From NCBI GenBank assembly GCA_020445605.1, contig JAGRGH010000063.1, positions 1 through 64,000 of the forward strand: 64,000 bases of DNA. Reading direction: 5' to 3'. Of the stretch, positions 1-64,000 are shown one piece after another (position 1 is the first letter of the stretch; each line of letters opens with the position of its first letter). The stretch is from Chromatiales bacterium (GTDB taxonomy: Bacteria > Pseudomonadota > Gammaproteobacteria > JAGRGH01). The position numbers and the translations under genes are program-made. The notes beneath the pieces are model-generated. The model worked only from the letters and a program-made list of their open reading frames with translations. It did no database searches and was not told the origin of the DNA.

Positions 1-93
1 CGAATACTCGAAACTACCCGGGAGAATCTGCTGATCGAACGACACCGGGATCATCTTCATCTGCCCGTAGTCGTAATCCTTGTATCTGGCCAT
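1..93 (-). mobile_element. Insertion sequence edge: transposase N-terminus, cut by window
   Basis: The minus strand reads an ATG at 93-91 followed by an open frame of 31 codons that runs off the left edge. Its N-terminus (MARYKDYDYGQ, then IPVSFD and LPGSFEY) looks like the start of transposases related to the IS1182/IS4 type; the family is recalled from pattern, not searched. The 70-80 bases before the start, beginning near 172, would hold the IS terminal repeat. The element abuts an attC-like site, so it probably inserted into the integron cassette array. Confidence 0.6.
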
Positions 94-164
94 CCGCCCG
101 CCCCTCGAATCGCTGATTTTTATGGCCGATTTCACCAGTACCGGGGTTTTCCGACAGCCTCAAT

Positions 165-308
165 GCCAAGGTAAGCGGCGTTCAGCATGGAGCGACTGCT
201 CGGGGAAAAATGGCGAAACCATGCCCGAGCAGGCGCGGAGTGCTGAACGTCCGAGCGAGCTTGCGAGCGACTTGACCGCCTTGTATGGTCGCTTGTTATA
301 AACAAATT
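165..308 (-). other. attC-like integron recombination site, long form, right end interrupted
   Basis: On the minus strand this follows the stop codon of the coiled-coil gene at 309. It begins with an R''-like TTATAACAAG and a GGTCAAG box, then forms a long imperfect hairpin: an arm at about 225-250 with CGTTCAGCACTCC pairs with an arm at about 180-205 containing GCTGAACG. This is the layout of a long attC (59-base element). The distal end is not a good GTTRRRY core (GCTTACC is found instead) and passes directly into the IS leader, so the site seems degenerate or interrupted. Confidence 0.55.
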
Positions 309-656
309 TCAATCAAAAGACCTCATTTGATCTATCGTTCTGTTTAGCAACTCAAGTTTTTGGTATTGATCTGCCAAAATCAGCTTTATTTTTTTTACCT
401 CCGTTTTCATGGCCAGATATTCTTCATACTCTGAGGATTCGGCTCCTTTGTATATTTCTCTGAATTTGATATCAAATCCGTCCATTCGATTCTTGAGATG
501 TTGTTGCTCTCTAATTGCTTCGCTTATGTTTATTGTGTGTTGCTCAACGGTGTTTTCGAATGCAGAGATTCTGTTCTCCAAGTGATAATTGATGAAACCG
601 AAAACTAAAGACACAATGGTAATCGGAACAGCAGTGATGTTAAATTTCCCTTCCAT
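309..656 (-). CDS. Cassette gene: small membrane-anchored coiled-coil protein
   Basis: This encodes 115 residues starting at the ATG at 656, preceded by an AAAGGAA ribosome site. An earlier in-frame start would overlap the upstream gene. A single hydrophobic segment (about residues 7-22, ITAVPITIVSLVFGF) is followed by a charged heptad-rich region to the C-terminus, suggesting an N-in membrane anchor with a coiled coil outside the cytoplasm. It lies 4 bp downstream of the lipoprotein gene and is probably co-transcribed in the same integron cassette. The DNA is much more AT-rich than the chromosome to the right, a sign of transfer. I do not recognise the family; function is unknown. Confidence 0.7.
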   Translation of the reverse strand: MEGKFNITAVPITIVSLVFGFINYHLENRISAFENTVEQHTINISEAIREQQHLKNRMDGFDIKFREIYKGAESSEYEEYLAMKTEVKKIKLILADQYQKLELLNRTIDQMRSFD

Positions 657-660
657 TGTC

Positions 661-1149
661 TTATTCCTTTTCTTTCTTGTCCTGATCCGCATTCAATTCG
701 TCGATCATTTGCTTTGTCTCCTGGGAAATCGATTGCCATTCCTGATTTTTTAAATCCAATATTCTCTCGTATCGCGTCTGGCGCTTATCTAAATCGTTTA
801 TCTTTTGATCGTGCTCGATCAATTGTCTTTCGTGACGCTTTACGGTTGTATCGATGCTCCTTACTTCTTCTTGCAAAAGCTTATGTTGTTTCGTCAGGCT
901 GTAGTATTGCTGTTTTACTGCTTTCATCTCCGAGGTGTTTGCCTTTCCTTCTACTTGGAGTTGAAGAATTCTATTTTCAAGTCGGAGCTTTTCATTTTCC
1001 AGGGCAAACATATTATTGGTTATTGCTTCGATTGCCCGTTCGTTTCTGTTGCTTCTCTCCTCCGAAACGCCTATTGATCGATAAGTCGAACATGAGCACA
1101 TGCTCAATGCCACGACACCAATAAGAACTGAGCGCCCAACGTTGTCCAT
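661..1149 (-). CDS. Cassette gene: predicted lipoprotein with long coiled coil
   Basis: This encodes 162 residues. The ATG at 1149 is chosen because GGAGGAAG sits just upstream; a TTG five codons earlier lacks such a site. The N-terminus has a short signal segment (SVLIGVVALSM) running into a cysteine pair (CSC), a plausible but non-ideal lipobox. The rest is almost entirely charged helix with heptad character. It is the first gene of a two-gene AT-rich cassette. Lipoprotein plus membrane-anchored coiled-coil partner could bridge the envelope, but this is inference. No family recognised. Confidence 0.7.
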   Translation of the reverse strand: MDNVGRSVLIGVVALSMCSCSTYRSIGVSEERSNRNERAIEAITNNMFALENEKLRLENRILQLQVEGKANTSEMKAVKQQYYSLTKQHKLLQEEVRSIDTTVKRHERQLIEHDQKINDLDKRQTRYERILDLKNQEWQSISQETKQMIDELNADQDKKEKE

Positions 1150-1170
1150 TAGCACTTCCTCCAAGTCTTT

Positions 1171-1260
1171 GCGTATAACGCGTTGTTAAGGGGCGCGGAG
1201 CCGCATCGCGGCGGAGCGTCCCAGTGAGCGAAGCGAACGACTTGAACAAATTGTTAGAGC
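1171..1260 (-). other. attC site of the first integron cassette
   Basis: On the minus strand this starts one base after the stop of the 109-residue cassette gene. It reads GCTCTAACAA (R''), TTGTTCAAG (L''), a self-complementary centre rich in GCTCCGC/GCGGAGC, CTTAACAAC (L') and GCGTTATACGC (R'). That order and spacing over about 90 bases is the classic attC fold. The predicted crossover lies at the G/TT of GTTATAC (1179-1173). It separates cassette 1 from the two-gene cassette. Confidence 0.85.
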
Positions 1261-1261
1261 A

Positions 1262-1591
1262 TTACATATACTCATAGAGAATATCCTTAGGTAGTTCGCT
1301 CTTCTCGCCATTTGGTAGGACACGAAAACCAACGGCAGCCACACTGGCAATTTTGACAAGAAGAAAGTTCCTTCCTGGAATGTACATTTGTAAGATTACA
1401 TCCATTCCCTCAGCTTTATTCATGACTTTGTATACCGAAACCCTTGAGCCTCTAGAGTCACCAACAATCGCTTCTGTTGATTCAGGCGGTAAATCGTTTA
1501 GCTCTTCATCGCTCTTAGCCACTAATTCCTTATATCTTTTCTCAATTTCGGCAACATCCGCTGCCTCATTGATCTGCGTCCATATTTCCAT
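1262..1591 (-). CDS. First integron cassette gene, hypothetical protein
   Basis: This encodes 109 residues of unknown function, acidic and apparently soluble, with no signal peptide or membrane segment. The N-terminal 35 residues look helical (EIEKRYKELVAKSDEEL) and the second half is beta-like and hydrophobic. The ATG lies only 20 bp inside the cassette boundary at 1611, as is usual for cassette genes expressed from a promoter in intI/attI. It is followed at once by an attC. Base composition is clearly lower in GC than intI. No family recognised. Confidence 0.75.
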   Translation of the reverse strand: MEIWTQINEAADVAEIEKRYKELVAKSDEELNDLPPESTEAIVGDSRGSRVSVYKVMNKAEGMDVILQMYIPGRNFLLVKIASVAAVGFRVLPNGEKSELPKDILYEYM

Positions 1592-1604
1592 GATTGCTAT
1601 TTCG

Positions 1605-1611
1605 CTCTAAC
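1605..1611 (-). other. attI/cassette 1 junction (GTTRRRY-type core)
   Basis: The minus strand reads GTTAGAG, matching the integron core site at which cassettes are joined to attI. It is placed between the first cassette gene and intI, the expected position. The exact extent of attI toward intI cannot be set because an insert with inverted ends lies in it (1625-1785). Confidence 0.65.
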
Positions 1612-1624
1612 AGTTATTAGAAGA

Positions 1625-1785
1625 CAAAGTGTCCATAAGCATTCCGGGCACGGGTGTCCATAAGCATTCCGCGGCAGCGGGTGCCGCCTTGCAAGTATGC
1701 CGCATAACCCACTGTTTTTAAATCTTTAGTCCGGCTGGCGGCGCCATCGGCAACGACCTCGTCTGGCGTACTTATGGACACTTTG
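1625..1785. repeat. Insert bounded by a perfect 15-bp inverted repeat in the attI region
   Basis: CAAAGTGTCCATAAG at 1625-1639 is exactly reverse-complementary to CTTATGGACACTTTG at 1771-1785. The 18-mer GTGTCCATAAGCATTCCG is also repeated directly at 1629-1646 and 1654-1671. The TGTCC...GGACA ends look like those of a small non-autonomous element, but no flanking target duplication is evident. It has no coding capacity. It lies between intI and the first cassette and could carry the cassette promoter or have replaced part of attI. Confidence 0.6.
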
Positions 1786-1799
1786 CTCCCTAACCCACC

Positions 1800-1828
1800 T
1801 TGACAAAAAGGACACCCCGACATACTGT
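1800..1828 (+). promoter_or_regulatory. intI promoter (-35/-10)
   Basis: A perfect TTGACA -35 at 1800-1805 is followed after 17 bp by TACTGT at 1823-1828, a weak -10. The spacing is ideal and the intI ATG lies 28 bp further. The -10 is inside the LexA box, so repressor binding would block the promoter. Confidence 0.55.
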
Positions 1829-1842
1829 CTATACATACAGTA
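1823..1842 (+). promoter_or_regulatory. LexA (SOS) box controlling the integron integrase
   Basis: The 20 bases TACTGTCTATACATACAGTA contain CTGT-N8-ACAG with the flanking TA and TA of the E. coli-type SOS consensus. The box overlaps the -10 and ends 14 bp before the intI start codon, just ahead of the AGGAG ribosome site at 1846-1850. LexA control of intI is established for several integrons; here it is read from the sequence. Confidence 0.85.
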
Positions 1843-1856
1843 CTCAGGAGATTGGC

Positions 1857-2885
1857 ATGGGAGCCTCCCCGTTCATGGATTCGGTCCGCGCCGCCGCGCG
1901 GTTTCGCGGGTTCAGCTATCGCACTGAACAAACTTACCTGCATTGGTTTCGCCGCTTCATCCGGTTTCACGGCATGCGTCACCCGCGGGAGATGGCCGAG
2001 CCGGAGGTTACGGCTTTTTTGACCGACCTGGCCGTTCGCCGCAACGTTTCCCCGAGCACCCAGAACCTGGCCCTGTGCGCACTGGTGTTCCTGTACCGGC
2101 ATGTCATCGGTCGGCCGATCGAGGGCATTCAGGCCAGTCGGGCTACGAAATTCGCGCGGATTCCGGTCGTGCTCAACCCCGAGGAGGTTAACGCACTGCT
2201 GGCGCAGCTTTCGGGCGCTCAGCGGCTTGCAGCGAGCCTCATGTATGGCTCGGGCCTGCGGTTGATGGAATGCCTGAGGCTGCGAGTCAAGGACATCGAT
2301 TTCGAACATCGCGCGATCATTGTTCGCGACGGCAAGGGCGGCAAGGACCGTGTCACCACGCTCGCGGATCGCCTGATCGCGCCCCTGAACGAACAGCTCG
2401 CGGCAGCCCGTCGGCTGGTCAATGAGGACCGATCGGCCGGCGTCGCGGGCGTATATCTGCCCAATGCGCTGGATCGCAAATACCCGAGCGCCGGTGTTTC
2501 GTGGGGCTGGCAGTTCGTATTTCCGGCTCAGAACCTTGCGCGCGACGCCCGCAGTGGCATCGTCCGGCGTCATCATCTGTATTCGAAAACGATGCAGCGG
2601 GCCGTGCGCCGTGCGGCCCTTGCCGCCCACATTCAGAAGCGAGCCACCTGCCACACGCTGCGCCACAGCTTTGCGACGCATCTGCTGGAGCGAGGGGCGG
2701 ATATCCGCACGGTGCAGGAACAACTCGGCCACGCGGACCTGAAGACCACGCAGATCTACACGCAGGTGCTTGGCCGGGGTGGAAATGCGGTGCGCAGCCC
2801 GTTGGATTCGATGGGGTCTATGGCGAGCCCCGCAGGCACGCAAGCGGGTGGCCGGCCGAATGGCGCGACGCGGTTCTGGCCCTGA
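1857..2885 (+). CDS. intI: Integron integrase IntI (tyrosine recombinase)
   Basis: This encodes a 342-residue site-specific recombinase that joins and excises attC-borne cassettes at attI. The ATG at 1857 is preceded by AGGAG with 6-bp spacing. A TTG at 1800 would place the promoter inside the gene and is rejected. Residues 7-90 form the SAM-like DNA-binding domain. The catalytic set is visible: R135 (GSGLRL), H266 and R269 (HTLRH), H292 (GH) and Y301 (IYT). The IntI-specific segment between boxes I and II (about 201-242, with [14 protein letters not shown] and RRHHL) separates it from XerC/D. Length is normal and there is no frameshift, so it should be active. It is divergent from the cassettes. 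Confidence 0.95.
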
Positions 2886-3058
2886 TTGTCCTGTGCCCCC
2901 GGCCTGATCCACAGGCGTCGCTCCCGTGTGGCAAATGTTTCTGCCTGTCCCCGGGAAGGGAACCTAGCACGGGTTTGGGACGACGACAAGAACAGGGCGT
3001 CCGGCGCGGTGCGCTGGGCGACCGGTAAGCTGCCGCCGGGCCGACCACCGGAGGCGCC

Positions 3059-3082
3059 ACGCGTAGTGTGAACAGGCCCTAG
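3059..3082 (-). repeat. Solo end of the CTAGGGCC...-type MITE-like family
   Basis: These 24 bases are the exact reverse complement of the first 24 bases of the element at 13410-13680. Only one end is present; nothing like the other end is visible toward intI. The CTA of its terminal CTAG supplies the stop codon of the cytochrome gene (3079-3081), so the insertion or its remnant defines the C-terminus of that protein. Confidence 0.7.
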
Positions 3083-3537
3083 TACGGAACCTTGATCCTG
3101 GCGAGTTCTTCGGTGGTGATTTCCCTCGACCGCTTCAGCGTCCAGGCGCCTTCGCCAACCCAGGCCTTGAACAGACCGAGATTGAGCTTGCGCTCTTGCT
3201 CATCGCTGCCCAGATACTGGTACATGTTGCCGGGTTTGCCATCACCTTTGGTCTGGCCGTCATCCAGCCGGCGCATGATGGCTCCGGTATCCGGCCAGCC
3301 GACGTAAAAGATCAGGTCGGCATAAGTGTCCATGCGCGGGCCCTTCATCGCCTTTTTGAACTGTTCCTTGTCGGCCTTGAATTCCCCCAGGTAAGGCGAT
3401 TGCGCGTCGTGGCAGGCAGCGCATTTCTGCTGCCACAACGGTCGAATGTCGCCTCGATAGGTGGTCTCGGTGGCGCTGGCAGAGGTGGCCAGTAACGCAA
3501 TCAAAGTCACGGTGAATGAGCGAGAGCCGATGTTCAT
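3079..3537 (-). CDS. Secreted monoheme c-type cytochrome
   Basis: This encodes 152 residues. A Sec signal peptide (about residues 1-22, ending near SASA) precedes a cytochrome-c-like domain with a single heme motif, CAACH, at about residues 39-43. Methionines further on could be the sixth ligand. The protein is predicted to be periplasmic and to carry electrons. It stands alone: intI lies behind it and a cupin gene lies upstream on the same strand after a gap of about 190 bp. The TAG stop lies inside a repeat end. The partner enzyme is unknown. Confidence 0.8.
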   Translation of the reverse strand: MNIGSRSFTVTLIALLATSASATETTYRGDIRPLWQQKCAACHDAQSPYLGEFKADKEQFKKAMKGPRMDTYADLIFYVGWPDTGAIMRRLDDGQTKGDGKPGNMYQYLGSDEQERKLNLGLFKAWVGEGAWTLKRSREITTEELARIKVPY

Positions 3538-3727
3538 GATCCCCTCCGTTTCAGGGTTTGCAAGTGCGATTCTGGTTCGTCACAAGAACCCCGGTCATGA
3601 CCTGAATCATCGCTTTCATCGGCATGCCGGCCGTTCAGCACGCTCGGCGACAATCATCGACCGCCGCGTTGTCACAACCATGCCGCGCAATGCCCTTGCG
3701 GCATTGCGCCTGCGAAACGACCCTGGA

Positions 3728-4162
3728 TCAGTCGGTCACGATCGTCGTGTCGGGCTTGCCCTTTTCGAAGATGCCGAACGTGACGGCCTTGAACGGCATG
3801 TCCTTGCTCGGATTGACCGCCTGATGCACCACCCCGCCTGGAAGGTGCACGGTCTCGCCCTTGTGCAGCGTGACCTTGCCTCTGCCGGCGATATCCAGGG
3901 TCAGCGTGCCATCGGCCAGGTAGATGAACTCATCACCCGGATGAAAGTGCTTCTTGCCGACCAGCCCAGGCGCGCCGTCCACGGTCAGCACGATGGCCTC
4001 GTATCCGGGCGCGGTTTGCAGATCAGTCTTCGACAGTATCGTGCGTTGCTGCTTTTGTCCCAGCACGCCAGCGGCCTGAGGTTTTCCCTGCGACGGCGTT
4101 TCGGCATGTGCCGCGCCAAGGAAACAGACCAGGGCAACCGGAACAAGGATCGACTTTTTCAT
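3728..4162 (-). CDS. Secreted cupin-domain protein
   Basis: This encodes 144 residues from the ATG at 4162, which follows GGGAGAA; an upstream in-frame start would add 19 residues before an obvious signal peptide (MKKSILVPVALVCFLGAAHA). The mature part is one small cupin barrel: GxxxHxHPGDEFIYL in motif 1 and a PxGxVHQ motif 2, giving a likely histidine/glutamate metal site. Cupins have many roles, so no substrate is assigned. It is likely periplasmic. Confidence 0.8.
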   Translation of the reverse strand: MKKSILVPVALVCFLGAAHAETPSQGKPQAAGVLGQKQQRTILSKTDLQTAPGYEAIVLTVDGAPGLVGKKHFHPGDEFIYLADGTLTLDIAGRGKVTLHKGETVHLPGGVVHQAVNPSKDMPFKAVTFGIFEKGKPDTTIVTD

Positions 4163-4249
4163 GATCGTTCTCCCAGCCACGTGGCAGAAACGGGCCGCCA
4201 CGATCGCCCACCGAGCCACCCTGGGGTTTCCAGGGATTCAAGAAAGAGG

Positions 4250-4639
4250 CTATGCCGCGCGCGGCGGCACGATGTCGTCGAACGTACCGGGTGCAACCGG
4301 CGCCATCCCGCGTGCGGCGCGTGCCTGGTCGCAGCGCGGGTTCGGCACGCCGTCTTCCCAGGCGACCTTGAAGTCACGACACGGGCTCGCGCGGTCCGCA
4401 TAGATGCCGCAGGCCACCCGTTCGCCGATCGTGCCCTCTAGGGCGATGCATCGCGGCGTCCTGCCGTTCGTGCCCCGCATGGCCACCAGATGCGGGGTGA
4501 CGGGTTCGGTCAGGTGTTCCGGAACCGTACCGCCTGGAGCCGCACGGGTTTCCAGCCAGTGAAACGAGGCGCGAAAGTGCGCGCAGCACGCGCCGCAGGA
4601 CTGACAGACCTGGCTTGGGGTCGGGGGCAGAAAATTCAT
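4250..4639 (-). CDS. YkgJ-family cysteine-cluster protein
   Basis: This encodes 129 residues. It has the cysteine pattern of the YkgJ/UPF0153 group: CQSCGACC at about residues 12-19, a middle cysteine followed by CGIYADRASPCRDF, and a late cysteine. Members are thought to bind a zinc or iron ion, and their function is not established. No signal peptide, so it is cytoplasmic. It is not obviously linked to its neighbours. Confidence 0.8.
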   Translation of the reverse strand: MNFLPPTPSQVCQSCGACCAHFRASFHWLETRAAPGGTVPEHLTEPVTPHLVAMRGTNGRTPRCIALEGTIGERVACGIYADRASPCRDFKVAWEDGVPNPRCDQARAARGMAPVAPGTFDDIVPPRAA

Positions 4640-4967
4640 GGAACAACACTCGATTCACACTGCGATCAGCGGCGGGTGGCCGCGCCGGGCGGTCCGGTTC
4701 CCGGAACCGGGCCACAAGCGAGGAATCGGGCTATTTGTTCTGGATCAGGCAGGGCGCGGGCCGCGCACGCAACGCGCAGCGCAGACGCCGCCACCGCAGA
4801 CGCACGCTGCTGTCGCGCAGATGATTCCTGGAGGTTGGAACGACGTCAGGCACGGTCGCGCACCATCGCCGCAGCGTTAGACAGGGAATGCCGGAAAGAT
4901 CGAAACGGGTGTGGCCCGGCCACCGGACCCGCGTGCTGCTCACACTACGCGCGTGCCGAATTGCGCG
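4640..4967. other. Intergenic stretch without a supported gene
   Basis: This 328-bp stretch lies between the glycosyltransferase (its 3' end) and the YkgJ-family gene (its 5' side). Short open frames exist on both strands but none has a ribosome site, family features or codon bias. A small palindrome (CCGGTTCCCGGAACCGG, near 4691) is visible. I see no terminator with a T-run. Confidence 0.5.
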
Positions 4968-6029
4968 TCAATGCCGCCGGACAGTGGGCTCGGTTCTGCC
5001 CTTTTGCCGGCCCCGCCGCGGCAGAAACATCGCGCCGATGCGTCGCCAGTGTTCGCGGGAATTCGGCACCACCAGCACCGCGCGAATGGCGTAGCCCAGC
5101 GCCCTGAACCAGTGGCCGTGGTCGCGAAAGCCGTTCGCGGCGTTGGCGAACTGACGCGCGAGCGTCCAGCGCAGCCGCGGGCGGATCATGCGAAACCCGG
5201 GCTGTGCCAGCGCGTGCAGCGTCACGCGCCAGCCCTGATCGAGACCGCGCAGACCGGCGGTCATCGACCCGGCATGCCGGCGCAGGTGCAGCGAGATGGC
5301 ATCCTGATAGACGAGCTTTTCGCCGAGGGCGAGCTTCAGCCACAGCAGCCAGTCCTCGCCGTAACGAAACCGGGTATCGAAGCCGCCGGCCTTCGCCAGC
5401 GCATCGCGGTGGATCAGCATCGCACCGAGGCGCAGGAACGGCGGCCCGCCGAGTTCGAGTTCCGGGTCCTGGATGCGCGTGCCGGTCGCGGAATTACGCC
5501 GGCTGCCGATACGGTTGCGCAGCGGGTTCTCGGGCTCGGTCAGAGTATCGTTTAGCGCATCCCAGTCCGCATGACGCCCTGCAATCCAGCGCACGCCGTC
5601 GAACCCCTGTGCAACCTGGAAGCGCTGGGCCAGCGAGGCCTGCGGCCAGCGGTCATCGGCATCCAGAAACGCCAGCCACTCGCCGCGGGCCTGCGCGATA
5701 CCGGCATTGCGCGCCCCTGCGGGGCCCGGCCGTTGATCACTCTGGATCACCCGAACGCGCGCGTCCGCGAGGTCCGATAACACGCCGAGCGTGGCGGGAT
5801 CGTCGCTTCGATCATCGACGACGATCACCTCGAACGCCGGCGCATCGCGCTGCGCGAAGATGGAATTCAGTGCGTCGTTGAGCAGCACACCGGCGTTGTG
5901 CACCGGGACGATGACCGAGACGACCGGCGCGCTGCCGGTTCGCGACGCCGGGCTTTCACGCTCGCCCGCGGGGCTCGAACGATCCGCCGCCTGCTGGGCA
6001 TCGACCGGCGGCTCGAGGGGATTGGACAT
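4968..6029 (-). CDS. Family 2 glycosyltransferase
   Basis: This encodes 353 residues from the ATG at 6029; ten more codons upstream are open but less likely. The GT-A fold is clear: VSVIVPVHNAG at about 37-47, VIVVDDRSDD at about 69-78, and the metal-binding FLDADDRW at about 120-127. A later GxxxRFxxGEDWLLW segment matches the acceptor-side ED motif of GT2 enzymes. The C-terminal 60 residues are basic. It probably transfers a sugar to a surface polysaccharide or lipid. No other glycan genes adjoin it, so substrate is unknown. Confidence 0.85.
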   Translation of the reverse strand: MSNPLEPPVDAQQAADRSSPAGERESPASRTGSAPVVSVIVPVHNAGVLLNDALNSIFAQRDAPAFEVIVVDDRSDDPATLGVLSDLADARVRVIQSDQRPGPAGARNAGIAQARGEWLAFLDADDRWPQASLAQRFQVAQGFDGVRWIAGRHADWDALNDTLTEPENPLRNRIGSRRNSATGTRIQDPELELGGPPFLRLGAMLIHRDALAKAGGFDTRFRYGEDWLLWLKLALGEKLVYQDAISLHLRRHAGSMTAGLRGLDQGWRVTLHALAQPGFRMIRPRLRWTLARQFANAANGFRDHGHWFRALGYAIRAVLVVPNSREHWRRIGAMFLPRRGRQKGRTEPTVRRH

Positions 6030-6160
6030 GACGCCTAGGGTAGCCGGAAACTCCGGCACCCCGCGACCGGTTCGGCGTTACGGCGTCGCGTGCAGACGGC
6101 GCGAGGCTCCGTGCCCCGCCCCGTTCGATCGCCATCCCTGGCGAACCGGTTCACCAACTG

Positions 6161-8824
6161 TCAGTCATGAAACAGCTCGTTCTCGTGGCACTGGGCGCAG
6201 CCGATCTGCGTACCCTTCGGCACGTCGATGTACTTCGCGCCGCTGCCGCACAGCGAACCGCTCTTCTCCTTGCACTCGAGACGACGATTGGTGGCAGTGC
6301 GCGACAGCACCGTGCCCTCGCCGTTCTGTCCGTGGCAACCCTGGCACGCGGCCGGCCCCTGCTTTTCCAGAACCTCCTTGTGCTTGTCGTTCCAGCGCTG
6401 ATCCGGGCCGTTGAAATCCGCGATCGGATGCATGCCATGCGGTCCCTTGAGGTTCAGCGGCAGCCCCGTGGAGGTCGGCTCGTGACAGGTCGTGCACTCG
6501 ATGAGCGTGCCGGTATGGCCCTGCAAGTCGAGCGCCGCGACGTTGTCGTTCGCGAGCGAACCCACCGCGGCGCCGTTCGGGCCGTTGACCGGCCAGATGG
6601 CATGCGTGGAACCATGACAGCCCTCGCACATGACCCCGCCGTGACCGCTGCTCAGGCGATACAGGCTCGCGTTCTCGGCGAATCGCGAAGCCGCCGCTTC
6701 AATCGGCGTTGCGGCCAGGTCGTTGCTGAGAAACGCCTGCGCGAGTCGGATGCCGTCGGCGGCCGCGATCGTGTGCGGTGTGCCGACGAGGTTCGACATC
6801 GCATCACCGGTATGGCACGACTGGCACTTCGGTTCATGCGCCCAGGGCACGCGCTTGGTGAGGTCTGCACCGGCCAGCAGCGGGAAACCGCCCGTGAAGT
6901 CGTCTCCGACCTGCTGCATGTTGCCGTGGCAGTCCTGACAGACCAGCCCGCCGGCGAACATCGCGCCGCGCAGACACTGCGTGCGCTTGCCCGGATGGCA
7001 CTGGTAGCAGGTCTCCTCCAGCACGGACTCCACGAAGTCGTTGATCGCCGTCAGACCGTTCTCCATGCGCTGCGGGTCGTTCGGCGGCGGCATCTCCGGA
7101 AACAGATCGCCGAACTGGCCGTGGTGACCATGCATCGCGCGCGACATCGAGATGTGCCGAGTCTGCTGACGACCGCCCTCACCCTGTTCCGGCTCGTCGA
7201 CCGGGCCGACCTGCGCAAGATCCAGTGCCGGCGAGTAATGACACTGCGAACACTGCACGGGCGTGCGGTTCGCAAGGCATGAAGGCTCGGCGCCCGTATT
7301 GCACGGGGTCGGCGCTCCGTCGACGCTGGAGGTGTATGCAGCACCGTTCTTGGCATCGTGCAGCCGCAGGATGTTCAGCTTCGCGGCATTCTGCAGGGGC
7401 TCCGGCCCCGGCGCATCGGACACGCGTGCGATCACGAACGACGTGCTCGCGAAGTTCGTCGCCGCGCCGTTGCCGGCATCGGCCGTGTCCGCGTGGCAGT
7501 TCTGACAGTCGGCTTCCGATGCGACCGGCAGAACGATATCCAGCGAGGCCAGCGACGCACCTGTGCTGGACGCATCCACACCCTTGGCGACCGCGTCGAT
7601 GCGCATCATCGGATACGCGTTCTCACGCCCGCTGTCATCCACCGGCAGCAACGGAATGCCGTCGGCGGCGAACCAGTTGACATCCGACAGCACGGCGCCG
7701 AACGGAAAGCCCGCGAAGAACGGCAGGTTTGCGTCGAAGCGATCGAACACCTGCGGCACGTTCGCGTTGTACGGATCGGTCGTGAACGGATCGTGTGAGA
7801 TGGCGCTGACATGAGCCTGCTGCGAAGGTGCGAGTGCCGGCAATTCAACCGGGTCCGGTACCGGCAGACCCAGATCGAGCGCAATCGGCTCGAACAGGTC
7901 CAGCACGCTCGGACACGGACCGGCCGTCGGGTCGCAGAGCCCGAGTTTGTCCTGCCCCGGATACAGGCTCCGATAGGCCAGACCGCCCAGCGTGGAACCG
8001 CCGGCGACATCCCAGAAGTTGGTTTTGAACACATCCGGCGGTGCATTCGCGCCGGTCGTGTTGATGGAACCCATGCCGACGGGATCCAGCGGATTGGTCG
8101 TCGCCGTGTAGTACACGTCGATCTCGGCGCCGGTGACGATGCGCGGCAGAGCACTGCTGCTGCCACGCTCGATCACCTGCGCATGCACGCTATTGAACGG
8201 CGGCAGGATGCTGAAAATCTGGAAGTCCTTGTCGGTGCAGTGCATGCCCAGGTCATTCGCGCCGAGCACGCGCAGCGGTCCGTCTGGCGGCGGCGGGAAC
8301 GTGCCGGTGCCGCCACCGCTGGAACTGCTGCTCGAACTGCCACCCGAACTGGTGCTGGAACCGCCGCTGGAGCTGCTTGAGCCGGAGCCTGAACTGCCTC
8401 CGGAGCTGCTCGAACTGCTGCTCGAACCACCGCCGGAGCTGCCGGACGAACCGCCGCCCGCGGTAGGCCCGCAGTTCGACGGCGCGTTTTCGACATCGCG
8501 TTCCACGCTGCCGCCACCGCTGCGCTCGACGCGCACGCGACACGGCACCGGGCTCGGGTCGGAGACTCGCAGCGTCCATTCCTCATCGCGCAGGCGTCGC
8601 GAACCGAGCACCTGATCGTGATCTGCGGCGTTGACGACCGTCAGCCGATCACCCTCCTCGGCACGCACACGCACGCTCAGCCGCGCCTCGTCCGCGCGCC
8701 ATTGCGCACTGCGGATACGCAGATCGTCATCGCCGTACGCAACGCCGGCCGCGGCCAGCGAAAGCACCGACGCGATCATGCCCGAAATCAGAACACGCTT
8801 TGATTTTTGGTGATTCTTGACCAT
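6161..8824 (-). CDS. Nine-heme c-type cytochrome with polyserine linker
   Basis: This encodes about 887 residues. The ATG at 8824 follows AGGAGAG, and the next residues form a signal peptide (KRVLISGMIASVLSLAAAGVAYG). Residues of about 30-105 form a small beta domain, then comes a Gly/Ser linker of some 70 residues (about 115-180), then a large domain that includes nine CxxCH heme sites: CQNCH, CSQCH, CYQCH, CQDCH, CQSCH, CEGCH, CTTCH, CQGCH and CAQCH, all in the C-terminal 60%. It is predicted to be exported and to move electrons in the periplasm or at the surface. No partner reductase or porin lies beside it. Polyserine linkers are known mostly from secreted carbohydrate enzymes. Confidence 0.85.
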   Translation of the reverse strand: MVKNHQKSKRVLISGMIASVLSLAAAGVAYGDDDLRIRSAQWRADEARLSVRVRAEEGDRLTVVNAADHDQVLGSRRLRDEEWTLRVSDPSPVPCRVRVERSGGGSVERDVENAPSNCGPTAGGGSSGSSGGGSSSSSSSSGGSSGSGSSSSSGGSSTSSGGSSSSSSSGGGTGTFPPPPDGPLRVLGANDLGMHCTDKDFQIFSILPPFNSVHAQVIERGSSSALPRIVTGAEIDVYYTATTNPLDPVGMGSINTTGANAPPDVFKTNFWDVAGGSTLGGLAYRSLYPGQDKLGLCDPTAGPCPSVLDLFEPIALDLGLPVPDPVELPALAPSQQAHVSAISHDPFTTDPYNANVPQVFDRFDANLPFFAGFPFGAVLSDVNWFAADGIPLLPVDDSGRENAYPMMRIDAVAKGVDASSTGASLASLDIVLPVASEADCQNCHADTADAGNGAATNFASTSFVIARVSDAPGPEPLQNAAKLNILRLHDAKNGAAYTSSVDGAPTPCNTGAEPSCLANRTPVQCSQCHYSPALDLAQVGPVDEPEQGEGGRQQTRHISMSRAMHGHHGQFGDLFPEMPPPNDPQRMENGLTAINDFVESVLEETCYQCHPGKRTQCLRGAMFAGGLVCQDCHGNMQQVGDDFTGGFPLLAGADLTKRVPWAHEPKCQSCHTGDAMSNLVGTPHTIAAADGIRLAQAFLSNDLAATPIEAAASRFAENASLYRLSSGHGGVMCEGCHGSTHAIWPVNGPNGAAVGSLANDNVAALDLQGHTGTLIECTTCHEPTSTGLPLNLKGPHGMHPIADFNGPDQRWNDKHKEVLEKQGPAACQGCHGQNGEGTVLSRTATNRRLECKEKSGSLCGSGAKYIDVPKGTQIGCAQCHENELFHD

Positions 8825-9130
8825 GCTGTCTCTCCTGTACCCGTGCATACCCATGCCACGTCGCACCGCGCGGGTCGACGCCTCTGCGGACACAGGCTGA
8901 ACAGACGCGCAACCTTAATTCATGAACCAATCCACACAATTCACAGGTTTTTGTGAATATGTGACAAACTTGGTGTGCTTAAGAAAATTCGACTCGTGCG
9001 CGAGTCACCACTGTGTCGCGTTCGGCGCACACGCACTCCATGACGACCGTGATCCGTCCATGGGCTGGACGTCCGCGGTACGCTTTCATACGCTTTGCGC
9101 TGCAACCCCAGCCAGACGGGTGTCACGTCG
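8825..9130. promoter_or_regulatory. Divergent control region, multiheme cytochrome / LOG gene, with inverted repeat
   Basis: The 306-bp gap is AT-richer than its surroundings. It holds a perfect inverted repeat, ATTCACA-N6-TGTGAAT, at 8939-8958, positioned upstream of the cytochrome gene and suitable for a dimeric regulator. It is not a CRP box, which has the half-sites in the opposite order. No protein-coding gene is supported in the gap. Confidence 0.4.
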
Positions 9131-10222
9131 ATGACCGAAAACCTGCTCGAACGCCACGTACGCACGCGCGATCCACACATCCCGCAGCAGATCGATGCGC
9201 TGATCGAACTCGCCGGCGGCGGGTCGTCGGAGAACTTCGATCTGTATCGCGAACTGCTGCGCTCCGCCGTGCAGCTGATCGCCGAGAACGCGACGCGCTG
9301 GGACGCGAAGATCGCCACCGCCGCGCTCTCCGAAATGGTCAACGGGTTTGGCTGGCTGCGCCGCTTCGAGCGCCGGCGCAAGTGTTCGGTGTTCGGCTCC
9401 GCGCGCACGCAGCCGGGCGAGCCCGATTACACGCTCGCGACCGAGATCGGCCGGCGGCTTGCGCAGGAAGGCTTCATGGTCATCACCGGCGCGGGCGCCG
9501 GCGCGATGCAGGCCGCCAACGAGGGGGCTGGCCCCGACGACAGCCTCGGCTTCAACATCACCCTGCCTTTCGAACAGGAACCGAACCGCGTCATGGCCGA
9601 TCGTCCGGGGCTGATGGCGTTCCGGTTTTTCTTCACGCGCAAGCTGTTCTTCATCAAGGAATCGGACGCGATCATCGTCCTGCCCGGCGGCTTCGGCACG
9701 GCCGACGAACTGTTCGAGGCGCTGACCCTGATGCAGACGGGCAAGACGCCGATCGTGCCGATCGTGCTGATCGATCACGACCACAGCGGCTACTGGGACG
9801 ACTGGTTGAGGTTCGTGGAGGGCCGCATGCGTGACGGCGGCTACATCTCGAAGTCCGACACCTCGCTGTATCGCATCGCGCACGATGCCGAAAGCGCGAT
9901 CGCGCTGATCTGCCGGTTCTATTCGAACTACCACTCCATGCGCTGGATCGACAATGAACTGCGGTTGCGCATCGCGCAGCCGCTGGAACCGGAGAAGATC
10001 GAGGCGCTGAACCGGGAGTTCGCCGACATCATCAAGCGCGGCGCAATCGTGCAGGCCGGCCCGCATGAGGAAGAGCAGGACGAACCCGAACTGCTGTCCA
10101 TGTCACGGCTGGCGTTCGAGTTCGACCGCCGCGGCTACGGCCGGCTGCGCGAACTCATCGCCGAGCTGAACAACGGCGCGCTGGCGGCGCATTGCACGAC
10201 TAACCCACTTCAAACGAGGTGA
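9131..10222 (+). CDS. LOG-family protein (nucleotide 5'-monophosphate phosphoribohydrolase-like)
   Basis: This encodes 363 residues from the ATG at 9131, with 12 more open codons upstream. The centre (about residues 80-260) has the Rossmann fold of the LOG/'lysine decarboxylase' group, including CSVFGSAR, VITGAGAGAM and the diagnostic PGGFGTADE motif. Small LOG proteins release cytokinin bases or cleave AMP. This longer form has extra N- and C-terminal regions like PpnN/YgdH-type enzymes, so a nucleotide N-glycosidase role is plausible. It overlaps the convergent GNAT gene by 23 bp. Confidence 0.85.
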   Translation: MTENLLERHVRTRDPHIPQQIDALIELAGGGSSENFDLYRELLRSAVQLIAENATRWDAKIATAALSEMVNGFGWLRRFERRRKCSVFGSARTQPGEPDYTLATEIGRRLAQEGFMVITGAGAGAMQAANEGAGPDDSLGFNITLPFEQEPNRVMADRPGLMAFRFFFTRKLFFIKESDAIIVLPGGFGTADELFEALTLMQTGKTPIVPIVLIDHDHSGYWDDWLRFVEGRMRDGGYISKSDTSLYRIAHDAESAIALICRFYSNYHSMRWIDNELRLRIAQPLEPEKIEALNREFADIIKRGAIVQAGPHEEEQDEPELLSMSRLAFEFDRRGYGRLRELIAELNNGALAAHCTTNPLQTR

Positions 10223-11051
10223 TGCCAAACATCCGCTCGCGCGGGAGCGGCGGTTCGGCGCCCGCGTACATGCGCGCGGTCTGAAACACCGGCCGCATGC
10301 CGTGGGACTCGGCCAGCGAAACGGCCGCCCGGTTGACCTCGGGCACATCCAGATAGATCGCCGAACCCGCCGGCACGCGTGCCGCGAGCGCGCGGAACAG
10401 CGCATCGGCGCCGCCCGGGCGGTCGGCATACAGCGGCCCGATCTTGGAGCCGGTGCGGCACGGGCGGATCACGCCATAGCCGGCCAGCGAGTCGCCCGCA
10501 CGCAGGCCGAGCGCGACGGCGCCGGGCTGGGTGATCCAGTGGCGCAGGAACGCACGGCGCTCGGCCGGAAAAAACGCCCGGTCGTATTCCATGACCGCTC
10601 CTACGGGTAGCGTGGACAGCTCGATCACGTTCGGGTCCGGCGCGAGATCGGCCTCGGCCTGCCCCTCGTATCGAGCGTTGTTGAACGCGAGCGCGAAGCC
10701 GGACTTGCGGTAGTTGTCCTGCTGCGCCACGACCCCGTCCAGGCCGACCGTGCAGCCCTCCAGATGGCGCAGCGCCGCGTTCCAGATGGCGATCCCCAAC
10801 CCGCGACCGCGCTCGGCGGGCCTGACGATGTAAAAGCCCATGAAACCGAAGTCGCCATAGCGAACCGCGGAGATGGTCGCGACCGGTTCGCCGTGCAGAC
10901 GCCCGATCAGAAACCCGGACGGGTCGGCCCGGTAATACGCTTCGGCGTCGCCCAGACCGGGGTTCCAGCCCTCGGCCGCAGCCCAGTCCACGGCGATGTC
11001 GACCTCGGCGCGCGAGGCGGTGCTGATCTGATAGTCGGATGTTGTGTTCAT
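10200..11051 (-). CDS. GNAT-family N-acetyltransferase
   Basis: This encodes 283 residues. The N-terminal half is a GNAT domain; the acetyl-CoA loop reads RPAERGRGLGIAIW at about 78-91. The C-terminal half (about 145-283) resembles the second GNAT-like domain found in YitH/HolE-type two-domain acetyltransferases. The substrate is unknown. The gene ends 23 bp inside the convergent LOG gene and begins about 100 bp from the divergent antiporter. Confidence 0.8.
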   Translation of the reverse strand: MNTTSDYQISTASRAEVDIAVDWAAAEGWNPGLGDAEAYYRADPSGFLIGRLHGEPVATISAVRYGDFGFMGFYIVRPAERGRGLGIAIWNAALRHLEGCTVGLDGVVAQQDNYRKSGFALAFNNARYEGQAEADLAPDPNVIELSTLPVGAVMEYDRAFFPAERRAFLRHWITQPGAVALGLRAGDSLAGYGVIRPCRTGSKIGPLYADRPGGADALFRALAARVPAGSAIYLDVPEVNRAAVSLAESHGMRPVFQTARMYAGAEPPLPRERMFGITSFEVG

Positions 11052-11155
11052 AATGCCCCCGTGCAGTGGATGGGTCCGCTACGCGGCCCTGGCCCTGTAC
11101 CCGCGCGTCGCACGCGACGATAATCTGCCCGCCGCACACGAACACAAGAATCTCC

Positions 11156-12817
11156 ATGCACGAATTTACCCTGCTGCGCGACATCGCGCTGGGCATCATC
11201 TTCGCCGCCGCGCTGGCGCACATCGCCCAGCGCATCCGCCAGCCCCTGCTGCTCGGCTACATCGCCGCCGGCATCCTGCTCGGCCCGAACCTGGGCCTGG
11301 GGCTGGTCCACAGCGAGGAAAGCATCGAACTGATCTCCGAGATCGGCCTGATCCTGCTCCTGTTCATCATCGGGCTCGAGATCGATCTGCGCGAACTCAA
11401 GCGCCTGGGCAAGACCATGTTCGGGCTCGCGGTCGGCCAGTTCGCCGTCAACGTCGGGCTGGGGCTCGGCTTCTTCGCGCTGCTCGGCTTCGCCTGGGGC
11501 GGCGGCCAGTTCGACCTGCTGTACCTCGCCGTCGTCACCTCGCTGAGTTCGACGCTGATCGTCGTCAAGCTCCTGCGCGACAAGTACGAACTGAAGCTCC
11601 TGGCCGGCAAGCTCACGCTGGGCGTGCTGGTCATGCAGGACGTCTGGGCGATCCTGTTCCTCGCATTGCAGCCGAACCTCGCCGACCCCGGCGTGCTGCA
11701 GATCGCCAAGTCCATCGGCAGCGGCCTGCTGCTGGTGGTCGCGGCGTTCGCGGTGAGCCGCTATGTGCTTGGCCCTCTGCTGGATGCCACGGCCTCGTGG
11801 CCGGAACTCGTGCTGGTGTCGGTCATCGGCTGGTGCTTCGCGGTGTCCGGTTCAGCCGAATACCTGGGCCTGTCGCGCGAGATGGGCGCCCTGATTGCCG
11901 GCCTCAGTATCGCGACGTTTCCGTATGCGGCGGACGTCATTTCGAAGGTCTCCGGCGTACGCGACTTCTTCGTCACGCTGTTCTTCGTGGCGCTGGGCAT
12001 GAAGATTCCGGTGCCGAACGCAGACCTGATCAGCACTGCGGCGCTGATCGCCGGTTTCGTCATGCTGAGCCGCCTGATCGCGGTCGTGCCGGTGGCGCGC
12101 ATGCTCGGCAACGAATGGCAGCCGTCCATGGTCACGGGTCTGAACCTTGCGCAGCTCAGCGAGTTCTCGCTGGTGATCGTCTCGCTGGGCGCGGCATTCG
12201 GACACGTCTCCGAGGAGACCGCGTCACTGATCCTCATGGCGATGATCCTGACCTCGCTGATTTCTCCCTACATCATCAACGGCAACGATGCGATCGCCCG
12301 CTGGCTGCTGCGCCCGGTGGTTGGTGACGGCGTGCCCGATGACGAGGACGCGCCACCGTCGACGCACGCCGAAGGGCCGCGGCGCGAGGTCGTTCTGCTC
12401 GGACACTTCCGCATTGCCGAGGCCGTGCTCGACATCATCGAGAAGGATGCCCCGCAGCTCAAGGACAAGGTCACGGTCGTGAGCGCGGACACGCGCTCGG
12501 GAAGGGCAATTCAGGCGCGCGGCTTCCGCTGGGCCTATGCAGACCTCGCGCACCCGGATGCACTGGAGCATCTCGGCATCGCCGAGGCAAAGGTCATCAT
12601 CACGACCATCTCGGATACCTTCCTGCGCGGCACGAACACCCGCGCGCTCGCGAGCCAGCTACGCCGGCTCGCACCCAACGCCACGCTGGTGATGACCGGC
12701 GAGGAACAGACCGACCACGACGAACTGCTCACGGCCGGGGCGAACCAGGTGCTGGTGCCGGGACGCATCACGGGCGAGCGCATCGTGGAAGTGCTGCACG
12801 CGAACGGCTATCGCTGA
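11156..12817 (+). CDS. CPA2-family monovalent cation:proton antiporter with TrkA-N domain (KefB/YbaL-like)
   Basis: This encodes 553 residues. The ATG at 11156 fits the start of the first helix; 30 upstream open codons are not transporter-like. Residues 1-385 form a Na+/H+-exchanger-type membrane domain with about 12 helices, and conserved GYIAAGILLGP and GLEIDLRELK segments. Residues of about 405-535 are a cytoplasmic nucleotide-binding Rossmann domain (VVLLGHFRIAEAVL). K+/H+ exchange gated by nucleotide is the usual role of this layout; ion choice is inferred. It is transcribed alone. Confidence 0.88.
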   Translation: MHEFTLLRDIALGIIFAAALAHIAQRIRQPLLLGYIAAGILLGPNLGLGLVHSEESIELISEIGLILLLFIIGLEIDLRELKRLGKTMFGLAVGQFAVNVGLGLGFFALLGFAWGGGQFDLLYLAVVTSLSSTLIVVKLLRDKYELKLLAGKLTLGVLVMQDVWAILFLALQPNLADPGVLQIAKSIGSGLLLVVAAFAVSRYVLGPLLDATASWPELVLVSVIGWCFAVSGSAEYLGLSREMGALIAGLSIATFPYAADVISKVSGVRDFFVTLFFVALGMKIPVPNADLISTAALIAGFVMLSRLIAVVPVARMLGNEWQPSMVTGLNLAQLSEFSLVIVSLGAAFGHVSEETASLILMAMILTSLISPYIINGNDAIARWLLRPVVGDGVPDDEDAPPSTHAEGPRREVVLLGHFRIAEAVLDIIEKDAPQLKDKVTVVSADTRSGRAIQARGFRWAYADLAHPDALEHLGIAEAKVIITTISDTFLRGTNTRALASQLRRLAPNATLVMTGEEQTDHDELLTAGANQVLVPGRITGERIVEVLHANGYR

Positions 12818-12844
12818 CGGCGGCGGGCAGAAAGAAGCCTTGGA

Positions 12845-13375
12845 TCAGTAGCGCCAGCCGACCCGCAGCAGAATGGTTTCGCTGGACGAGTCGTCCTGAC
12901 CGAGCTTGGCGTTGGACTTGTGATTGCCGATCAGCGCCAGCGTGGTGGTCGAGTCCAGATCAAACCCGATGCCGATCGCCGAGCGGAACTGCGGTGCGAA
13001 GACGTCGCTCTCCAGATACTGCACGCCGGGCTGGAAGCTCGCCTCGACAAAGCTGCGCGAACCGACCGGCAGCTGAAACGCCAGCCCCGCGCCGACGAAC
13101 ACGTCACCGTCGAAGGTCGCCTCGGCGGTCAGTTGCGGGCGGATGCGAAAGCGCGCGCCGATCGAGCCCGAACCATCGTCGAACGGACGCCAGCCCTCTC
13201 CGGCCACGCCCGCCATCAGGGCGACGGCCGGACTGCCGGTCTTGTCGTTGACGTCGTCCCAGCCGGCGCCCAGATACATGACGCGATCGGAGGCATGAGC
13301 CCCGGCCGCGCTAACGAGAAGTGCCAAAGCGCCGCATGCGGACATCGCGCGCGAGCGAATTCTTAGCGGATTCAT
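12845..13375 (-). CDS. PagL-like lipid A 3-O-deacylase (acyloxyacyl hydrolase)
   Basis: This encodes 176 residues: signal peptide (to about residue 28, HAS) then an eight-stranded outer-membrane barrel pattern of alternating hydrophobic residues ending in aromatic WRY. Near the C-terminus HKSNA, followed by a glutamate 13 residues on (SSSETILLRVG), reproduces the His-Ser-Glu triad of PagL. It would remove the 3-O-acyl chain from lipid A in the outer membrane, changing its immune and membrane properties. It stands alone, with a repeat element just upstream. Confidence 0.82.
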   Translation of the reverse strand: MNPLRIRSRAMSACGALALLVSAAGAHASDRVMYLGAGWDDVNDKTGSPAVALMAGVAGEGWRPFDDGSGSIGARFRIRPQLTAEATFDGDVFVGAGLAFQLPVGSRSFVEASFQPGVQYLESDVFAPQFRSAIGIGFDLDSTTTLALIGNHKSNAKLGQDDSSSETILLRVGWRY

Positions 13376-13409
13376 CGTGCCCCCAGACTGTTGACCCTCG
13401 GCCGGCAGC

Positions 13410-13680
13410 CTAGGGCCTGTTCACACTACGCGTGACGCAGCGACGGTGGCCGTTGTTGTGGCCAACAAGGCGCTGTGAGCGCAGTGTACTTGACGTACAT
13501 CAGCGAACAGCAACGCGGTTGGACACGGGAACGGCCCCGTCCCGCGGGGTTGCGCCCCAAAATCCGTCATGCTGCGTTGCTCGTCGTTCATTTAGGTACG
13601 CTAAACCGCTCTCCTCGCGCCTTGCCTGACGTATTTTGGGGCAGCAACGCTGCGCCAAGCGCAGTGAGAACAGGCCCTAG
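13410..13680. repeat. 271-bp MITE-like element, CTAGGGCC...GGCCCTAG ends
   Basis: The ends are inverted copies: CTAGGGCCTGTTCACACT at 13410-13427 and AGTGAGAACAGGCCCTAG at 13663-13680, differing at one base. An inner inverted repeat (CCAAAATCCGTCA near 13557 against TGACGTATTTTGG near 13626) lies within it. It has no coding capacity. A shorter copy with two internal deletions is at 23767-23888 and a solo end is at 3059-3082. A non-autonomous mobile element is likely; the helper transposase is not in the window. Confidence 0.75.
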
Positions 13681-13719
13681 CAAAGCGCACCGGCAAGTGC
13701 CGGCTTCAGCTCAAGGGAA

Positions 13720-13770
13720 GCGCTGATCCATCCGTCGAAGGATTGCCAGGGCAGCGACACGTCCCTGTGT
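13720..13770 (+). repeat. Box-plus-hairpin repeat, divergent copy
   Basis: CTGATCCATCC...TTGCCAGGGCAGCG followed by a small GACAC/GTGTC hairpin resembles the better-kept copies at 17771-17832 and 51476-51532. It lies in the gap downstream of amtB. The match is partial, so family membership is tentative. Confidence 0.4.
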
Positions 13771-13826
13771 CACAACCGGCATGCCTCTGCGCGCACGCCG
13801 GTGCGGCTGGCGAAAATATCGGCGAA

Positions 13827-15128
13827 TCAGAGTGTGTAACCGCGCTCCTCGTGCAGGACCAGATCGAGCCCCTCGGTCTCCTGATCGCGGGACACGCGCA
13901 GGCCGACGAGCATGTCGCAGATTTTCAGGATGATGAAGGTCGCGACCGCCGTGTAGGTAAGCGTCGCGCCAATGCCGACGAGCTGGACCCAGACCTGCCC
14001 GCCCATGGTCGTGATGCCGGCGCCTTCGTTGAAGCCAAAGCCGCTGAAGATGCCAAGCCCGGTCGAGGCAAACACGCCGGCGGCCAGCGTGCCGAGGATG
14101 CCGCCGACGCCATGCACCGGGAAGACGTCGAGTGAATCGTCGATCTTCAGCACGCGCTTGATGAACTGCGTCGCGCTGAAGCAGACGAAGCCGGCGGTGA
14201 TGCCGATCACCAGCGCACCGGCAGGCCCGACAAAACCCGACGCCGGCGTGATGGTGCCCAGCCCCGCGACCATGCCCGTGACGATACCCAGCACGCTGGG
14301 CTTGCCGAACTTGATCCATTCCGCGGTCATCCACGCCAGCGAGCCGGCGGCGGCCGAAATGTGCGTGACGAGCATGGCCATGCCGGCATCACCGTTCGCG
14401 GCCAACGCCGAACCCGCGTTGAAGCCGAACCAGCCGACCCACAGCATGCCGGCGCCGGTCACGGTCATGGTCAGGTTGTGCGGCGGCATCGCAGTCTCGG
14501 GGAAGCCGCTGCGCGGCCCCATGACGACGGCCGCCACCAGTGCACCGACACCGGCGGTGATGTGCACGACGGTGCCGCCGGCGAAGTCATACAGCCCCAT
14601 CGAGCCGAGCCAGCCACCGCCCCAGACCCAGTGGGTGATCGGTGCATAGACGACCGTGATCCACAGGGTCGAAAAGATCAGCATCGCCGAGAACCGCATG
14701 CGTTCGGCGAAGCCGCCGACGATCAGCGCCGGGGTGATGATCGCAAACGTCAGCTGGAACATCGCGAACACGCTCTCGGGGATCGAGCCGCTCAGGCTGG
14801 ACTTGTCCATGCCGGCGAAGAACGCCTTTTCCAGCCCGCCGATGAACGCATTGCCCTCGGAAAACGCCAGACTGTAGGCGTAGGCCAGCCACAGGATCGA
14901 CGCGAGGCAGGTGATGGCAAAGCACTGCATCAACACCGACAGCACGTTCTTCGCGCGCACCAGGCCGGCATAGAACAGCGACAGGCCCGGGATGGTCATG
15001 AACAGGACCAGGGCCGTGGAGGTCAGAATCCAGGCCGTGTTGCCGCCATCCAGCGTGGCATCCGCCCCGCGGGCCAGCGCCGGGAACAGTGCGGCCAGGA
15101 CAGCGAGCGCGCGCATGCGTGTGGTCAT
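13827..15128 (-). CDS. amtB: Ammonium transporter AmtB
   Basis: This encodes 433 residues from the ATG at 15128 after GGAG; the much longer open frame upstream overlaps a tRNA-proximal spacer and is not coding. A signal peptide (about residues 1-21) is followed by 11 membrane helices of the Amt/Rh family, with WILTSTALVLFMTIPGLSLFY, FAGGTVVHITAGVGAL and a late FPVHGVGGILGTLAAG segment carrying the pore histidines. It imports ammonium into the cytoplasm. The usual glnK partner is not adjacent, and I found no convincing sigma-54 site upstream. Confidence 0.93.
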   Translation of the reverse strand: MTTRMRALAVLAALFPALARGADATLDGGNTAWILTSTALVLFMTIPGLSLFYAGLVRAKNVLSVLMQCFAITCLASILWLAYAYSLAFSEGNAFIGGLEKAFFAGMDKSSLSGSIPESVFAMFQLTFAIITPALIVGGFAERMRFSAMLIFSTLWITVVYAPITHWVWGGGWLGSMGLYDFAGGTVVHITAGVGALVAAVVMGPRSGFPETAMPPHNLTMTVTGAGMLWVGWFGFNAGSALAANGDAGMAMLVTHISAAAGSLAWMTAEWIKFGKPSVLGIVTGMVAGLGTITPASGFVGPAGALVIGITAGFVCFSATQFIKRVLKIDDSLDVFPVHGVGGILGTLAAGVFASTGLGIFSGFGFNEGAGITTMGGQVWVQLVGIGATLTYTAVATFIILKICDMLVGLRVSRDQETEGLDLVLHEERGYTL

Positions 15129-15343
15129 CTCGATTGCTCCGGTAGTGGGCACCGCCGGAACCATGCGTCCGCGCCGGTGCGGGAGTGAAACGCGAGGGAG
15201 TGCCGGCAGTTCTGGTTGTGGTCCTTGCCGCGCGGATTTTCGGTCGTGGCGAACGATGTTTCGACGCCCTGGACGCTGCCCGCGACGGACCGGCACGTGT
15301 GCGCCGCAGCCACCCACGGCATACCCCCAACTGATTGATTTTA

Positions 15344-15420
<77 letters not shown>

Positions 15421-15511
15421 AAAGCCGGCTAAAGGTATCGCACGGCGGGCAAACGGGGCAAGCGGAACGCATTGGGGGGGGGTGCCATCAAAGCACGCCG
15501 ACCAGAGCCGT

Positions 15512-16879
15512 TCAGGGCCGAAACGGCGGCATGCCCGGCGGCAGGCGGCCCTGCATCCCGCGCAGCAGATTCTTCATGCCGCCCTTGCCGGCCTTTTTCA
15601 TCATCTTCTGCATCTGCGTGAACTGCTTGATCAGGCGGTTCACTTCCTGGATCTGCGTGCCGGAACCCTGGGCGATGCGCTGCTTGCGCCCACCCTTGAC
15701 GATTTCCGGTCGGCGCCGCTCGCCAGGCGTCATGGAGTTGATGATCGCGATGTTGCGCACCAGTTCGCGGTCGTTGACCTTCTCGCGCACGCCCTGCGGA
15801 ATCTGCCCCATGCCGGGCAGCTTGTCCATCAGCGAGCCGAGCCCGCCGAGCTTGGTCATCTGCTGGAGCTGATCGCGAAAGTCCTCGAGGTCGAAGCCCT
15901 TGCCCTTGGCGAGCTTCTGCGCGAGTTTCTGCGCCTTGTCCTGGTCGACCTTGTGCTGCACCTCCTCGACCAGCGACAGCACGTCGCCCATGCCGAGGAT
16001 GCGCGAGGCGAGACGGTCCGGATGAAAGACCTCCAGCGCCTCGGTCTTCTCGCCGACGCCGATGAACTTGATCGGCTTGCCCGTGATGTGGCGCACCGAC
16101 AGCGCCGCGCCGCCGCGCGCATCGCCGTCGGCCTTGGTCAGCACCACGCCCGTCAGCGCCAGCGCTTCGTCGAACGCGCGCGCGGTGTTGGCCGCGTCCT
16201 GGCCCTGCATCGCGTCGACGACGAACAGGGTTTCGGCGGGGTTTGCCACCGTGTGGATGCGACGGATCTCCTGCATCATCTCTTCGTCGATGTGCAGGCG
16301 ACCGGCGGTGTCGACGATCAGCACGTCGACATGCAGGCGCGCCGCCTGGGCGCGCGCCTCGCGGGCGATGGCCTCGGGCTTCTCGCTGGTCGTACTCGGC
16401 AGGAAGATCGCGCCGACCTGGCCGGCCAGCGTCTTGAGCTGGTCGATGGCCGCCGGTCGGTAGACATCGCAGCTCACCACGGCGACCTTCTTGCGGCTGC
16501 GCTCGATCAGGTGGCGCGCAAGCTTTGCGGCCGTGGTGGTCTTGCCGGACCCCTGCAGGCCGGCCATCAGGATCACGGCCGGCGGCACGATATTCAGGTT
16601 GATCGGCTCGGCCGCCTCGCCCATCGCGCGCACGAGTTCGTCATGCACGATCTTCACGAGCACCTGGCCCGGCGTCAGCGACCGCGCGACCTCCTGGCCC
16701 AGCGCGCGCGTGGTGACCTGCTCGGTGAATTCGCGCACGACGGGCAACGCGACGTCGGCCTCGAGCAGCGCACGGCGAATTTCACGCGCAGTGTCGCGAA
16801 TGTTGTCTTCGGTCAGTCGGGCCTGGCCGCGAACGGTCTGCAGGACCCGACCCAGGCGATCGGAAAGACTGGCGAACAT
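15512..16879 (-). CDS. ffh: Signal recognition particle GTPase Ffh
   Basis: This encodes 455 residues. The ATG at 16879 (MFASLSDRL) is the standard family start; upstream open codons overlap the divergent gene. The order is N domain (1-85), G domain with GLQGSGKTTTAAKLA at about 103-117, DTAGRLHID and TKADGDARGG, then a methionine-rich M domain (about 300-455) for signal sequence and 4.5S RNA binding. It targets nascent membrane proteins to FtsY. Divergent from the CcsA-like gene, an arrangement seen in many Gammaproteobacteria. Confidence 0.96.
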   Translation of the reverse strand: MFASLSDRLGRVLQTVRGQARLTEDNIRDTAREIRRALLEADVALPVVREFTEQVTTRALGQEVARSLTPGQVLVKIVHDELVRAMGEAAEPINLNIVPPAVILMAGLQGSGKTTTAAKLARHLIERSRKKVAVVSCDVYRPAAIDQLKTLAGQVGAIFLPSTTSEKPEAIAREARAQAARLHVDVLIVDTAGRLHIDEEMMQEIRRIHTVANPAETLFVVDAMQGQDAANTARAFDEALALTGVVLTKADGDARGGAALSVRHITGKPIKFIGVGEKTEALEVFHPDRLASRILGMGDVLSLVEEVQHKVDQDKAQKLAQKLAKGKGFDLEDFRDQLQQMTKLGGLGSLMDKLPGMGQIPQGVREKVNDRELVRNIAIINSMTPGERRRPEIVKGGRKQRIAQGSGTQIQEVNRLIKQFTQMQKMMKKAGKGGMKNLLRGMQGRLPPGMPPFRP

Positions 16880-16910
16880 CGGGTTTGGCGGGCGGAGCGG
16901 AAGCGGGCCG

Positions 16911-16922
16911 ATAGTATACTGA
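16911..16922. promoter_or_regulatory. Possible shared -10 region between ffh and the CcsA-like gene
   Basis: A palindromic AGTATACT offers a TATACT hexamer on both strands in the 82-bp divergent gap. No good -35 is seen for either direction, so this is only a weak suggestion of a bidirectional promoter. Confidence 0.3.
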
Positions 16923-16961
16923 AGCCTCGAACGCCCACTGCCGCACCGCCCACACCAGACC

Positions 16962-17774
16962 ATGGCCCTGACCCTGACCGCCCTGTTTGCGATCGCCCTG
17001 TACGCGGCCGGCGGCGTCCTGCTTACGCAGAACATCTTCAGCATCAACGGCTCGGCGCTGTATTCGCGCACCCGCCTGCTCGGCATCGGGTTCGGCGCGG
17101 CCGTGCTGCACGCCATCGTGCTCGGCGCGACCATCCCGGCCGCGGACGGCCTGCATCTGGGGTTTTTCAACGCGCTGTCGCTGATCGCCTGGTTCGGCGT
17201 CGCCCTGCTGCTGCTCGCCGCGCTGGCCCGGCCGGTCGAGAACCTGGGGCTTTTCGTGCTCCCGCTGGCCGCACTGGCGCTCGGCTTCGACCTCGTCGCG
17301 CCCAGCGATCAGGTCGTTCTGCGTGCCGCCCCAATCGGGCTCAAGGCGCATGTGCTGATTTCGATCCTCGCCTACGCGACGCTGACCATCGCGACGATCC
17401 AGGCGGTGCTGCTCGCGGTGCAGGACCGCCGCCTGCATCGCCATCGCGTGACCGGCCTGCTCGGTGCGCTGCCGCCGATCGAAACCATGGAAAGCCTGCT
17501 GTTCCAGATCATCGGCGTCGGATTCGCGCTGTTGACCGTTTCGCTGGCAACGGGCTTCGTGTTCGTCGAGAACCTGTTCGCACAACACCTGGTACACAAG
17601 ACGGTGCTGTCGATCACGGCGTGGATCGTATTTGGCGCGCTGCTCGCCGGACGCGTGCTGCGCGGCTGGCGCGGACGCACTGCCTTGCGCTGGACCGTCG
17701 CCGGATTCGTGGTGCTGATGCTGGCGTATTTCGGCAGCAAGCTGGTGCTGGAACTGATTCTAAACAAGCCCTGA
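16962..17774 (+). CDS. CcsA/YpjD-like cytochrome c assembly membrane protein
   Basis: This encodes 270 residues, with about eight hydrophobic helices. It belongs to the HemX/CcsA/YpjD group commonly found next to ffh. The conserved LKAHVLISILAYATLTIA segment (about 128-145) holds the histidine seen in these heme-handling proteins, and LFAQHLVHKTVLSITAW (about 205-221) holds two more. A part in heme delivery or cytochrome c maturation is inferred; the tryptophan-rich WWD signature of true CcsA is not evident. It is inner-membrane located. Confidence 0.82.
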   Translation: MALTLTALFAIALYAAGGVLLTQNIFSINGSALYSRTRLLGIGFGAAVLHAIVLGATIPAADGLHLGFFNALSLIAWFGVALLLLAALARPVENLGLFVLPLAALALGFDLVAPSDQVVLRAAPIGLKAHVLISILAYATLTIATIQAVLLAVQDRRLHRHRVTGLLGALPPIETMESLLFQIIGVGFALLTVSLATGFVFVENLFAQHLVHKTVLSITAWIVFGALLAGRVLRGWRGRTALRWTVAGFVVLMLAYFGSKLVLELILNKP

Positions 17775-17832
17775 TCAAGCCATCCAGGCCTGCCAGGGCA
17801 ACGAAAACGAAAAAGCGCGGCTTTTCGTTTTC
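17771..17832 (+). repeat. Box-plus-hairpin repeat; also likely terminator
   Basis: The box CTGATCAAGCCATCC...TGCCAGGGCAACG is followed by a hairpin, GAAAACGAAAA(A)GC / GCTTTTCGTTTTC at 17803-17832. A homologous box and hairpin occur in inverted orientation at 51476-51532. The hairpin sits between convergent genes and may stop transcription from both. A second stem, CATTTTCA/TGAAAATG at 17835-17865, follows. Confidence 0.65.
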
Positions 17833-17912
17833 TGCATTTTCAATGCGCGTACGCACTTGAAAATGGCGGCACTTCCCCGAGCGCGTGCAACCCTGACCGG
17901 TTCAGAGTCTCG

Positions 17913-18539
17913 CTAACTCCATTCACCGCCGAGTGCGCGCAAGCGCGCGACATCCTGCGGCCGATCGACATCCCATAGCGGATCCAGCGCGGCCCAGCCG
18001 CGCCCCAGCGCATCGAGCCGCGCAACGGTCTGCGCGTAGACATCCGCGCCGCCCCACTGAATGCCCTCGAACAGCGTCGGTTCGGGCGCACGCAGGCCAA
18101 TCAGCACATAACCGCCGTCCTCGGCCGGGCCGAGCACGGCGCGGTGGCCAAGTTCCAGAATCTCGAACGCGCGCGCGAGGTGCGCGGGCTCCAGCACCGG
18201 ACAATCGCTGCCGATCAGCACGACACGGTCTGCACGTTTGAATGCGTCCTCGAATGCCACATGCATGCGCTCGCCCAGATCACCGCGGGCCTGAGGCGCG
18301 AAGCTGAGCCCCGGCGTTGCGCGCCACGGATCGAACCACGGTGCATCCGGGTCACCGTCCACAAGGCATTCGACCGGCGCCAGATCCGCCTCCAGCGCGA
18401 CGCGCAGCGTGCGCGAGAGCAACCGGCCGTAGAGCTCCGCCGCGCCCTGTTCGCCCAGGCAGTCGATCAACCGGGTCTTTACGCGCCCCGGCCGCGGGAC
18501 GCGCGCGAAGATCAGGACTCGCTGTCTGGCGACGGACAC
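17913..18539 (-). CDS. TIGR04282-type arsenosugar-associated glycosyltransferase
   Basis: This encodes 208 residues from a GTG at 18539 that overlaps the upstream gene by 28 bp; the longer open frame upstream is out of family and lies wholly in the other gene. The sequence starts RVLIFARVPRPGRVKTRL, the hallmark N-terminus of the family, and continues with VLIGSDCPVLEP (about 108-119) and GPAEDGGYVLIGL (about 136-148). It is the last gene of the arsS operon. A role in building arsenosugar or a related sugar conjugate is known for the family by association only. Confidence 0.85.
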   Translation of the reverse strand: MSVARQRVLIFARVPRPGRVKTRLIDCLGEQGAAELYGRLLSRTLRVALEADLAPVECLVDGDPDAPWFDPWRATPGLSFAPQARGDLGERMHVAFEDAFKRADRVVLIGSDCPVLEPAHLARAFEILELGHRAVLGPAEDGGYVLIGLRAPEPTLFEGIQWGGADVYAQTVARLDALGRGWAALDPLWDVDRPQDVARLRALGGEWS

Positions 18540-19285
18540 GGCCCGTACTCCGCGGCCAGGCGCGCGGGATCGGCACCCAGCGCGTGGCGTGCCCGCAGCC
18601 GCCACATCTTCCAGACCGTGCGCGCAACGCCGTTGCGCCGCCAGCGCCGGCTGGAGGTCGTCACGCGCGCACGCAGGCACTGCGGACGCACATGGCGTTT
18701 CAGTGCACGGGACAGTTCGACATCCTCCATGAGCCCGATCGGTGCAAAACCACCCACGCGCTCGAACAGCGCGCGGGTCACGAACAGCGCCTGATCGCCG
18801 GTGGCGATGCCGGACAGTCGCGAACGCAGGTTCATCGCGCCCGCGACCATGCGCAGCAGCGGCCCGGCGATGTCGAAACGCACATCGAAACGCCCCCAGC
18901 CGAACCACTCGTAGGGTGCGCACCGCGCACCGTCATCGTTTGCGTAGGGTGCGCACTGCGCACCGCTCTCCTCCGGAGCAAGCGCCGCGGCAATGCGCAA
19001 ATCGACATCGTCCGGAACGCGCGTATCGGCATGCACGAAACACAGCCAGTCCGCGCGGGTCAGCGCGGCGCCGGCATTCATCTGCGCGGCCCGCCCACGC
19101 GGCGCCGACGTCACGCGATCGGCCAGCGGCCGCGCGCGTTCAATCGTGGCGTCGGTGCTGCCGCCGTCGACGACGATCACTTCGCAGCCGCGCGCACGCG
19201 CCGCTGCAAGCGCCTGAAGACACCCGGCAATTGCCGCGCCTTCATCGAGCGCCGGCACGATGAACGCACCGCGCGACTCAGCCAT
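18512..19285 (-). CDS. TIGR04283-type arsenosugar-associated glycosyltransferase, with palindromic-repeat insert
   Basis: This encodes 257 residues. The ATG at 19285 overlaps the arsS stop by 8 bp. It is a GT2-like enzyme: AFIVPALDEG (about 7-16), EVIVVDGGSTDAT, FVHADTRVP (about 85-93, metal site), GIATGDQALFV and LMEDVELSR. Between the DxD region and WGRFDVRFD there are about 20 unusual residues (QCAPYANDDGARCAPYEW) encoded by two GTAGGGTGCGCAC palindromic units. The reading frame is kept, but the insert may affect activity. It is the middle gene of the three-gene operon. Confidence 0.85.
   Translation of the reverse strand: MAESRGAFIVPALDEGAAIAGCLQALAAARARGCEVIVVDGGSTDATIERARPLADRVTSAPRGRAAQMNAGAALTRADWLCFVHADTRVPDDVDLRIAAALAPEESGAQCAPYANDDGARCAPYEWFGWGRFDVRFDIAGPLLRMVAGAMNLRSRLSGIATGDQALFVTRALFERVGGFAPIGLMEDVELSRALKRHVRPQCLRARVTTSSRRWRRNGVARTVWKMWRLRARHALGADPARLAAEYGPCPSPDSES
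18910..18965. repeat. Two palindromic GTAGGGTGCGCACC-type units inside a coding sequence
   Basis: CGTAGGGTGCGCACCGCGCACCG lies at 18910-18932, and a near copy (one base changed, ...GCACTGCGCACCG) at 18942-18965. Each has GGTGCGC/GCGCACC symmetry. Similar units occur in an intergenic position near 30969-31000. The spacing leaves the host gene in frame. Confidence 0.75.
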
Positions 19286-20240
19286 CCAGCGCGCCGCCAC
19301 AGCTCGATCCCTGCCCGGCCGTGCAACCGAAACAGTGTTCAGCGACCGCGATCGGCGCACCGGCCAGATCGTCATCGAGAAGGTCGGCCAGGCTGCGTGC
19401 ACGACCATCGCGAGCCAGCGGCAGGTCGAGCATCTGGTTGAAGTCGCAGTCGTACAGACGGCCGCGCCAGTCGACACTCACCAGGTTCCGGCACATGACG
19501 CCGGCCCGGTTCTCGTCGCGGTGCGCCGCGCGCAGCAGACCGAGATATTCATCGAACACGCCCTTGGAAATCAGCGTGCTGCCGAAGCGTGCGATCGGCA
19601 TGTTCGCCAGCGAGTACAGACGATTGAAGCGGATGCCGTAGCGCGCATCCAGTTCGCGCTTGTAATCGCTTTCGAGCCCGCATTGCGGCGGCGGCAGGAC
19701 CGGCCCTTGCGGGTTGTAGACGAGATTGAGGTACAGACCGGATGTCTCGTCTGCATAGCCGAGTTCGTTCAGGTGCCGCAGTACGCGCAGGCTCTTTTCG
19801 AACACGCCCTTGCCGCGCTGGCGATCAACGTTGTCCTCGAGATAACAGGGCAGCGAGGCGATGATCTCGACCCGGTGGTGCGCCAGAAACTCTGCCGTGT
19901 CGGTCTGGTCCGGCTCCTCCAGCACGGTCAGGTTGCAGCGGTCGATGACGTGGACACCGCGCTCGCGCGCGTGGCGCACCAGATCGCGAAAACGCGGATG
20001 CAGTTCCGGGGCGCCGCCCGTCAGGTCGAGCGTCGCGATGCCACGCCGTTCCAGCACCGCGAGGACCTGCCCGACCGTGGCGTTGTCCATGGCCTCCGTG
20101 CGCTTCGGCCCGGCGTTGACGTGGCAGTGCACGCACTGCTGGTTGCAGCGATAGCTGAGGTTGACCTGCAGGGTGTCGATGCGCTCGCGCGCGAGCGGCG
20201 CAAAGCGGGTCGGGAACAGTCGAGGGCGGACGTCGTGCAT
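19278..20240 (-). CDS. arsS: Arsenosugar biosynthesis radical SAM protein ArsS
   Basis: This encodes 320 residues. The [4Fe-4S]/SAM motif is C32-N-Q-Q-C36-V-H-C39, preceded by the substrate-side LQVNLSYRCN. The TGGAPE segment (about 80) is typical for these enzymes. The C-terminal part (about 210-320, DUF3641-like) carries extra cysteines, including MCRNLVSVDW, CDFNQM and HCFGCTAGQGSSCGG, which could hold a further cluster. ArsS is thought to attach a 5'-deoxyadenosyl group to methylated arsenic. The methyltransferase ArsM is not in the window. First gene of an overlapping three-gene operon. Confidence 0.88.
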   Translation of the reverse strand: MHDVRPRLFPTRFAPLARERIDTLQVNLSYRCNQQCVHCHVNAGPKRTEAMDNATVGQVLAVLERRGIATLDLTGGAPELHPRFRDLVRHARERGVHVIDRCNLTVLEEPDQTDTAEFLAHHRVEIIASLPCYLEDNVDRQRGKGVFEKSLRVLRHLNELGYADETSGLYLNLVYNPQGPVLPPPQCGLESDYKRELDARYGIRFNRLYSLANMPIARFGSTLISKGVFDEYLGLLRAAHRDENRAGVMCRNLVSVDWRGRLYDCDFNQMLDLPLARDGRARSLADLLDDDLAGAPIAVAEHCFGCTAGQGSSCGGALDG

Positions 20241-20447
20241 GGTTTGCCGAAGCGGGGGTTTCCGCGATGCTACGGCCGGCCACGGCCCACTACAAATCCG
20301 CTGGCGACCCTGTTCGGGCCGGTGCTAGAATTCCGGGTCTTGTCCGATTCCCGTCCAGTCGGTGTCGGGCGAGGCCAGCCGGACGGTTTTCCGGACCGGG
20401 CTGCGCTACAGGGACGTACATCGGCAATCACGTGGTTGCCACACATT

Positions 20448-20523
<76 letters not shown>

Positions 20524-20533
20524 ATTCCCCGCA

Positions 20534-20567
20534 CGAAAAGCCCCGGCCTGACCGGGGCTTTTCGTTT
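20534..20567 (+). terminator. Rho-independent terminator after tRNA-Ala
   Basis: CGAAAAGCCCCGG (20534-20546) pairs perfectly with CCGGGGCTTTTCG (20552-20564) over a 5-base loop, with a T-run inside and after the descending arm. It begins 10 bp after the tRNA. Confidence 0.85.
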
Positions 20568-20616
20568 GCAGTGCTAGTGCGCCAAGTGGAAAGTTCTGTG
20601 ACGCTCAGCCGCGCCA

Positions 20617-20955
20617 TCAGACCATGCGGTAGAAGGACTCGGCGATGTCGTTGTCGGCCGCGTGTGCGATCAGCCGCTGGGCAAGGTCGGCGATCTCCGC
20701 GAGCGGACCGGTGAACAGATACATGCCGACCTGCAACGTCGCGCCGTGCGCGGCCAGGCGATTGCCGGTTTCGAACTGTCCACCGGGCGCGAGGATCACG
20801 CGCACCTCGTCGATCGCCGAGTCGATCGACTCGCAACCACCACCGGGCGAAATGAAGTCCAGAAAGTCGTCCGGGCTCGGGAAGGTGAGGCTTTCCTCGA
20901 CGATCACCCCACCCTCGCCGTTGATGCAGAATTCGATCTTGAGTCGGGGGTTCAT
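20617..20955 (-). CDS. Hypothetical protein, 112 residues
   Basis: The start at 20955 (MNPRLKIEF) is chosen for its GGAG ribosome site 9 bp upstream; an open extension of 18 codons lacks one. The protein is small, acidic and soluble, with a beta-rich N-terminus (FCINGEGGVIVEE) and a helical C-terminus. No signal or membrane segment. I do not recognise the family. It lies alone between tRNA-Ala and the ABC transporter genes. Confidence 0.65.
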   Translation of the reverse strand: MNPRLKIEFCINGEGGVIVEESLTFPSPDDFLDFISPGGGCESIDSAIDEVRVILAPGGQFETGNRLAAHGATLQVGMYLFTGPLAEIADLAQRLIAHAADNDIAESFYRMV

Positions 20956-21044
20956 GTGAATCTCCGGCAGGTTCAGTCTGCTAACACCTGCCGGAAGTCT
21001 GGGCCACACACTCCGCCGCCGTGCTGACCCAAATCACACGCGCT

Positions 21045-21782
21045 TCAGTTTGAGAAACCAGCGTTGCCGGCACGACGCGAGCCTAGGCCGTAGAGTTCGG
21101 AGATCGCCGATTCGGTGAGTATTTCGTTGGGCGGACCCGCGGCCAACACCCCGCCATCGGCGAGTAGCACGACGCGATCGGCGATCGCGCGGGCATGTTC
21201 CGGGTGATGCGTGGAGAACACGATGCAAAGCCCGTCAGCGGCGAGCGATCTGAGTTCATCGAGCACATGCAGCTGGTTGCCGAAATCCAGAGCCGCCGTG
21301 GGTTCGTCCAGCACCAGCAGGCGCGCCTGTTGCGCGAGCGCGCGGGCCAGCAGCGTCAGGCGCTGTTCACCGCCGCTGAGTTCGTCAAACTCACGCGCCG
21401 ACAGGCGTTCGATGCCAAGGCGCATCAGCGCCGCGCTCGCGATCTGCCGATCGGCCGCCGACGGCGCGTTCCACCACGGCCGATGTCCGGCGCGACCCAT
21501 CAGCACCTGTTCGAACGCCGTGTACCCGAATACCGGCGTGACGTTCTGCGGGCACCAGGCGACGCGCGGCGTGGCACGCTGCGTGTCGATCTTCACGCCG
21601 TCGATGCGGACTTCGCCGGACCGCGCCGGCAGCAAGCCGGCGAGGGTTTTCAGCAGCGTCGTCTTGCCGCTGCCGTTGGGCCCGAGCACTGCGAGCACCT
21701 CGCCCGCCCGCGCGTCGAGATCAATCCCCGTCGCCACGGCGCGACGCGTATAACCAACGGCGAGCCGACGCGCCCCGAGCAT
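21045..21782 (-). CDS. FecE/BtuD-type ABC transporter ATP-binding protein
   Basis: This encodes 245 residues. The ATG at 21782 overlaps the permease stop by one base (TGATG). Walker A is GPNGSGKTTLLKTLAG (about 36-51), the signature is LSGGEQRLTLLARALAQ, Walker B is LLVLDEPTAALD, and the switch histidine is in STHHPEH. It powers uptake of a metal chelate such as a siderophore, heme or cobalamin through the adjacent permease. No substrate-binding protein gene lies beside it. Confidence 0.88.
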   Translation of the reverse strand: MLGARRLAVGYTRRAVATGIDLDARAGEVLAVLGPNGSGKTTLLKTLAGLLPARSGEVRIDGVKIDTQRATPRVAWCPQNVTPVFGYTAFEQVLMGRAGHRPWWNAPSAADRQIASAALMRLGIERLSAREFDELSGGEQRLTLLARALAQQARLLVLDEPTAALDFGNQLHVLDELRSLAADGLCIVFSTHHPEHARAIADRVVLLADGGVLAAGPPNEILTESAISELYGLGSRRAGNAGFSN

Positions 21783-22792
21783 CAGCGCCACGCCTCGCGA
21801 CCACGCGCGAGCAGCCACAGGAAAAACGGTGCGCCCACCAGCGCGGTGACCGCGCCGAGCGGCAGCTCGGTGCCGATCAGGCTGCGCGCGAGCGTATCGA
21901 CCGCGAGCAGGAAGGCCCCGCCGAGCAGCAGGGCCACGGGCAGCAGGCGCGCAAATTGCGGCCCGGTCATGAACCGCGCCATGTGCGGCACCAGCAGGCC
22001 GACCCAGCCGATCACCCCGGCGATGGACACCGCCGCGGCGGTGATGAGCGTGGCGAACACGATGACGACGACCCGCACGCCGGCCAGTTCAACGCCGATT
22101 GAACGTGCTTCATCGGCCGGCAGTGTCACCAGATCGAGCCGCCAGCGCAGCGCGACAAGCGCGAGCACCCCGACGCCGATCGCCCCGGCCGCGATGCCGG
22201 CGCCGCCGGGATCGGCCGCGTGCAGGCCGCCGAGCAGCCAGAAGGTGATCGCCGGCAGGGTGCCGGCCGGATCGGCGACCAGCTTCACCAGCGCGACCAG
22301 CGCCGCCGCCAGCGCCCCGACCGTCACGCCACCGAGCACCAGAACAAGCGTCGGGTCGTGACGTTTCACCACTCGTGCGATCGTCGCGACCAGCGCCACG
22401 CAACCAACGCCGCCGACGAATGCCGCGCCCTGCACCAGCAGCGCCGGCAGGCCCACGAGCAGCGCCAGCGATGCGCCCAGTGCCGCGCCGCTCGACACAC
22501 CAAGGATGTCCGGCGAGGCCAGCGGATTGCGAAACAGCTGCTGAAACGCCGCGCCCGCGGCGGCGAGCCCGGCGCCGACCACCAGTGCCAGCAGCACCCG
22601 TGGCAACCGCAGTTCCAGCACGACGGCACGCGCGACCGGTTCGAGTTCAGCACCCGTCAATGCCCGCAGCACCCCACCGGCCCCGACCGGGTAGCGACCG
22701 ATCGAAAGCGCCACCGCGGCCAGCGCGAGGACGAGCCCGCAGGCGGCCAGCAGCCCGGGCCAGAAACGACGCGAAGCGGGATTTGCACTCAT
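21782..22792 (-). CDS. FecCD/BtuC-family ABC transporter permease
   Basis: This encodes 336 residues with about ten membrane helices. Family markers include LRLPRVLLALVVGAGLAAAGAAFQ (positions about 61-84), NPLASPDILGVSSGA and GVIGWVGLLVPHMAR, the last being the ATPase-coupling region. It forms the inner-membrane channel for an iron-siderophore, heme or vitamin B12 importer. No B12 riboswitch or Fur box is convincing upstream, so the substrate is open. Confidence 0.88.
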   Translation of the reverse strand: MSANPASRRFWPGLLAACGLVLALAAVALSIGRYPVGAGGVLRALTGAELEPVARAVVLELRLPRVLLALVVGAGLAAAGAAFQQLFRNPLASPDILGVSSGAALGASLALLVGLPALLVQGAAFVGGVGCVALVATIARVVKRHDPTLVLVLGGVTVGALAAALVALVKLVADPAGTLPAITFWLLGGLHAADPGGAGIAAGAIGVGVLALVALRWRLDLVTLPADEARSIGVELAGVRVVVIVFATLITAAAVSIAGVIGWVGLLVPHMARFMTGPQFARLLPVALLLGGAFLLAVDTLARSLIGTELPLGAVTALVGAPFFLWLLARGREAWR

Positions 22793-22944
22793 GCCCGAAA
22801 CGACTGCGCTTCGCTGGCCGCCGTGGACCGAAGCTCAGCGATGCTCCGGCCGGGCCTGGTTCGTCGGTGAGAACCGCGTTGCGTGGAATGGCGCCGCGCT
22901 GCAGATGACTGCGAGATGGTGATCGCGCCGGTCGGCAGTCTCGC

Positions 22945-23757
22945 TCATGAAAGCGGTTCCTGGCGCAACGCCCGCTGGTCTGCAAACGGCATCAGCAACA
23001 ATCGGTCGACGCGGGAATCCTCCGGCGCGCGCGCATATTCCAGCCCCAATTGCATGGTCGCCTGTTCGGCAAACGGTTTGTGGCTTGCGGTCTTGAACAG
23101 GTAATCGAACCACGGCAACGTCGCACCATAGTTGCTGTCGGTGAAACGCCGGTCGCTCGAATGATGCAGACGGTGGAAGTCCGGAGTCACCATGAACCAG
23201 AGCAGGACCCGGTTGACCCGTTCCGGAACATGGATGTTGCCGTGGGCGACGACATTGATCACCGTTCGGATCAGCTCTTGCGCAAGCACGGCCGTGACCG
23301 GCGGCGCGAGCACGACGATGACCGGAACGGTCGCCGCCTGCATGATCAGCACCTCAAACGGATGGTGCCGGTAGGTCGTGGAAAAATCCACTTCCGTGTC
23401 GGCGTGGTGCACCTGATGAATGCGCCACAACGCCGGCACCTTGTGGAACGCCCTGTGCATGCCGTAACCGATGGCATCCAGCACCAGAAAGTTCACGACG
23501 AAGGCAAGCAGCCACGGGATCGCCGGCTCCGCGAGCAGGCCCGTTTCGAAGTGCCGTGCATACCAGACCGCAAGCAGCAACAGCCCGGTCTGGAGGGCCT
23601 TTGCGGTCAACTGGTCAATGACGGTCAGGGCGAGGTTGTTTGCCCAGCGCCAGCCGATGTTTTTCGCTTCCGGGCGTCGTGGCCGGAACAGCTCCCACAC
23701 CAGCACGATGACCAGCATGGACAGGAGCGTGTAGACAGGAAGGTGTTCGAAATTCAT
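22945..23757 (-). CDS. Sterol desaturase/fatty acid hydroxylase superfamily membrane protein
   Basis: This encodes 270 residues. About four hydrophobic helices and the di-iron histidine boxes of the superfamily are visible: HRAFH (about 101-105), HQVHH (about 114-118) and HRLHH (about 195-199), with an additional H near HGNIHVPE. Such integral membrane enzymes hydroxylate or desaturate lipids with O2; the bacterial substrate is unknown. A MITE-like element begins 10 bp upstream of the start. Confidence 0.85.
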   Translation of the reverse strand: MNFEHLPVYTLLSMLVIVLVWELFRPRRPEAKNIGWRWANNLALTVIDQLTAKALQTGLLLLAVWYARHFETGLLAEPAIPWLLAFVVNFLVLDAIGYGMHRAFHKVPALWRIHQVHHADTEVDFSTTYRHHPFEVLIMQAATVPVIVVLAPPVTAVLAQELIRTVINVVAHGNIHVPERVNRVLLWFMVTPDFHRLHHSSDRRFTDSNYGATLPWFDYLFKTASHKPFAEQATMQLGLEYARAPEDSRVDRLLLMPFADQRALRQEPLS

Positions 23758-23766
23758 CCTGCCGGC

Positions 23767-23888
23767 CTAGGGTCTGTTCACACTACGCGTGACGCAGCGA
23801 CGGTGGCCGTTGTTGTGGCCAACAAGGCGGTTGGACACGGAAACGGCCCCGTCCCGCGGGGTTGCGCCAAGCGCAGTGTGAACAGGCC
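23767..23888. repeat. 122-bp short copy of the CTAGGGCC-ended MITE-like family
   Basis: CTAGGGTCTGTTCACACT at 23767 and AGTGTGAACAGGCC ending at 23888 match the ends of the 13410-13680 element. The inside aligns with that element but lacks two blocks (about 43 and 98 bp). It lies just upstream of the sterol-desaturase-family gene. Confidence 0.75.
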
Positions 23889-23944
23889 GACCACCGCGGC
23901 CGACAGCGCGACCGACCGCATGCCGACCGGGAATTGTGCTCTTT

Positions 23945-24124
23945 TTACTTGCCGCGATTGCGGATCAGACGCGCGGCGATCAGTCCGACCACGGCGGCCA
24001 GACCCAGCAGCGCGAGCGGCGAGTCGACCGGTACCGACAACGCGTCGATGACCCAACCGGGGCCGGCAACCGCATTCGCGCTGAGACCAAGGGCGGAAAT
24101 GGCAAAGGCAATTCGATGGATCAT
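23945..24124 (-). CDS. Small exported protein with C-terminal anchor, 59 residues
   Basis: The ATG at 24124 follows GGGAGGCTCC. A signal peptide (to about residue 20, AVAG) leaves a short mature protein made of a few residues, then a VPVDSPLALLGL box, a hydrophobic helix and a basic tail (RLIRNRGK). This tripartite tail resembles PEP-CTERM/IPTL-type sorting signals, but the canonical PEP motif is absent. Almost nothing lies between signal and tail, which is odd. No known function. Confidence 0.55.
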   Translation of the reverse strand: MIHRIAFAISALGLSANAVAGPGWVIDALSVPVDSPLALLGLAAVVGLIAARLIRNRGK

Positions 24125-24355
24125 GGCTGGAGCCTCCCGGTGTGCTGTCGTGTGCGTACGTGCTGCCCGTGATGGTATTGCGCGGCGGACCGATCGCGAA
24201 TCGTTGACGGACGGGGCGCAGGATCGCGCGTCGGGGCCGGCTTTGCAAGCCAGCCAGCGCGCAGCGCGGGATGGCCAAAGACCGAGCGCAGCACGCCGGC
24301 AGCACGGCGTCCGCCCCGTTGAAACCCGAGTACCACGCTCGGTATAAGGATTCGC

Positions 24356-25843
24356 ATGAACGTACCGGCCACGAGCGCGGCGGCGCGCAACGCTTCTTCG
24401 GCGGTCATCGAGGCGCTGGCCGCGGTGCTGCCGCCCGAGGATCTGCTGACCACCGCCGAACAGCTGCATCCCTACGAATGCGACGGGCTGTCCGCGTACC
24501 GGCAGACCCCGCTGGCGGTGGTGCTGCCGTCCACGGTCGAGCAGGTACAGGCGATCCTGCGCATCTGCCGCGATCACAATGTGCCAGTCGTCGCGCGTGG
24601 CGCCGGCACCGGCCTTTCCGGCGGCGCGCTGCCGCTCGCCGACGGCGTGCTGTTGAGCCTCGCGCGGTTCAATCAGGTGCTGGAGGTCGATCCGGACAAC
24701 CGCATCGCCCGCGTGCAGCCCGGTGTGCGCAATCTTGCAATCAGCCAGGCGGTCGCGGAGTTCGGTCTGTACTACGCGCCGGACCCCTCGTCGCAGATCG
24801 CCTGCACCATCGGCGGCAATGTCGCCGAAAACTCCGGCGGTGTGCACTGCCTTAAATACGGGCTCACCGTGCACAACGTGCTCGGCGTGGAGATCGTCAC
24901 CATCGATGGCGAACGCGTCTCGCTCGGCGGTGACACGCTGGATACGCCGGGCTACGACCTGCTCGCGCTGATCACCGGTTCCGAAGGCCTGCTCGGCGTG
25001 ATCGTCTCGATCACGGTGCGACTGCTGCCGATCCCGGAACGCGCGCAGGCCTTGCTCGCGGCATTCGACGAGATCGAACGCGCGGGCGCGGCGGTCGCCG
25101 ACCTGATCGGTTCGGGCGTCATCCCCGCCGGGCTTGAAATGATGGACAACCACGCCATCCGGGCGGCCGAGGACTTCGTGCACGCCGGCTATCCGGTGGA
25201 TGCCGCCGCGATCCTGATCTGCGAACTCGACGGCACGAATGCCGAGGTCAGCGAACAGATCAAGGCCGTGCGCGAACGCCTGCTGGCCAGCGGTGCGACC
25301 GAAGTGCGCACCGCCGCGACCGATACCGAGCGCGCACGATTCTGGGCCGGCCGCAAGGCCGCCTTTCCCGCCGTCGGCCGGATCTCGCCGGACTATTACT
25401 GCATGGACGGCACCATTCCGCGCCGCGAACTCGGCGGCGTGCTGCACCGGATCGCCGAGCTATCGCAGGAATTCGGGCTGCGCTGCGCGAATGTGTTTCA
25501 CGCCGGTGACGGCAATCTGCATCCGCTGATCCTCTACGACGCCAACCTGCCCGGTGAGCTCGAACGTGCGGAACGGTTCGGCGAACGCATCTGCGAACTC
25601 AGCGTCGCGGTCGGCGGCACCGTCACGGGCGAACACGGCGTGGGCGTGGAGAAACTCGGGCCGATGTGCGTGCAGTTCTCGGCCAGCGAGCTGGAGCAGC
25701 TGCATGCGCTCAAGGCCGCGTTCGATCCACACGGGCTGCTGAATCCCGGCAAGGCCGTGCCCACGCTGCATCGCTGCGCGGAGTACGGCGCGATGCATGT
25801 GCACAAGGGCGAGGTCGCGTTCCCGGACCTGCCGCGATTCTGA
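24356..25843 (+). CDS. glcD: Glycolate oxidase subunit GlcD (FAD)
   Basis: This encodes 495 residues, the normal length. The ATG follows TAAGGA. The FAD-binding PCMH domain (about 50-235) includes VARGAGTGLSGGALP and SSQIACTIGGNVAENSGG. The C-terminal oxidase domain ends with FHAGDGNLHP and GEHGVGVEK. It oxidises glycolate (or D-lactate) to the keto acid and passes electrons to GlcE/GlcF. First gene of glcDEF-pabB; its stop overlaps glcE (TGATG). Confidence 0.94.
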   Translation: MNVPATSAAARNASSAVIEALAAVLPPEDLLTTAEQLHPYECDGLSAYRQTPLAVVLPSTVEQVQAILRICRDHNVPVVARGAGTGLSGGALPLADGVLLSLARFNQVLEVDPDNRIARVQPGVRNLAISQAVAEFGLYYAPDPSSQIACTIGGNVAENSGGVHCLKYGLTVHNVLGVEIVTIDGERVSLGGDTLDTPGYDLLALITGSEGLLGVIVSITVRLLPIPERAQALLAAFDEIERAGAAVADLIGSGVIPAGLEMMDNHAIRAAEDFVHAGYPVDAAAILICELDGTNAEVSEQIKAVRERLLASGATEVRTAATDTERARFWAGRKAAFPAVGRISPDYYCMDGTIPRRELGGVLHRIAELSQEFGLRCANVFHAGDGNLHPLILYDANLPGELERAERFGERICELSVAVGGTVTGEHGVGVEKLGPMCVQFSASELEQLHALKAAFDPHGLLNPGKAVPTLHRCAEYGAMHVHKGEVAFPDLPRF

Positions 25844-26910
25844 TGGCCGCCGCTTCCGACCGCAGCGAGGAGCTCATCGCCGCCGTCGCCGCGGCGCGCG
25901 AGGCGAACACGCCCGTGTGTCTGCGCGGTGGCGGCAGCAAGGCCTTCTACGGCCACCCCTGCACCGCGAAACTAGCGATCGACACGACCGTGCATCGCGG
26001 CATCGTCAGCCACGAGCCGACCGAGCTGTTCGTGACGGTGCGCTGCGGAACACCGCTCGCCGAACTCGAACAGACGCTGGCCGACGCCGGCCAGATGCTG
26101 TCGTTCGAGCCACCGGCTTTCGGGATAAATGCGACCGTCGGCGGCATGCTCGCCAGCGGTCTTTCCGGGCCGCGCCGGCCCTGGGGTGGTGCGGTACGCG
26201 ATGCGGTGCTCGGCGCGCGCATCGTCAACGGCCGCGCCGAGGCGCTGCGTTTTGGCGGGCAAGTCATGAAGAACGTCGCGGGCTACGACCTGTCGCGGCT
26301 GATGGCCGGCGCAATGGGAACGCTGGGTCTGGTGCTGGACGTTTCGCTGAAGGTGCTGCCGCGCCCGGAGCAGGAAAAGACCCGCGTCTTCGAACTCGAC
26401 GCCGCGGGTGCCATCGCACGCATGATCGAACTACAGTCACGCGCGCTGCCACTCGGCGCGCTTGCCTGGATGGACGACCGCCTGTACGTGCGGCTATCGG
26501 GTGGCGCGACCGGCGTGAACGAAACGGCCAGACGCATTGGCGGCGACACGCTGGGCAAGGCCGATGCGTTCTGGGCCGATCTGCGCGAACACAGGCTCAG
26601 GTTTTTCACCGACGACGGGCCTCCGCTCTGGCGCCTGATCGTGCGTCCGGCCAGCGGCCCGCTGGCGCTGACCGAACCACAGATCGTCGACTGGGGCGGC
26701 GCGCAGCGCTGGGTGCGAACGAACGCGCCAGCCGATCAGATTCGTGCCATCGCGGCCGCGGCCGGCGGCCATGCCACGCGCTTTCGCGGCGGCACGGGCG
26801 AGGCCTTCACACCGCTGGAAACCGCCCTGCGCAGCCTGCACGATAACGTCAAGCAATCCCTGGACCCGTTCGGCCTGTTCAATCCGGGCCGGCTGTTTCC
26901 GGAATCCTGA
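25843..26910 (+). CDS. glcE: Glycolate oxidase subunit GlcE (FAD-binding)
   Basis: This encodes 355 residues. The ATG overlaps the glcD stop by one base, implying translational coupling. It keeps the FAD-binding region (VCLRGGGSKAFYG, then NATVGGMLASGLSGPRRP and GYDLSRLMAGAMGTLG) and lacks most of the GlcD oxidase domain. It forms the membrane-associated glycolate dehydrogenase with GlcD and GlcF. Confidence 0.93.
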   Translation: MAAASDRSEELIAAVAAAREANTPVCLRGGGSKAFYGHPCTAKLAIDTTVHRGIVSHEPTELFVTVRCGTPLAELEQTLADAGQMLSFEPPAFGINATVGGMLASGLSGPRRPWGGAVRDAVLGARIVNGRAEALRFGGQVMKNVAGYDLSRLMAGAMGTLGLVLDVSLKVLPRPEQEKTRVFELDAAGAIARMIELQSRALPLGALAWMDDRLYVRLSGGATGVNETARRIGGDTLGKADAFWADLREHRLRFFTDDGPPLWRLIVRPASGPLALTEPQIVDWGGAQRWVRTNAPADQIRAIAAAAGGHATRFRGGTGEAFTPLETALRSLHDNVKQSLDPFGLFNPGRLFPES

Positions 26911-28134
26911 ATGCAAACTCGATTGACTGCCCTGGCCGCCGCGAGCGCGCACGGCCAACTGGCCGATGCCATCCTGCGCAAGTGCGTGCATTGCGGCTTC
27001 TGCAATGCGACCTGCCCGACGTATCAGCTGCGCGGCGATGAACTCGACGGTCCACGCGGCCGCATCTACCAGATCAAGCAATGCCTGGAAGGGCTTGAAC
27101 CGACGCGCGAAACACAGCGTCACCTGGACCGCTGCCTGACTTGTCTGAACTGCGAGACGACCTGTCCGTCCGGCGTGGATTACGGGCGGCTGGTCGACAT
27201 CGGCCGCGAGTGGGTCGACGCGCGCGTGACCAGACCCTGGCGTGAGCGTGCGCTGCGTCGTGCGCTGCGCCTGGTGCTGCCAAAACGTGGGCTGTTTGCA
27301 CTCCTGCTCGGTGCCGGACGGCTCGTGCGTCCGCTGCTGCCGGCGCTGCTCAAACAGCAGATGCCGCGTGCACGGCCTGATCGCGGGCCAACGCCGACGG
27401 CGAAGCGCGAGCGGCGCATCCTGCTGCCGGACGGCTGTGTGCAGAACACGCTTGCGCCCACGACCCAGGGCGCCGCGCGGCGCGTGTTCGACTATCTCGG
27501 CATCGAGGTCATCCGCGTCGACGAAGACGGCTGCTGCGGCGCGATCGACCAGCACCTCGGCGCCGCCGAGTCCGCGCGCGCGGCGATGCGCCGGAACATC
27601 GATGCCTGGTGGCCGCATGTCGAGAACGGCATCGAGGCCATCGTCATCACGGCATCCGGCTGCGGCGTCGTGGTCAAGGACTACGCGCAGTATCTGCGCG
27701 ACGATCCGGACTATGCCGGCAAGGCCGCGCGCGTATCCGCGCTCGCACGCGATCCGGTTGAACTCATACAGCCTGCCGACGTTCCGAAGCTTGGCATCGA
27801 GGCCTGGCCGCGGCGCATCGCGTTTCACGCACCCTGCACGCTCCAGCATGGCCAGCGGCTCGGCGGGCGCACGGAGACCCTGCTCGAAGCCGCGGGCTTC
27901 GAGCTCACGCGCGTGGCCGATTCACATCTGTGCTGCGGATCGGCCGGCACCTATTCGATCCTGCAACGCGACTGGTCGCAACGCCTGCGCTCGAACAAGC
28001 TGAAGAACCTTCGTGCCGGCGCGCCGGCGCTGATCGCAACGGCGAACATCGGCTGTCAGCTGCATCTTGCCGAAGCCGACGGCGTGCCGGTCGTGCACTG
28101 GCTCGAACTGCTGGACCCGTCCGCGAAACGTTGA
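26911..28134 (+). CDS. glcF: Glycolate oxidase iron-sulfur subunit GlcF
   Basis: This encodes 407 residues, starting immediately after the glcE stop. Two ferredoxin-type motifs, CVHCGFCNATCP (about 25-36) and CLTCLNCETTCP (about 76-87), bind 4Fe-4S clusters. Two CCG domains follow (DEDGCCGAI and LCCGSAGTYS). It moves electrons from the flavin subunits to the quinone pool. Its TGA overlaps the TTG start of pabB. Confidence 0.94.
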   Translation: MQTRLTALAAASAHGQLADAILRKCVHCGFCNATCPTYQLRGDELDGPRGRIYQIKQCLEGLEPTRETQRHLDRCLTCLNCETTCPSGVDYGRLVDIGREWVDARVTRPWRERALRRALRLVLPKRGLFALLLGAGRLVRPLLPALLKQQMPRARPDRGPTPTAKRERRILLPDGCVQNTLAPTTQGAARRVFDYLGIEVIRVDEDGCCGAIDQHLGAAESARAAMRRNIDAWWPHVENGIEAIVITASGCGVVVKDYAQYLRDDPDYAGKAARVSALARDPVELIQPADVPKLGIEAWPRRIAFHAPCTLQHGQRLGGRTETLLEAAGFELTRVADSHLCCGSAGTYSILQRDWSQRLRSNKLKNLRAGAPALIATANIGCQLHLAEADGVPVVHWLELLDPSAKR

Positions 28135-29501
28135 CCACCGTATCTCGCGAACTGCCGTACCGCAGCGCCGCGGCACTGTTCGATCCGCTCGCCGGCGACC
28201 CCTGGGCGATGCTGCTCGACAGCGCGGGTGCGTCGCGCGAGGTCGGGCGCTGGGACATTCTGGTCTGCGACCCGGTCGAAACGCTGGTCTTTGACGGAAC
28301 CCGCACGGAGACTCGCAACGCCGCCGGCAGCACTCACGACAGCCGGCCGTTTCTGAGTGTTCTGCGCGAACGCCTGCGCGCAATGGCACCGACCCGCCCG
28401 TCGTCGTTGCCGTTCACCGGGGGCGCGGTCGGTTATCTCGGCTATGACCTCGCCCGGCAGATCGAACGCCTGCCGTCGATCGCACCCGCGGACGATCGCA
28501 TGCCGGTGTGCGCGATCGGATTGTATGACTCCGCAGTGCTGGTCGATCACGCGACGCAACGCTGTGAACTCGTCGGCTCCCCCGCCAACGCAACGCGGCG
28601 CGCGCGCATCGAGTCGCTGTCCGAGCGACTGGCCGCCGGTCCCCCATCCGCACCCGCCGGCAGGGCGTTCGAATGTCGCGACGGCCTGCACGCCGACCGC
28701 ACAACGGCCGAATATCACCGGGCAATCGAACGCATCCTTGCGTACATCCGCGACGGCGACTGCTATCAGGTCAACTACGCGCAACGCCTGCGCGCGCGTG
28801 TCGCGGGTGATCCGTGGCTCGCGTACTGCCTGCTGAGGGAGCTTTCCGAAGCGCCGTTTTCCGCGTACCTGAACCTCCCGCACGGACAGGTACTGTCAAG
28901 CTCACCGGAACGCTTTCTGCGTTTGAGCGGCGGCGTCGTGCGCACCGAACCCATCAAGGGTACGCGCCCGCGCGACGACGACCCGGACCAGGACGCCGCC
29001 TGGGCCGCCGCGCTGGCGCAGAGCGCGAAGGACCGCGCCGAAAACCTGATGATCGTCGATCTGCTGCGCAATGATCTGGGCCGGGTCTGCCGCACCGGCA
29101 GTATCGAGGTGCCGCAGCTGTGGGCGGTACGCAGTTTCGCGAACGTGCACCATCTGGTCAGCACGATCACCGGCGTGTTGCGTGAGGAGGTCGACGCGGT
29201 CGGTGTGCTGGAGGCCACCTTCCCCGGCGGCTCCATCACCGGCGCGCCAAAGGTGCGCGCCATGCAGATCATCGATGAGCTGGAAGTCGCGCGCCGTGGC
29301 GTGTACTGCGGCGCGATCGGTTACATCGGGCTGGACGGACGCATGGACTTCAACATCGCGATCCGCACCATGACGCTGGCGGCCGGGGAACTGCGTTTCT
29401 GGGCCGGCGGCGGCATCGTGGCCGATTCCAGTCCGGATGCTGAATTTGCCGAAACCATTGCGAAGGCCGCGACCATGCGCCGCGTGCTCAGCTGCGGGTA
29501 G
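28131..29501 (+). CDS. pabB: Aminodeoxychorismate synthase component I PabB
   Basis: This encodes 456 residues. A TTG at 28131, overlapping the glcF stop as TTGA, gives the family N-terminus (RELPYRSAAALFDPL); no better start is seen. The chorismate-binding domain fills about 190-456: GDCYQVNYAQRL, SSSPERFL, IKGTRPR, AENLMIVDLLRNDLGRV, FPGGSITGAPK and a final DxEFAET. With a PabA glutaminase it makes 4-amino-4-deoxychorismate for folate. Its coupling to glcDEF is probably only positional. Confidence 0.93.
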   Translation: MTTVSRELPYRSAAALFDPLAGDPWAMLLDSAGASREVGRWDILVCDPVETLVFDGTRTETRNAAGSTHDSRPFLSVLRERLRAMAPTRPSSLPFTGGAVGYLGYDLARQIERLPSIAPADDRMPVCAIGLYDSAVLVDHATQRCELVGSPANATRRARIESLSERLAAGPPSAPAGRAFECRDGLHADRTTAEYHRAIERILAYIRDGDCYQVNYAQRLRARVAGDPWLAYCLLRELSEAPFSAYLNLPHGQVLSSSPERFLRLSGGVVRTEPIKGTRPRDDDPDQDAAWAAALAQSAKDRAENLMIVDLLRNDLGRVCRTGSIEVPQLWAVRSFANVHHLVSTITGVLREEVDAVGVLEATFPGGSITGAPKVRAMQIIDELEVARRGVYCGAIGYIGLDGRMDFNIAIRTMTLAAGELRFWAGGGIVADSSPDAEFAETIAKAATMRRVLSCG

Positions 29502-29519
29502 CTTCCCCCCGCCGGTCGT

Positions 29520-29828
29520 TCAGAGGCTGTCCGGCGGTCCGCAGCGCTCGATGAAGCCACGCTCGCCACTGACACCCGGAACGTCCGGGTGCCGGCGCAG
29601 CTGTCGCATCACGCGCAAATACAGCGCATCGGGCGTATTGCCGGAAAACACGATGCTGACCTTTCCGCCCGGCTGCACGAAATAGGTCACCAGCCGGTCG
29701 GCGTCGTTCTCGAACAGGACTGCGGCGACCGCCGCATCGGCGCGGTCTTCCACCTCGCCGGCCGTTGCGAATCGCATGGGCACCAGCAGCAACATCGCTG
29801 CAAGCACACCGGCCGTGATCGCCTGCAT
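29520..29828 (-). CDS. Small secreted protein, paralogue A
   Basis: This encodes 102 residues from ATG 29828, which begins a clear signal peptide (MQAITAGVLAAMLLLVPM to ATAGE). The mature part is about 60% similar by eye to the protein encoded at 30562-30867: both share RAxAAVxAxLFxNDAD, a beta-like IxFSGN segment and a closing RCG. A single cysteine near the C-terminus is conserved in the pair. The family and function are unknown. It is transcribed toward pabB. Confidence 0.65.
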   Translation of the reverse strand: MQAITAGVLAAMLLLVPMRFATAGEVEDRADAAVAAVLFENDADRLVTYFVQPGGKVSIVFSGNTPDALYLRVMRQLRRHPDVPGVSGERGFIERCGPPDSL

Positions 29829-29948
29829 GTCTGAACCCACCGTTGAGTCTGGCAAGTTCGCATAATCTACCGCCATTGGTCGCCATGCGCGCAGCACACG
29901 CCGCGCCGCTGGCGGATCAGACCCGAAGCAGAGACCTCAGAGTGGATA

Positions 29949-30533
29949 TTACGGTGAATACGACCCGGCGATCTCGCGCGCAATCCTGCGTGCCTTTTTG
30001 AGGCCCCCATCGGCGTCAAAGATCCACACGGCCACGCGTATCCCGTTGCCGGCCTCATATGCGTACATGCGCGCCGGCTTGTCGTAGGTGCCGAGCCAGC
30101 CGACGAGGTGGACCTGCAATTCCTGCCGCAACTCCTCGCCGTCCACGACGGATTCGCGCTCGATCGGAAAGTTCTCGCGCTGGCCGCCGAACCAGCCCGG
30201 TTTCAGGTCCGCGTACCTCCAGCTGGTGGTCAGTGCGGCGCCGGACTGGCGCATGAACGCATGTAGATCGCCGTGCTGCGTGGAGCGACTCACGGCCACC
30301 ATGCCGTCACACTCCCAACTGCCCGCCATGGTCGAGCGGTATTTTCGGTAAGCGATCAGGCTGGAGATGTGGTCCTGGTGATTGAACTCCCCGGCCAGCA
30401 CCGGCTTGTATGCGGACGGCAGACGAACCGTGCCGCCACCGGGGATCTCGATGGCGGGCGAATCGGCGACGCTCACGGACACGAATGCCGCGAGCAACCC
30501 GCTCAGCGCATTCCGGATCAGGCCGCGGCCCAC
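29949..30533 (-). CDS. Hypothetical exported protein, 194 residues
   Basis: A signal peptide ends near residue 23 (VSVAD). The mature chain begins AIEIPGGGTVRLPSAYKPV and contains a GSWECDGMVAVSR stretch, otherwise mixed alpha/beta with no repeats. I do not recognise the family. It lies between the two paralogous small secreted proteins, all three on the same strand, so the three may form one expression unit. Confidence 0.65.
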   Translation of the reverse strand: MGRGLIRNALSGLLAAFVSVSVADSPAIEIPGGGTVRLPSAYKPVLAGEFNHQDHISSLIAYRKYRSTMAGSWECDGMVAVSRSTQHGDLHAFMRQSGAALTTSWRYADLKPGWFGGQRENFPIERESVVDGEELRQELQVHLVGWLGTYDKPARMYAYEAGNGIRVAVWIFDADGGLKKARRIAREIAGSYSP

Positions 30534-30561
30534 CTGCTTTCAGTCCGGGCGAATCGACCGA

Positions 30562-30867
30562 TCAGAATTGATTGACGCCGCAGCGCAGTGCCTGCCCGCG
30601 ACTGCCAAGAACGCCGGAGATGTCCGCGCTTTCGCGCAATTGTTTCATGATGTGGTTGTAACGATCTTCCGGCATGTTGCCAGAGAAGGTGATGTCGACA
30701 TGCCCGCCACGCGTCACCTTGAAGCTCGCCAGCGTATCGGCATCGTTGTCGAACAGGATGGCCGAGACTGCGGCCTCGGCCCTTGTATCCGCCTCGTTGG
30801 CAAACACGCTCGTCCAGCCCGAAGCAAGGCAAACCAGGCACAGAAACTCCGCAAGCAGCCTACGCAT
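30562..30867 (-). CDS. Small secreted protein, paralogue B
   Basis: This encodes 101 residues starting at ATG 30867, at the head of a signal peptide (MRRLLAEFLCLVCLASGW to VFANE). The mature domain matches paralogue A along its whole length, including LFDNDADTLASF, ITFSGNMPEDRYNHIMKQLRE and the terminal cysteine. Gene duplication on either side of the 194-residue gene is the simplest explanation. Function unknown. Confidence 0.65.
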   Translation of the reverse strand: MRRLLAEFLCLVCLASGWTSVFANEADTRAEAAVSAILFDNDADTLASFKVTRGGHVDITFSGNMPEDRYNHIMKQLRESADISGVLGSRGQALRCGVNQF

Positions 30868-30968
30868 ACAGCTTGAATCCGCAGGAAAAGGGGCGACGAG
30901 CATAGCTCAGCCGAGCGAAAAGAACACGATCCTTTGGCGACGTCGATAAGAATGCAATCGAGCCCGAG

Positions 30969-31000
30969 CAGGGTGCGCACCGCGCACCGGATGCGCCCTG
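30969..31000. repeat. GGTGCGCACC-type palindromic unit
   Basis: CAGGGTGCGCACCGCGCACC followed by GGATGCGCCCTG makes an interrupted palindrome. It is related to the two units inside the glycosyltransferase gene at 18910-18965. It lies in the gap of about 180 bp between the FtsX-like permease and paralogue B. Confidence 0.6.
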
Positions 31001-31051
31001 TTTTCGCCCTTATCGGTGCGCCGTGCGCCCTCGGAACCACCAAACATGTCA

Positions 31052-32260
31052 CTAGACTTCCCGCAGACCATCTGCGGGTTCTATGCGCGCGGCGCGCAGC
31101 CCCGCGAGCGCGGCCGAGATGATGGCCGCCCCCAGCGTGAGTGCCAGCGCGATGCCAAAGTGTTCCGGCAACAGGCGCGCGACCTTCTGTCCCGCATCGA
31201 GTTGTGTCGAAAGAACGGTGTTGATCGCACCGGCCGCGCCGAAATAGATCGCGCAGGCCAGTGCCCAGCCGAGGAAGCCCGTCAGCAGCGACTGAAACAC
31301 CGGAAACCAGATGATGTCGCCGGTGCGAAAGCCGACCAGTCGCAGGATGGACAGCTCGCGACGCTTGCGATCGACATTCGCCCACAGGCTCGCACCGAGC
31401 GACAGCGAAAAACCGACCAGACCAATGATCGCAATGGCCCAGTACACGCCCGTGAGATTGCGATCCATGCGTTGCACCAGTGCGATGTCCTCGGCCCGGT
31501 TGCGCACCTCGATGCCGAGTTTCTGGAACTCGGCGCTCAGGTTCGCCACATCGTAGATCGAGCGCGTATACAGGCGAAACCCCGGGTAGTTGCGTTCCTC
31601 CGGCGTCTGCGCGCGTGCACCTTCCCATTGCAGCGCCGGCACCGCACGGCCGTCACGGTAGTCTTCCAGGGCTTCGATCAGGGGCAGCGCAACGAACACG
31701 CCATCGCGTGCGAACGCACCCGCCGGCGCAAGTGCCGCGACCTTGAGCGACAGATGCACGCGTTCCTTGCGGCCCTGGAACTCCCGCGCCAGGCTGGCAC
31801 TGATGCGATCGCCCTCGCCCACGCCGAGCTTTTCCGCCGCGGCGCGCGACAGCACGACACGATCGTAGGAATCCGGTGGCGGTGCATCGGGCACCAGCAC
31901 CGGATCACCCGGCCCGGACGGCAGGACTTCGGCGGTGACGATGCGCGTGGACGCGCTGCTCGAAAGTTCCACGATCGCGGCGATCGATCGCGTGCGCGGC
32001 ACGATGAATGCGATGTCCTCACGACCGGCGAGATTCTCGATCCAGCCTGGCTGATAACGGCCGGAGGCGATCGGTACGATCTCGCGGTTGCGCGGGTCAT
32101 CGATCAGGTTTTGCAGCATGCCGCCGACGATGCCGAACTTCAGCCCGAACAGCACCATCATCGGCCCGAGCACGGCCGCCAGCGCGAGCACGAAGCAGCC
32201 GGAGATCTGCCACTCGTGGCGATAGTCGCGCGCCGCGAGCCTTGCGGTGCGACCGATCAT
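31052..32260 (-). CDS. FtsX-like ABC transporter permease
   Basis: This encodes 402 residues. One N-terminal helix (about 20-43) precedes a large periplasmic domain (about 45-270), and three helices follow (about 280-395), the MacB/FtsX layout. The GFSLSLGASLWANVDRKRRELSILRLVGFRTGDI segment is the cytoplasmic coupling region of this family. The ATG overlaps the stop of the ATPase gene (4 bp). It works with that ATPase, most likely as a mechanotransmission machine driving a periplasmic partner. Confidence 0.85.
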   Translation of the reverse strand: MIGRTARLAARDYRHEWQISGCFVLALAAVLGPMMVLFGLKFGIVGGMLQNLIDDPRNREIVPIASGRYQPGWIENLAGREDIAFIVPRTRSIAAIVELSSSASTRIVTAEVLPSGPGDPVLVPDAPPPDSYDRVVLSRAAAEKLGVGEGDRISASLAREFQGRKERVHLSLKVAALAPAGAFARDGVFVALPLIEALEDYRDGRAVPALQWEGARAQTPEERNYPGFRLYTRSIYDVANLSAEFQKLGIEVRNRAEDIALVQRMDRNLTGVYWAIAIIGLVGFSLSLGASLWANVDRKRRELSILRLVGFRTGDIIWFPVFQSLLTGFLGWALACAIYFGAAGAINTVLSTQLDAGQKVARLLPEHFGIALALTLGAAIISAALAGLRAARIEPADGLREV

Positions 32261-33078
32261 TCACTCACCGTGGTTTCGGTGGTCAGACCATCGTCGGTGC
32301 GACAGGTGCGGTGCTTGAGCCGGCGCAGGCCGAGCTTTTTCACGTGCCGCCAGGCGTGGCTCGCGACGATGACGGTGATGTTCATCTCCTCGACGAGACC
32401 GATGAACAGCGCCATGATCTTCTCGGCGGCGATCGGATCGAGCGACGCCGTCGGCTCGTCGGCGATGACAATTGACGGGCGGTGCGCGAGCGCGCGGCCG
32501 ATCGCAACACGCTGGCGTTCACCGGTCGAGAGCTGGTCGGGCATCTTGTCCAGATGTCTGGCGATGCCGAGTTCACGGCCGAGGATGTCGACCGTGTCGT
32601 CATCGGGCAGACCGAGCACACGCCGCGAAAGACCGATGTTTTCACGCACGCTGAGGTAGGGCAGCAGCCCGCCGGTCTGCATGACGTAGCCCATGTGCCG
32701 GCTGCGCAGATCACCAAGCCGGTTCAGGCGCCGGCGCTGCCAGTGTTCACGAACATCCAGCGCTTCCGTGGCATTGACCGGACGAAAACGAAACGCGCCG
32801 ATCTCGCTCGGTTGCAGGATGAACGCCAGCATGTCGAGCAGCGTGGTCTTGCCGCAACCGCTCTGGCCGATCAGTGCGATCTTCTCGCCGAGCGCGATCT
32901 GCAGGCTGGGCACGCGCAGGCGAAACGCACCACCCTCGGACTCGCGGGTGCGCACGACATCGCGCAGGTGGTAGATCAGCGTGCGCCCGCGCCACGAGGC
33001 CGGAGCCGGAGCCGGAGCCGGAGATTGCACGTCGCCCACAGATGATTGCTGGCTGGCAGGGTGTCGAAATTCGCTCAC
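32257..33078 (-). CDS. ABC transporter ATP-binding protein (LolD/MacB-like)
   Basis: This encodes 273 residues. After a Pro/Ala-rich tail of 30 residues comes the ATPase domain: Walker A GQSGCGKTTLLDML (about 74-87), Q-loop in YVMQTGGLLPYL, signature LSTGERQRVAIGRAL, Walker B SIVIADEPTASLD, and the H-loop SHAW. The signature has LSTGE instead of LSGGQ. It is the third gene of a four-gene overlapping set with the TPR and VWA proteins. Confidence 0.87.
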   Translation of the reverse strand: MSEFRHPASQQSSVGDVQSPAPAPAPASWRGRTLIYHLRDVVRTRESEGGAFRLRVPSLQIALGEKIALIGQSGCGKTTLLDMLAFILQPSEIGAFRFRPVNATEALDVREHWQRRRLNRLGDLRSRHMGYVMQTGGLLPYLSVRENIGLSRRVLGLPDDDTVDILGRELGIARHLDKMPDQLSTGERQRVAIGRALAHRPSIVIADEPTASLDPIAAEKIMALFIGLVEEMNITVIVASHAWRHVKKLGLRRLKHRTCRTDDGLTTETTVSE

Positions 33079-33102
33079 GCGTGGGCGAAGTTCAGGAGCC
33101 TG

Positions 33103-35058
33103 TCAGGGAAGGGCTTCCAGCGCGACCGGGAATACCGAATCCCCGCCGATCGGCCCGCCATCGAGGCTGACCCACAGATCGGCGTGTTCGTGCAGCGCGC
33201 GGTAGTAGTCGATCTTCGCCTCGAGTCGATGCAGGAAGTCGATCTGCCGCTGCGCGGGCCAAGTCTGCCAGTCGGCAAGCGAAAGGTTCATCACCTCGCC
33301 CGTGTACGGCAGATCTTCGATGTACTCGGCCATGAAGCCCAGTTCGGCGAGACTCTGACCGCGACCGGCCGTGGTGGCCGTCGTCGCGCCGATGCGATCG
33401 GGATCGCGCGTGACCGTGGCGGCGAGGCTCTTGAGCTCGTTGAGGAAGTTCTGCGGCGAGAGCAGGCCCTCTTCGGCCGTGATCAGGACCCGGCGCAGCA
33501 CGTCGTGCAGATCAGACAACTGATCGCGCGTCAGCAGCACATGAACGTCGAGGGTCTGGCGCGCCGGCTCGAACGGATCGTGATCGACCAGCCAGGCGTC
33601 GAATACCGATGGCACCGAACCGTCAACCGACTTGCCGAGGTATTTCATGCGAAGGGCGTAACCGAGCTTCGCCACCGTGCGCGACAGTTCCGCGAGACGC
33701 GGATTGTCGCTCTCCGGCGCGCGCTGCACGGCACGGGCCACGGCGGCGGGCGTGGCGCGCACCTGAGCGGTGATCTGCGCGGCAAGCGCATCCAGCACCT
33801 CGCCGAACTCCCGCACATCGCCGGTCCGCACACCGTAATAGAGGCTGCCGATGCCCGGCACCTGCGCGAGTTCGCGGTATTGGCGTGCCGCGACCTCGTG
33901 ATCGGAATACACCGATGGGGTGAGCAGATGCAGCACGAATACCGCGATGCCTTTTTCCTGGGCGATCCGGCGCAGGCGGTTAGCGTCCAGCCCGGTTCCG
34001 GAAAGCGGATCACCGGGATCACGTGCGCCAGCATCGGTGATCAGCACTACGTAACGCGCCTGGTGCGCATCCCAGTTCATGTTCTCGATCGCACGCAGCA
34101 CGCCGGCGTAGGAATCCTCGCGGAAGTCACGGCTCGACTGCGTCGCGGCATCCAGCGACGCAACGCCGTCGAGGAAACTCGCGGCGTTGCGGCCCTCGTC
34201 CAATGTCACAAACGTGCGGGTGCGATAGCCGAGCCCGGGGGCTGCCGCCGGATCGTCGCGGAAAGCGACCAGCCCGAAACTCACGTCGCCGCTGAGGCCG
34301 GCGCCGGCAAGGCTGTCGTAGATTTTCTGCACGGCCTCGCGCGTGCGATCGATATACGGCTGCATGGACAGCGTCGCGTCGATCGCAAACACCAGCCCCG
34401 CGCGCAGCGGAATCGGCTCGGCGACCGCTGCGGCAGCGGACACCTCAGACTTCGGTTCTTCGAGCGGCACACTGGCGACGCGCAGCAGGCGCGCGCGCTC
34501 GCTGCCGACGTAAAGGTCCTCGTGCTCGCGAATCGGCACCAAGTAGAACTCCTTGCTGAGATCCACATGGCGCGCGGGCTGGATGGCGACCACGGGGCTG
34601 TCCGGCCCTGAACGGCCGTCTTCGGCCTCCTGGTACAGCCGCCGGTAGGTGGTGAGGTCCGGCCCCTGCGCGAGGGCCTTCAGCGTGGCCGCGTCGCGAA
34701 ACAGCAGGCTGCGGCTGTGGGCATCGGGATTGCGGAAGGCGACCGTCAGGCCCTGGTTCCAGTCGATGGTCTGGGCGGCGGCGATCCAGCCGGCGGTGTT
34801 GCCGTAACGGCCGGTGCCGACCTGCACGGCGCCGCCCTCGCGGGCATACACATAGTAGGCCGTGAACGGCGTTACCGGCTTGCCGGTCGGTGCGCCCGGA
34901 GCGTCGACGAGCTGCGCGCCAGGCACCGCGATCACGCGCTGGTAGAGGCTTTGTTTGCCGGGAATCAGCAGCGGGCGCTCGGTCGCCGCCGTCGCGGCAG
35001 CCGTCACGATCGCAAACAGGGCCAGGGCCCCGCGCAGCAGCCAATGCATGCGTGTCAT
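33103..35058 (-). CDS. Exported VWA-domain protein, PpkA-like periplasmic module
   Basis: This encodes 651 residues. The ATG at 35058 gives an ATGA overlap with the previous stop; an ATG two codons earlier is also possible. After a signal peptide (to about TAAATA) comes an SH3-like region (FTAYYVYAREGGAVQVGTGR, then GWIAAAQTIDWNQ) known from the C-terminal part of PpkA-type kinases. A von Willebrand A domain follows (about 220-410) with the MIDAS start DATLSM. The C-terminal third is helical. There is no kinase domain. With the ABC genes it probably forms an envelope-spanning machine; its job is unknown. Confidence 0.8.
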   Translation of the reverse strand: MTRMHWLLRGALALFAIVTAAATAATERPLLIPGKQSLYQRVIAVPGAQLVDAPGAPTGKPVTPFTAYYVYAREGGAVQVGTGRYGNTAGWIAAAQTIDWNQGLTVAFRNPDAHSRSLLFRDAATLKALAQGPDLTTYRRLYQEAEDGRSGPDSPVVAIQPARHVDLSKEFYLVPIREHEDLYVGSERARLLRVASVPLEEPKSEVSAAAAVAEPIPLRAGLVFAIDATLSMQPYIDRTREAVQKIYDSLAGAGLSGDVSFGLVAFRDDPAAAPGLGYRTRTFVTLDEGRNAASFLDGVASLDAATQSSRDFREDSYAGVLRAIENMNWDAHQARYVVLITDAGARDPGDPLSGTGLDANRLRRIAQEKGIAVFVLHLLTPSVYSDHEVAARQYRELAQVPGIGSLYYGVRTGDVREFGEVLDALAAQITAQVRATPAAVARAVQRAPESDNPRLAELSRTVAKLGYALRMKYLGKSVDGSVPSVFDAWLVDHDPFEPARQTLDVHVLLTRDQLSDLHDVLRRVLITAEEGLLSPQNFLNELKSLAATVTRDPDRIGATTATTAGRGQSLAELGFMAEYIEDLPYTGEVMNLSLADWQTWPAQRQIDFLHRLEAKIDYYRALHEHADLWVSLDGGPIGGDSVFPVALEALP

Positions 35059-35741
35059 CGCCATTGCAGAACCAGTCGTTGCGCCTCGATATCACCGGTA
35101 GCCGCGGCCTGCTCGACAAAGCGCCGCAATGCGCCGAGCCGCTCGCCGGCCTGAACATGACCGGCCGCCACCGCGCGCGAATACCACTTGTGCGCCTGTA
35201 CCGGGTCGGCCGGACGCAGGCGCTGGTCGGCTGGCGCGACGTTCAGCGGATCGGACGACTCGCCGAGCTTGAACGCGGCCTCCGCATCACCACCGCGTGC
35301 GGCATAGAAATACAGCAGATAGGCGTCCGTCGTCCGCCCCTCGCCCGCAAGCGCGAATGCGCGCGCGGCTGCGGTGGCGGCGGCATTGGCGTCGCCGGCG
35401 GTTTCGAGTTCCGCGATCAGGGCGCGCGCGACCGCGCCGGGCTCGGCCGGGCGGACCGGCGCCAGCGCGGCGGGTACGGGCGGCAGTTCGCCGGTGACCG
35501 GTGCACCGGCCTTCGGCAGTCCGGTCGACACGGACGGTACGACCGAGCCCGAAACAGGCGGCGCGCCGGCCGGACTCGGCAGGGCCGCCGTGACCGGCTC
35601 CGGCCGCGATACCGGGGCCGTGACCCAGCGCCAAGCCAGGATCGCGACCACCACGACGGCCGCAAGACCGAGCAGCCAGCCGACGTTGCTACGCTTGCGC
35701 GGCGGGCGCAGGTGCTCGTCGAGTTGCAGGGGTTCTTGCAT
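35055..35741 (-). CDS. Membrane-anchored TPR/Sel1-like repeat protein
   Basis: This encodes 228 residues from ATG 35741; an open region upstream lacks features. Residues of about 20-40 form a single membrane helix (VGWLLGLAAVVVVAILAW), then a Pro/Ala-rich linker, then helical repeats (about 105-225) with the Sel1-like AHKWYSRAVAAGHVQAGERLG. First gene of the VWA-ABC operon. It probably scaffolds the periplasmic partners. Confidence 0.7.
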   Translation of the reverse strand: MQEPLQLDEHLRPPRKRSNVGWLLGLAAVVVVAILAWRWVTAPVSRPEPVTAALPSPAGAPPVSGSVVPSVSTGLPKAGAPVTGELPPVPAALAPVRPAEPGAVARALIAELETAGDANAAATAAARAFALAGEGRTTDAYLLYFYAARGGDAEAAFKLGESSDPLNVAPADQRLRPADPVQAHKWYSRAVAAGHVQAGERLGALRRFVEQAAATGDIEAQRLVLQWR

Positions 35742-36007
35742 CGGACGCGGGTCTTGAATGGGGCGCCCATCTTCAGCGCTCGCCGGCCCCGGTGCAACAC
35801 CCGCCGCGCACGGCCGACGGCTCCCGGCACCCAGCGGCGGCGGCAGCAGGCGCTCGGGGCGGGTGAAAACTTTCGTTACGCCGCGCCCACCGGCGGGCAT
35901 GTGGTCAATCTGCCGCACTTGCAGCGGAATTGATGCCGGCCAAATACCGGACCTGCCCAGCGCGGTTATGATCTTCGCCCTCCCAACATAACAACGAGGA
36001 TGCCCTG

Positions 36008-36574
36008 ATGATCTTTCGCCCCGCCCTGCCCGTTCTCGCCGCCGCGCTGCTGGGTTTCGGCACCGCGAACGCCGGTGATCTCGACGACCGTGTCGCCAAC
36101 AGCCGCGTCGCCGCGAACACCCTGCTCAACGCCCTGAAGGACCGCGTGACGGAAGTCGCACGGGCCAAGGGTCCGGTCGAGGCCGCCAAGACCTGCAACC
36201 TGGAGGCGCTGCCGATGACAAAGCGCATCTCCGAGGAGCAGGGATTCCAGGTCGGCCGCACCAGCCATCTGCTGCGCCAGCCCAAGAACGCGCCGGACAC
36301 CTGGGAGCAGGCCGGGCTGGACGAGTTCATGAAACGCAAGGCGGCCGGCGAAAAGCTCGCCGGCATGGAGCGCTACGAGGTGGTCACCGAAGACGGCAAG
36401 CCGGTGTTCCGTTACATGCGGGCCATCGAGATGGGCGGGGTCTGCTACAACTGCCACGGCAAGCTGCGCCGCGAAGTCGCGAAGGCCATCGACGAGATGT
36501 ACCCGAACGACAAGGCGCGCGACCTGAACCCGGGCGATCTGCGCGGGGCGTTCACGATCCGTCAGCCGATGTAG
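36008..36574 (+). CDS. DUF3365 (Tll0287-like) heme-binding protein
   Basis: This encodes 188 residues: signal peptide (to about residue 22, ANAG), then the Tll0287-like sensor domain with an EAAKTCNLEAL helix, a FQVGRTSHLLRQPKNAPDTWE segment and a covalent heme site, CYNCH, at about residues 148-152. Domains of this kind sense redox or gas ligands. Here there is no output domain, so it may be a free periplasmic c-type heme protein. It is followed after 130 bp by lutABC on the same strand. Confidence 0.8.
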   Translation: MIFRPALPVLAAALLGFGTANAGDLDDRVANSRVAANTLLNALKDRVTEVARAKGPVEAAKTCNLEALPMTKRISEEQGFQVGRTSHLLRQPKNAPDTWEQAGLDEFMKRKAAGEKLAGMERYEVVTEDGKPVFRYMRAIEMGGVCYNCHGKLRREVAKAIDEMYPNDKARDLNPGDLRGAFTIRQPM

Positions 36575-36703
36575 TCACCGCCCGGCATCGCCGGGCCGTC
36601 GGGGTATTCGCGACACAGGGAAATGTCGCCAGACTGGCGCATGCGCCAACCGGCCTGGCTTTCGTGCTGGACGCCGCCGGCCGGTGGTCTATGATGCGGA
36701 ACC

Positions 36704-37477
36704 ATGGCCCGACCGATGCGCGCTGCGCTGTTTGTCACCTGCCTGGCGGAATACGTTCGCCCGTCCATCGCCGACGCGAGCCTGAAGCTCCTGCGTGACG
36801 CGGGCATCGAAGCCGACACGCCCGAGCCACAGATCTGCTGCGGCCAACCCGCCTACAACCACGGCCACCGGGCAAGCGCGAAGGCGATTGCGCGCCAGCT
36901 GATCGACACCTTCCGGGAATACGATCGGGTGATCGTGCCGTCGGGTTCCTGCGCAGGCATGCTGATCCAGCACTACCCGAAGCTTCTGGCCGATGACAAA
37001 CGCATTGCTGCGCCGGCACGCGAACTCGCCGCGAAAACCGTCGAGCTCACGAGCTTTCTGGCGTCGCTCGAGTCATTCGAGATCGACGCCGAACTGAATG
37101 CGGTTGCGGCCTATCACGACAGCTGCTCGAGCTTTCGCGAACTCGGCATCCACGACGCGCCACGCAGGCTGCTTGCGCAGGTGCGCGGACTGAAACTCGC
37201 AAGCCTCGCCGACCACGAGGCCTGCTGCGGATTCGGCGGCAGTTTCATCGTCGAGTTTCCGGAACTGTCCGCGCGCATCGCCGACGACAAGCTTGACGAT
37301 GTCGGCCACACCGGCGCGGAGGTGCTGATCGGCGGCGATCTCGGCTGCCTGCTGAACCTCGGCGGACGCATCGGCAAACGCGGTCTGCCGGTGCGTGTCT
37401 TTCACATCGCCGAGGTGCTCGCGGGCATGACGGAAGACCTTGACTCGCTGAGCTCAGTCATACCGACCGATCGATGA
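36704..37477 (+). CDS. lutA: Lactate utilisation protein LutA (CCG-domain Fe-S subunit)
   Basis: This encodes 257 residues. Two CCG domains are visible: QICCGQPAYN (about 43-52) and EACCGFGGSF (about 171-180), the cluster-binding units of LutA/LldE/YkgE. Together with LutB and LutC it oxidises L-lactate to pyruvate. The stop overlaps lutB by 4 bp (ATGA). Confidence 0.9.
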   Translation: MARPMRAALFVTCLAEYVRPSIADASLKLLRDAGIEADTPEPQICCGQPAYNHGHRASAKAIARQLIDTFREYDRVIVPSGSCAGMLIQHYPKLLADDKRIAAPARELAAKTVELTSFLASLESFEIDAELNAVAAYHDSCSSFRELGIHDAPRRLLAQVRGLKLASLADHEACCGFGGSFIVEFPELSARIADDKLDDVGHTGAEVLIGGDLGCLLNLGGRIGKRGLPVRVFHIAEVLAGMTEDLDSLSSVIPTDR

Positions 37478-38859
37478 CCAACGGGTTTGCCGAACGCGCC
37501 GAGCGTGCACTGAGCGATGCGCCGTTGCAGGCGGCGCTGCGCAAGTCGCGCTCTGGCTTTGTCGACAAGCGCCGCAGGGCATTCACCGACTACGACCATT
37601 TCGACACTCTGCGCGATGAGGCAACGCGCATCCGCGCCCATGCGCTGGCGCACCTGCCCAAGCTGCTCGAACAGTTCGAGACGAACGTCGAAAAACACGC
37701 CGGCCAGGTGCACTGGGCGCGCAACGGCGCCGAGGCGAACGAAATCATCGTGCGACTGTGCCTCGCCGCCGGTGCACGCAAGGTCGCCAAGGGCAAGTCC
37801 ATGGCGAGCGAGGAGACCGACCTCAATCGCGCACTGGAGGCCATGCATCTCGAAGTCATCGAGACCGACCTCGGCGAGTACATCCTGCAACTGGCGCGCG
37901 AGCGCCCCTCGCACATCATCGCGCCGGCCGTGCACAAGAGCCGCGCGGACATCGAAAAGCTGTTCGACGAACACCACGGCCCGCGCGCGCGCGAGACGAT
38001 CGCCGACCTCGTCGATGAGGCGCGCGAACGGCTGCGCGAACAGTTCCTGGGCGCGGACGTCGGCATCACCGGAGCGAACTGGCTGATCGCGGAAACCGGC
38101 TCGGTCGGGCTCGTGACCAACGAGGGCAACGGCGATCTCAGCGCAACACTTCCGAAGGTCCACATCGTGCTGGCCGGCATCGAGAAGGTCTGCGCAACCC
38201 GGGCGGATGCGGCCACGCTGATGCGGGTGCTCGCGCGCAGCGCGACCGGACAGCCACTGACGGCGTATACGACCCTGCACACCGGCGCGAAACGCGCGGG
38301 CGATCCGGATGGCCCGGCAAACTTCCACGTCGTGCTGCTCGACAACGGCCGTTCGCAGACCATTGGCGGCGCGTTCCACGACATGCTGCGCTGCATCCGT
38401 TGCGGTGCCTGTCTGAATCACTGCCCGGTGTATACCGCGGTCGGCGGTCATGCCTACGGGGATGTCTATCCGGGGCCGATGGGGTCGGTGCTTACACCGC
38501 TGCTGCGCGGCCTGCCGGCCGGCCACGATCTGGTACAGGCCTGTACGCTGAACGGGCGCTGCGAGGTCGTCTGCCCGGCGTCCATCCCGCTGCCAACCCT
38601 GCTGCGCGAACTGCGCGAACGCCGCCACGAGGCCGGCCTGGAGACCCGTCTGGAACGTACATCGCTGCGCGCCTGGGCGTGGCTCGCAAAACGCCCGCGC
38701 TGGTACCGGCGACTGACCGGCTTGGACGTCAGGATCGGTCACTGGCTGCAGGGGCGCGGCTGGATTCCGGACTTTTTGGTGCGGCGCTGGACCCGCTTGC
38801 GCACCCTGCCCCCGCTGCCGCGGCGAAGCTTCTTCAACCGCCGCCGGGCAAAGCCTTGA
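37474..38859 (+). CDS. lutB: Lactate utilisation iron-sulfur protein LutB
   Basis: This encodes 461 residues. The N-terminal LUD domain (about 60-295) includes KSMASEETDLNRALE and ADVGITGANWLIAETGSV. Two 4Fe-4S motifs follow, CIRCGACLNHCPVY and CTLNGRCEVVCP; the second has a CxxxxxC spacing variation normal for the family. It ends with a basic tail. Its TGA overlaps the TTG start of lutC. Confidence 0.92.
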   Translation: MTNGFAERAERALSDAPLQAALRKSRSGFVDKRRRAFTDYDHFDTLRDEATRIRAHALAHLPKLLEQFETNVEKHAGQVHWARNGAEANEIIVRLCLAAGARKVAKGKSMASEETDLNRALEAMHLEVIETDLGEYILQLARERPSHIIAPAVHKSRADIEKLFDEHHGPRARETIADLVDEARERLREQFLGADVGITGANWLIAETGSVGLVTNEGNGDLSATLPKVHIVLAGIEKVCATRADAATLMRVLARSATGQPLTAYTTLHTGAKRAGDPDGPANFHVVLLDNGRSQTIGGAFHDMLRCIRCGACLNHCPVYTAVGGHAYGDVYPGPMGSVLTPLLRGLPAGHDLVQACTLNGRCEVVCPASIPLPTLLRELRERRHEAGLETRLERTSLRAWAWLAKRPRWYRRLTGLDVRIGHWLQGRGWIPDFLVRRWTRLRTLPPLPRRSFFNRRRAKP

Positions 38860-39455
38860 GCGACGCGCGCGAATCGATCCTGGCCGCGCTGCGGCTGGCC
38901 GCCAGCCGCGCCGCACCCGTGGAACGCGGCGGGCATTTTCGTCCGCCCGCCGGTGGCGATGTCGTCGAGGCGTTCGTTCTCAAAGTGCCGGGCACGGCGG
39001 CAAGCCTTGAACGTCTTCCGAATGCTGGCGCGGTGCCCTCTGCCGTCGACGCCTATCGGTTGAAACTCGGCCTGAACGGGCCCGTCGCCATCGCACCGGC
39101 ACTGGCGAAACTCGAATGGCCCGCCGAACTGCCGACCGCCCCGATCCGGCAGGCCGAACTGGCCGTCACCGTCGCGCAGGCCGGCATCGCGGAGACCGGC
39201 ACGCTGCTACTGACCTCCGGGCCCGAGACACCGACGACACTGAATTTTCTGCCCGACCACGCGCTGGTGGTGCTGAATACCACGCAGATCGTCGCGGATC
39301 TCGATGCGGCGCTGGCGACACTGGACCCGGACGCGATGCCGCGTGCCGTCAACTTCGTGACCGGCCCGTCCCGCACGGCCGATGTCGAACAGACCATCCA
39401 ACTCGGTGCCCATGGTCCGCGCAGTCTGCACATCCTGCTGCTGACCAGCGCCTGA
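38856..39455 (+). CDS. lutC: Lactate utilisation protein LutC
   Basis: This encodes 199 residues. TTG at 38856, within TTGA overlapping the lutB stop, gives the family N-terminus SDARESILAALRLA; there is no ATG or GTG in a suitable place. It is a LUD-domain protein: VAQAGIAETGTLLL, PDHALVVLNTTQIV and GPSRTADVEQTIQLGAHGP match the family. It completes the LutABC lactate oxidation system. Confidence 0.9.
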   Translation: MSDARESILAALRLAASRAAPVERGGHFRPPAGGDVVEAFVLKVPGTAASLERLPNAGAVPSAVDAYRLKLGLNGPVAIAPALAKLEWPAELPTAPIRQAELAVTVAQAGIAETGTLLLTSGPETPTTLNFLPDHALVVLNTTQIVADLDAALATLDPDAMPRAVNFVTGPSRTADVEQTIQLGAHGPRSLHILLLTSA

Positions 39456-39464
39456 ACCGGCCGG

Positions 39465-42110
39465 TCAATCCGGCTTGGCTAGCTTCAGCCACAGCACGAA
39501 GGTCGTTCCCGCACCGGGTTCGGTCTGCACCTCGACCGCGCCGCCGTGACCGTCGGCAACGGTCTTCACGAACGCCAGCCCGAGCCCGGAGCCTCCGTGC
39601 TTGCGCGCCGGGGCAGCCGCGCCGCGCGCAAAGCGCTGGAACAGGCGCGCGCGGGTCTCGTCATCCATTCCCGGCCCCTGGTCCGCGACACTGCCGAAGC
39701 CGCGCCCGTCACGCGCGCCGGCACGCACGACGACCTCTGTCCCGGACGGGCTGTAGTTCACGGCGTTGTCAAGGAGATTCACGAATGCGCGTTCCAGCAG
39801 CGCGCCGTCGCCGCGCACCCAGACCGGGTCGTCGGGCAGTTCGCGGCGCAGGCGGATTTCGCGGGCCTCGGCCTGCGGCCAGACCTGCTCCAAGGCATTG
39901 TTGACGACCTCGGCCAGATCGATGACCCCAAGGGCCTGGTCGTCGAGCCGTTCCGCGCGCCGCAGTTCCACGATCTGATCCGCGAGCCGCAGGGTCCGCG
40001 TGGCCTGGGCCTCGAGACGATCGAGCAACTGCGCGACGTCTTTCTGTTCTGCCGGATCGCGCGCCAGTTCGACGAGTGCCAGCATGGACACCAGCGGCGA
40101 GCGCATATCGTGCGAAATAAAGCCCAGCATCTCGCCGCGCTGACGCTCGGCGGCCCGCAGGGCGGAGATGTCCGCGAGATTCACCAGCACACCGGTCTGG
40201 CCGTTCGGATCGCTCGCCGCGCCCTGCAGTGGCGCAATGCTGACGATCAGGTCCGAAGCGTCCGCCGCGGCCGTGGTCAGCCGGCTCGTGCGCCCCTCGA
40301 TCAGCGCCGCATCAACCGCCTCGCGCCAGTCCGCTTCGGGCGACTGCGGAAATGCCGCGACCAGCAGGTCGGCGAGCGCCGCCCCCGGTGCCTCGTCCGA
40401 ATCCAGCCCGAGTACCTGCCGGGCGCGACGGTTCATGAGTGCGACCTGTCCGAACGCACCGGTCATGATCAGGCCGTCCGGCATCTGGTCGATGCTGTCC
40501 TCGACCCAGGCACGCAGCTCGCGCGCGGCTGCCGCCACGGTGCGAATCTGGTCGATGCGCGCCTGCATGCGCTCGATGCGCGTACGGCGCCGCTCCCCGG
40601 GCGCGTCGTCGTATAGGCGCGCGGCGGTGAACAGCAGGCGTTCGACCGGCGCGGGAACGGCCTCGTCGTCGTCGCGTTCGAGTGTCAGTAACAGGCCGCT
40701 GGATTCCGGCACCCGCACGGTCAGCGTCGCGCCCTCACGCAGCCAGACCCCGCTCATGCGCGGCGGCAGGATCGCAGCGGTCAGGCCGGTGGAGCCGGCG
40801 AGCGGTCTGCCCTTCGCGTCATGCAGGGCCCAGTTCGGCGCGCCGGCCGCCCGCAACGCGAACTGCATGGCGGCCGCGGGCTCCGGCAGGCCCGCGAATG
40901 GCAGGGTTGCCCGCTCGTCGCGCAGGCGCTGAAGTTCCTCGTCGAGGAATTCCACGGCCTGCGACAGGCGCAGTCCACTCCACAGGGGAAAGCTCAGCAA
41001 CACGCCGGCGAGACCCGCGCCCGGCGCAATCCATACACGCGACCAGGCCAGCGTCAGCGTCGCGGCCACGGCAATTCCACCGGCCACGAGCAGGGCCGCG
41101 GCGAGTCCCCAGCGCGGCGGAATCCAGACATACAGCGCGAACGCCACGAGCACCACCAGCGCCGCCAGCCCGGCCCGCGCCGCGGGCGAAAGCTCCGTGA
41201 TGGTCACGCCGGAGCGCACGGCGTCCAGCGCATTGGCGATGATCTCGACCCCGGGCATCGGCTGGCCCTCGCCGGACAGCGGCGTCGGCAGGGCATCGGC
41301 GAGCCCCGTCGCCGTGGCCCCGACCAGCACGATGCGGTCGCGCAGCGCGCTGTCCGGCACCAGGCCATCGAGCACAGCGGCATACGAATGGCGCTGGAAA
41401 TGTCCGGGCGGTCCGGCGAACGGGATCAGCACGCGCAGATCGCGCTCCCAGACCGCGAAATCATTGCTCACCGGCAGTTGCCGGCGCTCGCCTGGAGGAT
41501 CGTCCCAGCGCTGTGGCTCCAGCCAGTCCAGCAGCGCCAGACCAACCCACGGCCAGTGCGGGCTGCCGAGCCCTTCGTGCAGATACAGGCTGCGGGCGAT
41601 GCCGTCGGCGTCCAGTTCCACGTGGATATGCCCGAGCGCGGCGGCGACCTCGGCGAGCCGCGGCAGCGGCAGGGTTTCGATCAGCTGGCCGCCGTCGCGG
41701 GTCTGCTCCAGCAGGACGGGCAGCAACACGCGGCCGTTGGCGCGGATGGCGTTTTCGAGCAGCATGTCGGTCGCCGGGTCGTACCGATCAGGCTCGGCGA
41801 AGATCACGTCGAACACGACCGCGCGCGCCCCGGCCTCGGTCAGCCGCTGCACCAGCGCCGCGTGCAGCGCGCGCGACCACGGCCAGCGCCCCAGACGTTG
41901 CAGGCTCTCGGCGTCGATCGCGACGATGACGATGTCGTCCGGCGCCGGACGCGAAGCCTGTCGATTCGCGGCGTCCAGCAGCAGCCGGTCGGCGCGCACC
42001 AGCCAGCCCTGCCAGGCCGCGAACGCGGCCAGCAGCGCGAGCGCCAGTGCCGCAACCACCATGGCCGGTGAGCGGCCCTTCGGCATGGACGCGGCCGGGG
42101 ACTGATTCAT
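39465..42110 (-). CDS. CHASE2-PAS sensor histidine kinase
   Basis: This encodes 881 residues from ATG 42110. Residues 18-33 form a first helix, and an extracytoplasmic CHASE2 domain follows (about 45-305, with DDIVIVAIDAESLQRLGRWPWSR and GVEIIANALDAVRSG). Three helices (about 312-378) come next, then a region with a PAS-like domain (about 535-645), the HisKA box with phosphoacceptor H667 (FISHDMRSP) and HATPase (NLLDNAVNYSP, DQGPGMD, GSGLGLAFVK). Last gene of an operon with a LysM-FecR protein and an OmpR-type regulator. It presumably phosphorylates that regulator. Confidence 0.87.
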   Translation of the reverse strand: MNQSPAASMPKGRSPAMVVAALALALLAAFAAWQGWLVRADRLLLDAANRQASRPAPDDIVIVAIDAESLQRLGRWPWSRALHAALVQRLTEAGARAVVFDVIFAEPDRYDPATDMLLENAIRANGRVLLPVLLEQTRDGGQLIETLPLPRLAEVAAALGHIHVELDADGIARSLYLHEGLGSPHWPWVGLALLDWLEPQRWDDPPGERRQLPVSNDFAVWERDLRVLIPFAGPPGHFQRHSYAAVLDGLVPDSALRDRIVLVGATATGLADALPTPLSGEGQPMPGVEIIANALDAVRSGVTITELSPAARAGLAALVVLVAFALYVWIPPRWGLAAALLVAGGIAVAATLTLAWSRVWIAPGAGLAGVLLSFPLWSGLRLSQAVEFLDEELQRLRDERATLPFAGLPEPAAAMQFALRAAGAPNWALHDAKGRPLAGSTGLTAAILPPRMSGVWLREGATLTVRVPESSGLLLTLERDDDEAVPAPVERLLFTAARLYDDAPGERRRTRIERMQARIDQIRTVAAAARELRAWVEDSIDQMPDGLIMTGAFGQVALMNRRARQVLGLDSDEAPGAALADLLVAAFPQSPEADWREAVDAALIEGRTSRLTTAAADASDLIVSIAPLQGAASDPNGQTGVLVNLADISALRAAERQRGEMLGFISHDMRSPLVSMLALVELARDPAEQKDVAQLLDRLEAQATRTLRLADQIVELRRAERLDDQALGVIDLAEVVNNALEQVWPQAEAREIRLRRELPDDPVWVRGDGALLERAFVNLLDNAVNYSPSGTEVVVRAGARDGRGFGSVADQGPGMDDETRARLFQRFARGAAAPARKHGGSGLGLAFVKTVADGHGGAVEVQTEPGAGTTFVLWLKLAKPD

Positions 42111-42156
42111 GCCGTCAGGATAGCGCCCACCGGGATGCGGTCGACGTGGAACCCAG

Positions 42157-43470
42157 TCAGGGCGGCGGACCCTCCGCCCAGCGCAGCAGCTGGTCGACCC
42201 AGCCGAGCGGTGGAACCGCGATGGACTGCGCCGGGCCGTAGGTGCCATCCGCGGCGTAGGCCTGATGCACGCGCACCCGCGCGTAGTAGGTCCCCGGTTC
42301 GGGCCTTGGCAGGGTCCACCCGGTTCCGCTCTGGACCACATGAACGATGCGCTCGACGAACTGCGGATCGCGCGCCAGCTCGAACTCGTAGTACGGGGCA
42401 AACACGACCGGCGACCAGCCAATCCACAGCTGGTGCCGATCCATCGCCGGTGGCGACAGCGTCGGCACCGGCCAGCCGTCGATGACGTGGATGCGGGTCG
42501 TCGCGTCGAAACCGTTTAGGCCGATGTCGTCGACGCCGCGCACGCGCAGGTCGTACTCGCCGGTCTGCAACGCCAGCACTTCGAGGCGGGTCGCCGGCGT
42601 CATCAGGTCGGTATGGATGCCGGCCGGCCAGGCCGTGCGCGCGAGTTCCACGCGGTAGGACTCGGCGCCGGCCAGCGGCTGCCATTCGAGTACGGCCTGA
42701 CTGCCACGCACGGTCGTCGCCGTCGAAAGTTCGGGCGCCGACAGCAGACGGCGCGGCGCCGCCGGTGGCTCACCGGCAACGGCGCGAGTGCCGAATCCCG
42801 CGCCGACCAGCTGCTCCACGCCCGCGCCGGCCACCGCAACGGTACCGTCGAGGGTCTCGTTGCTCATGGTGCCGGCGTCGGCCTGAACGCGAAAACGCGT
42901 GCCGCGCACCGCGGCGACGGCCGCCGGCGTGTCGATCCGGTAGCGCGAATCGACCCCGGGCGGCGGCCGCACGAGGCTCTCGACCCGGCCACGGCGCAGG
43001 TCCAAGCGCGTGTCGACGCTCCCTGTCGAACTGCTGGAACTGATCTCCGCAAAGCCGACCTCGGAGTCCGGTCCGATCGTAACCTGCGCGCCGTCGACGA
43101 ACTGCACCGTCACCCGCCCGTCCGGACCCGTGACGATGGCGCTGCCAGTTTCGATGCGATCGTCCACGCGCGGGGCGGTGCCGCCGGAGTAACGGGCCGC
43201 ACCGATCACGGCGATCACCCGCGCGGCCTCGGCGGTGGACTTCAGCCAGGTCGTCGGAATGCGCAGGCGCGTGCCCGGCGGCATGTGCCGCGGCACGCTG
43301 ATTGCGTTGTGCCGGGCCAGGTCGTCGTGGGTGTATTGCGGATGCAGGTGGGTGCGCGCCAGACCCCACAGGGTGTCGCCGGGCCGCACGGTGTACAGCC
43401 AGTCCTCGGCGACGGCGGCGTCCGCAGCTGCGATCAGCGCCAGGAGAAAAACTCGATGGGCGGTTTTCAT
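42157..43470 (-). CDS. Periplasmic LysM-FecR domain protein
   Basis: This encodes 437 residues. Order: signal peptide (to about AAVAE), LysM (about 24-75, YTVRPGDTLWGLARTHL) for peptidoglycan, a FecR domain (about 85-205, with GSAIVTGPDGRVTVQFVDGA and AVAAVRGTRFRV), then two fibronectin-like beta domains (about 245-425). It is probably anchored at the cell wall and presents a signalling domain. The ATG overlaps the stop of the response regulator gene by 4 bp. Pairing of LysM-FecR with a CHASE2 sensor suggests an envelope-stress input. Confidence 0.85.
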   Translation of the reverse strand: MKTAHRVFLLALIAAADAAVAEDWLYTVRPGDTLWGLARTHLHPQYTHDDLARHNAISVPRHMPPGTRLRIPTTWLKSTAEAARVIAVIGAARYSGGTAPRVDDRIETGSAIVTGPDGRVTVQFVDGAQVTIGPDSEVGFAEISSSSSTGSVDTRLDLRRGRVESLVRPPPGVDSRYRIDTPAAVAAVRGTRFRVQADAGTMSNETLDGTVAVAGAGVEQLVGAGFGTRAVAGEPPAAPRRLLSAPELSTATTVRGSQAVLEWQPLAGAESYRVELARTAWPAGIHTDLMTPATRLEVLALQTGEYDLRVRGVDDIGLNGFDATTRIHVIDGWPVPTLSPPAMDRHQLWIGWSPVVFAPYYEFELARDPQFVERIVHVVQSGTGWTLPRPEPGTYYARVRVHQAYAADGTYGPAQSIAVPPLGWVDQLLRWAEGPPP

Positions 43471-44171
43471 TCCGCTGCCTCGACCCCCGCGAGGCGCTCC
43501 AGACGGTAGCCGTGCTGATACACCGCCGTCAGACGCCAGCCGTTGCTCGGACCGATATCCAGCTTGTTGCGGATGCGCGAGATGTGTGTGTCCACCGTGC
43601 GGGTGTTGAGGTCCGCGCGCGTGCTCCAGACGTGCTCGAGTATGTGCCCGCGCGACAGCAACCGCCCGGCGTTGCAGAACAGGAAGTGCGCGAGTTCGAA
43701 CTCCTTCTGCGTCAGTGTGACGGGCTCGCCTCGCACCGCCACCGTGTGGTCGTTCGGGTCGATCCGGTACGGCTGGTAGTCCAGCGGGTGACGCGGTTCG
43801 GTGTCCGGCTGACTGCGGCGTACCAACGCGGCGAGCCGCGCGACGAGTTCCGCCCTGCGCACGGGCTTGACCATGTAGTCGTCCGCGCCCTGCTCGAGCG
43901 CCTGCACGATGTCGCTCTCGCGTCCACGTCCGGTCACGAACAGCACGGGCACGCGCGGGTCGACACGCTCGCGCACGGCACGCAGCACGCTCAGACCATC
44001 GAGATCGGGAATGCCCCAGTCCAGAATGAGCAGGTCGAATGAATCGCGTCCGAGCGCGCGCAGAAACGCACTGCCAGAGTCGTGGTGGTGGCAGTCATGA
44101 CCGGCCTGGGACAGCCAGCCGAGCAGCAACTCGGCCTGGGCCGCATCGTCTTCGAGGATGGCTACTCGCAC
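43467..44171 (-). CDS. OmpR-family response regulator
   Basis: This encodes 234 residues. The GTG at 44171 (MRVAILEDDA) has a GCGGAG about 10 bp upstream and is the family start; the longer frame upstream has no ATG that fits. The receiver domain has acidic D8/D9, phosphoacceptor D51 (LILDWGIPD) and K101 (VKPV). The winged-helix DNA-binding domain follows (about 130-225: LTQKEFELAHFLF, TVDTHISRIRNKL). It likely regulates its own operon and the divergent moxR, which share a palindrome. Confidence 0.9.
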   Translation of the reverse strand: MRVAILEDDAAQAELLLGWLSQAGHDCHHHDSGSAFLRALGRDSFDLLILDWGIPDLDGLSVLRAVRERVDPRVPVLFVTGRGRESDIVQALEQGADDYMVKPVRRAELVARLAALVRRSQPDTEPRHPLDYQPYRIDPNDHTVAVRGEPVTLTQKEFELAHFLFCNAGRLLSRGHILEHVWSTRADLNTRTVDTHISRIRNKLDIGPSNGWRLTAVYQHGYRLERLAGVEAAE

Positions 44172-44324
44172 TCGAACCACTCCGCGGGGCAGGCGCTCGG
44201 GCAGTCGGGATGCGTGCAGGTTTGCCGCTCGATTCCCGTTCAGGTCACGACCCGCCCCATGCCGCACCTGACTGGTTGTGAGGGTTTGATGCCACAACGT
44301 CGTTCAGTTTCCCACGAAACGAAG

Positions 44325-44338
44325 TTAACAATTGTTAA
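44325..44338. promoter_or_regulatory. 14-bp perfect palindrome in the regulator/moxR divergent gap
   Basis: TTAACAATTGTTAA stands out as AT-rich in a GC-rich region. It lies 154 bp upstream of the regulator start and 100 bp upstream of moxR. A dimeric regulator, perhaps the adjacent OmpR-type protein, could bind it, although OmpR-type sites are usually direct repeats. Confidence 0.45.
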
Positions 44339-44437
44339 AGTAGTCACCAAACCGGATGCGTTGATCGCCATGCCCCCCGTTTGCTGACACGGTACGGCAG
44401 GATCGACCGCAGTCCCAACCACATGCGCGGAAGCCGT

Positions 44438-45397
44438 ATGACCCAACAACCCCGCATCGTCACGCTGCGCGAGCGGCTGTCGTCCGAGATCGTCGGCCAG
44501 ACCGCCCTGCTGGACCGCCTGGTCATCGGTCTTCTCACCCGCGGTCACATCCTCGTGGAAGGCCTGCCGGGTCTCGCCAAGACCACTGCCGTCAAGACGC
44601 TCGCCAGCGCGATCACCGCGGAGTTCTGTCGCGTGCAGTTCACCCCGGACCTGCTGCCGGCCGATCTGACCGGCGGCGAAATCTATGACCCGGGCAGCGG
44701 CCATGTGGAGTTCCGCGCCGGGCCGCTGTTTCACGAGATCCTGCTCGCCGACGAGATCAACCGCGCACCGGCGAAGGTGCAATCCGCCCTACTCGAAGCC
44801 ATGCAGGAGCATCAGGTCACCGCCGGTGGCGCGACGCACCGTCTGCCGGACCTGTTCATGGTCATGGCAACCCAGAACCCGATCGAGCAGGCCGGCACCT
44901 ATCCGCTGCCCGAGGCGCAGCTGGATCGATTCCTGTTGCACGTGCGCATCGACTATCCGGACGCCGGCGACGAACTCGAGATCCTGCGCCGCGGCCGCGC
45001 GAGCTTTGCCAAACCCGCCACCGGCATGCCGGCCGTCATCGGAGTGGAAAGCGTGCTCGCTGCGCGCGCCGAGGTCGCCGCCGTGCACATCGAGCCCGCG
45101 CTGGAGCAGTACATCGTCACGCTCACCCGCGCGACCCGCGCACCGGGCCGGTCTGTGCCGGCCCTGTCCGACAGCGTGGAAGTCGGCGCATCACCGCGCG
45201 CCGCGCTCGCACTCGCGCAGGCCGCGCTGGCGATGGCCTATCTGCGCGGGCGCGACTACGTGATCCCGGACGACATCATCGATCTCGCACCGGATGCCCT
45301 GCGCCATCGCGTGATCCCGTCCATGAGTGCGCGCATGGCAGGCCTGGATGCCGACGCAATCGTGGCGCAGCTGCTTGAAGTCATCGAAGTGCCTTGA
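44438..45397 (+). CDS. MoxR-family AAA+ ATPase
   Basis: This encodes 319 residues. The ATG at 44438 is chosen (MTQQPRIVTLRERLSSEIVGQ); in-frame ATGs 5 and 19 codons upstream are possible. Walker A GLPGLAKTTAVKTLA (about 42-56), Walker B ILLADEINRAPAKVQSALLEAMQE and sensor 1 MATQNPIE are typical. MoxR proteins act as chaperones for VWA/DUF58 partners. None is adjacent: a small membrane protein follows. The VWA protein 10 kb away is a possible but untested partner. Confidence 0.9.
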   Translation: MTQQPRIVTLRERLSSEIVGQTALLDRLVIGLLTRGHILVEGLPGLAKTTAVKTLASAITAEFCRVQFTPDLLPADLTGGEIYDPGSGHVEFRAGPLFHEILLADEINRAPAKVQSALLEAMQEHQVTAGGATHRLPDLFMVMATQNPIEQAGTYPLPEAQLDRFLLHVRIDYPDAGDELEILRRGRASFAKPATGMPAVIGVESVLAARAEVAAVHIEPALEQYIVTLTRATRAPGRSVPALSDSVEVGASPRAALALAQAALAMAYLRGRDYVIPDDIIDLAPDALRHRVIPSMSARMAGLDADAIVAQLLEVIEVP

Positions 45398-45432
45398 CCA
45401 ACCCGCTTTCCTGCCCAGCAGGAAACGCCCGG

Positions 45433-45729
45433 ATGCCAACGCCAAGACTCATGAAAACCCGGCTGAGGAAAGTCTTTTCACCAATTCTCAAGCTGTTTGA
45501 GACGGGCGCGAGTGAATACAGCTACAAGCGATCCCACCGCACCATTCTGATCGTTGTAGGCGCGCTGTTCTTGCTGCTGTCCGTCGCTTCGCTGGCAACC
45601 GCCATTTACGCAGCCCTGCCCGGCGCCTGGTTGCCGTTTACCGTGTTTTTCTCAACAGGCGCGGTATGTGAAATTGTTGGCCTGCTGGGTTCCGATCAGG
45701 CAGTGGCCAAGATCTGGGGCAACAAGTAG
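45433..45729 (+). CDS. Small membrane protein, 98 residues
   Basis: The ATG at 45433 has CAGGAAA 8 bp upstream; a TTG at 45394 overlapping the moxR stop is an alternative and would add 13 residues. Two hydrophobic helices (about 38-60 and 68-85) with a charged N-terminus (KTRLRKVF). Probably inner-membrane. Family not recognised. It follows moxR closely and may be co-transcribed. Confidence 0.65.
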   Translation: MPTPRLMKTRLRKVFSPILKLFETGASEYSYKRSHRTILIVVGALFLLLSVASLATAIYAALPGAWLPFTVFFSTGAVCEIVGLLGSDQAVAKIWGNK

Positions 45730-45743
45730 TCAGCAGAAGTTGA

Positions 45744-46100
45744 TCAGCTCAGCACCCACGGCGTTTCATCTGAGAGTTTCAGCAGCTTCTGGCCAACACG
45801 GATCGCCTCGGCGGTGAAGTTCTCCAGATCACCCCACTGATCGCCGACATCCAAAACGTCCGAGATCGTCGGGTCGACCACCCGCAACCGCCACGCGCCA
45901 CGATCGGCCTCGGCACGACGCGCCTTTTCGCTGCACACATACAGCTGCGGTTTGCTCTCGCCGGACTGCACGAACGCCGCAATCCAGCGATACGGGAGCG
46001 GATCGTTGCTCTCGATGTCGCCGAGGATCGTCAGCTGGAATTCGCCGATCTGGACTCTGCGACGCGGAATCGCGGTGCGGATGTTCGGGGCGTCTTTCAT
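45744..46100 (-). CDS. Hypothetical protein, 118 residues
   Basis: A soluble protein with no signal peptide: beta-rich N-terminal half (VQIGEFQLTILGDIE, RWIAAFVQSGESKPQLYVC) and helical C-terminus (FTAEAIRVGQKLLKL). Convergent with the small membrane protein. No family recognised. Confidence 0.65.
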   Translation of the reverse strand: MKDAPNIRTAIPRRRVQIGEFQLTILGDIESNDPLPYRWIAAFVQSGESKPQLYVCSEKARRAEADRGAWRLRVVDPTISDVLDVGDQWGDLENFTAEAIRVGQKLLKLSDETPWVLS

Positions 46101-46290
46101 GAGGCTTGTCGGGCGCGGGCGTGAGGTTCGAGTCTAGTGTCCTGTCCCGCAATTATCTATCGTCTCTGCGTGGCTGAGCAGGGCTGAATCAAGGCGGCGA
46201 TTCGCAGCCATAGCGAGTATGGTCAGGATCGCCAACGCTGAGTCAGCCGTGCAGGTATCATCTCCCACCCGCCTGAACGACGAAATCCCC

Positions 46291-46515
46291 ATGCCCTACT
46301 ACCTGTTCGAGATGCGCGAGAACCCGCGCCGTGCCACGCTGCTGGAATCGCACGACGACTTCCAGCAGGCGAAGAAGAACGTCCGCGCCCTGCGCGCACA
46401 GGCCGACCCGGCCGCCGGACTTCAGTACAAGATCATGTTCGCGAAGGACGAACTCGCGGCCGAGCGCCTGGTGCTGACGCCGCCGAAAAAGCCCATGGTC
46501 TACGGCGAGGAATAA
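46291..46515 (+). CDS. Small hypothetical protein, 74 residues
   Basis: The ATG at 46291 (MPYYLFEMRENPRRA) is preferred over an upstream extension with low coding character. The short soluble protein has a central SHDDFQQAKKNVRALRAQ helix and an acidic end. Similar small proteins of unknown function occur in other Gammaproteobacteria, recalled from pattern only. Confidence 0.65.
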   Translation: MPYYLFEMRENPRRATLLESHDDFQQAKKNVRALRAQADPAAGLQYKIMFAKDELAAERLVLTPPKKPMVYGEE

Positions 46516-46535
46516 GCGGCCCGCAGGTCGTCAGC

Positions 46536-47414
46536 TCAGGCCTGCGACTCCAGCAGGGTCCGCATCTCGTCGAAGCGCACGCGCTCGTCCTCGGCGACCG
46601 TCGGATACGCAGGCGCCAGCCGGGCAAAGGCCTTCCGCACGATCGCGGCGACCTTCCAGCGCATGTACGGCTTGTCGTCGGCCGGGATGGCATACCACGG
46701 CGCCCACGGGCGCGAGGTCGCCGCCAGCGCAGCCTCATAGGCCTGCATGTAGTCGTTCCAGCGCGCGCGCTCCTTCACATCACCGACTGCGAACTTCCAG
46801 TTTTTTTCCGGCTCTTCGAGTCTGGACAGGAATCGCCGGCGCTGTTCCTCGTAGGAAACGTTCAGCCAGAACTTCAGGATCAGCGTGCCGTTCGCAGCGA
46901 GGTGCCGCTCGTGTTCACGAATCGAGGTGTAGCGCTGCTCCCAGAGCGCGTCGAGATCGTTCGGCACATCAATGCGCTGGCCACCGAGGAACTCCGGATG
47001 CACGCGGACGACGAGCACCTCCTCGTAATAACTTCGGTTGAACACGCCGACACGCCCCTTCTCCGGCAGGCAGCGCGCAGTGCGCCAGAGAAAGTCGTGG
47101 TCGAGTTCCTCCTTTGACGGCTGCTTGAACGAGAACACCTGGCAGCCGGCCGGATCGATCCCGCGCAGGACCGCGCGGATCGTGCTGTCCTTGCCGGCGG
47201 CGTCCATGGCCTGGAAGACGAGCAGCACCGCGTGGGTGTCGGCCGCGTACAGCCGCCGCTGCCACTCGTCCAGGCCGTCGACGATCTTGTTCAGGCGTTT
47301 CTTCAGCGATTTCCCCTCGGCCGCGCCGTCCGGCGGGCGGGTGGAAATGCCGTCAAGCCTGAACGCACCGTCAAACGGCACGAGGTGGCGGGATTCGACC
47401 GGTTCGATCACCAT
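46536..47414 (-). CDS. Polyphosphate kinase 2 family protein, single domain
   Basis: This encodes 292 residues. The P-loop region is FQAMDAAGKDSTIRAVLRGI (about 68-87), then SFKQPSKEELDHDFLWR, the lid-like NRSYYEEVLVVRVHP and FWLNVSYEEQRRRFL. This fits the one-domain PPK2 subgroup that phosphorylates AMP and/or ADP with polyphosphate. Cytoplasmic. A second, two-domain PPK2 enzyme is encoded at 58983-60479. Confidence 0.9.
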   Translation of the reverse strand: MVIEPVESRHLVPFDGAFRLDGISTRPPDGAAEGKSLKKRLNKIVDGLDEWQRRLYAADTHAVLLVFQAMDAAGKDSTIRAVLRGIDPAGCQVFSFKQPSKEELDHDFLWRTARCLPEKGRVGVFNRSYYEEVLVVRVHPEFLGGQRIDVPNDLDALWEQRYTSIREHERHLAANGTLILKFWLNVSYEEQRRRFLSRLEEPEKNWKFAVGDVKERARWNDYMQAYEAALAATSRPWAPWYAIPADDKPYMRWKVAAIVRKAFARLAPAYPTVAEDERVRFDEMRTLLESQA

Positions 47415-47449
47415 GAGGTCACTCCTCGAACTTTCAGGTTTCGGTCCCG

Positions 47450-48007
47450 ATGCTAGCGGAAACCCCCGCGCGGCGCGTGCTGCTGCTGAACAAGCCCTTC
47501 GGCGTGCTCTGCCAGTTCACGGACCCCAACGGGCGGGCGACGCTGGCGGACTTTGTGCAGGCGCCCGGCGTCTACGCCGCAGGGCGGCTGGACCGCGACA
47601 GCGAAGGGCTGCTCGTACTGACCGACGACGGTGCCCTGCAGCACCGGCTGGCCGATCCACGCCACAAGCTGTGGAAGACTTATCTGGTGCAGGTCGAGGG
47701 CGAGCCGTCAGACCATGCGCTGGAGCAACTCCGCGCTGGAGTGGACCTCAGCGACGGCCCCACTCGCCGGGCACGTGCAGTGCGGATCGCGCCGCCCGGC
47801 CTGTGGCCCCGGGACCCGCCGGTGCGGTTCCGGCGCAATATCCCGACCGCGTGGATCGAGCTGGCGATCCGCGAGGGTCGCAACCGTCAGATTCGGCGCA
47901 TGACGGCTGCGGTCGGTCTGCCGACCCTGCGCCTGGTGCGAACCGCGGTGGGCCCGTACCGGCTCGGCGACCTGGCGCCCGGGCAATGGTGCCTTGCGCC
48001 CGACTGA
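47450..48007 (+). CDS. rluE: 23S rRNA pseudouridine synthase RluE
   Basis: This encodes 185 residues, the short RsuA-family form without an S4 domain. The catalytic loop is [15 protein letters not shown] (about 44-58) with the nucleophilic aspartate in [17 protein letters not shown] near the N-terminus and [11 protein letters not shown] toward the end are family motifs. It modifies U2457 of 23S rRNA in E. coli. Divergent from the PPK2 gene. Confidence 0.88.
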
Positions 48008-48094
48008 TATGGGTATGCTTGGAACCCGTCCCGACATCCCGCGCGGATCTCGGCGAATGACCGCGGCACGTCACGCCGTAGACCTGGTAAATCC

Positions 48095-48904
48095 ATGACC
48101 CGAACCTCTTCCACCGTAGTGCCCGTGCTGGGCATGCACCGCAGCGGCACGTCCATGCTTGCGCGCATGCTGAACCTGATGGGCGTGCAGCTCGGCGAAC
48201 CGCTGCTGGAAGCCAATCATGCAAACGTACACGGATTCTGGGAGAACCGGTTCTTTCTCGGCGTTGACATGCGCGCACTTCAGGTCATGGGCTGCCATCC
48301 CCACGGGTTCGCCCCCGAGGAACGGCTGCTCGCGGCCGCGCAATCGGCTGCGAGCCTGTCGATGCCGCCCGGGGTTTCCGGGCCGGTCGCGTCCTACCTG
48401 CGCGAACAGTTCGGCGACGCAGGCCTGTGGGGCTGGAAAGACCCGCGTACGGTACTGCTGTATCCATTCTGGGAGCGGCTGCTGCGGGAATTGGGCTACC
48501 AAGACCTGCGGCCGGTGATCATCCTGCGCTCACCGGCGGCGTCCGTGTCCTCGATGTGCGTCACGGGCTTTGTAACTCCCGTAGCCGAGCAGGCCGGACT
48601 ATCGGTCAACGAGCTGTCGTTGCAGATCTGGCGGGCCTACAACCGGATCCTGCGCGACATTCAGGACCGTACGAACGCTTACATCAGTGTTTATGACTGG
48701 TTTCTGAGTCCGCAATCCGCGGTTCAGGAACTCGGTCGTCTGGCGGGATATCTGGACCTGGAAACGGCCGACCTCAGGCCGGCGCTCGCCTCCATCAAGT
48801 CCGCCGGCATCCGTCCGGCAGAGGCGAAGAACATGGACGCGTCCGCACAGCAGCTGTATCAGGAACTGGTGTCGGTCGCGGAACACCAGCGGGCCCGTTC
48901 ATGA
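48095..48904 (+). CDS. Sulfotransferase-family protein
   Basis: This encodes 269 residues. The N-terminal PVLGMHRSGTSMLARMLNLMG (about 10-30) is the 5'-phosphosulfate loop of the sulfotransferase fold, and WGWKDPRTVLL plus VIILRSPAASVSS (about 148-160) match the 3'-phosphate-binding region. It may move sulfate from PAPS to a glycan or lipid; the acceptor is unknown. No PAPS synthesis genes adjoin it. Confidence 0.82.
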   Translation: MTRTSSTVVPVLGMHRSGTSMLARMLNLMGVQLGEPLLEANHANVHGFWENRFFLGVDMRALQVMGCHPHGFAPEERLLAAAQSAASLSMPPGVSGPVASYLREQFGDAGLWGWKDPRTVLLYPFWERLLRELGYQDLRPVIILRSPAASVSSMCVTGFVTPVAEQAGLSVNELSLQIWRAYNRILRDIQDRTNAYISVYDWFLSPQSAVQELGRLAGYLDLETADLRPALASIKSAGIRPAEAKNMDASAQQLYQELVSVAEHQRARS

Positions 48905-48917
48905 GGCGTCACCGGAA

Positions 48918-49391
48918 ATGAGTCATTCCGAAATCTGGAAACCCAATGTCGTCGTGGCGGCCATCGTCGAACGCGAGGGTCGATTCCTGATCGTCGAGGA
49001 ATACGCCGACAGCGACCAGCTCGTGCGCAATCAGCCTGCGGGCCATCTGGACGCGGGTGAGACCCTGCTCGACGCCGTGGTGCGCGAGACGCGCGAAGAG
49101 ACCGCATGGCGTTTCACCCCGCAGGCACTGGTCGGCGTCTACCGGCTGGAGACGCGCGCGTTTGGCGGCACGACCTACCTGCGATTCTGTTTCTGCGGTG
49201 CAGTCGACCAACACGACCCGGTCCAGCCGCTCGACGACGGCGTGCAGCGCGCGGTGTGGCTATCGCGCGAGGAACTCGCCGCGCGCCCCGAGATGCTGCG
49301 CAGCCAGCTTGTGCTGCGTTGTATCGATGATTTTCGCGCCGGCCGACGCTATCCGCTGGAGCTGATTGCAGACTTTCCGCTGGCGGACTGA
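48918..49391 (+). CDS. nudJ: NUDIX hydrolase NudJ-like
   Basis: This encodes 157 residues. The Nudix box reads GHLDAGETLLDAVVRETREETA (positions about 42-63), matching GX5EX7REUXEEXGU with an alanine near the end. NudJ hydrolyses thiamine-type pyrophosphates and nucleoside di- and triphosphates. Placement just before mnmA and hflD is the usual gammaproteobacterial order and supports the name. Confidence 0.88.
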   Translation: MSHSEIWKPNVVVAAIVEREGRFLIVEEYADSDQLVRNQPAGHLDAGETLLDAVVRETREETAWRFTPQALVGVYRLETRAFGGTTYLRFCFCGAVDQHDPVQPLDDGVQRAVWLSREELAARPEMLRSQLVLRCIDDFRAGRRYPLELIADFPLAD

Positions 49392-49396
49392 ACGCC

Positions 49397-50482
49397 GTGC
49401 GAGAACCGATCACAGTGGGGCTGTCAGGTGGGGTGGACTCCGCCGTCGCCGCGCTGCGGTTGCTCGAAGCCGGCCACCCCGTCGACGCGCTGTTCATGAA
49501 GAACTGGGAGGAAGACGACGATGCGGAATATTGCGCGGCCGCCCAGGATCTCGCGGATGCGAAGGCGGTGGCGGCACACCTCGGCATCGAGCTGAACGCG
49601 GTCAATTTCGCCAGCGAATACTGGGACCGCGTGTTCGAGAACTTCCTGCACGAGTACCGCGCCGGCCGCACGCCGAACCCGGACATCCTGTGCAACCGCG
49701 AGATCAAGTTTCGCGCCTTTCTCGACCATGCGCTCTCGCGCGGCGCGGCCGCCATCGCAACGGGTCACTACGCGCGCATCGAAATGCGCGACGGACGGGC
49801 CGAACTGCATCGCGGCCGCGACGAAGACAAGGACCAGACCTATTTCCTGCACACGCTCGACGCCGACGTGCTCGCGCGTGCACGCTTTCCGCTTGGCGAA
49901 CTCACCAAGCCCGGAGTGCGGGCCATCGCGCGCGCTGCGGGCCTACCCAATCACGACCGCAGGGACTCCACCGGCATCTGCTTTATTGGAGAACGCCGGT
50001 TCGCGGATTTTCTCGGCCGCTATGTCGAACGCGCGCCGGGGCCGATCGAAACGGTGGACGGAGCGGTGATCGGCGAACACGCCGGGCTTGCGTTCTACAC
50101 CCTGGGTCAGCGTCAGGGGCTGGGCGTGGGCGGCGTCGCCGGCGCCCGCGAGGCGGCCTGGTACGTGGTCGCAAAGGAGCCGGCACGCAATGCGCTGATC
50201 GTGGCGCAGCAGCATGACCATCCGCGCCTGATGCACACACGGCTCACGACCGACCCTGCGCACTGGATCGACGGTACTGCGCCAGACGTGGAGTTTCGCG
50301 CCAGCGCACGCATCCGCCACCGTCAACCGCTGCAGGCCTGCGTCGTTCACGCGGGCAATCCGGACGGCCGGCTGGACGTCGCGTTCGACGCACCGCAACG
50401 CGCGGCGACGCCCGGGCAGTCCGTCGTGTTCTACGCCGGCACACGTTGTCTGGGTGGCGCGGTCATCGACCGGGTGCCCTGA
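49397..50482 (+). CDS. mnmA: tRNA 2-thiouridylase MnmA
   Basis: This encodes 361 residues from a GTG at 49397, 6 bp after nudJ. The P-loop is GLSGGVDSAV (about 8-17). The catalytic cysteines are C99 (PDILCNREIKF) and C195 (STGICFIGE). It thiolates U34 of Lys, Glu and Gln tRNAs with sulfur relayed from IscS and TusA-E. hflD follows, separated by a repeat element. Confidence 0.95.
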   Translation: MREPITVGLSGGVDSAVAALRLLEAGHPVDALFMKNWEEDDDAEYCAAAQDLADAKAVAAHLGIELNAVNFASEYWDRVFENFLHEYRAGRTPNPDILCNREIKFRAFLDHALSRGAAAIATGHYARIEMRDGRAELHRGRDEDKDQTYFLHTLDADVLARARFPLGELTKPGVRAIARAAGLPNHDRRDSTGICFIGERRFADFLGRYVERAPGPIETVDGAVIGEHAGLAFYTLGQRQGLGVGGVAGAREAAWYVVAKEPARNALIVAQQHDHPRLMHTRLTTDPAHWIDGTAPDVEFRASARIRHRQPLQACVVHAGNPDGRLDVAFDAPQRAATPGQSVVFYAGTRCLGGAVIDRVP

Positions 50483-50500
50483 CCGGTCGCCGGGAACTTG

Positions 50501-50670
50501 CCAGCAGGCTGTTGAAATTCTCGTTTCAACAGCCTGATATCGTGAAACAGGGACGTCGCGCCCGAAAGTCGAACACCCAAGTGTTTGATTTTCGTGAGCA
50601 ACCGAAAACCGCGCTTTTCGGTTGCGATGTTGAAAAGGCCATGGATGGTCCTTTTTCAACAACCTGCTAG
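50501..50670. repeat. 170-bp MITE-like element between mnmA and hflD
   Basis: The ends are imperfect inverted repeats: CCAGCAGGCTGTTGAAA at 50501-50517 and TTTTTCAACAACCTGCTAG at 50652-50670. Inside are two perfect hairpins, GTTGAAA-N6-TTTCAAC (50511-50530) and CAACCGAAAA-N6-TTTTCGGTTG (50599-50624). No protein is encoded. It separates two genes that are usually close together. Confidence 0.7.
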
Positions 50671-50706
50671 ACTCGGACGGGCATTTCCACAGAGTATGGC
50701 CCTAGA

Positions 50707-51354
50707 GTGATCCGCGCCCCGGACGAACGTACCGCCATCGCACTGGCGGGCCTGTTTCAGGCGACCGCGCTGGTCGACCAAATCGCGCGCACCGGCATCG
50801 CCGACAGCGAGACCATGAGCACCTGCCTGGAGAGCATCTTTCGCATCGATGCCGACAGCACCGCCGCAGTCTACGGGGGGCTCGAGCATCTCCAGCCCGG
50901 ACTGCGACTGCTCGTGCAACAGCTCGAGGGCGGTCAGGGGCGAAATCTGCAGGTCACGCAATACGTCATCGTGCTCCTGCAACTCGAACGTCGATTGAGC
51001 GCCAACGCGGCAATGCTCGCGCAGCTGCGCGATGGCATCGAACGCATCGACAAGCTGCGCCAGCGGCTCGGTGCGCTGCACGACGACGTGATCGCGCCAC
51101 TGTCGGAGCTCTATGTGCAGACCGTCAGCACGCTGCGTCCGCGCGTGATCGTGCGCGGTCAGGCCGGACATCTGAACCGGCCGCTGGTCGCCACGCGCGT
51201 GCGCGCGCTGCTGCTGGCCGGCGTTCGCGCCGCGGTGCTCTGGAGCCAGGTCGGCGGTGGTCGTCTGCAGCTGATGTGGCACCGGCGCCGCATCGTGCGT
51301 CTGGCGCGCGCGCTGTTGCAGCGCGCGGAATCGCAGCCCACGCACACGACATGA
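50707..51354 (+). CDS. hflD: High frequency lysogenization protein HflD homologue
   Basis: This encodes 215 residues from GTG 50707. An all-helical protein with ALAGLFQATALVDQIARTG at the N-terminus and a central LLVQQLEGGQGRNLQVTQYVIVLLQLERRL, both typical of HflD. Length is normal. HflD is membrane-peripheral and binds phage lambda CII in E. coli; its cell role is unclear. Position after mnmA supports the call. Confidence 0.88.
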   Translation: MIRAPDERTAIALAGLFQATALVDQIARTGIADSETMSTCLESIFRIDADSTAAVYGGLEHLQPGLRLLVQQLEGGQGRNLQVTQYVIVLLQLERRLSANAAMLAQLRDGIERIDKLRQRLGALHDDVIAPLSELYVQTVSTLRPRVIVRGQAGHLNRPLVATRVRALLLAGVRAAVLWSQVGGGRLQLMWHRRRIVRLARALLQRAESQPTHTT

Positions 51355-51475
51355 GGCCAGCCGGGACACTTGGCGCGCAGCGCGGTAGACACGATCCGGT
51401 ATCAAGGTTTCCGGCGGCACAGGGAGGTGGCGCCATGATCGACGGCGGCAAGCCGTCGAAAGCGGGAAAATTTGG

Positions 51476-51532
51476 CGAAAAGTCACACTTTTCGTTTACG
51501 TTGCTCTGGCAAGTCAGAATCGCTTGATCAGA
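51476..51532 (-). repeat. Box-plus-hairpin repeat, inverted copy
   Basis: On the minus strand CTGATCAAGCGATTC...TTGCCAGAGCAACG leads into CGAAAAGT-GTG-ACTTTTCG (51476-51494). This is clearly homologous to 17771-17832 in both box and hairpin, though the hairpin stem sequence differs in part with compensating pairs. It lies between hflD and doxX. A further small palindrome (GACGGCGGCAAGCCGTC) lies near 51441. Confidence 0.65.
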
Positions 51533-51566
51533 GAGGGGTCTTTTGAAACAACGGGAGGGGTAAATC

Positions 51567-51974
51567 ATGATTGCGCAATCGTCCCCGGGTGACGCCCTCG
51601 GCAAGCTCGTACTGCGCCTGAGCGTCGGCGGACTGATGCTGTTCCACGGCGTGGCGAAGATCATGCACGCGGAGGCGCTTGGCAAGATCGGCGAGCGGCT
51701 CACCGGCGCCGGCCTGCCCTCACAGATTGCCTACGGCGTATATCTCGGCGAGGTGCTGGCACCGATCCTTGTCATCCTGGGCCTGTTCTGTCGCCTGGGT
51801 GGCGCCCTGATGGCCGTGAACATGCTGGTGGCCATCGGTCTGGTGCACATGGCGGACCTCGCGAAACTCACGGGCCACGGCGGCTGGGCGCTGGAACTGC
51901 AGGGGCTGTTCCTGTTCGGATCCGTGGCAATCATGTTGCTCGGCAGCGGGCGGTTCGCGATCCGGCCGGACTGA
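51567..51974 (+). CDS. DoxX-family membrane protein
   Basis: This encodes 135 residues with four hydrophobic helices. A GGGAGGGG ribosome site precedes the ATG. The start LRLSVGGLMLFHGVAKIMH and EVLAPILVILGLFCRLGG match DoxX. Family members are linked to redox or sulfur metabolism; specific role unknown. It is 3 bp ahead of the amidohydrolase gene. Confidence 0.88.
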   Translation: MIAQSSPGDALGKLVLRLSVGGLMLFHGVAKIMHAEALGKIGERLTGAGLPSQIAYGVYLGEVLAPILVILGLFCRLGGALMAVNMLVAIGLVHMADLAKLTGHGGWALELQGLFLFGSVAIMLLGSGRFAIRPD

Positions 51975-51977
51975 CCC

Positions 51978-52823
51978 ATGCAGGCAGGGGGGCGGCGACG
52001 GACCACGAGCCTCGTTGCCCGCATCCTGATCTGGGTAACCGCAACGACAAATTGCGCAGCGTTCAACGACGCGCACCTGCACTACGACGCGGACATTCAC
52101 GAGGCCCTTCCGCCCGCACGGATCAGCGAAGTCCTCGACGCGGCGGGCATCGATCGGGCGGTGATCACCAGCCGGCCGCCACAACTCGTCGCCGAGCTTG
52201 CCGCGGCGCAGCCGGGTCGTGTTCTGCCGCTACTCGGCGTGTATGAGAATGCCGTGAACAAGGAGACATGGATGTATGACGCGGCGCTTCCCGGCCGGCT
52301 GGCCAGGCGACTCGATGCCATGCACTGGTGCGGTATCGGCGAACTGCATCTATTCGCAGCGGGGCGACACAGCGCGGTGTTTCAACAGGTCGTCGAACTG
52401 GCGGTCGAACGCGATCTCGCCCTGCTGATCCACGGCGATCCGGCCGTGATCGATGCACTGTTCGAACTCGCTCCAGCCGCGCGGGTGGTCTGGGCACATG
52501 CCGGCGCCTATCCGTATCCGCCGCTGCTCGCGGACTACCTACGGCGCCATCCGAATCTGTACATCGACACCTCCGTGCGCGACGAACGCATCGCACCGGA
52601 TGGCGTCCTGGACGACGACTGGGCATGGCTGTTCATGGAATACCCGGAACGGTTTCTGGTCGGTGTCGACACCTTCCGCCCGGAACGCTGGGCGGAACTT
52701 CCATCCGTCGCGCGGACGATTCGGGCGTGGCTCGCGCAGCTGCCGCCAGACGTCGCCACTCTGATTGCGCACGAAAACCTGCCGCGCATCTATCGCTGCC
52801 GTTTGTCGGACTCTGATCAATGA
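51978..52823 (+). CDS. Amidohydrolase-family protein
   Basis: This encodes 281 residues. After an N-terminal hydrophobic patch (residues 12-26) the metal motif FNDAHLHYDAD (about 29-39) starts a TIM-barrel; GIGELHLFAAG, LLIHGDPA, VWAHAGAYPYP and a final GVDTFRPERW with an aspartate follow the amidohydrolase-2 order. Likely a periplasmic or membrane-tethered metal hydrolase. Substrate unknown. It follows doxX and precedes the hybrid kinase. Confidence 0.75.
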   Translation: MQAGGRRRTTSLVARILIWVTATTNCAAFNDAHLHYDADIHEALPPARISEVLDAAGIDRAVITSRPPQLVAELAAAQPGRVLPLLGVYENAVNKETWMYDAALPGRLARRLDAMHWCGIGELHLFAAGRHSAVFQQVVELAVERDLALLIHGDPAVIDALFELAPAARVVWAHAGAYPYPPLLADYLRRHPNLYIDTSVRDERIAPDGVLDDDWAWLFMEYPERFLVGVDTFRPERWAELPSVARTIRAWLAQLPPDVATLIAHENLPRIYRCRLSDSDQ

Positions 52824-52833
52824 AGCAGCCATC

Positions 52834-54942
52834 ATGAACATCAACGAACTTCAGGACGCCGGGACCGCGGACGGCCAGCGGCTCGTCAAGCGCATTCGCG
52901 ACGATGACGATCTGCAATCAGCACTGGTGCGCATGGCCTTCTGGCTGTTTACCGCGGCGTATCTCGGCACCGCGATCGTATCCGGACACTATCAGCTCGA
53001 CGCGACGCTCACGATTGCATTGTTCGGAATCTATCTCCTGTGGTTCGTCTGGCTGTTGATCAGCGCCTGGTATCGACCACATCCCCCGTGGCAACGCTAT
53101 CTTGCAGTCGCCGGCGATGCATCCGCGGTGGTCTGGTCGCTGTATCTGACGGGCGATCCACTGGGACCCTATTTTCTTATTTTCATATGGATTTTCATTG
53201 GTCACGGCGTCCGCTACGGGCGCATGGGTCTGCTCACGGCGTCGATTTCAAGCGTCGTTGGTTACACCATCGTCCTTGCGGTACTCGGCACCTGGCAGAC
53301 CGCACCGTTCGAGGTGCTGTTCGGTTACGCGGGGCTGACCATCCTGCCGCTCTATCAGGATCGACTGCTGCGCCGCCTGGTGCTTGCCCGCAGCCAGGCC
53401 GAAACGGCCAACGCGGCCAAGAGCGCATTCCTCGCGAATGTCAGTCACGAGATTCGCACGCCGTTGAACGGCGTCGTCGGCATGACCGCGCTGATGTCCG
53501 AGACCCGCCTGGACGAAACCCAGCGCACCTACATGCGCTCGCTGGACACCTCGGCGAAGCTGCTGCTCGGGATGCTGAACAACCTGCTCGATCTGTCGCG
53601 GCTCGAATCACACCAGATGCAGCTCGAACTTCGCCCATTCGATCTGCACGAAGCCATCCACGCGACACTGATGCTGTATGCAGAGTCGGCGTGGAACAAG
53701 CGCATCGATCTTTACTGTGTAATCGACGGCGAGGTGCCGCGCCACATCAACTTCGACCAGCTGCGACTTCAGGAAGTCATCGGCAACCTGATATCCAACG
53801 CCGTGAAATTCACCGAACGCGGCGAGATTCGAATCGAAGTGCAGTCTCCGGTCGAAGGGGAACTGGAGTTTTCAGTCGTGGACACCGGCATTGGAATCCA
53901 TCCCGACCAGATCGAGCGGGTGTTTGACCCGTTTCACCAGGCCGACGCATCCACCGCGCGCCGCTTCGGTGGAACAGGGCTCGGCCTGTCCATTGTGAAA
54001 GGACTGGTCGAACTCATGCACGGATCGATCGAGCCGCACAGCGAGCCCGGACGCGGCAGCCGATTCAGCGTGCGGTTGCCGATCGATGCCGCGACCGCCC
54101 AGCCACTCACGGTGCCAGACTTCGCTCAGCGCAACATCGTCGTGTGCGCAGACGCCGGCACGGACGCCACGGTACTGCTGGATTATCTCCAGCCCTGCAA
54201 CCTGAACGTCGAGGTGACCGCGAACATCGATGCGTTCATCGCGCGCCTTGCGCATGCCGACGCCGGACTGATTGCCGATACGCTGACCGGCCGCGACTTC
54301 AAGGCGACCCGTCGCCAGATCGATGCCGCTGGCTACCGGTCGCTGCCCGTCGGCGCCCTGCTGTATCCGCATCGCGCCGGCGCGGCCGAAGGGCAGCGTT
54401 TTCTGACCACGCTGAAGCCGCTGTTCGCGGGCAATCTGTTTCCGCTCCTGACCGGACTGTTCGGCGAAACTCGCCGTGCCGACCCGCGGCGGCTGGAACT
54501 GGTTCAGGAGCGCGCGCCACGGGTGCTGATCGCCGACGACAACGAGATCAACGCGACGATTTTCGAATCCTATCTGAGCGCGGCCGGTTTCGAGGTCGTG
54601 GTCGCGAGCGATGGTGGTCAGGCGCTGCGCCGGCTCGATCGCGAGCACTTCGCCGCCGCGCTGCTGGACCTGCGCATGCCGATTGCATCCGGTCTCGAGG
54701 TGGCGCGCGAACTTCGGGCCGGGGCCGGACCGAATGCGGCGATCCCGGTGATTGCGTTGACGGCCGACGCCCCGGACGGCGTGCGTCAGGACTGCACCGA
54801 GGCCGGCATCGACGAGGTGTTGATCAAGCCCACGAGTCGCGTGGAACTGCTCACGGCCCTGCGCCGGCTGCTGCCGGCACGCAACACTGTTCAGCCAGCG
54901 CGGGAACGCCCGGCGGCGCGCGACAGCGACACGTCGCGCTGA
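52834..54942 (+). CDS. RpfC-like hybrid sensor histidine kinase
   Basis: This encodes 702 residues from ATG 52834. About five membrane helices (35-178) precede HisKA with H205 (ANVSHEIRTPLNG), HATPase (NAVKFTERG, DTGIGI, GGTGLGLSIV) and a C-terminal receiver domain (about 563-690) with D612 (LLDLRMP). This matches RpfC minus the HPt domain. RpfC senses the DSF fatty-acid signal, but its partner synthase RpfF is not in the window and ligand is not proved. The 3' end overlaps the convergent iscR gene by 52 bp. Confidence 0.87.
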   Translation: MNINELQDAGTADGQRLVKRIRDDDDLQSALVRMAFWLFTAAYLGTAIVSGHYQLDATLTIALFGIYLLWFVWLLISAWYRPHPPWQRYLAVAGDASAVVWSLYLTGDPLGPYFLIFIWIFIGHGVRYGRMGLLTASISSVVGYTIVLAVLGTWQTAPFEVLFGYAGLTILPLYQDRLLRRLVLARSQAETANAAKSAFLANVSHEIRTPLNGVVGMTALMSETRLDETQRTYMRSLDTSAKLLLGMLNNLLDLSRLESHQMQLELRPFDLHEAIHATLMLYAESAWNKRIDLYCVIDGEVPRHINFDQLRLQEVIGNLISNAVKFTERGEIRIEVQSPVEGELEFSVVDTGIGIHPDQIERVFDPFHQADASTARRFGGTGLGLSIVKGLVELMHGSIEPHSEPGRGSRFSVRLPIDAATAQPLTVPDFAQRNIVVCADAGTDATVLLDYLQPCNLNVEVTANIDAFIARLAHADAGLIADTLTGRDFKATRRQIDAAGYRSLPVGALLYPHRAGAAEGQRFLTTLKPLFAGNLFPLLTGLFGETRRADPRRLELVQERAPRVLIADDNEINATIFESYLSAAGFEVVVASDGGQALRRLDREHFAAALLDLRMPIASGLEVARELRAGAGPNAAIPVIALTADAPDGVRQDCTEAGIDEVLIKPTSRVELLTALRRLLPARNTVQPARERPAARDSDTSR

Positions 54943-55367
54943 GTGTCGGAGGCGGCACGGGTGCGGCCGCGCTCGACCAGGTCGGCAAGACTGACCCTGC
55001 TCAGGTAGTCATGGATGGACTCGCTCAGTTCCATCCACAGATCGTGGGTCAGACAGCGCTCACCGTCCTTGCAGTTCTCACGTCCCCCGCAGCGGGTGAG
55101 CTGTACGTTCTCGTCGACCGCCGTGATGATCTCGGCGATGGAGATTTCCGCTCCGTCACGCGCCAGCCGGTAGCCGCCGCCAGGCCCGCGCAGACCCTGC
55201 ACGAGGCCGGCCTTGCGCAGCCTCGCGAACAGCTGCTCGAGATAGGACAGCGAAATGTCCTGGCAGCCCGAAATGTCCGCCAGCGTGGTGTGGCCGTGCT
55301 CCTCGTCGCGCAAGGCGAGGTCCAGCATCGCCGTCACGGCATAACGGCCTTTGGTCGACAGTCGCAT
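54891..55367 (-). CDS. iscR: Iron-sulfur cluster regulator IscR
   Basis: This encodes 158 residues. The ATG at 55367 (MRLSTKGRYAVTAM) is the family start. A winged-helix Rrf2 domain includes the recognition helix and GLRGPGGGYRLAR. The [2Fe-2S] ligands C93, C99 and C105 with H108 match those of E. coli IscR. It represses isc genes when holo. No iscSUA genes lie beside it, so it is an orphan here. Confidence 0.92.
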   Translation of the reverse strand: MRLSTKGRYAVTAMLDLALRDEEHGHTTLADISGCQDISLSYLEQLFARLRKAGLVQGLRGPGGGYRLARDGAEISIAEIITAVDENVQLTRCGGRENCKDGERCLTHDLWMELSESIHDYLSRVSLADLVERGRTRAASDTQRDVSLSRAAGRSRAG

Positions 55368-55548
55368 ACTCAATCCCCGAAAAATCCGGCCCACGCCCGG
55401 TGGGCGCAGGCTCGACGCAGTCCAAACCCCGGCGCGGCTGAGAATCCGCGCCTACGCGAACACGCTCCACGCCGCTGACCGGGACACCTGACCGGACTGC
55501 TTTCCTGAGTATTTTGCGCGGGAATCCGCGGGTGATCAATTCCGCAGA

Positions 55549-56751
55549 TCAGACCGGGGCTTCGGGGGCCTCGATCCGGGCGGGCCGCTCGGCCTCGGGG
55601 CCGCGCAGCCACAGCCAGGCGACGAGCGCCCCGAGCGCAGCGGCGCCGGCCGCCACCCCGAACGCCCACTGCGCCCCGGCAGACCAGAGATAGCCGGCGG
55701 ACAGGCTTCCCGCCGCGCCGCCTGCCCCGAAACTCAGGCTCGAATACAGCGCCTGCCCGCGGCCCTGGTGCCGACCGTGGAAGTACCGATGCACGAGTTC
55801 GATCGCGCCGGCGTGAAACAGACCGAAGGTTGCGGCGTGGCCGAGCTGGGCGAGCAGCACCACCCAAAGCCGGTCTGCGAACAGCCCGATCGCCAGCCAG
55901 CGCACTGCCGCAATCGCCAGTGCCAGGACCAGCATCCGGCGCAGATTCAGGCGCCCCGCCAGCCGGGGCATCACGATGAACAGGGCGATTTCCGCGATCA
56001 CCCCGAGCGCCCAGAGCTGGCCAATCAGCGTGCGACTGTAGCCGCTGGCCTCCAGATGCACCGAAAAGAACGCGTAGTACGGGCCATGCCCGAATTGCGC
56101 CAGAAAGCAGACCACGAAGAACGCCGCCACGGGTGGCGCGCGCATGATCTTCACGAGCGTTCCGCCGCGCGGCGGATGCCCTGCCTGTCCGACGCCCGGT
56201 GCGTCGGCGACCAGATGCGAGACGCCCCAGATCAGTACGAAACATGCAAGCAAGACCGCTGGCAGCCATCCGGTTCCGAACCGGTCGAGCAGCGGCCCGC
56301 AGGCAACGACCGTGACCACGAATCCGACCGAGCCCCACAACCGCACGCGCGGATATTGATGGGTGTCGTGCCGCAGGTGGTTCAGCGTCACGGCCTCGAA
56401 CTGCGGCAGCGCGGCGTTCCAGAAGAAGCTGAACAGCGCCGTCACCAGCGCCAGTGGCCAGAATCCCGGTTCGAACAGCACCAGGGTGAAGCTCAGCACC
56501 GCCAGCAGCGAACCGCTGCGCACCACGGGCATGCGCAGGCCCGTGCGGTCGGCGAGCCAGCTCCAGAGGAACGGCGCAAGCAGCTTGGTGGCCATGAGCA
56601 CCGCGATGAGCTCGCCGATCTCGGCCGCGCCGAAACCACGGCCCTCGAGGTACAGCGGCCAGTACGGCACCAGCGCCCCCAGGGCCGCGAAATAGGCGAG
56701 ATAAAACCCCGACAGCCGCCAGTACGGCAGCGCAGGCGACCGGGCGCCCAC
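55549..56751 (-). CDS. MFS transporter, HcaT/PPP-like
   Basis: This encodes 400 residues with twelve hydrophobic helices. LPYWRLSGFYLAYFAALGALVPYWPLYLEGRGF at the start is typical of the 3-phenylpropionate/HcaT-type group, followed by LWGSVGFVVTVVACGPLLDRFG. It probably imports a small organic molecule with protons. Next to aroC only by position. Substrate unproven. Confidence 0.82.
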   Translation of the reverse strand: MGARSPALPYWRLSGFYLAYFAALGALVPYWPLYLEGRGFGAAEIGELIAVLMATKLLAPFLWSWLADRTGLRMPVVRSGSLLAVLSFTLVLFEPGFWPLALVTALFSFFWNAALPQFEAVTLNHLRHDTHQYPRVRLWGSVGFVVTVVACGPLLDRFGTGWLPAVLLACFVLIWGVSHLVADAPGVGQAGHPPRGGTLVKIMRAPPVAAFFVVCFLAQFGHGPYYAFFSVHLEASGYSRTLIGQLWALGVIAEIALFIVMPRLAGRLNLRRMLVLALAIAAVRWLAIGLFADRLWVVLLAQLGHAATFGLFHAGAIELVHRYFHGRHQGRGQALYSSLSFGAGGAAGSLSAGYLWSAGAQWAFGVAAGAAALGALVAWLWLRGPEAERPARIEAPEAPV

Positions 56752-56759
56752 GGCTGTGA

Positions 56760-57863
56760 TCAGGATTCGGCGCGGGACGGAATCACCGGGACGCCGGAAG
56801 CGACATCGGCATTCTGAGCACGGTGGCGCAGCCAGTGATCCATCAGCACGAGCGCCAGCATCGCCTCGGCGATCGGCACGGCGCGGATGCCCACGCAGGG
56901 GTCATGGCGCCCGCGGGTGACCACCTCAGCGGGCTGGCCGTGGCTGTCGACGCTGCGGCCGGGTTTGAGGATGCTTGAAGTCGGCTTCAGCGCGATCGAG
57001 ACCTCGACGTCCTGACCACTGGAAATGCCACCCAGCGTGCCGCCAGCGTCGTTCTTCAGAAACCCCTCCGGCGTGATCTCGTCGCGGTGCTCGCTGCCGC
57101 GCTGCTCGACGCTGCGGAATCCCGCGCCGATCTCGACTGCCTTGACCGCGTTGATGCTCATCATCGCGTGGGCGATGTCGGCGTCCAGACGATCGAAGAT
57201 CGGCTCGCCAAGCCCCGGCGGCACACCGGCCGCGACGACATTCACACGGGCGCCAACGGAATCTCCATCGCGCCGCAGCGCGTCCATGAACGCCTCCATT
57301 TCGGCGATGCGGTCGGGGTCCGGGCAGAAAAACGCGTTTCGTTCGATCTCGTCCCACTCCACGCGCTGGACCCGGATCGGCCCCAGGGCCGCCAGATAGC
57401 CGCGAATCTCGATGCCGAGACGCTCGCGCAGGTACTTTTTGGCGATTCCGCCCGCCGCAACGCGCATGGCGGTTTCGCGTGCGGAGGAACGGCCGCCACC
57501 CCGGTAGTCGCGCACGCCATACTTCTGCGCGTAGGTGTAATCAGCGTGCCCAGGTCGGAACAAGTCCTTGATTTGCGAGTAGTCTTTCGATCGCTGGTCG
57601 ACATTTTCGACCACCAGACCGATCGGCGCCCCGGTCGTCACGCCCTCGAAAACGCCGGACAGGATGCGCACCGCATCGGGCTCACGACGCTGGGTCGTGT
57701 GGCGGGACTGGCCGGGGCGGCGGCGATCCAGATCGCCCTGCAGGTCGGCCTCGCACAGCCCAAGCCCGGGCGGGCAGCCGTCGACCACACAGCCGATCGC
57801 GGGCCCATGGCTCTCGCCGAACGAGGTGACCGCAAATAATCGGCCGAAGGTGTTGCCGGACAA
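56760..57863 (-). CDS. aroC: Chorismate synthase AroC
   Basis: This encodes 367 residues. Family motifs: [22 protein letters not shown] at the start, [41 protein letters not shown] in the middle and [24 protein letters not shown] late. It makes chorismate from EPSP in the shikimate pathway, the precursor for the pabB product encoded 28 kb away. A short gap separates it from the MFS gene. Confidence 0.95.
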
Positions 57864-58160
57864 CGCTGCGCTCCGCTATGGCTGGAAGACCGTCGCATTA
57901 TGCCAGTGGAACCATCGGCGAATCGCCGCTGCGCGGTGCGCGACGGCAGCCGACCGCGACCCGTTCAGGTGCGGCGGACAGGCCATTTTTCCGCCGCTGT
58001 GGGCCGAACGCCGGCCGCCGGAAAATGCGCGCCGATTGACGATCATTAACTGGCGCAAATCGGGTATTCATGCTAGCCTTTTCGGGACTGCAATCTCTAT
58101 GCGACGCGCCACAGGTTCACACGCGCCGCGCCTACAGGCCCGATGGGAGGCACTGGAGTT

Positions 58161-58835
58161 ATGAAGCGTTCTCGTCTGACCACCGCCGTAACCGCCGGTT
58201 TGATCGCCATCGCCACAGGCGTCGCGCAGGCCGGTGATGTCGTCGGCACCGTTTCCAGCATCAAAGGCAAGGCGTTCGTCGATGACAACGGCGACGGCAA
58301 GTTCCAGTCGGTCGCAGTTGGCGCCGATGTCCGCGTGGGAAATCGCTATCTGGTGCCGGATTCCAACGAACTCGTACTGAATTTGGATCAGTGTGTTCGT
58401 TCGGGCATGACCCACGTACTGAAAAACGCCTACGTGACCATCACGAAGGATCCAAACTGCGGCCCGGTCGCCGTGGCCCCGGCCAGCGAAGCGATCGGCG
58501 CGGCCCCGCCACCGGCAGCCTCGGCTCCGCCGCCGCCTCCGCCACCCGTCGCCTCGGCGCCGCCGCCAGCGGCGATGGCGCCCAAGGCCACGGTAGCCAG
58601 CTCGAGTTCCGCATCCGCGGGCGGAGCGGGTAGCGGTGGTGCGTCAGCGGCCAGTGGCGGTGCAGGCAGCAGTGCCTCAGCAGCCAGCGGCAGTGGCGCA
58701 GCTGCGGGTGGTGGCGGCAGTGCCGCCGCAGGCGGTGGTGGCCTGTTTACTGAGCCGGTAGTCGCCGCCTTCGTAGGCTTTGGCGCCGTCGGCGCAATGC
58801 TGCTGCTTGACGACGACGACGGCAGCCCGAACTAG
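58161..58835 (+). CDS. Secreted Pro/Gly/Ser-rich protein with C-terminal hydrophobic segment
   Basis: This encodes 224 residues from ATG 58161 with CTGGAG upstream. Signal peptide to about residue 24 (VAQAG). A small beta domain follows (about 25-100, with VVGTVSSIKGKAFVDDNGDG), which resembles FecR-like modules only vaguely. Then a Pro/Ala segment, a Gly/Ser/Ala-rich stretch (about 140-195), a hydrophobic helix (VVAAFVGFGAVGAMLLL) and an acidic end. Unknown family. It has its own terminator. Confidence 0.7.
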   Translation: MKRSRLTTAVTAGLIAIATGVAQAGDVVGTVSSIKGKAFVDDNGDGKFQSVAVGADVRVGNRYLVPDSNELVLNLDQCVRSGMTHVLKNAYVTITKDPNCGPVAVAPASEAIGAAPPPAASAPPPPPPPVASAPPPAAMAPKATVASSSSASAGGAGSGGASAASGGAGSSASAASGSGAAAGGGGSAAAGGGGLFTEPVVAAFVGFGAVGAMLLLDDDDGSPN

Positions 58836-58856
58836 GCCAGCGTTCTCAGATCCTGC

Positions 58857-58892
58857 AAACCGGGTCCGGCAAATGCCCGACCCGGTTTTTTT
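58857..58892 (+). terminator. Rho-independent terminator
   Basis: AAACCGGGTC (58857-58866) pairs with GACCCGGTTT (58879-58888) across a 12-base loop, followed by further T residues. It lies 21 bp after the stop of the secreted protein gene. Confidence 0.85.
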
Positions 58893-58982
58893 ATGCCTGC
58901 GATTTCTTCGGTTCGAAAGCCCGCCGTCACGGGCGATTGAGAAGAAGGCGCCAACGACCTGCCAGGCCCCGGCTTGCATCCC

Positions 58983-60479
58983 CTACAAGGCCGCCTCAAG
59001 ACGCTTGCAGACGGTCGTCAAAACTTCAACCCGCGCGTACCGCTTGTCGTCCGCGGGAACCAACGTCCACGGCGCATGGTGCGTCGAAGTCCGCTCGAAC
59101 ATTTCGTTGGCGGCCAGCCGATAGTCGTCCCAGCGATCACGGTTACGCCAGTCCTCGTCGGTGATCTTGTGCCGCTTGTGTTCGGTCTGGGCGCGTGATT
59201 CAAACCGTGCGAGCTGTTCCTCAGGTGAGATCTGCAACCAGAACTTCATGACAATCGCACCGGCGTCGTGCAACTGCTGTTCGAAGTCGTTGATCTCGAG
59301 AAAGGCCCGCTGCCAGCGCGCTTCAGGCGTGAGGCCCTCTACCCGCTCAACGAGCACCCGCCCATACCAGGACCGGTCGTACACCGTCATTCGTCCGGCG
59401 CGCGGAAGATAGCGCCAGAATCGCCACAGATAATGAAAGTCGCGCTCGAATTCACGCGGTGCCGCAATGCGGATCACCCTGCGCAGCCGCGCGTCCACGG
59501 TCTCGACCACGCGACGGATCGCACCGCCCTTGCCGGCCGCATCCACGCCCTCGAAGACCAGCACCGACGAGCGCTGTTGTTTGTACGCCGCCCAGCTCAG
59601 TTCGTTGATGCGGGCGCGTAGTACCGCCATCTGCCGATCGTAGTCGTCGACATCGATCCGTCGCGTCAGGTCCAGCGTATCGAGCAGCGTCAGCTCGACC
59701 AGGTCGTCACCGGTGAGCGCGGTTGCTGCTTCCGGCGTGGCAGTCGGCTCGGACGATGCCGAGAGACTCGCGTTGGCCAGGCGGTGCTGCACGGCGTGAA
59801 GAATCGCCTCGCCGCCGACAATGTTCCGATATCGCGCATTGCTCGCTTCGATCACATGCCATGGCGCGCGTCCGAGGTCAGTCTCGCGCATGATCTGCTC
59901 ACCAATACCCTCGAACAGTTCATAGCGCAGCTTGAACTCGGCCTTCTTCGGCAGCATGCCCCAGCGCGAATGCGCGTCGTGTTTGCGCTGCTTGAGCCGC
60001 TTGCGCTGGATGCCCTTGGAAAAGTGGTACCAGAGCTTGATGATCAGCACGCCATCCTCGATCAGCATGCGCTCGAACTCGCGGATGCGGCCGAGGCTCA
60101 CCGACAATCGCGCATCCCCCCATCCTTCATTGAAACGCTGCTCGATCGGCCACTGATACCAACCGTCGAACAGTACTGCGATCTCGCCACGCGGCGGCAG
60201 CACGCGCCAGAAGCGCCACATGCGCGGGCGCTGGATTTCCTCGTCGGTTTCGTCCCAGAACGCATGGACCCGCACGCCGCGCGGATCGAGCCATTCGCCG
60301 AGCCGGTTGACGAACTGCCCCTTGCCAGCCCCGTCCATGCCCGAGACCAGCACAACGACCGGCACGCCCTTTTCGCGAACGGCGCGCTGTGCCTCCAGAA
60401 GCGCAGGACGCAACGCGTCGCGACGGGCGTGGTACTCCTCCCGACTGAGGCGGTGACCGAGTTTTGCGTTCTCGAACAT
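58983..60479 (-). CDS. pap: Polyphosphate:AMP phosphotransferase (two-domain PPK2)
   Basis: This encodes 498 residues, the length of PAP enzymes. There are two PPK2 domains with P-loops: VSGMDGAGKGQFVNRLGEW (about 45-63) and FEGVDAAGKGGAIRRV (about 303-318). Lid arginines are in the matching WYGRVLVERVEG region. It converts AMP and polyphosphate to ADP. It lies in the same direction as the YkuD gene upstream, and it is the second PPK2 enzyme of the window. Confidence 0.92.
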   Translation of the reverse strand: MFENAKLGHRLSREEYHARRDALRPALLEAQRAVREKGVPVVVLVSGMDGAGKGQFVNRLGEWLDPRGVRVHAFWDETDEEIQRPRMWRFWRVLPPRGEIAVLFDGWYQWPIEQRFNEGWGDARLSVSLGRIREFERMLIEDGVLIIKLWYHFSKGIQRKRLKQRKHDAHSRWGMLPKKAEFKLRYELFEGIGEQIMRETDLGRAPWHVIEASNARYRNIVGGEAILHAVQHRLANASLSASSEPTATPEAATALTGDDLVELTLLDTLDLTRRIDVDDYDRQMAVLRARINELSWAAYKQQRSSVLVFEGVDAAGKGGAIRRVVETVDARLRRVIRIAAPREFERDFHYLWRFWRYLPRAGRMTVYDRSWYGRVLVERVEGLTPEARWQRAFLEINDFEQQLHDAGAIVMKFWLQISPEEQLARFESRAQTEHKRHKITDEDWRNRDRWDDYRLAANEMFERTSTHHAPWTLVPADDKRYARVEVLTTVCKRLEAAL

Positions 60480-60507
60480 CTTCCCTCCCGATTCCGGTCG
60501 CCGCAGG

Positions 60508-60984
60508 TTATCGAATCATCACCCGATCACCCGCAGACACGTACTGAAACAGATCAAGAACATCGAGGTTTTGCATGCGCACGCACCCGTGCGAGCGCGG
60601 GGCCCCCATGGGTTCTGAATCGGGCGTGCCGTGGATGTAGATGAATCGACGAAGCGTGTCGACCCCGCCGCCGCGGTTGATGCCCGGCTCACAGCCGGTC
60701 AGCCAGAGGATCCGCGTGAGGATCCAGTCACGCTCCGGATGGCGGGCGGCGAGTTCCGGCGTCCAGACCTCGCCCGTCGGGCGTCGCCCGACGAACACCG
60801 TGCCGACCGCACAGCCAGCGCCGATCCCGATGCGAATGCGATGTTCGCCACGCGGCGTGCAGCCACTGCCCATGCATTCCCCGGCACCGGCCAGCGCCGT
60901 GGAAACCGGGTAGACCCGGGCACTGCCGGTCGCGCCAAGCAGTTCCAGCGTCTGTCCGGCGATATCAATATTCAGCTGTCGCAT
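60508..60984 (-). CDS. L,D-transpeptidase (YkuD domain)
   Basis: This encodes 158 residues. The catalytic block is IHGTPDSEPMGAPRSHGCVRM (about 117-137), with catalytic Cys in SHGCVR. It lacks a signal peptide and additional domains, so the site of action is uncertain. These enzymes make 3-3 peptidoglycan links or attach lipoproteins. It overlaps the substrate-binding-protein gene by 20 bp, suggesting co-translation. Confidence 0.87.
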   Translation of the reverse strand: MRQLNIDIAGQTLELLGATGSARVYPVSTALAGAGECMGSGCTPRGEHRIRIGIGAGCAVGTVFVGRRPTGEVWTPELAARHPERDWILTRILWLTGCEPGINRGGGVDTLRRFIYIHGTPDSEPMGAPRSHGCVRMQNLDVLDLFQYVSAGDRVMIR

Positions 60985-62491
60985 CGAATCTCACCGCCGC
61001 TAGCGCATCGTAAGTGCCCTGCGCGTCCAGTGTGTACCCGCTCACTCGTGGCCCTTCGGCATGAAAATGATCCTCGTACCACAACGGAATATAGGGCAAT
61101 TGCTCGTGCACGATGGCTTGCAGCCTGCGATAGGCCTGTTGGCGCTCGGGCTTTGTATCCGCGCGTTCGGCCGACTCGATCAGACGATCGACCTCCGCCG
61201 ACCGCAGACGCCCGCGATTCGCGCCGGCCGGGGGCACGGACTCGCTGTGCAGGGTATAGCGAAAGATGTCCGGGGTGCGCACACCGACCCAGGCCAGCGA
61301 ATACATCTGGAACCGGCCGGCCTTGATGTCGCCGTAAAACGTCCCCCAGTCGTGCGACCGCACCTCCAGATCGATCCCCACCGCGGCAAGCTGATGCTGA
61401 ACGATCGTTGCGAGCCGCAAGCGAAACGGATTCGCCGAGGTCTTGTAGACCAGCCGCGGCCGTCGCTCGCCGCTCAATCCGGCCTCGCGCAGAAGTCGCC
61501 TCGCCGCGTCGGGATCGAACCGCAACGATGGGAGCATTGGCGCCCCGGCCCAGTGGTCGGATGGAAAGATCGCCTCGGCGGTGTATGCGGCGTCGGCAAA
61601 CAGGTGCCTGACGATGGCGGCTCGATCGATCGCCTGCGCGATTGCGCGACGAAGCTCCGCTCGGCCGGTCAGCGGGTCGTCCAGATTGAACCCCAGATAG
61701 GCGAAGTTCGTACCGCGAACCGACGCGGTGGACATCCCGTTCTGCGCGCGCAGATACGCGCGCAATTCGGGCGGCAGGTCGTTCTGCAGCAGATCGATCT
61801 CGCCGCGCAACAGCTTCAGGACCCGCACGGTCGGGTCGGCCACGCGGATGAAGGCAATGCGCAATCCATCATCCAGCCGCTTGAGTTCGATGCGCTCGTC
61901 TCCGCTCCATTTGACCAGGGCCAGCGGTCCCGATCCCGGTGGCAATCGAGAACCGCGTTGTGCAAGCCACCGGCGCGGCACGATGCCGTGCGTCAGGTAG
62001 GCGGGAAACAGCGTATCGGCATGATCGAGCACGAACTCGATCCGGTCGGCATCCAGCGCGCGAACGTCCATGAGATTGGCAAGCGTCGCGCGATGCGGCG
62101 AGCCCGAGGCCGGATCGACAATGGCCCGATACAGCGCAACGACATCCTCGGCGTGCAGGCGCGTGCCGTCGTGGAATACCCGGTTCGCCTCGCCCAGTGA
62201 AAAGACGTAGTGCGTGGCGTCGACTTGCTCCCAGCTCGCCAGCTTTGGCACCGGCCAGCCGCTGTCATCAAGCTCGACCAGCGATTGAGTGACGAGTCGC
62301 AGCATGCGCGTGGCAATCGCATCGCTTGCAAGGACGGGGTTCAACGTCGACGGCAGGGTCTCGACGCCAATCACCATTGCCGTTTCCGGGACGCTGCGCG
62401 TGCAGGCACCGACGAGAATGGCGATCAGTAAGAGGCTACCAGTCGCGATACGGATGCTGCGCAAGGCTGACGTTGTAGTAGCGCGGGTCAT
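60965..62491 (-). CDS. SBP5-family extracellular solute-binding lipoprotein
   Basis: This encodes 508 residues from ATG 62491. A signal sequence with lipobox LVGAC (about residues 26-30) precedes the DppA/OppA-type fold: GVETLPSTLNPVLASDAIATRM, FHDGTRLHAEDVVALYRAI, a PSDHWAGAP segment and a final IPLWYEDH. It would bind peptides or similar compounds at the outer face of the inner membrane. No permease or ATPase is present. It overlaps the CYTH gene by 56 bp and the YkuD gene by 20 bp. Confidence 0.85.
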   Translation of the reverse strand: MTRATTTSALRSIRIATGSLLLIAILVGACTRSVPETAMVIGVETLPSTLNPVLASDAIATRMLRLVTQSLVELDDSGWPVPKLASWEQVDATHYVFSLGEANRVFHDGTRLHAEDVVALYRAIVDPASGSPHRATLANLMDVRALDADRIEFVLDHADTLFPAYLTHGIVPRRWLAQRGSRLPPGSGPLALVKWSGDERIELKRLDDGLRIAFIRVADPTVRVLKLLRGEIDLLQNDLPPELRAYLRAQNGMSTASVRGTNFAYLGFNLDDPLTGRAELRRAIAQAIDRAAIVRHLFADAAYTAEAIFPSDHWAGAPMLPSLRFDPDAARRLLREAGLSGERRPRLVYKTSANPFRLRLATIVQHQLAAVGIDLEVRSHDWGTFYGDIKAGRFQMYSLAWVGVRTPDIFRYTLHSESVPPAGANRGRLRSAEVDRLIESAERADTKPERQQAYRRLQAIVHEQLPYIPLWYEDHFHAEGPRVSGYTLDAQGTYDALAAVRFDATAEY

Positions 62492-62903
62492 CCGAGACCT
62501 CCTCGCCGAGCCATTCCGGGCGATCAAAGTCTTCATCGGCACGGGCAAGCTCGATCTCCGCGACGATCAGACCGGCGTTTTCACCGCTAAACTCATCGAT
62601 CTCCCACAGATGATCGCCCACGCGCACATAATGGCGACGTTTCTCGATCAGCGGCCGCATGCACAGGTGGTCGAGAATCTCGGCGGCATCCTTGGGCGGC
62701 ATCTCGAGTTCGTATTCCCGGCGTTCGATGCCGAGCGTCGCACCCTTGATGTTCAGCCAGGCCTTGTCTCCGGCCACCCGCAGGCGGACCGAGGCACGAT
62801 CGCTGCCAATCAGATAGCCCTGACGCATGTCCACACTGCGTTCGACCTGCGCACGCCAGGCGTCGCTCGCAAGCAGAAACTTTCGTTCTATCTCAATGCC
62901 CAT
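62436..62903 (-). CDS. CYTH-domain protein (triphosphate tunnel enzyme)
   Basis: This encodes 155 residues. The N-terminal EIERKFLL is the signature of the CYTH superfamily, followed by charged beta strands (SVRLRVAGDKAWLNIKG, REYELEM and EIDEF). Bacterial members hydrolyse inorganic triphosphate or related compounds. It overlaps rlmD by 11 bp and SBP by 56 bp. Its presence with two PPK2 enzymes suggests active polyphosphate turnover, which is inference. Confidence 0.9.
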   Translation of the reverse strand: MGIEIERKFLLASDAWRAQVERSVDMRQGYLIGSDRASVRLRVAGDKAWLNIKGATLGIERREYELEMPPKDAAEILDHLCMRPLIEKRRHYVRVGDHLWEIDEFSGENAGLIVAEIELARADEDFDRPEWLGEEVSDDPRYYNVSLAQHPYRDW

Positions 62904-64000
62904 CGCGCCGGAACAGGGCCATGGCCTCTACATGCGCGGTATGCGGGAACATATCGACGACGCCGGCCGCATCCAGTCGGTAACCATGCCCGGCGAGAAT
63001 GCCGGCGTCGCGCGCAAGCGTCGCCGGATAGCACGAAACATAAACGATGCGCTGCGGGGCAAGACGATCCATGTGTTCGCAGATCCACTGCGCGCCGGAA
63101 CGTGGCGGATCGATGATCAGCCCGGAATACCCTGGCCCGAACCATGGCTCGCGCGAGACATCCTCGAACAGGTCGGCGGTATGGAACTGTGCATTCGAAA
63201 TGGCGTTCGCGCTGGCGTTGGAGCGGGCACGCGCAACCAGCGCCGCGTCTCCCTCGACGCCCGTCACCGAACCGGCGCGCCGCGCGACCGGCAGCGTGAA
63301 ATTACCCAGCCCGCAAAAGAGATCAAGGATGTCGTCGCCGGCGGTCGGCCGCAGAAGCTCGAGTGCCTGCGCGACCATTGCACGATTGGTTTGCGGATTG
63401 ACCTGTGTGAAGTCACCGGGCTCGAACTCGATCTGCAGCGCACCGTCATCCAGCGCATAACGCATGGGGCGCGCCTCGCCCAGGGGCCGGACCGAGTCCG
63501 GGCCGGCAGGCTGAAGATACAGATCGAAATCGTGCTCGCGGGCAAAGGCCTCCAGGCGCGCGAGATCGTCGGCATCGGGCGCCTCGAGGACACGCAGGAT
63601 CAGCGTGGCGAATTCATCGCCTCGTGCGACCTCGATCTGAGGCAACTGGCGCACGATTGAAAGCGAACTGACCAGCGCCGCAAATGCGTCCAGGCGTTCG
63701 CCGAAATCCGGGTGCAATACCGGGCAGTTGTGCAGGTCCGCGACATAGGGTTTGCTGCGCTCGCGGAAGCCGACCAGCACCCGGCCCTTCTTGTCGACAT
63801 GCTTCACGCCCAGCCGTGCCTTGTGTCGGTAGCCCCAGACCGGCCCGGTGACGGGCGCCAGCCGTCTGGCCGCCACGACGCCGCCGAGGCGTTCGAGGTT
63901 GTCGAACAACACCCGCTGCTTGGCCTGGAGCTGGGCCGCCGGGGCGAGATGTTGCAGGGCACAGCCGCCGCACACGCCGAAGTGTGCGCAGCGCGCTTGC
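62893..64000 (-). CDS. rlmD: 23S rRNA (uracil-1939-C5)-methyltransferase RlmD, 5' end outside the window
   Basis: This partial gene runs off the right edge; 368 codons including the stop are seen. The N-terminal 4Fe-4S motif CAHFGVCGGC (near 63990-63963 on the minus strand) is present, but the start and TRAM domain are outside. The SAM-binding part shows LDLFCGLGNFTLPVA and GVEGD; the catalytic base motif is YVSCYPATLARD with PPRSGA. It methylates U1939 of 23S rRNA. It leads the operon rlmD-CYTH-SBP-ykuD. Confidence 0.94.
   Translation of the reverse strand, partial: QARCAHFGVCGGCALQHLAPAAQLQAKQRVLFDNLERLGGVVAARRLAPVTGPVWGYRHKARLGVKHVDKKGRVLVGFRERSKPYVADLHNCPVLHPDFGERLDAFAALVSSLSIVRQLPQIEVARGDEFATLILRVLEAPDADDLARLEAFAREHDFDLYLQPAGPDSVRPLGEARPMRYALDDGALQIEFEPGDFTQVNPQTNRAMVAQALELLRPTAGDDILDLFCGLGNFTLPVARRAGSVTGVEGDAALVARARSNASANAISNAQFHTADLFEDVSREPWFGPGYSGLIIDPPRSGAQWICEHMDRLAPQRIVYVSCYPATLARDAGILAGHGYRLDAAGVVDMFPHTAHVEAMALFRRDGH

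Follow-up and report, generated by a model that had tools for sequence, protein, structure and literature searches.

Two frames in one integron cassette

The window analysed here is the first 64 kb of a 160-kb contig (C63) from a draft genome of 3.36 Mb. On its minus strand lie two frames: P0002 (661-1149; 162 aa), with a signal sequence and lipobox (Cys20), a mature part predicted to be nearly all helix and a Lys/Glu-rich tail, and, downstream of it, P0001 (309-656; 115 aa), in which a single N-terminal hydrophobic segment (approximately residues 8-24) is followed by predicted helices. A gap of 4 nt (657-660) separates the two, and SD-like purine-rich stretches (AGGAAG and AAAGGAA) precede both starts. 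A first-pass annotation had described two genes 4 bp apart in AT-rich DNA at 309-1149, which the minus-strand coordinates and base composition bear out (39.6% GC over this region against 65.8% for the whole window). When the pair region was shuffled 5,000 times with dinucleotides preserved, a minus-strand frame of at least 162 aa arose in 2 shuffles and a pair like P0002 and P0001 in none (0/5,000). A 136-aa antisense frame (714-1124, plus strand) was set aside by judgement, given the SD sites, lipobox and heptads of the minus-strand pair; no homologue decides between the two strands.

The frames belong to an array that adjoins an integron integrase gene, intI (1857-2885, plus strand; TIGR02249, 449.7 bits against a cut-off of 265), with the cassettes oriented opposite to it. 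Upstream of intI, a TTGACA hexamer (1800-1805) is followed shortly by CTGTCTATACATACAG (1825-1840), which we take from the general consensus to be a LexA-type box, and the combination suggests SOS control of the integrase. The stretch between intI and the first cassette (1625-1785) contains a perfect inverted repeat of 15 nt (CAAAGTGTCCATAAG / CTTATGGACACTTTG) together with a doubled GTGTCCATAAGCATTCCG; it resembles a small MITE-type insertion within the attI region.

Cassette 1 encodes P0003 (1262-1591, minus strand; 109 aa), for which no relatives were found in searches that included Pfam, PHROGs, NCBIfam and PADLOC. It starts at GTTAGAGC (1611-1604, minus strand), which is complementary at 8/8 positions to the R'' core (GCTCTAAC) of its own attC (1173-1260, minus strand; L' CTTAAC, R' GTTATAC). 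Folding of this attC was not significant (z = -0.5), so the cores are the evidence for cassette 1.

Cassette 2, the second in the array that begins at intI, spans 162-1178 on the minus strand and holds both P0002 and P0001. It starts at G1179|T1178 within the core GTTATAC (1179-1173), which matches its own R'' (TTATAAC, 301-295) at 6/7 complementary positions. Its attC (162-301, minus strand) opens with that R'', 7 nt beyond the P0001 stop, and continues with L'' GGTCAAG (277-271) and L' CTTACC (175-170), which carry the usual extra base; the bottom strand of 160-300 folded much better than shuffles in the same test with DNA parameters (z = -5.88). Between P0002 and P0001 there was no credible attC: the single RYYYAAC near the junction falls inside the P0001 frame and, on reading, has no partner arm. 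Matching borders and the lack of a credible intergenic attC together place both genes in one cassette, as the first-pass annotation had proposed, and we conclude that this small chromosomal integron holds, as cassette 2, a genuine two-gene cassette.

This is an ordinary cassette type with orphan, envelope-type cargo. Documented two-ORF cassettes share with it an adjoining intI, an attC-bounded unit, co-oriented genes and one attC (PMC12444791), whereas cassette 2 carries orphan envelope products, not a toxin-antitoxin or resistance pair, and its attC is cut by an insertion sequence (IS). The last core of that attC is GCATT, not GCGTT, and directly abuts the IS end GAGGCTGTCGGAAAACC; with ATT as its final core and an IS end beyond, the site may be inactive, and the interruption has probably locked cassette 2 in place.

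Predicted features and relatives of the two proteins

P0002 is predicted to be a lipoprotein of outer-membrane type, much of it forming long helices. The PROSITE PS51257 lipobox rule, in the form scripted here, matched at Cys20 only (MCS|C, in IGVVALSMCSC, with Arg6), with unusual residues (Met and Cys) at -3 and -2; shuffles of the first 35 residues matched it in 265 of 20,000 cases. Hydrophobic periodicity peaked at 3.51 residues in P0002 and 3.53 residues in P0001, with equally strong peaks in 1 and 38 of 5,000 shuffles, respectively. Single-sequence AlphaFold2 models, made with no alignment, placed helices at residues 30-66 and 73-161 of P0002 and at 12-68 and 75-112 of P0001, and most of each helix had a pLDDT above 90. 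Two predicted helices per protein suggest helical hairpins rather than single long rods. The first-pass description of a lipoprotein with a long coiled coil and an N-anchored coiled coil accordingly stands as to the lipobox, the N-terminal hydrophobic segment and the heptad period, and is less certain as to the coiled coils, each of which may be a hairpin instead of one rod. A weak charge bias around its anchor would place P0001 N-in/C-out with its helices in the periplasm, which both proteins could reach. The idea that the two are duplicates of one gene was rejected, as the proteins are unrelated to each other.

Neither protein had a relative among Pfam, PHROGs, NCBIfam or PADLOC profiles, PDB sequences, plasmids or phages (tblastn) or viral contigs, nor in whole genomes from the same class (n = 369) and the same phylum (n = 398). 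A scan of an 84,980-species collection was also negative; being seeded, it detects close relatives only, and absence of homologues there is not proof. These searches, which returned no homologue of either gene, give no measure of the co-occurrence that the first-pass annotation had proposed to look for in other cassettes and phage-defence islands.

Weak matches to both proteins are coiled-coil noise reproduced by reversed sequences. The best Pfam match of P0002 (DUF4472, E = 1.8e-05) fell under the curated cut-off and was given no weight, since it runs along the helical repeat onto a coiled-coil model; the best reversed match was weaker (E = 0.014). Against PHROGs, the reversed proteins produced matches equal to or stronger than those of the real sequences, and the best PADLOC match (E = 0.0036), to a coiled-coil stretch of JetC, placed neither protein in a known defence system. 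Two translated frames in other genomes that P0002 matched were rejected on their resemblance to coiled-coil proteins of the RmuC type (L046) and the M23/EnvC type (L047), and a third stray match (L034) covered 79 residues of a frame of 732 aa, at 29% identity. Fold searches with Foldseek, BFVD included, returned generic helical hairpins only, none with E < 0.05.

Possible roles of the pair

Our preferred explanation, with a probability of about one half, is that the cassette 2 pair forms an accessory complex of the envelope, located in the periplasm, in which the lipoprotein and the anchored helical protein bind each other. The two would be translated from one message, and a single N-terminal helix would anchor P0001 in the inner membrane. 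With the helical parts of both proteins in the periplasm, the helices of P0002 would meet those of P0001 between the membranes, giving a putative inter-membrane complex that we consider plausible. Its benefit would most likely arise only under certain conditions and concern the envelope, for instance by keeping out phage or other attackers or by repairing the envelope.

Support for such a complex comes from the frames, cassette borders, SD-like stretches, lipobox, heptad period, helicity and adjoining integrase. Two-ORF integron cassettes are documented (PMC12444791), and cassettes commonly encode envelope or secreted proteins, with signal peptides in 11.6% of those in Xanthomonas and 13.2% in Archaea (PMC12444791; PMC9668308). 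Other cassette-associated loci of this genome encode another lipoprotein, transmembrane proteins, a TIR/SEFIR protein and an AAA ATPase pair. Against a complex, the orphan status of both proteins leaves neither pair nor residue conservation to show, each protein may fold back as a hairpin that needs no partner, and the charge balance at the P0001 anchor favours the periplasmic side only weakly. In having two long predicted helices, the proteins share a similar shape with the adaptors MacA, LipC and EmrA, but they have no lipoyl or barrel domains, the Foldseek E-values were approximately 0.5-1.5 and no transporter genes were recognised alongside.

The same models allow the two envelope proteins to share a cassette and a message while acting independently, for example as homo-oligomeric helical hairpins. 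Each is predicted to have two helices and is possibly self-contained, and the fold matches (prefoldin, MacA, LipC and EmrA) are to generic hairpins and not significant. Joint function is nonetheless favoured by the 4-nt coupling and by the fact that cassette space is usually given to one gene, and independent action strikes us as rather unlikely.

The pair could also be an unrecognised anti-phage system that stops DNA entry or, at the periplasm, senses damage done to the envelope by phage. Integron cassettes form a large reservoir of uncharacterised genes, part of which proved to be phage defence; in a Vibrio cholerae screen, as cited in PMC12444791, many uncharacterised cassettes, a sizeable share, were anti-phage. 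Neighbouring cassette-associated loci in this genome carry TIR/SEFIR, AAA ATPase and ParDE-type genes. However, no PADLOC match exceeded coiled-coil noise, and no homologue appeared in defence islands or elsewhere. The earlier proposal of phage defence therefore draws on the general enrichment of defence in integron cassettes and on nothing specific to this pair; on such prior grounds defence is possible for cassette 2, and we hold it to be unlikely. Less probable again is a novel trans-envelope device of two proteins, one that would act from the periplasm to exclude phage or abort infection and would move as a single cassette. As a candidate, the two-gene envelope cassette is compact and testable; with both products orphans, only its architecture supports a function.

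The first-pass annotation had also raised a spanin-like role, in which a pair of the Rz/Rz1 type, taken from a phage, links both membranes. Rz/Rz1 spanins do combine an inner-membrane-anchored helical protein with a lipoprotein, and P0001 had a sub-threshold match to PHROG 739 ('Rz-like spanin', E = 0.016), the sole family signal for this role. Reversed controls, however, reached E = 0.00043 and 0.021 against other PHROGs. The gene order is also reversed, with the lipoprotein first; P0002 is long and helical and not proline-rich, and the genes show neither overlap nor embedding. The pair sits in an integron array, not a phage lysis module, neither a holin nor an endolysin gene was recognised next to it, and it had no match among phages, viral contigs or BFVD. 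These comparisons do not support the spanin suggestion: P0002 and P0001 are unlikely to act in the manner of spanins, and we think a phage-derived Rz/Rz1-type pair very improbable. Toxin-antitoxin pairs are the typical and commonest two-gene cassette type, and a ParDE pair with an attC-like sequence occurs on another contig of this genome, but P0002 and P0001 matched no toxin-antitoxin family in Pfam, PHROGs or NCBIfam and a lipoprotein with an anchored helix is unlike known classes, which leaves little room for such a system in cassette 2.

An IS1182-type element at attC cores and other cassette loci

The element abutting cassette 2 occupies 1-161 on the minus strand, with left end GAGGCTGTCGGAAAACC and a transposase start at 93, and runs off the contig. 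We take it to belong to the IS1182 family; Pfam gives only a DUF772 transposase domain. The four left ends in the genome (C30, C31, C52 and C63) each come after a (G/A)TT at the close of an attC-like hairpin whose R'' lies 65-140 nt upstream, and the three right ends (C21, C32 and C55) are each followed by a GTTARRR-like cassette start, with its own R'' 270-494 nt further on. Either (G/A)TT or GTTARRR borders 7/7 ends of the element in this genome. The loci that show the pattern, here and in relatives, are window 1-161 (minus strand), L020:275, L021:121, L024:2896, L022:8928, L042:3887, L043:3559 and L050-L054.

Relatives from six other genera (n = 6), with transposases 48-54% identical, showed a similar pattern: five were flanked by GTT left and right, with one shared orientation, and attC was present in 4/4 of these with enough upstream sequence to show it. 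The sixth was represented by one end only, also after CTAAC. Literature searches for IS1182 with attC returned no description of such elements; the IS1111-attC group, as cited in PMC12444791, is a known precedent. That an IS1182 lineage targets attC cores is better supported than our interpretation of cassette 2, and its presence exactly at these cores across several genera is relevant to the ways in which cassette arrays become broken or frozen. Insertion may restore an R'-like core (GTTGAGG) through the left end GAGGC.

Several other loci of the genome carry cassette-like genes. A second integron integrase is found at L020 on C30 (frames 570-2407, minus strand, and 2932-4338, plus strand), together with a two-gene cassette whose genes overlap by ATGA and encode an AAA/STAND-like ATPase (499 aa) and a smaller partner (113 aa), a candidate defence pair. 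On C52, a cassette-like gene (L021, 211-1647, minus strand) encodes a 478-aa SEFIR/TIR-domain protein, and the adjoining attC is broken by the same IS1182-type element. The cassette gene on C21 (L022, 7257-8555, minus strand) encodes a coiled-coil protein of 432 aa that has membrane segments in its central part and whose weak PADLOC matches to LmuB and LeoBC are probably coiled-coil noise. An RHH antitoxin and ParE toxin pair on C50 (L023, 674-1166, plus strand) is followed by an attC-like sequence, and a 174-aa cassette gene product with a lipobox-like start (LSTAC) is encoded on C55 (L043, 3022-3546, minus strand), directly after the right end of the same IS1182-type element.
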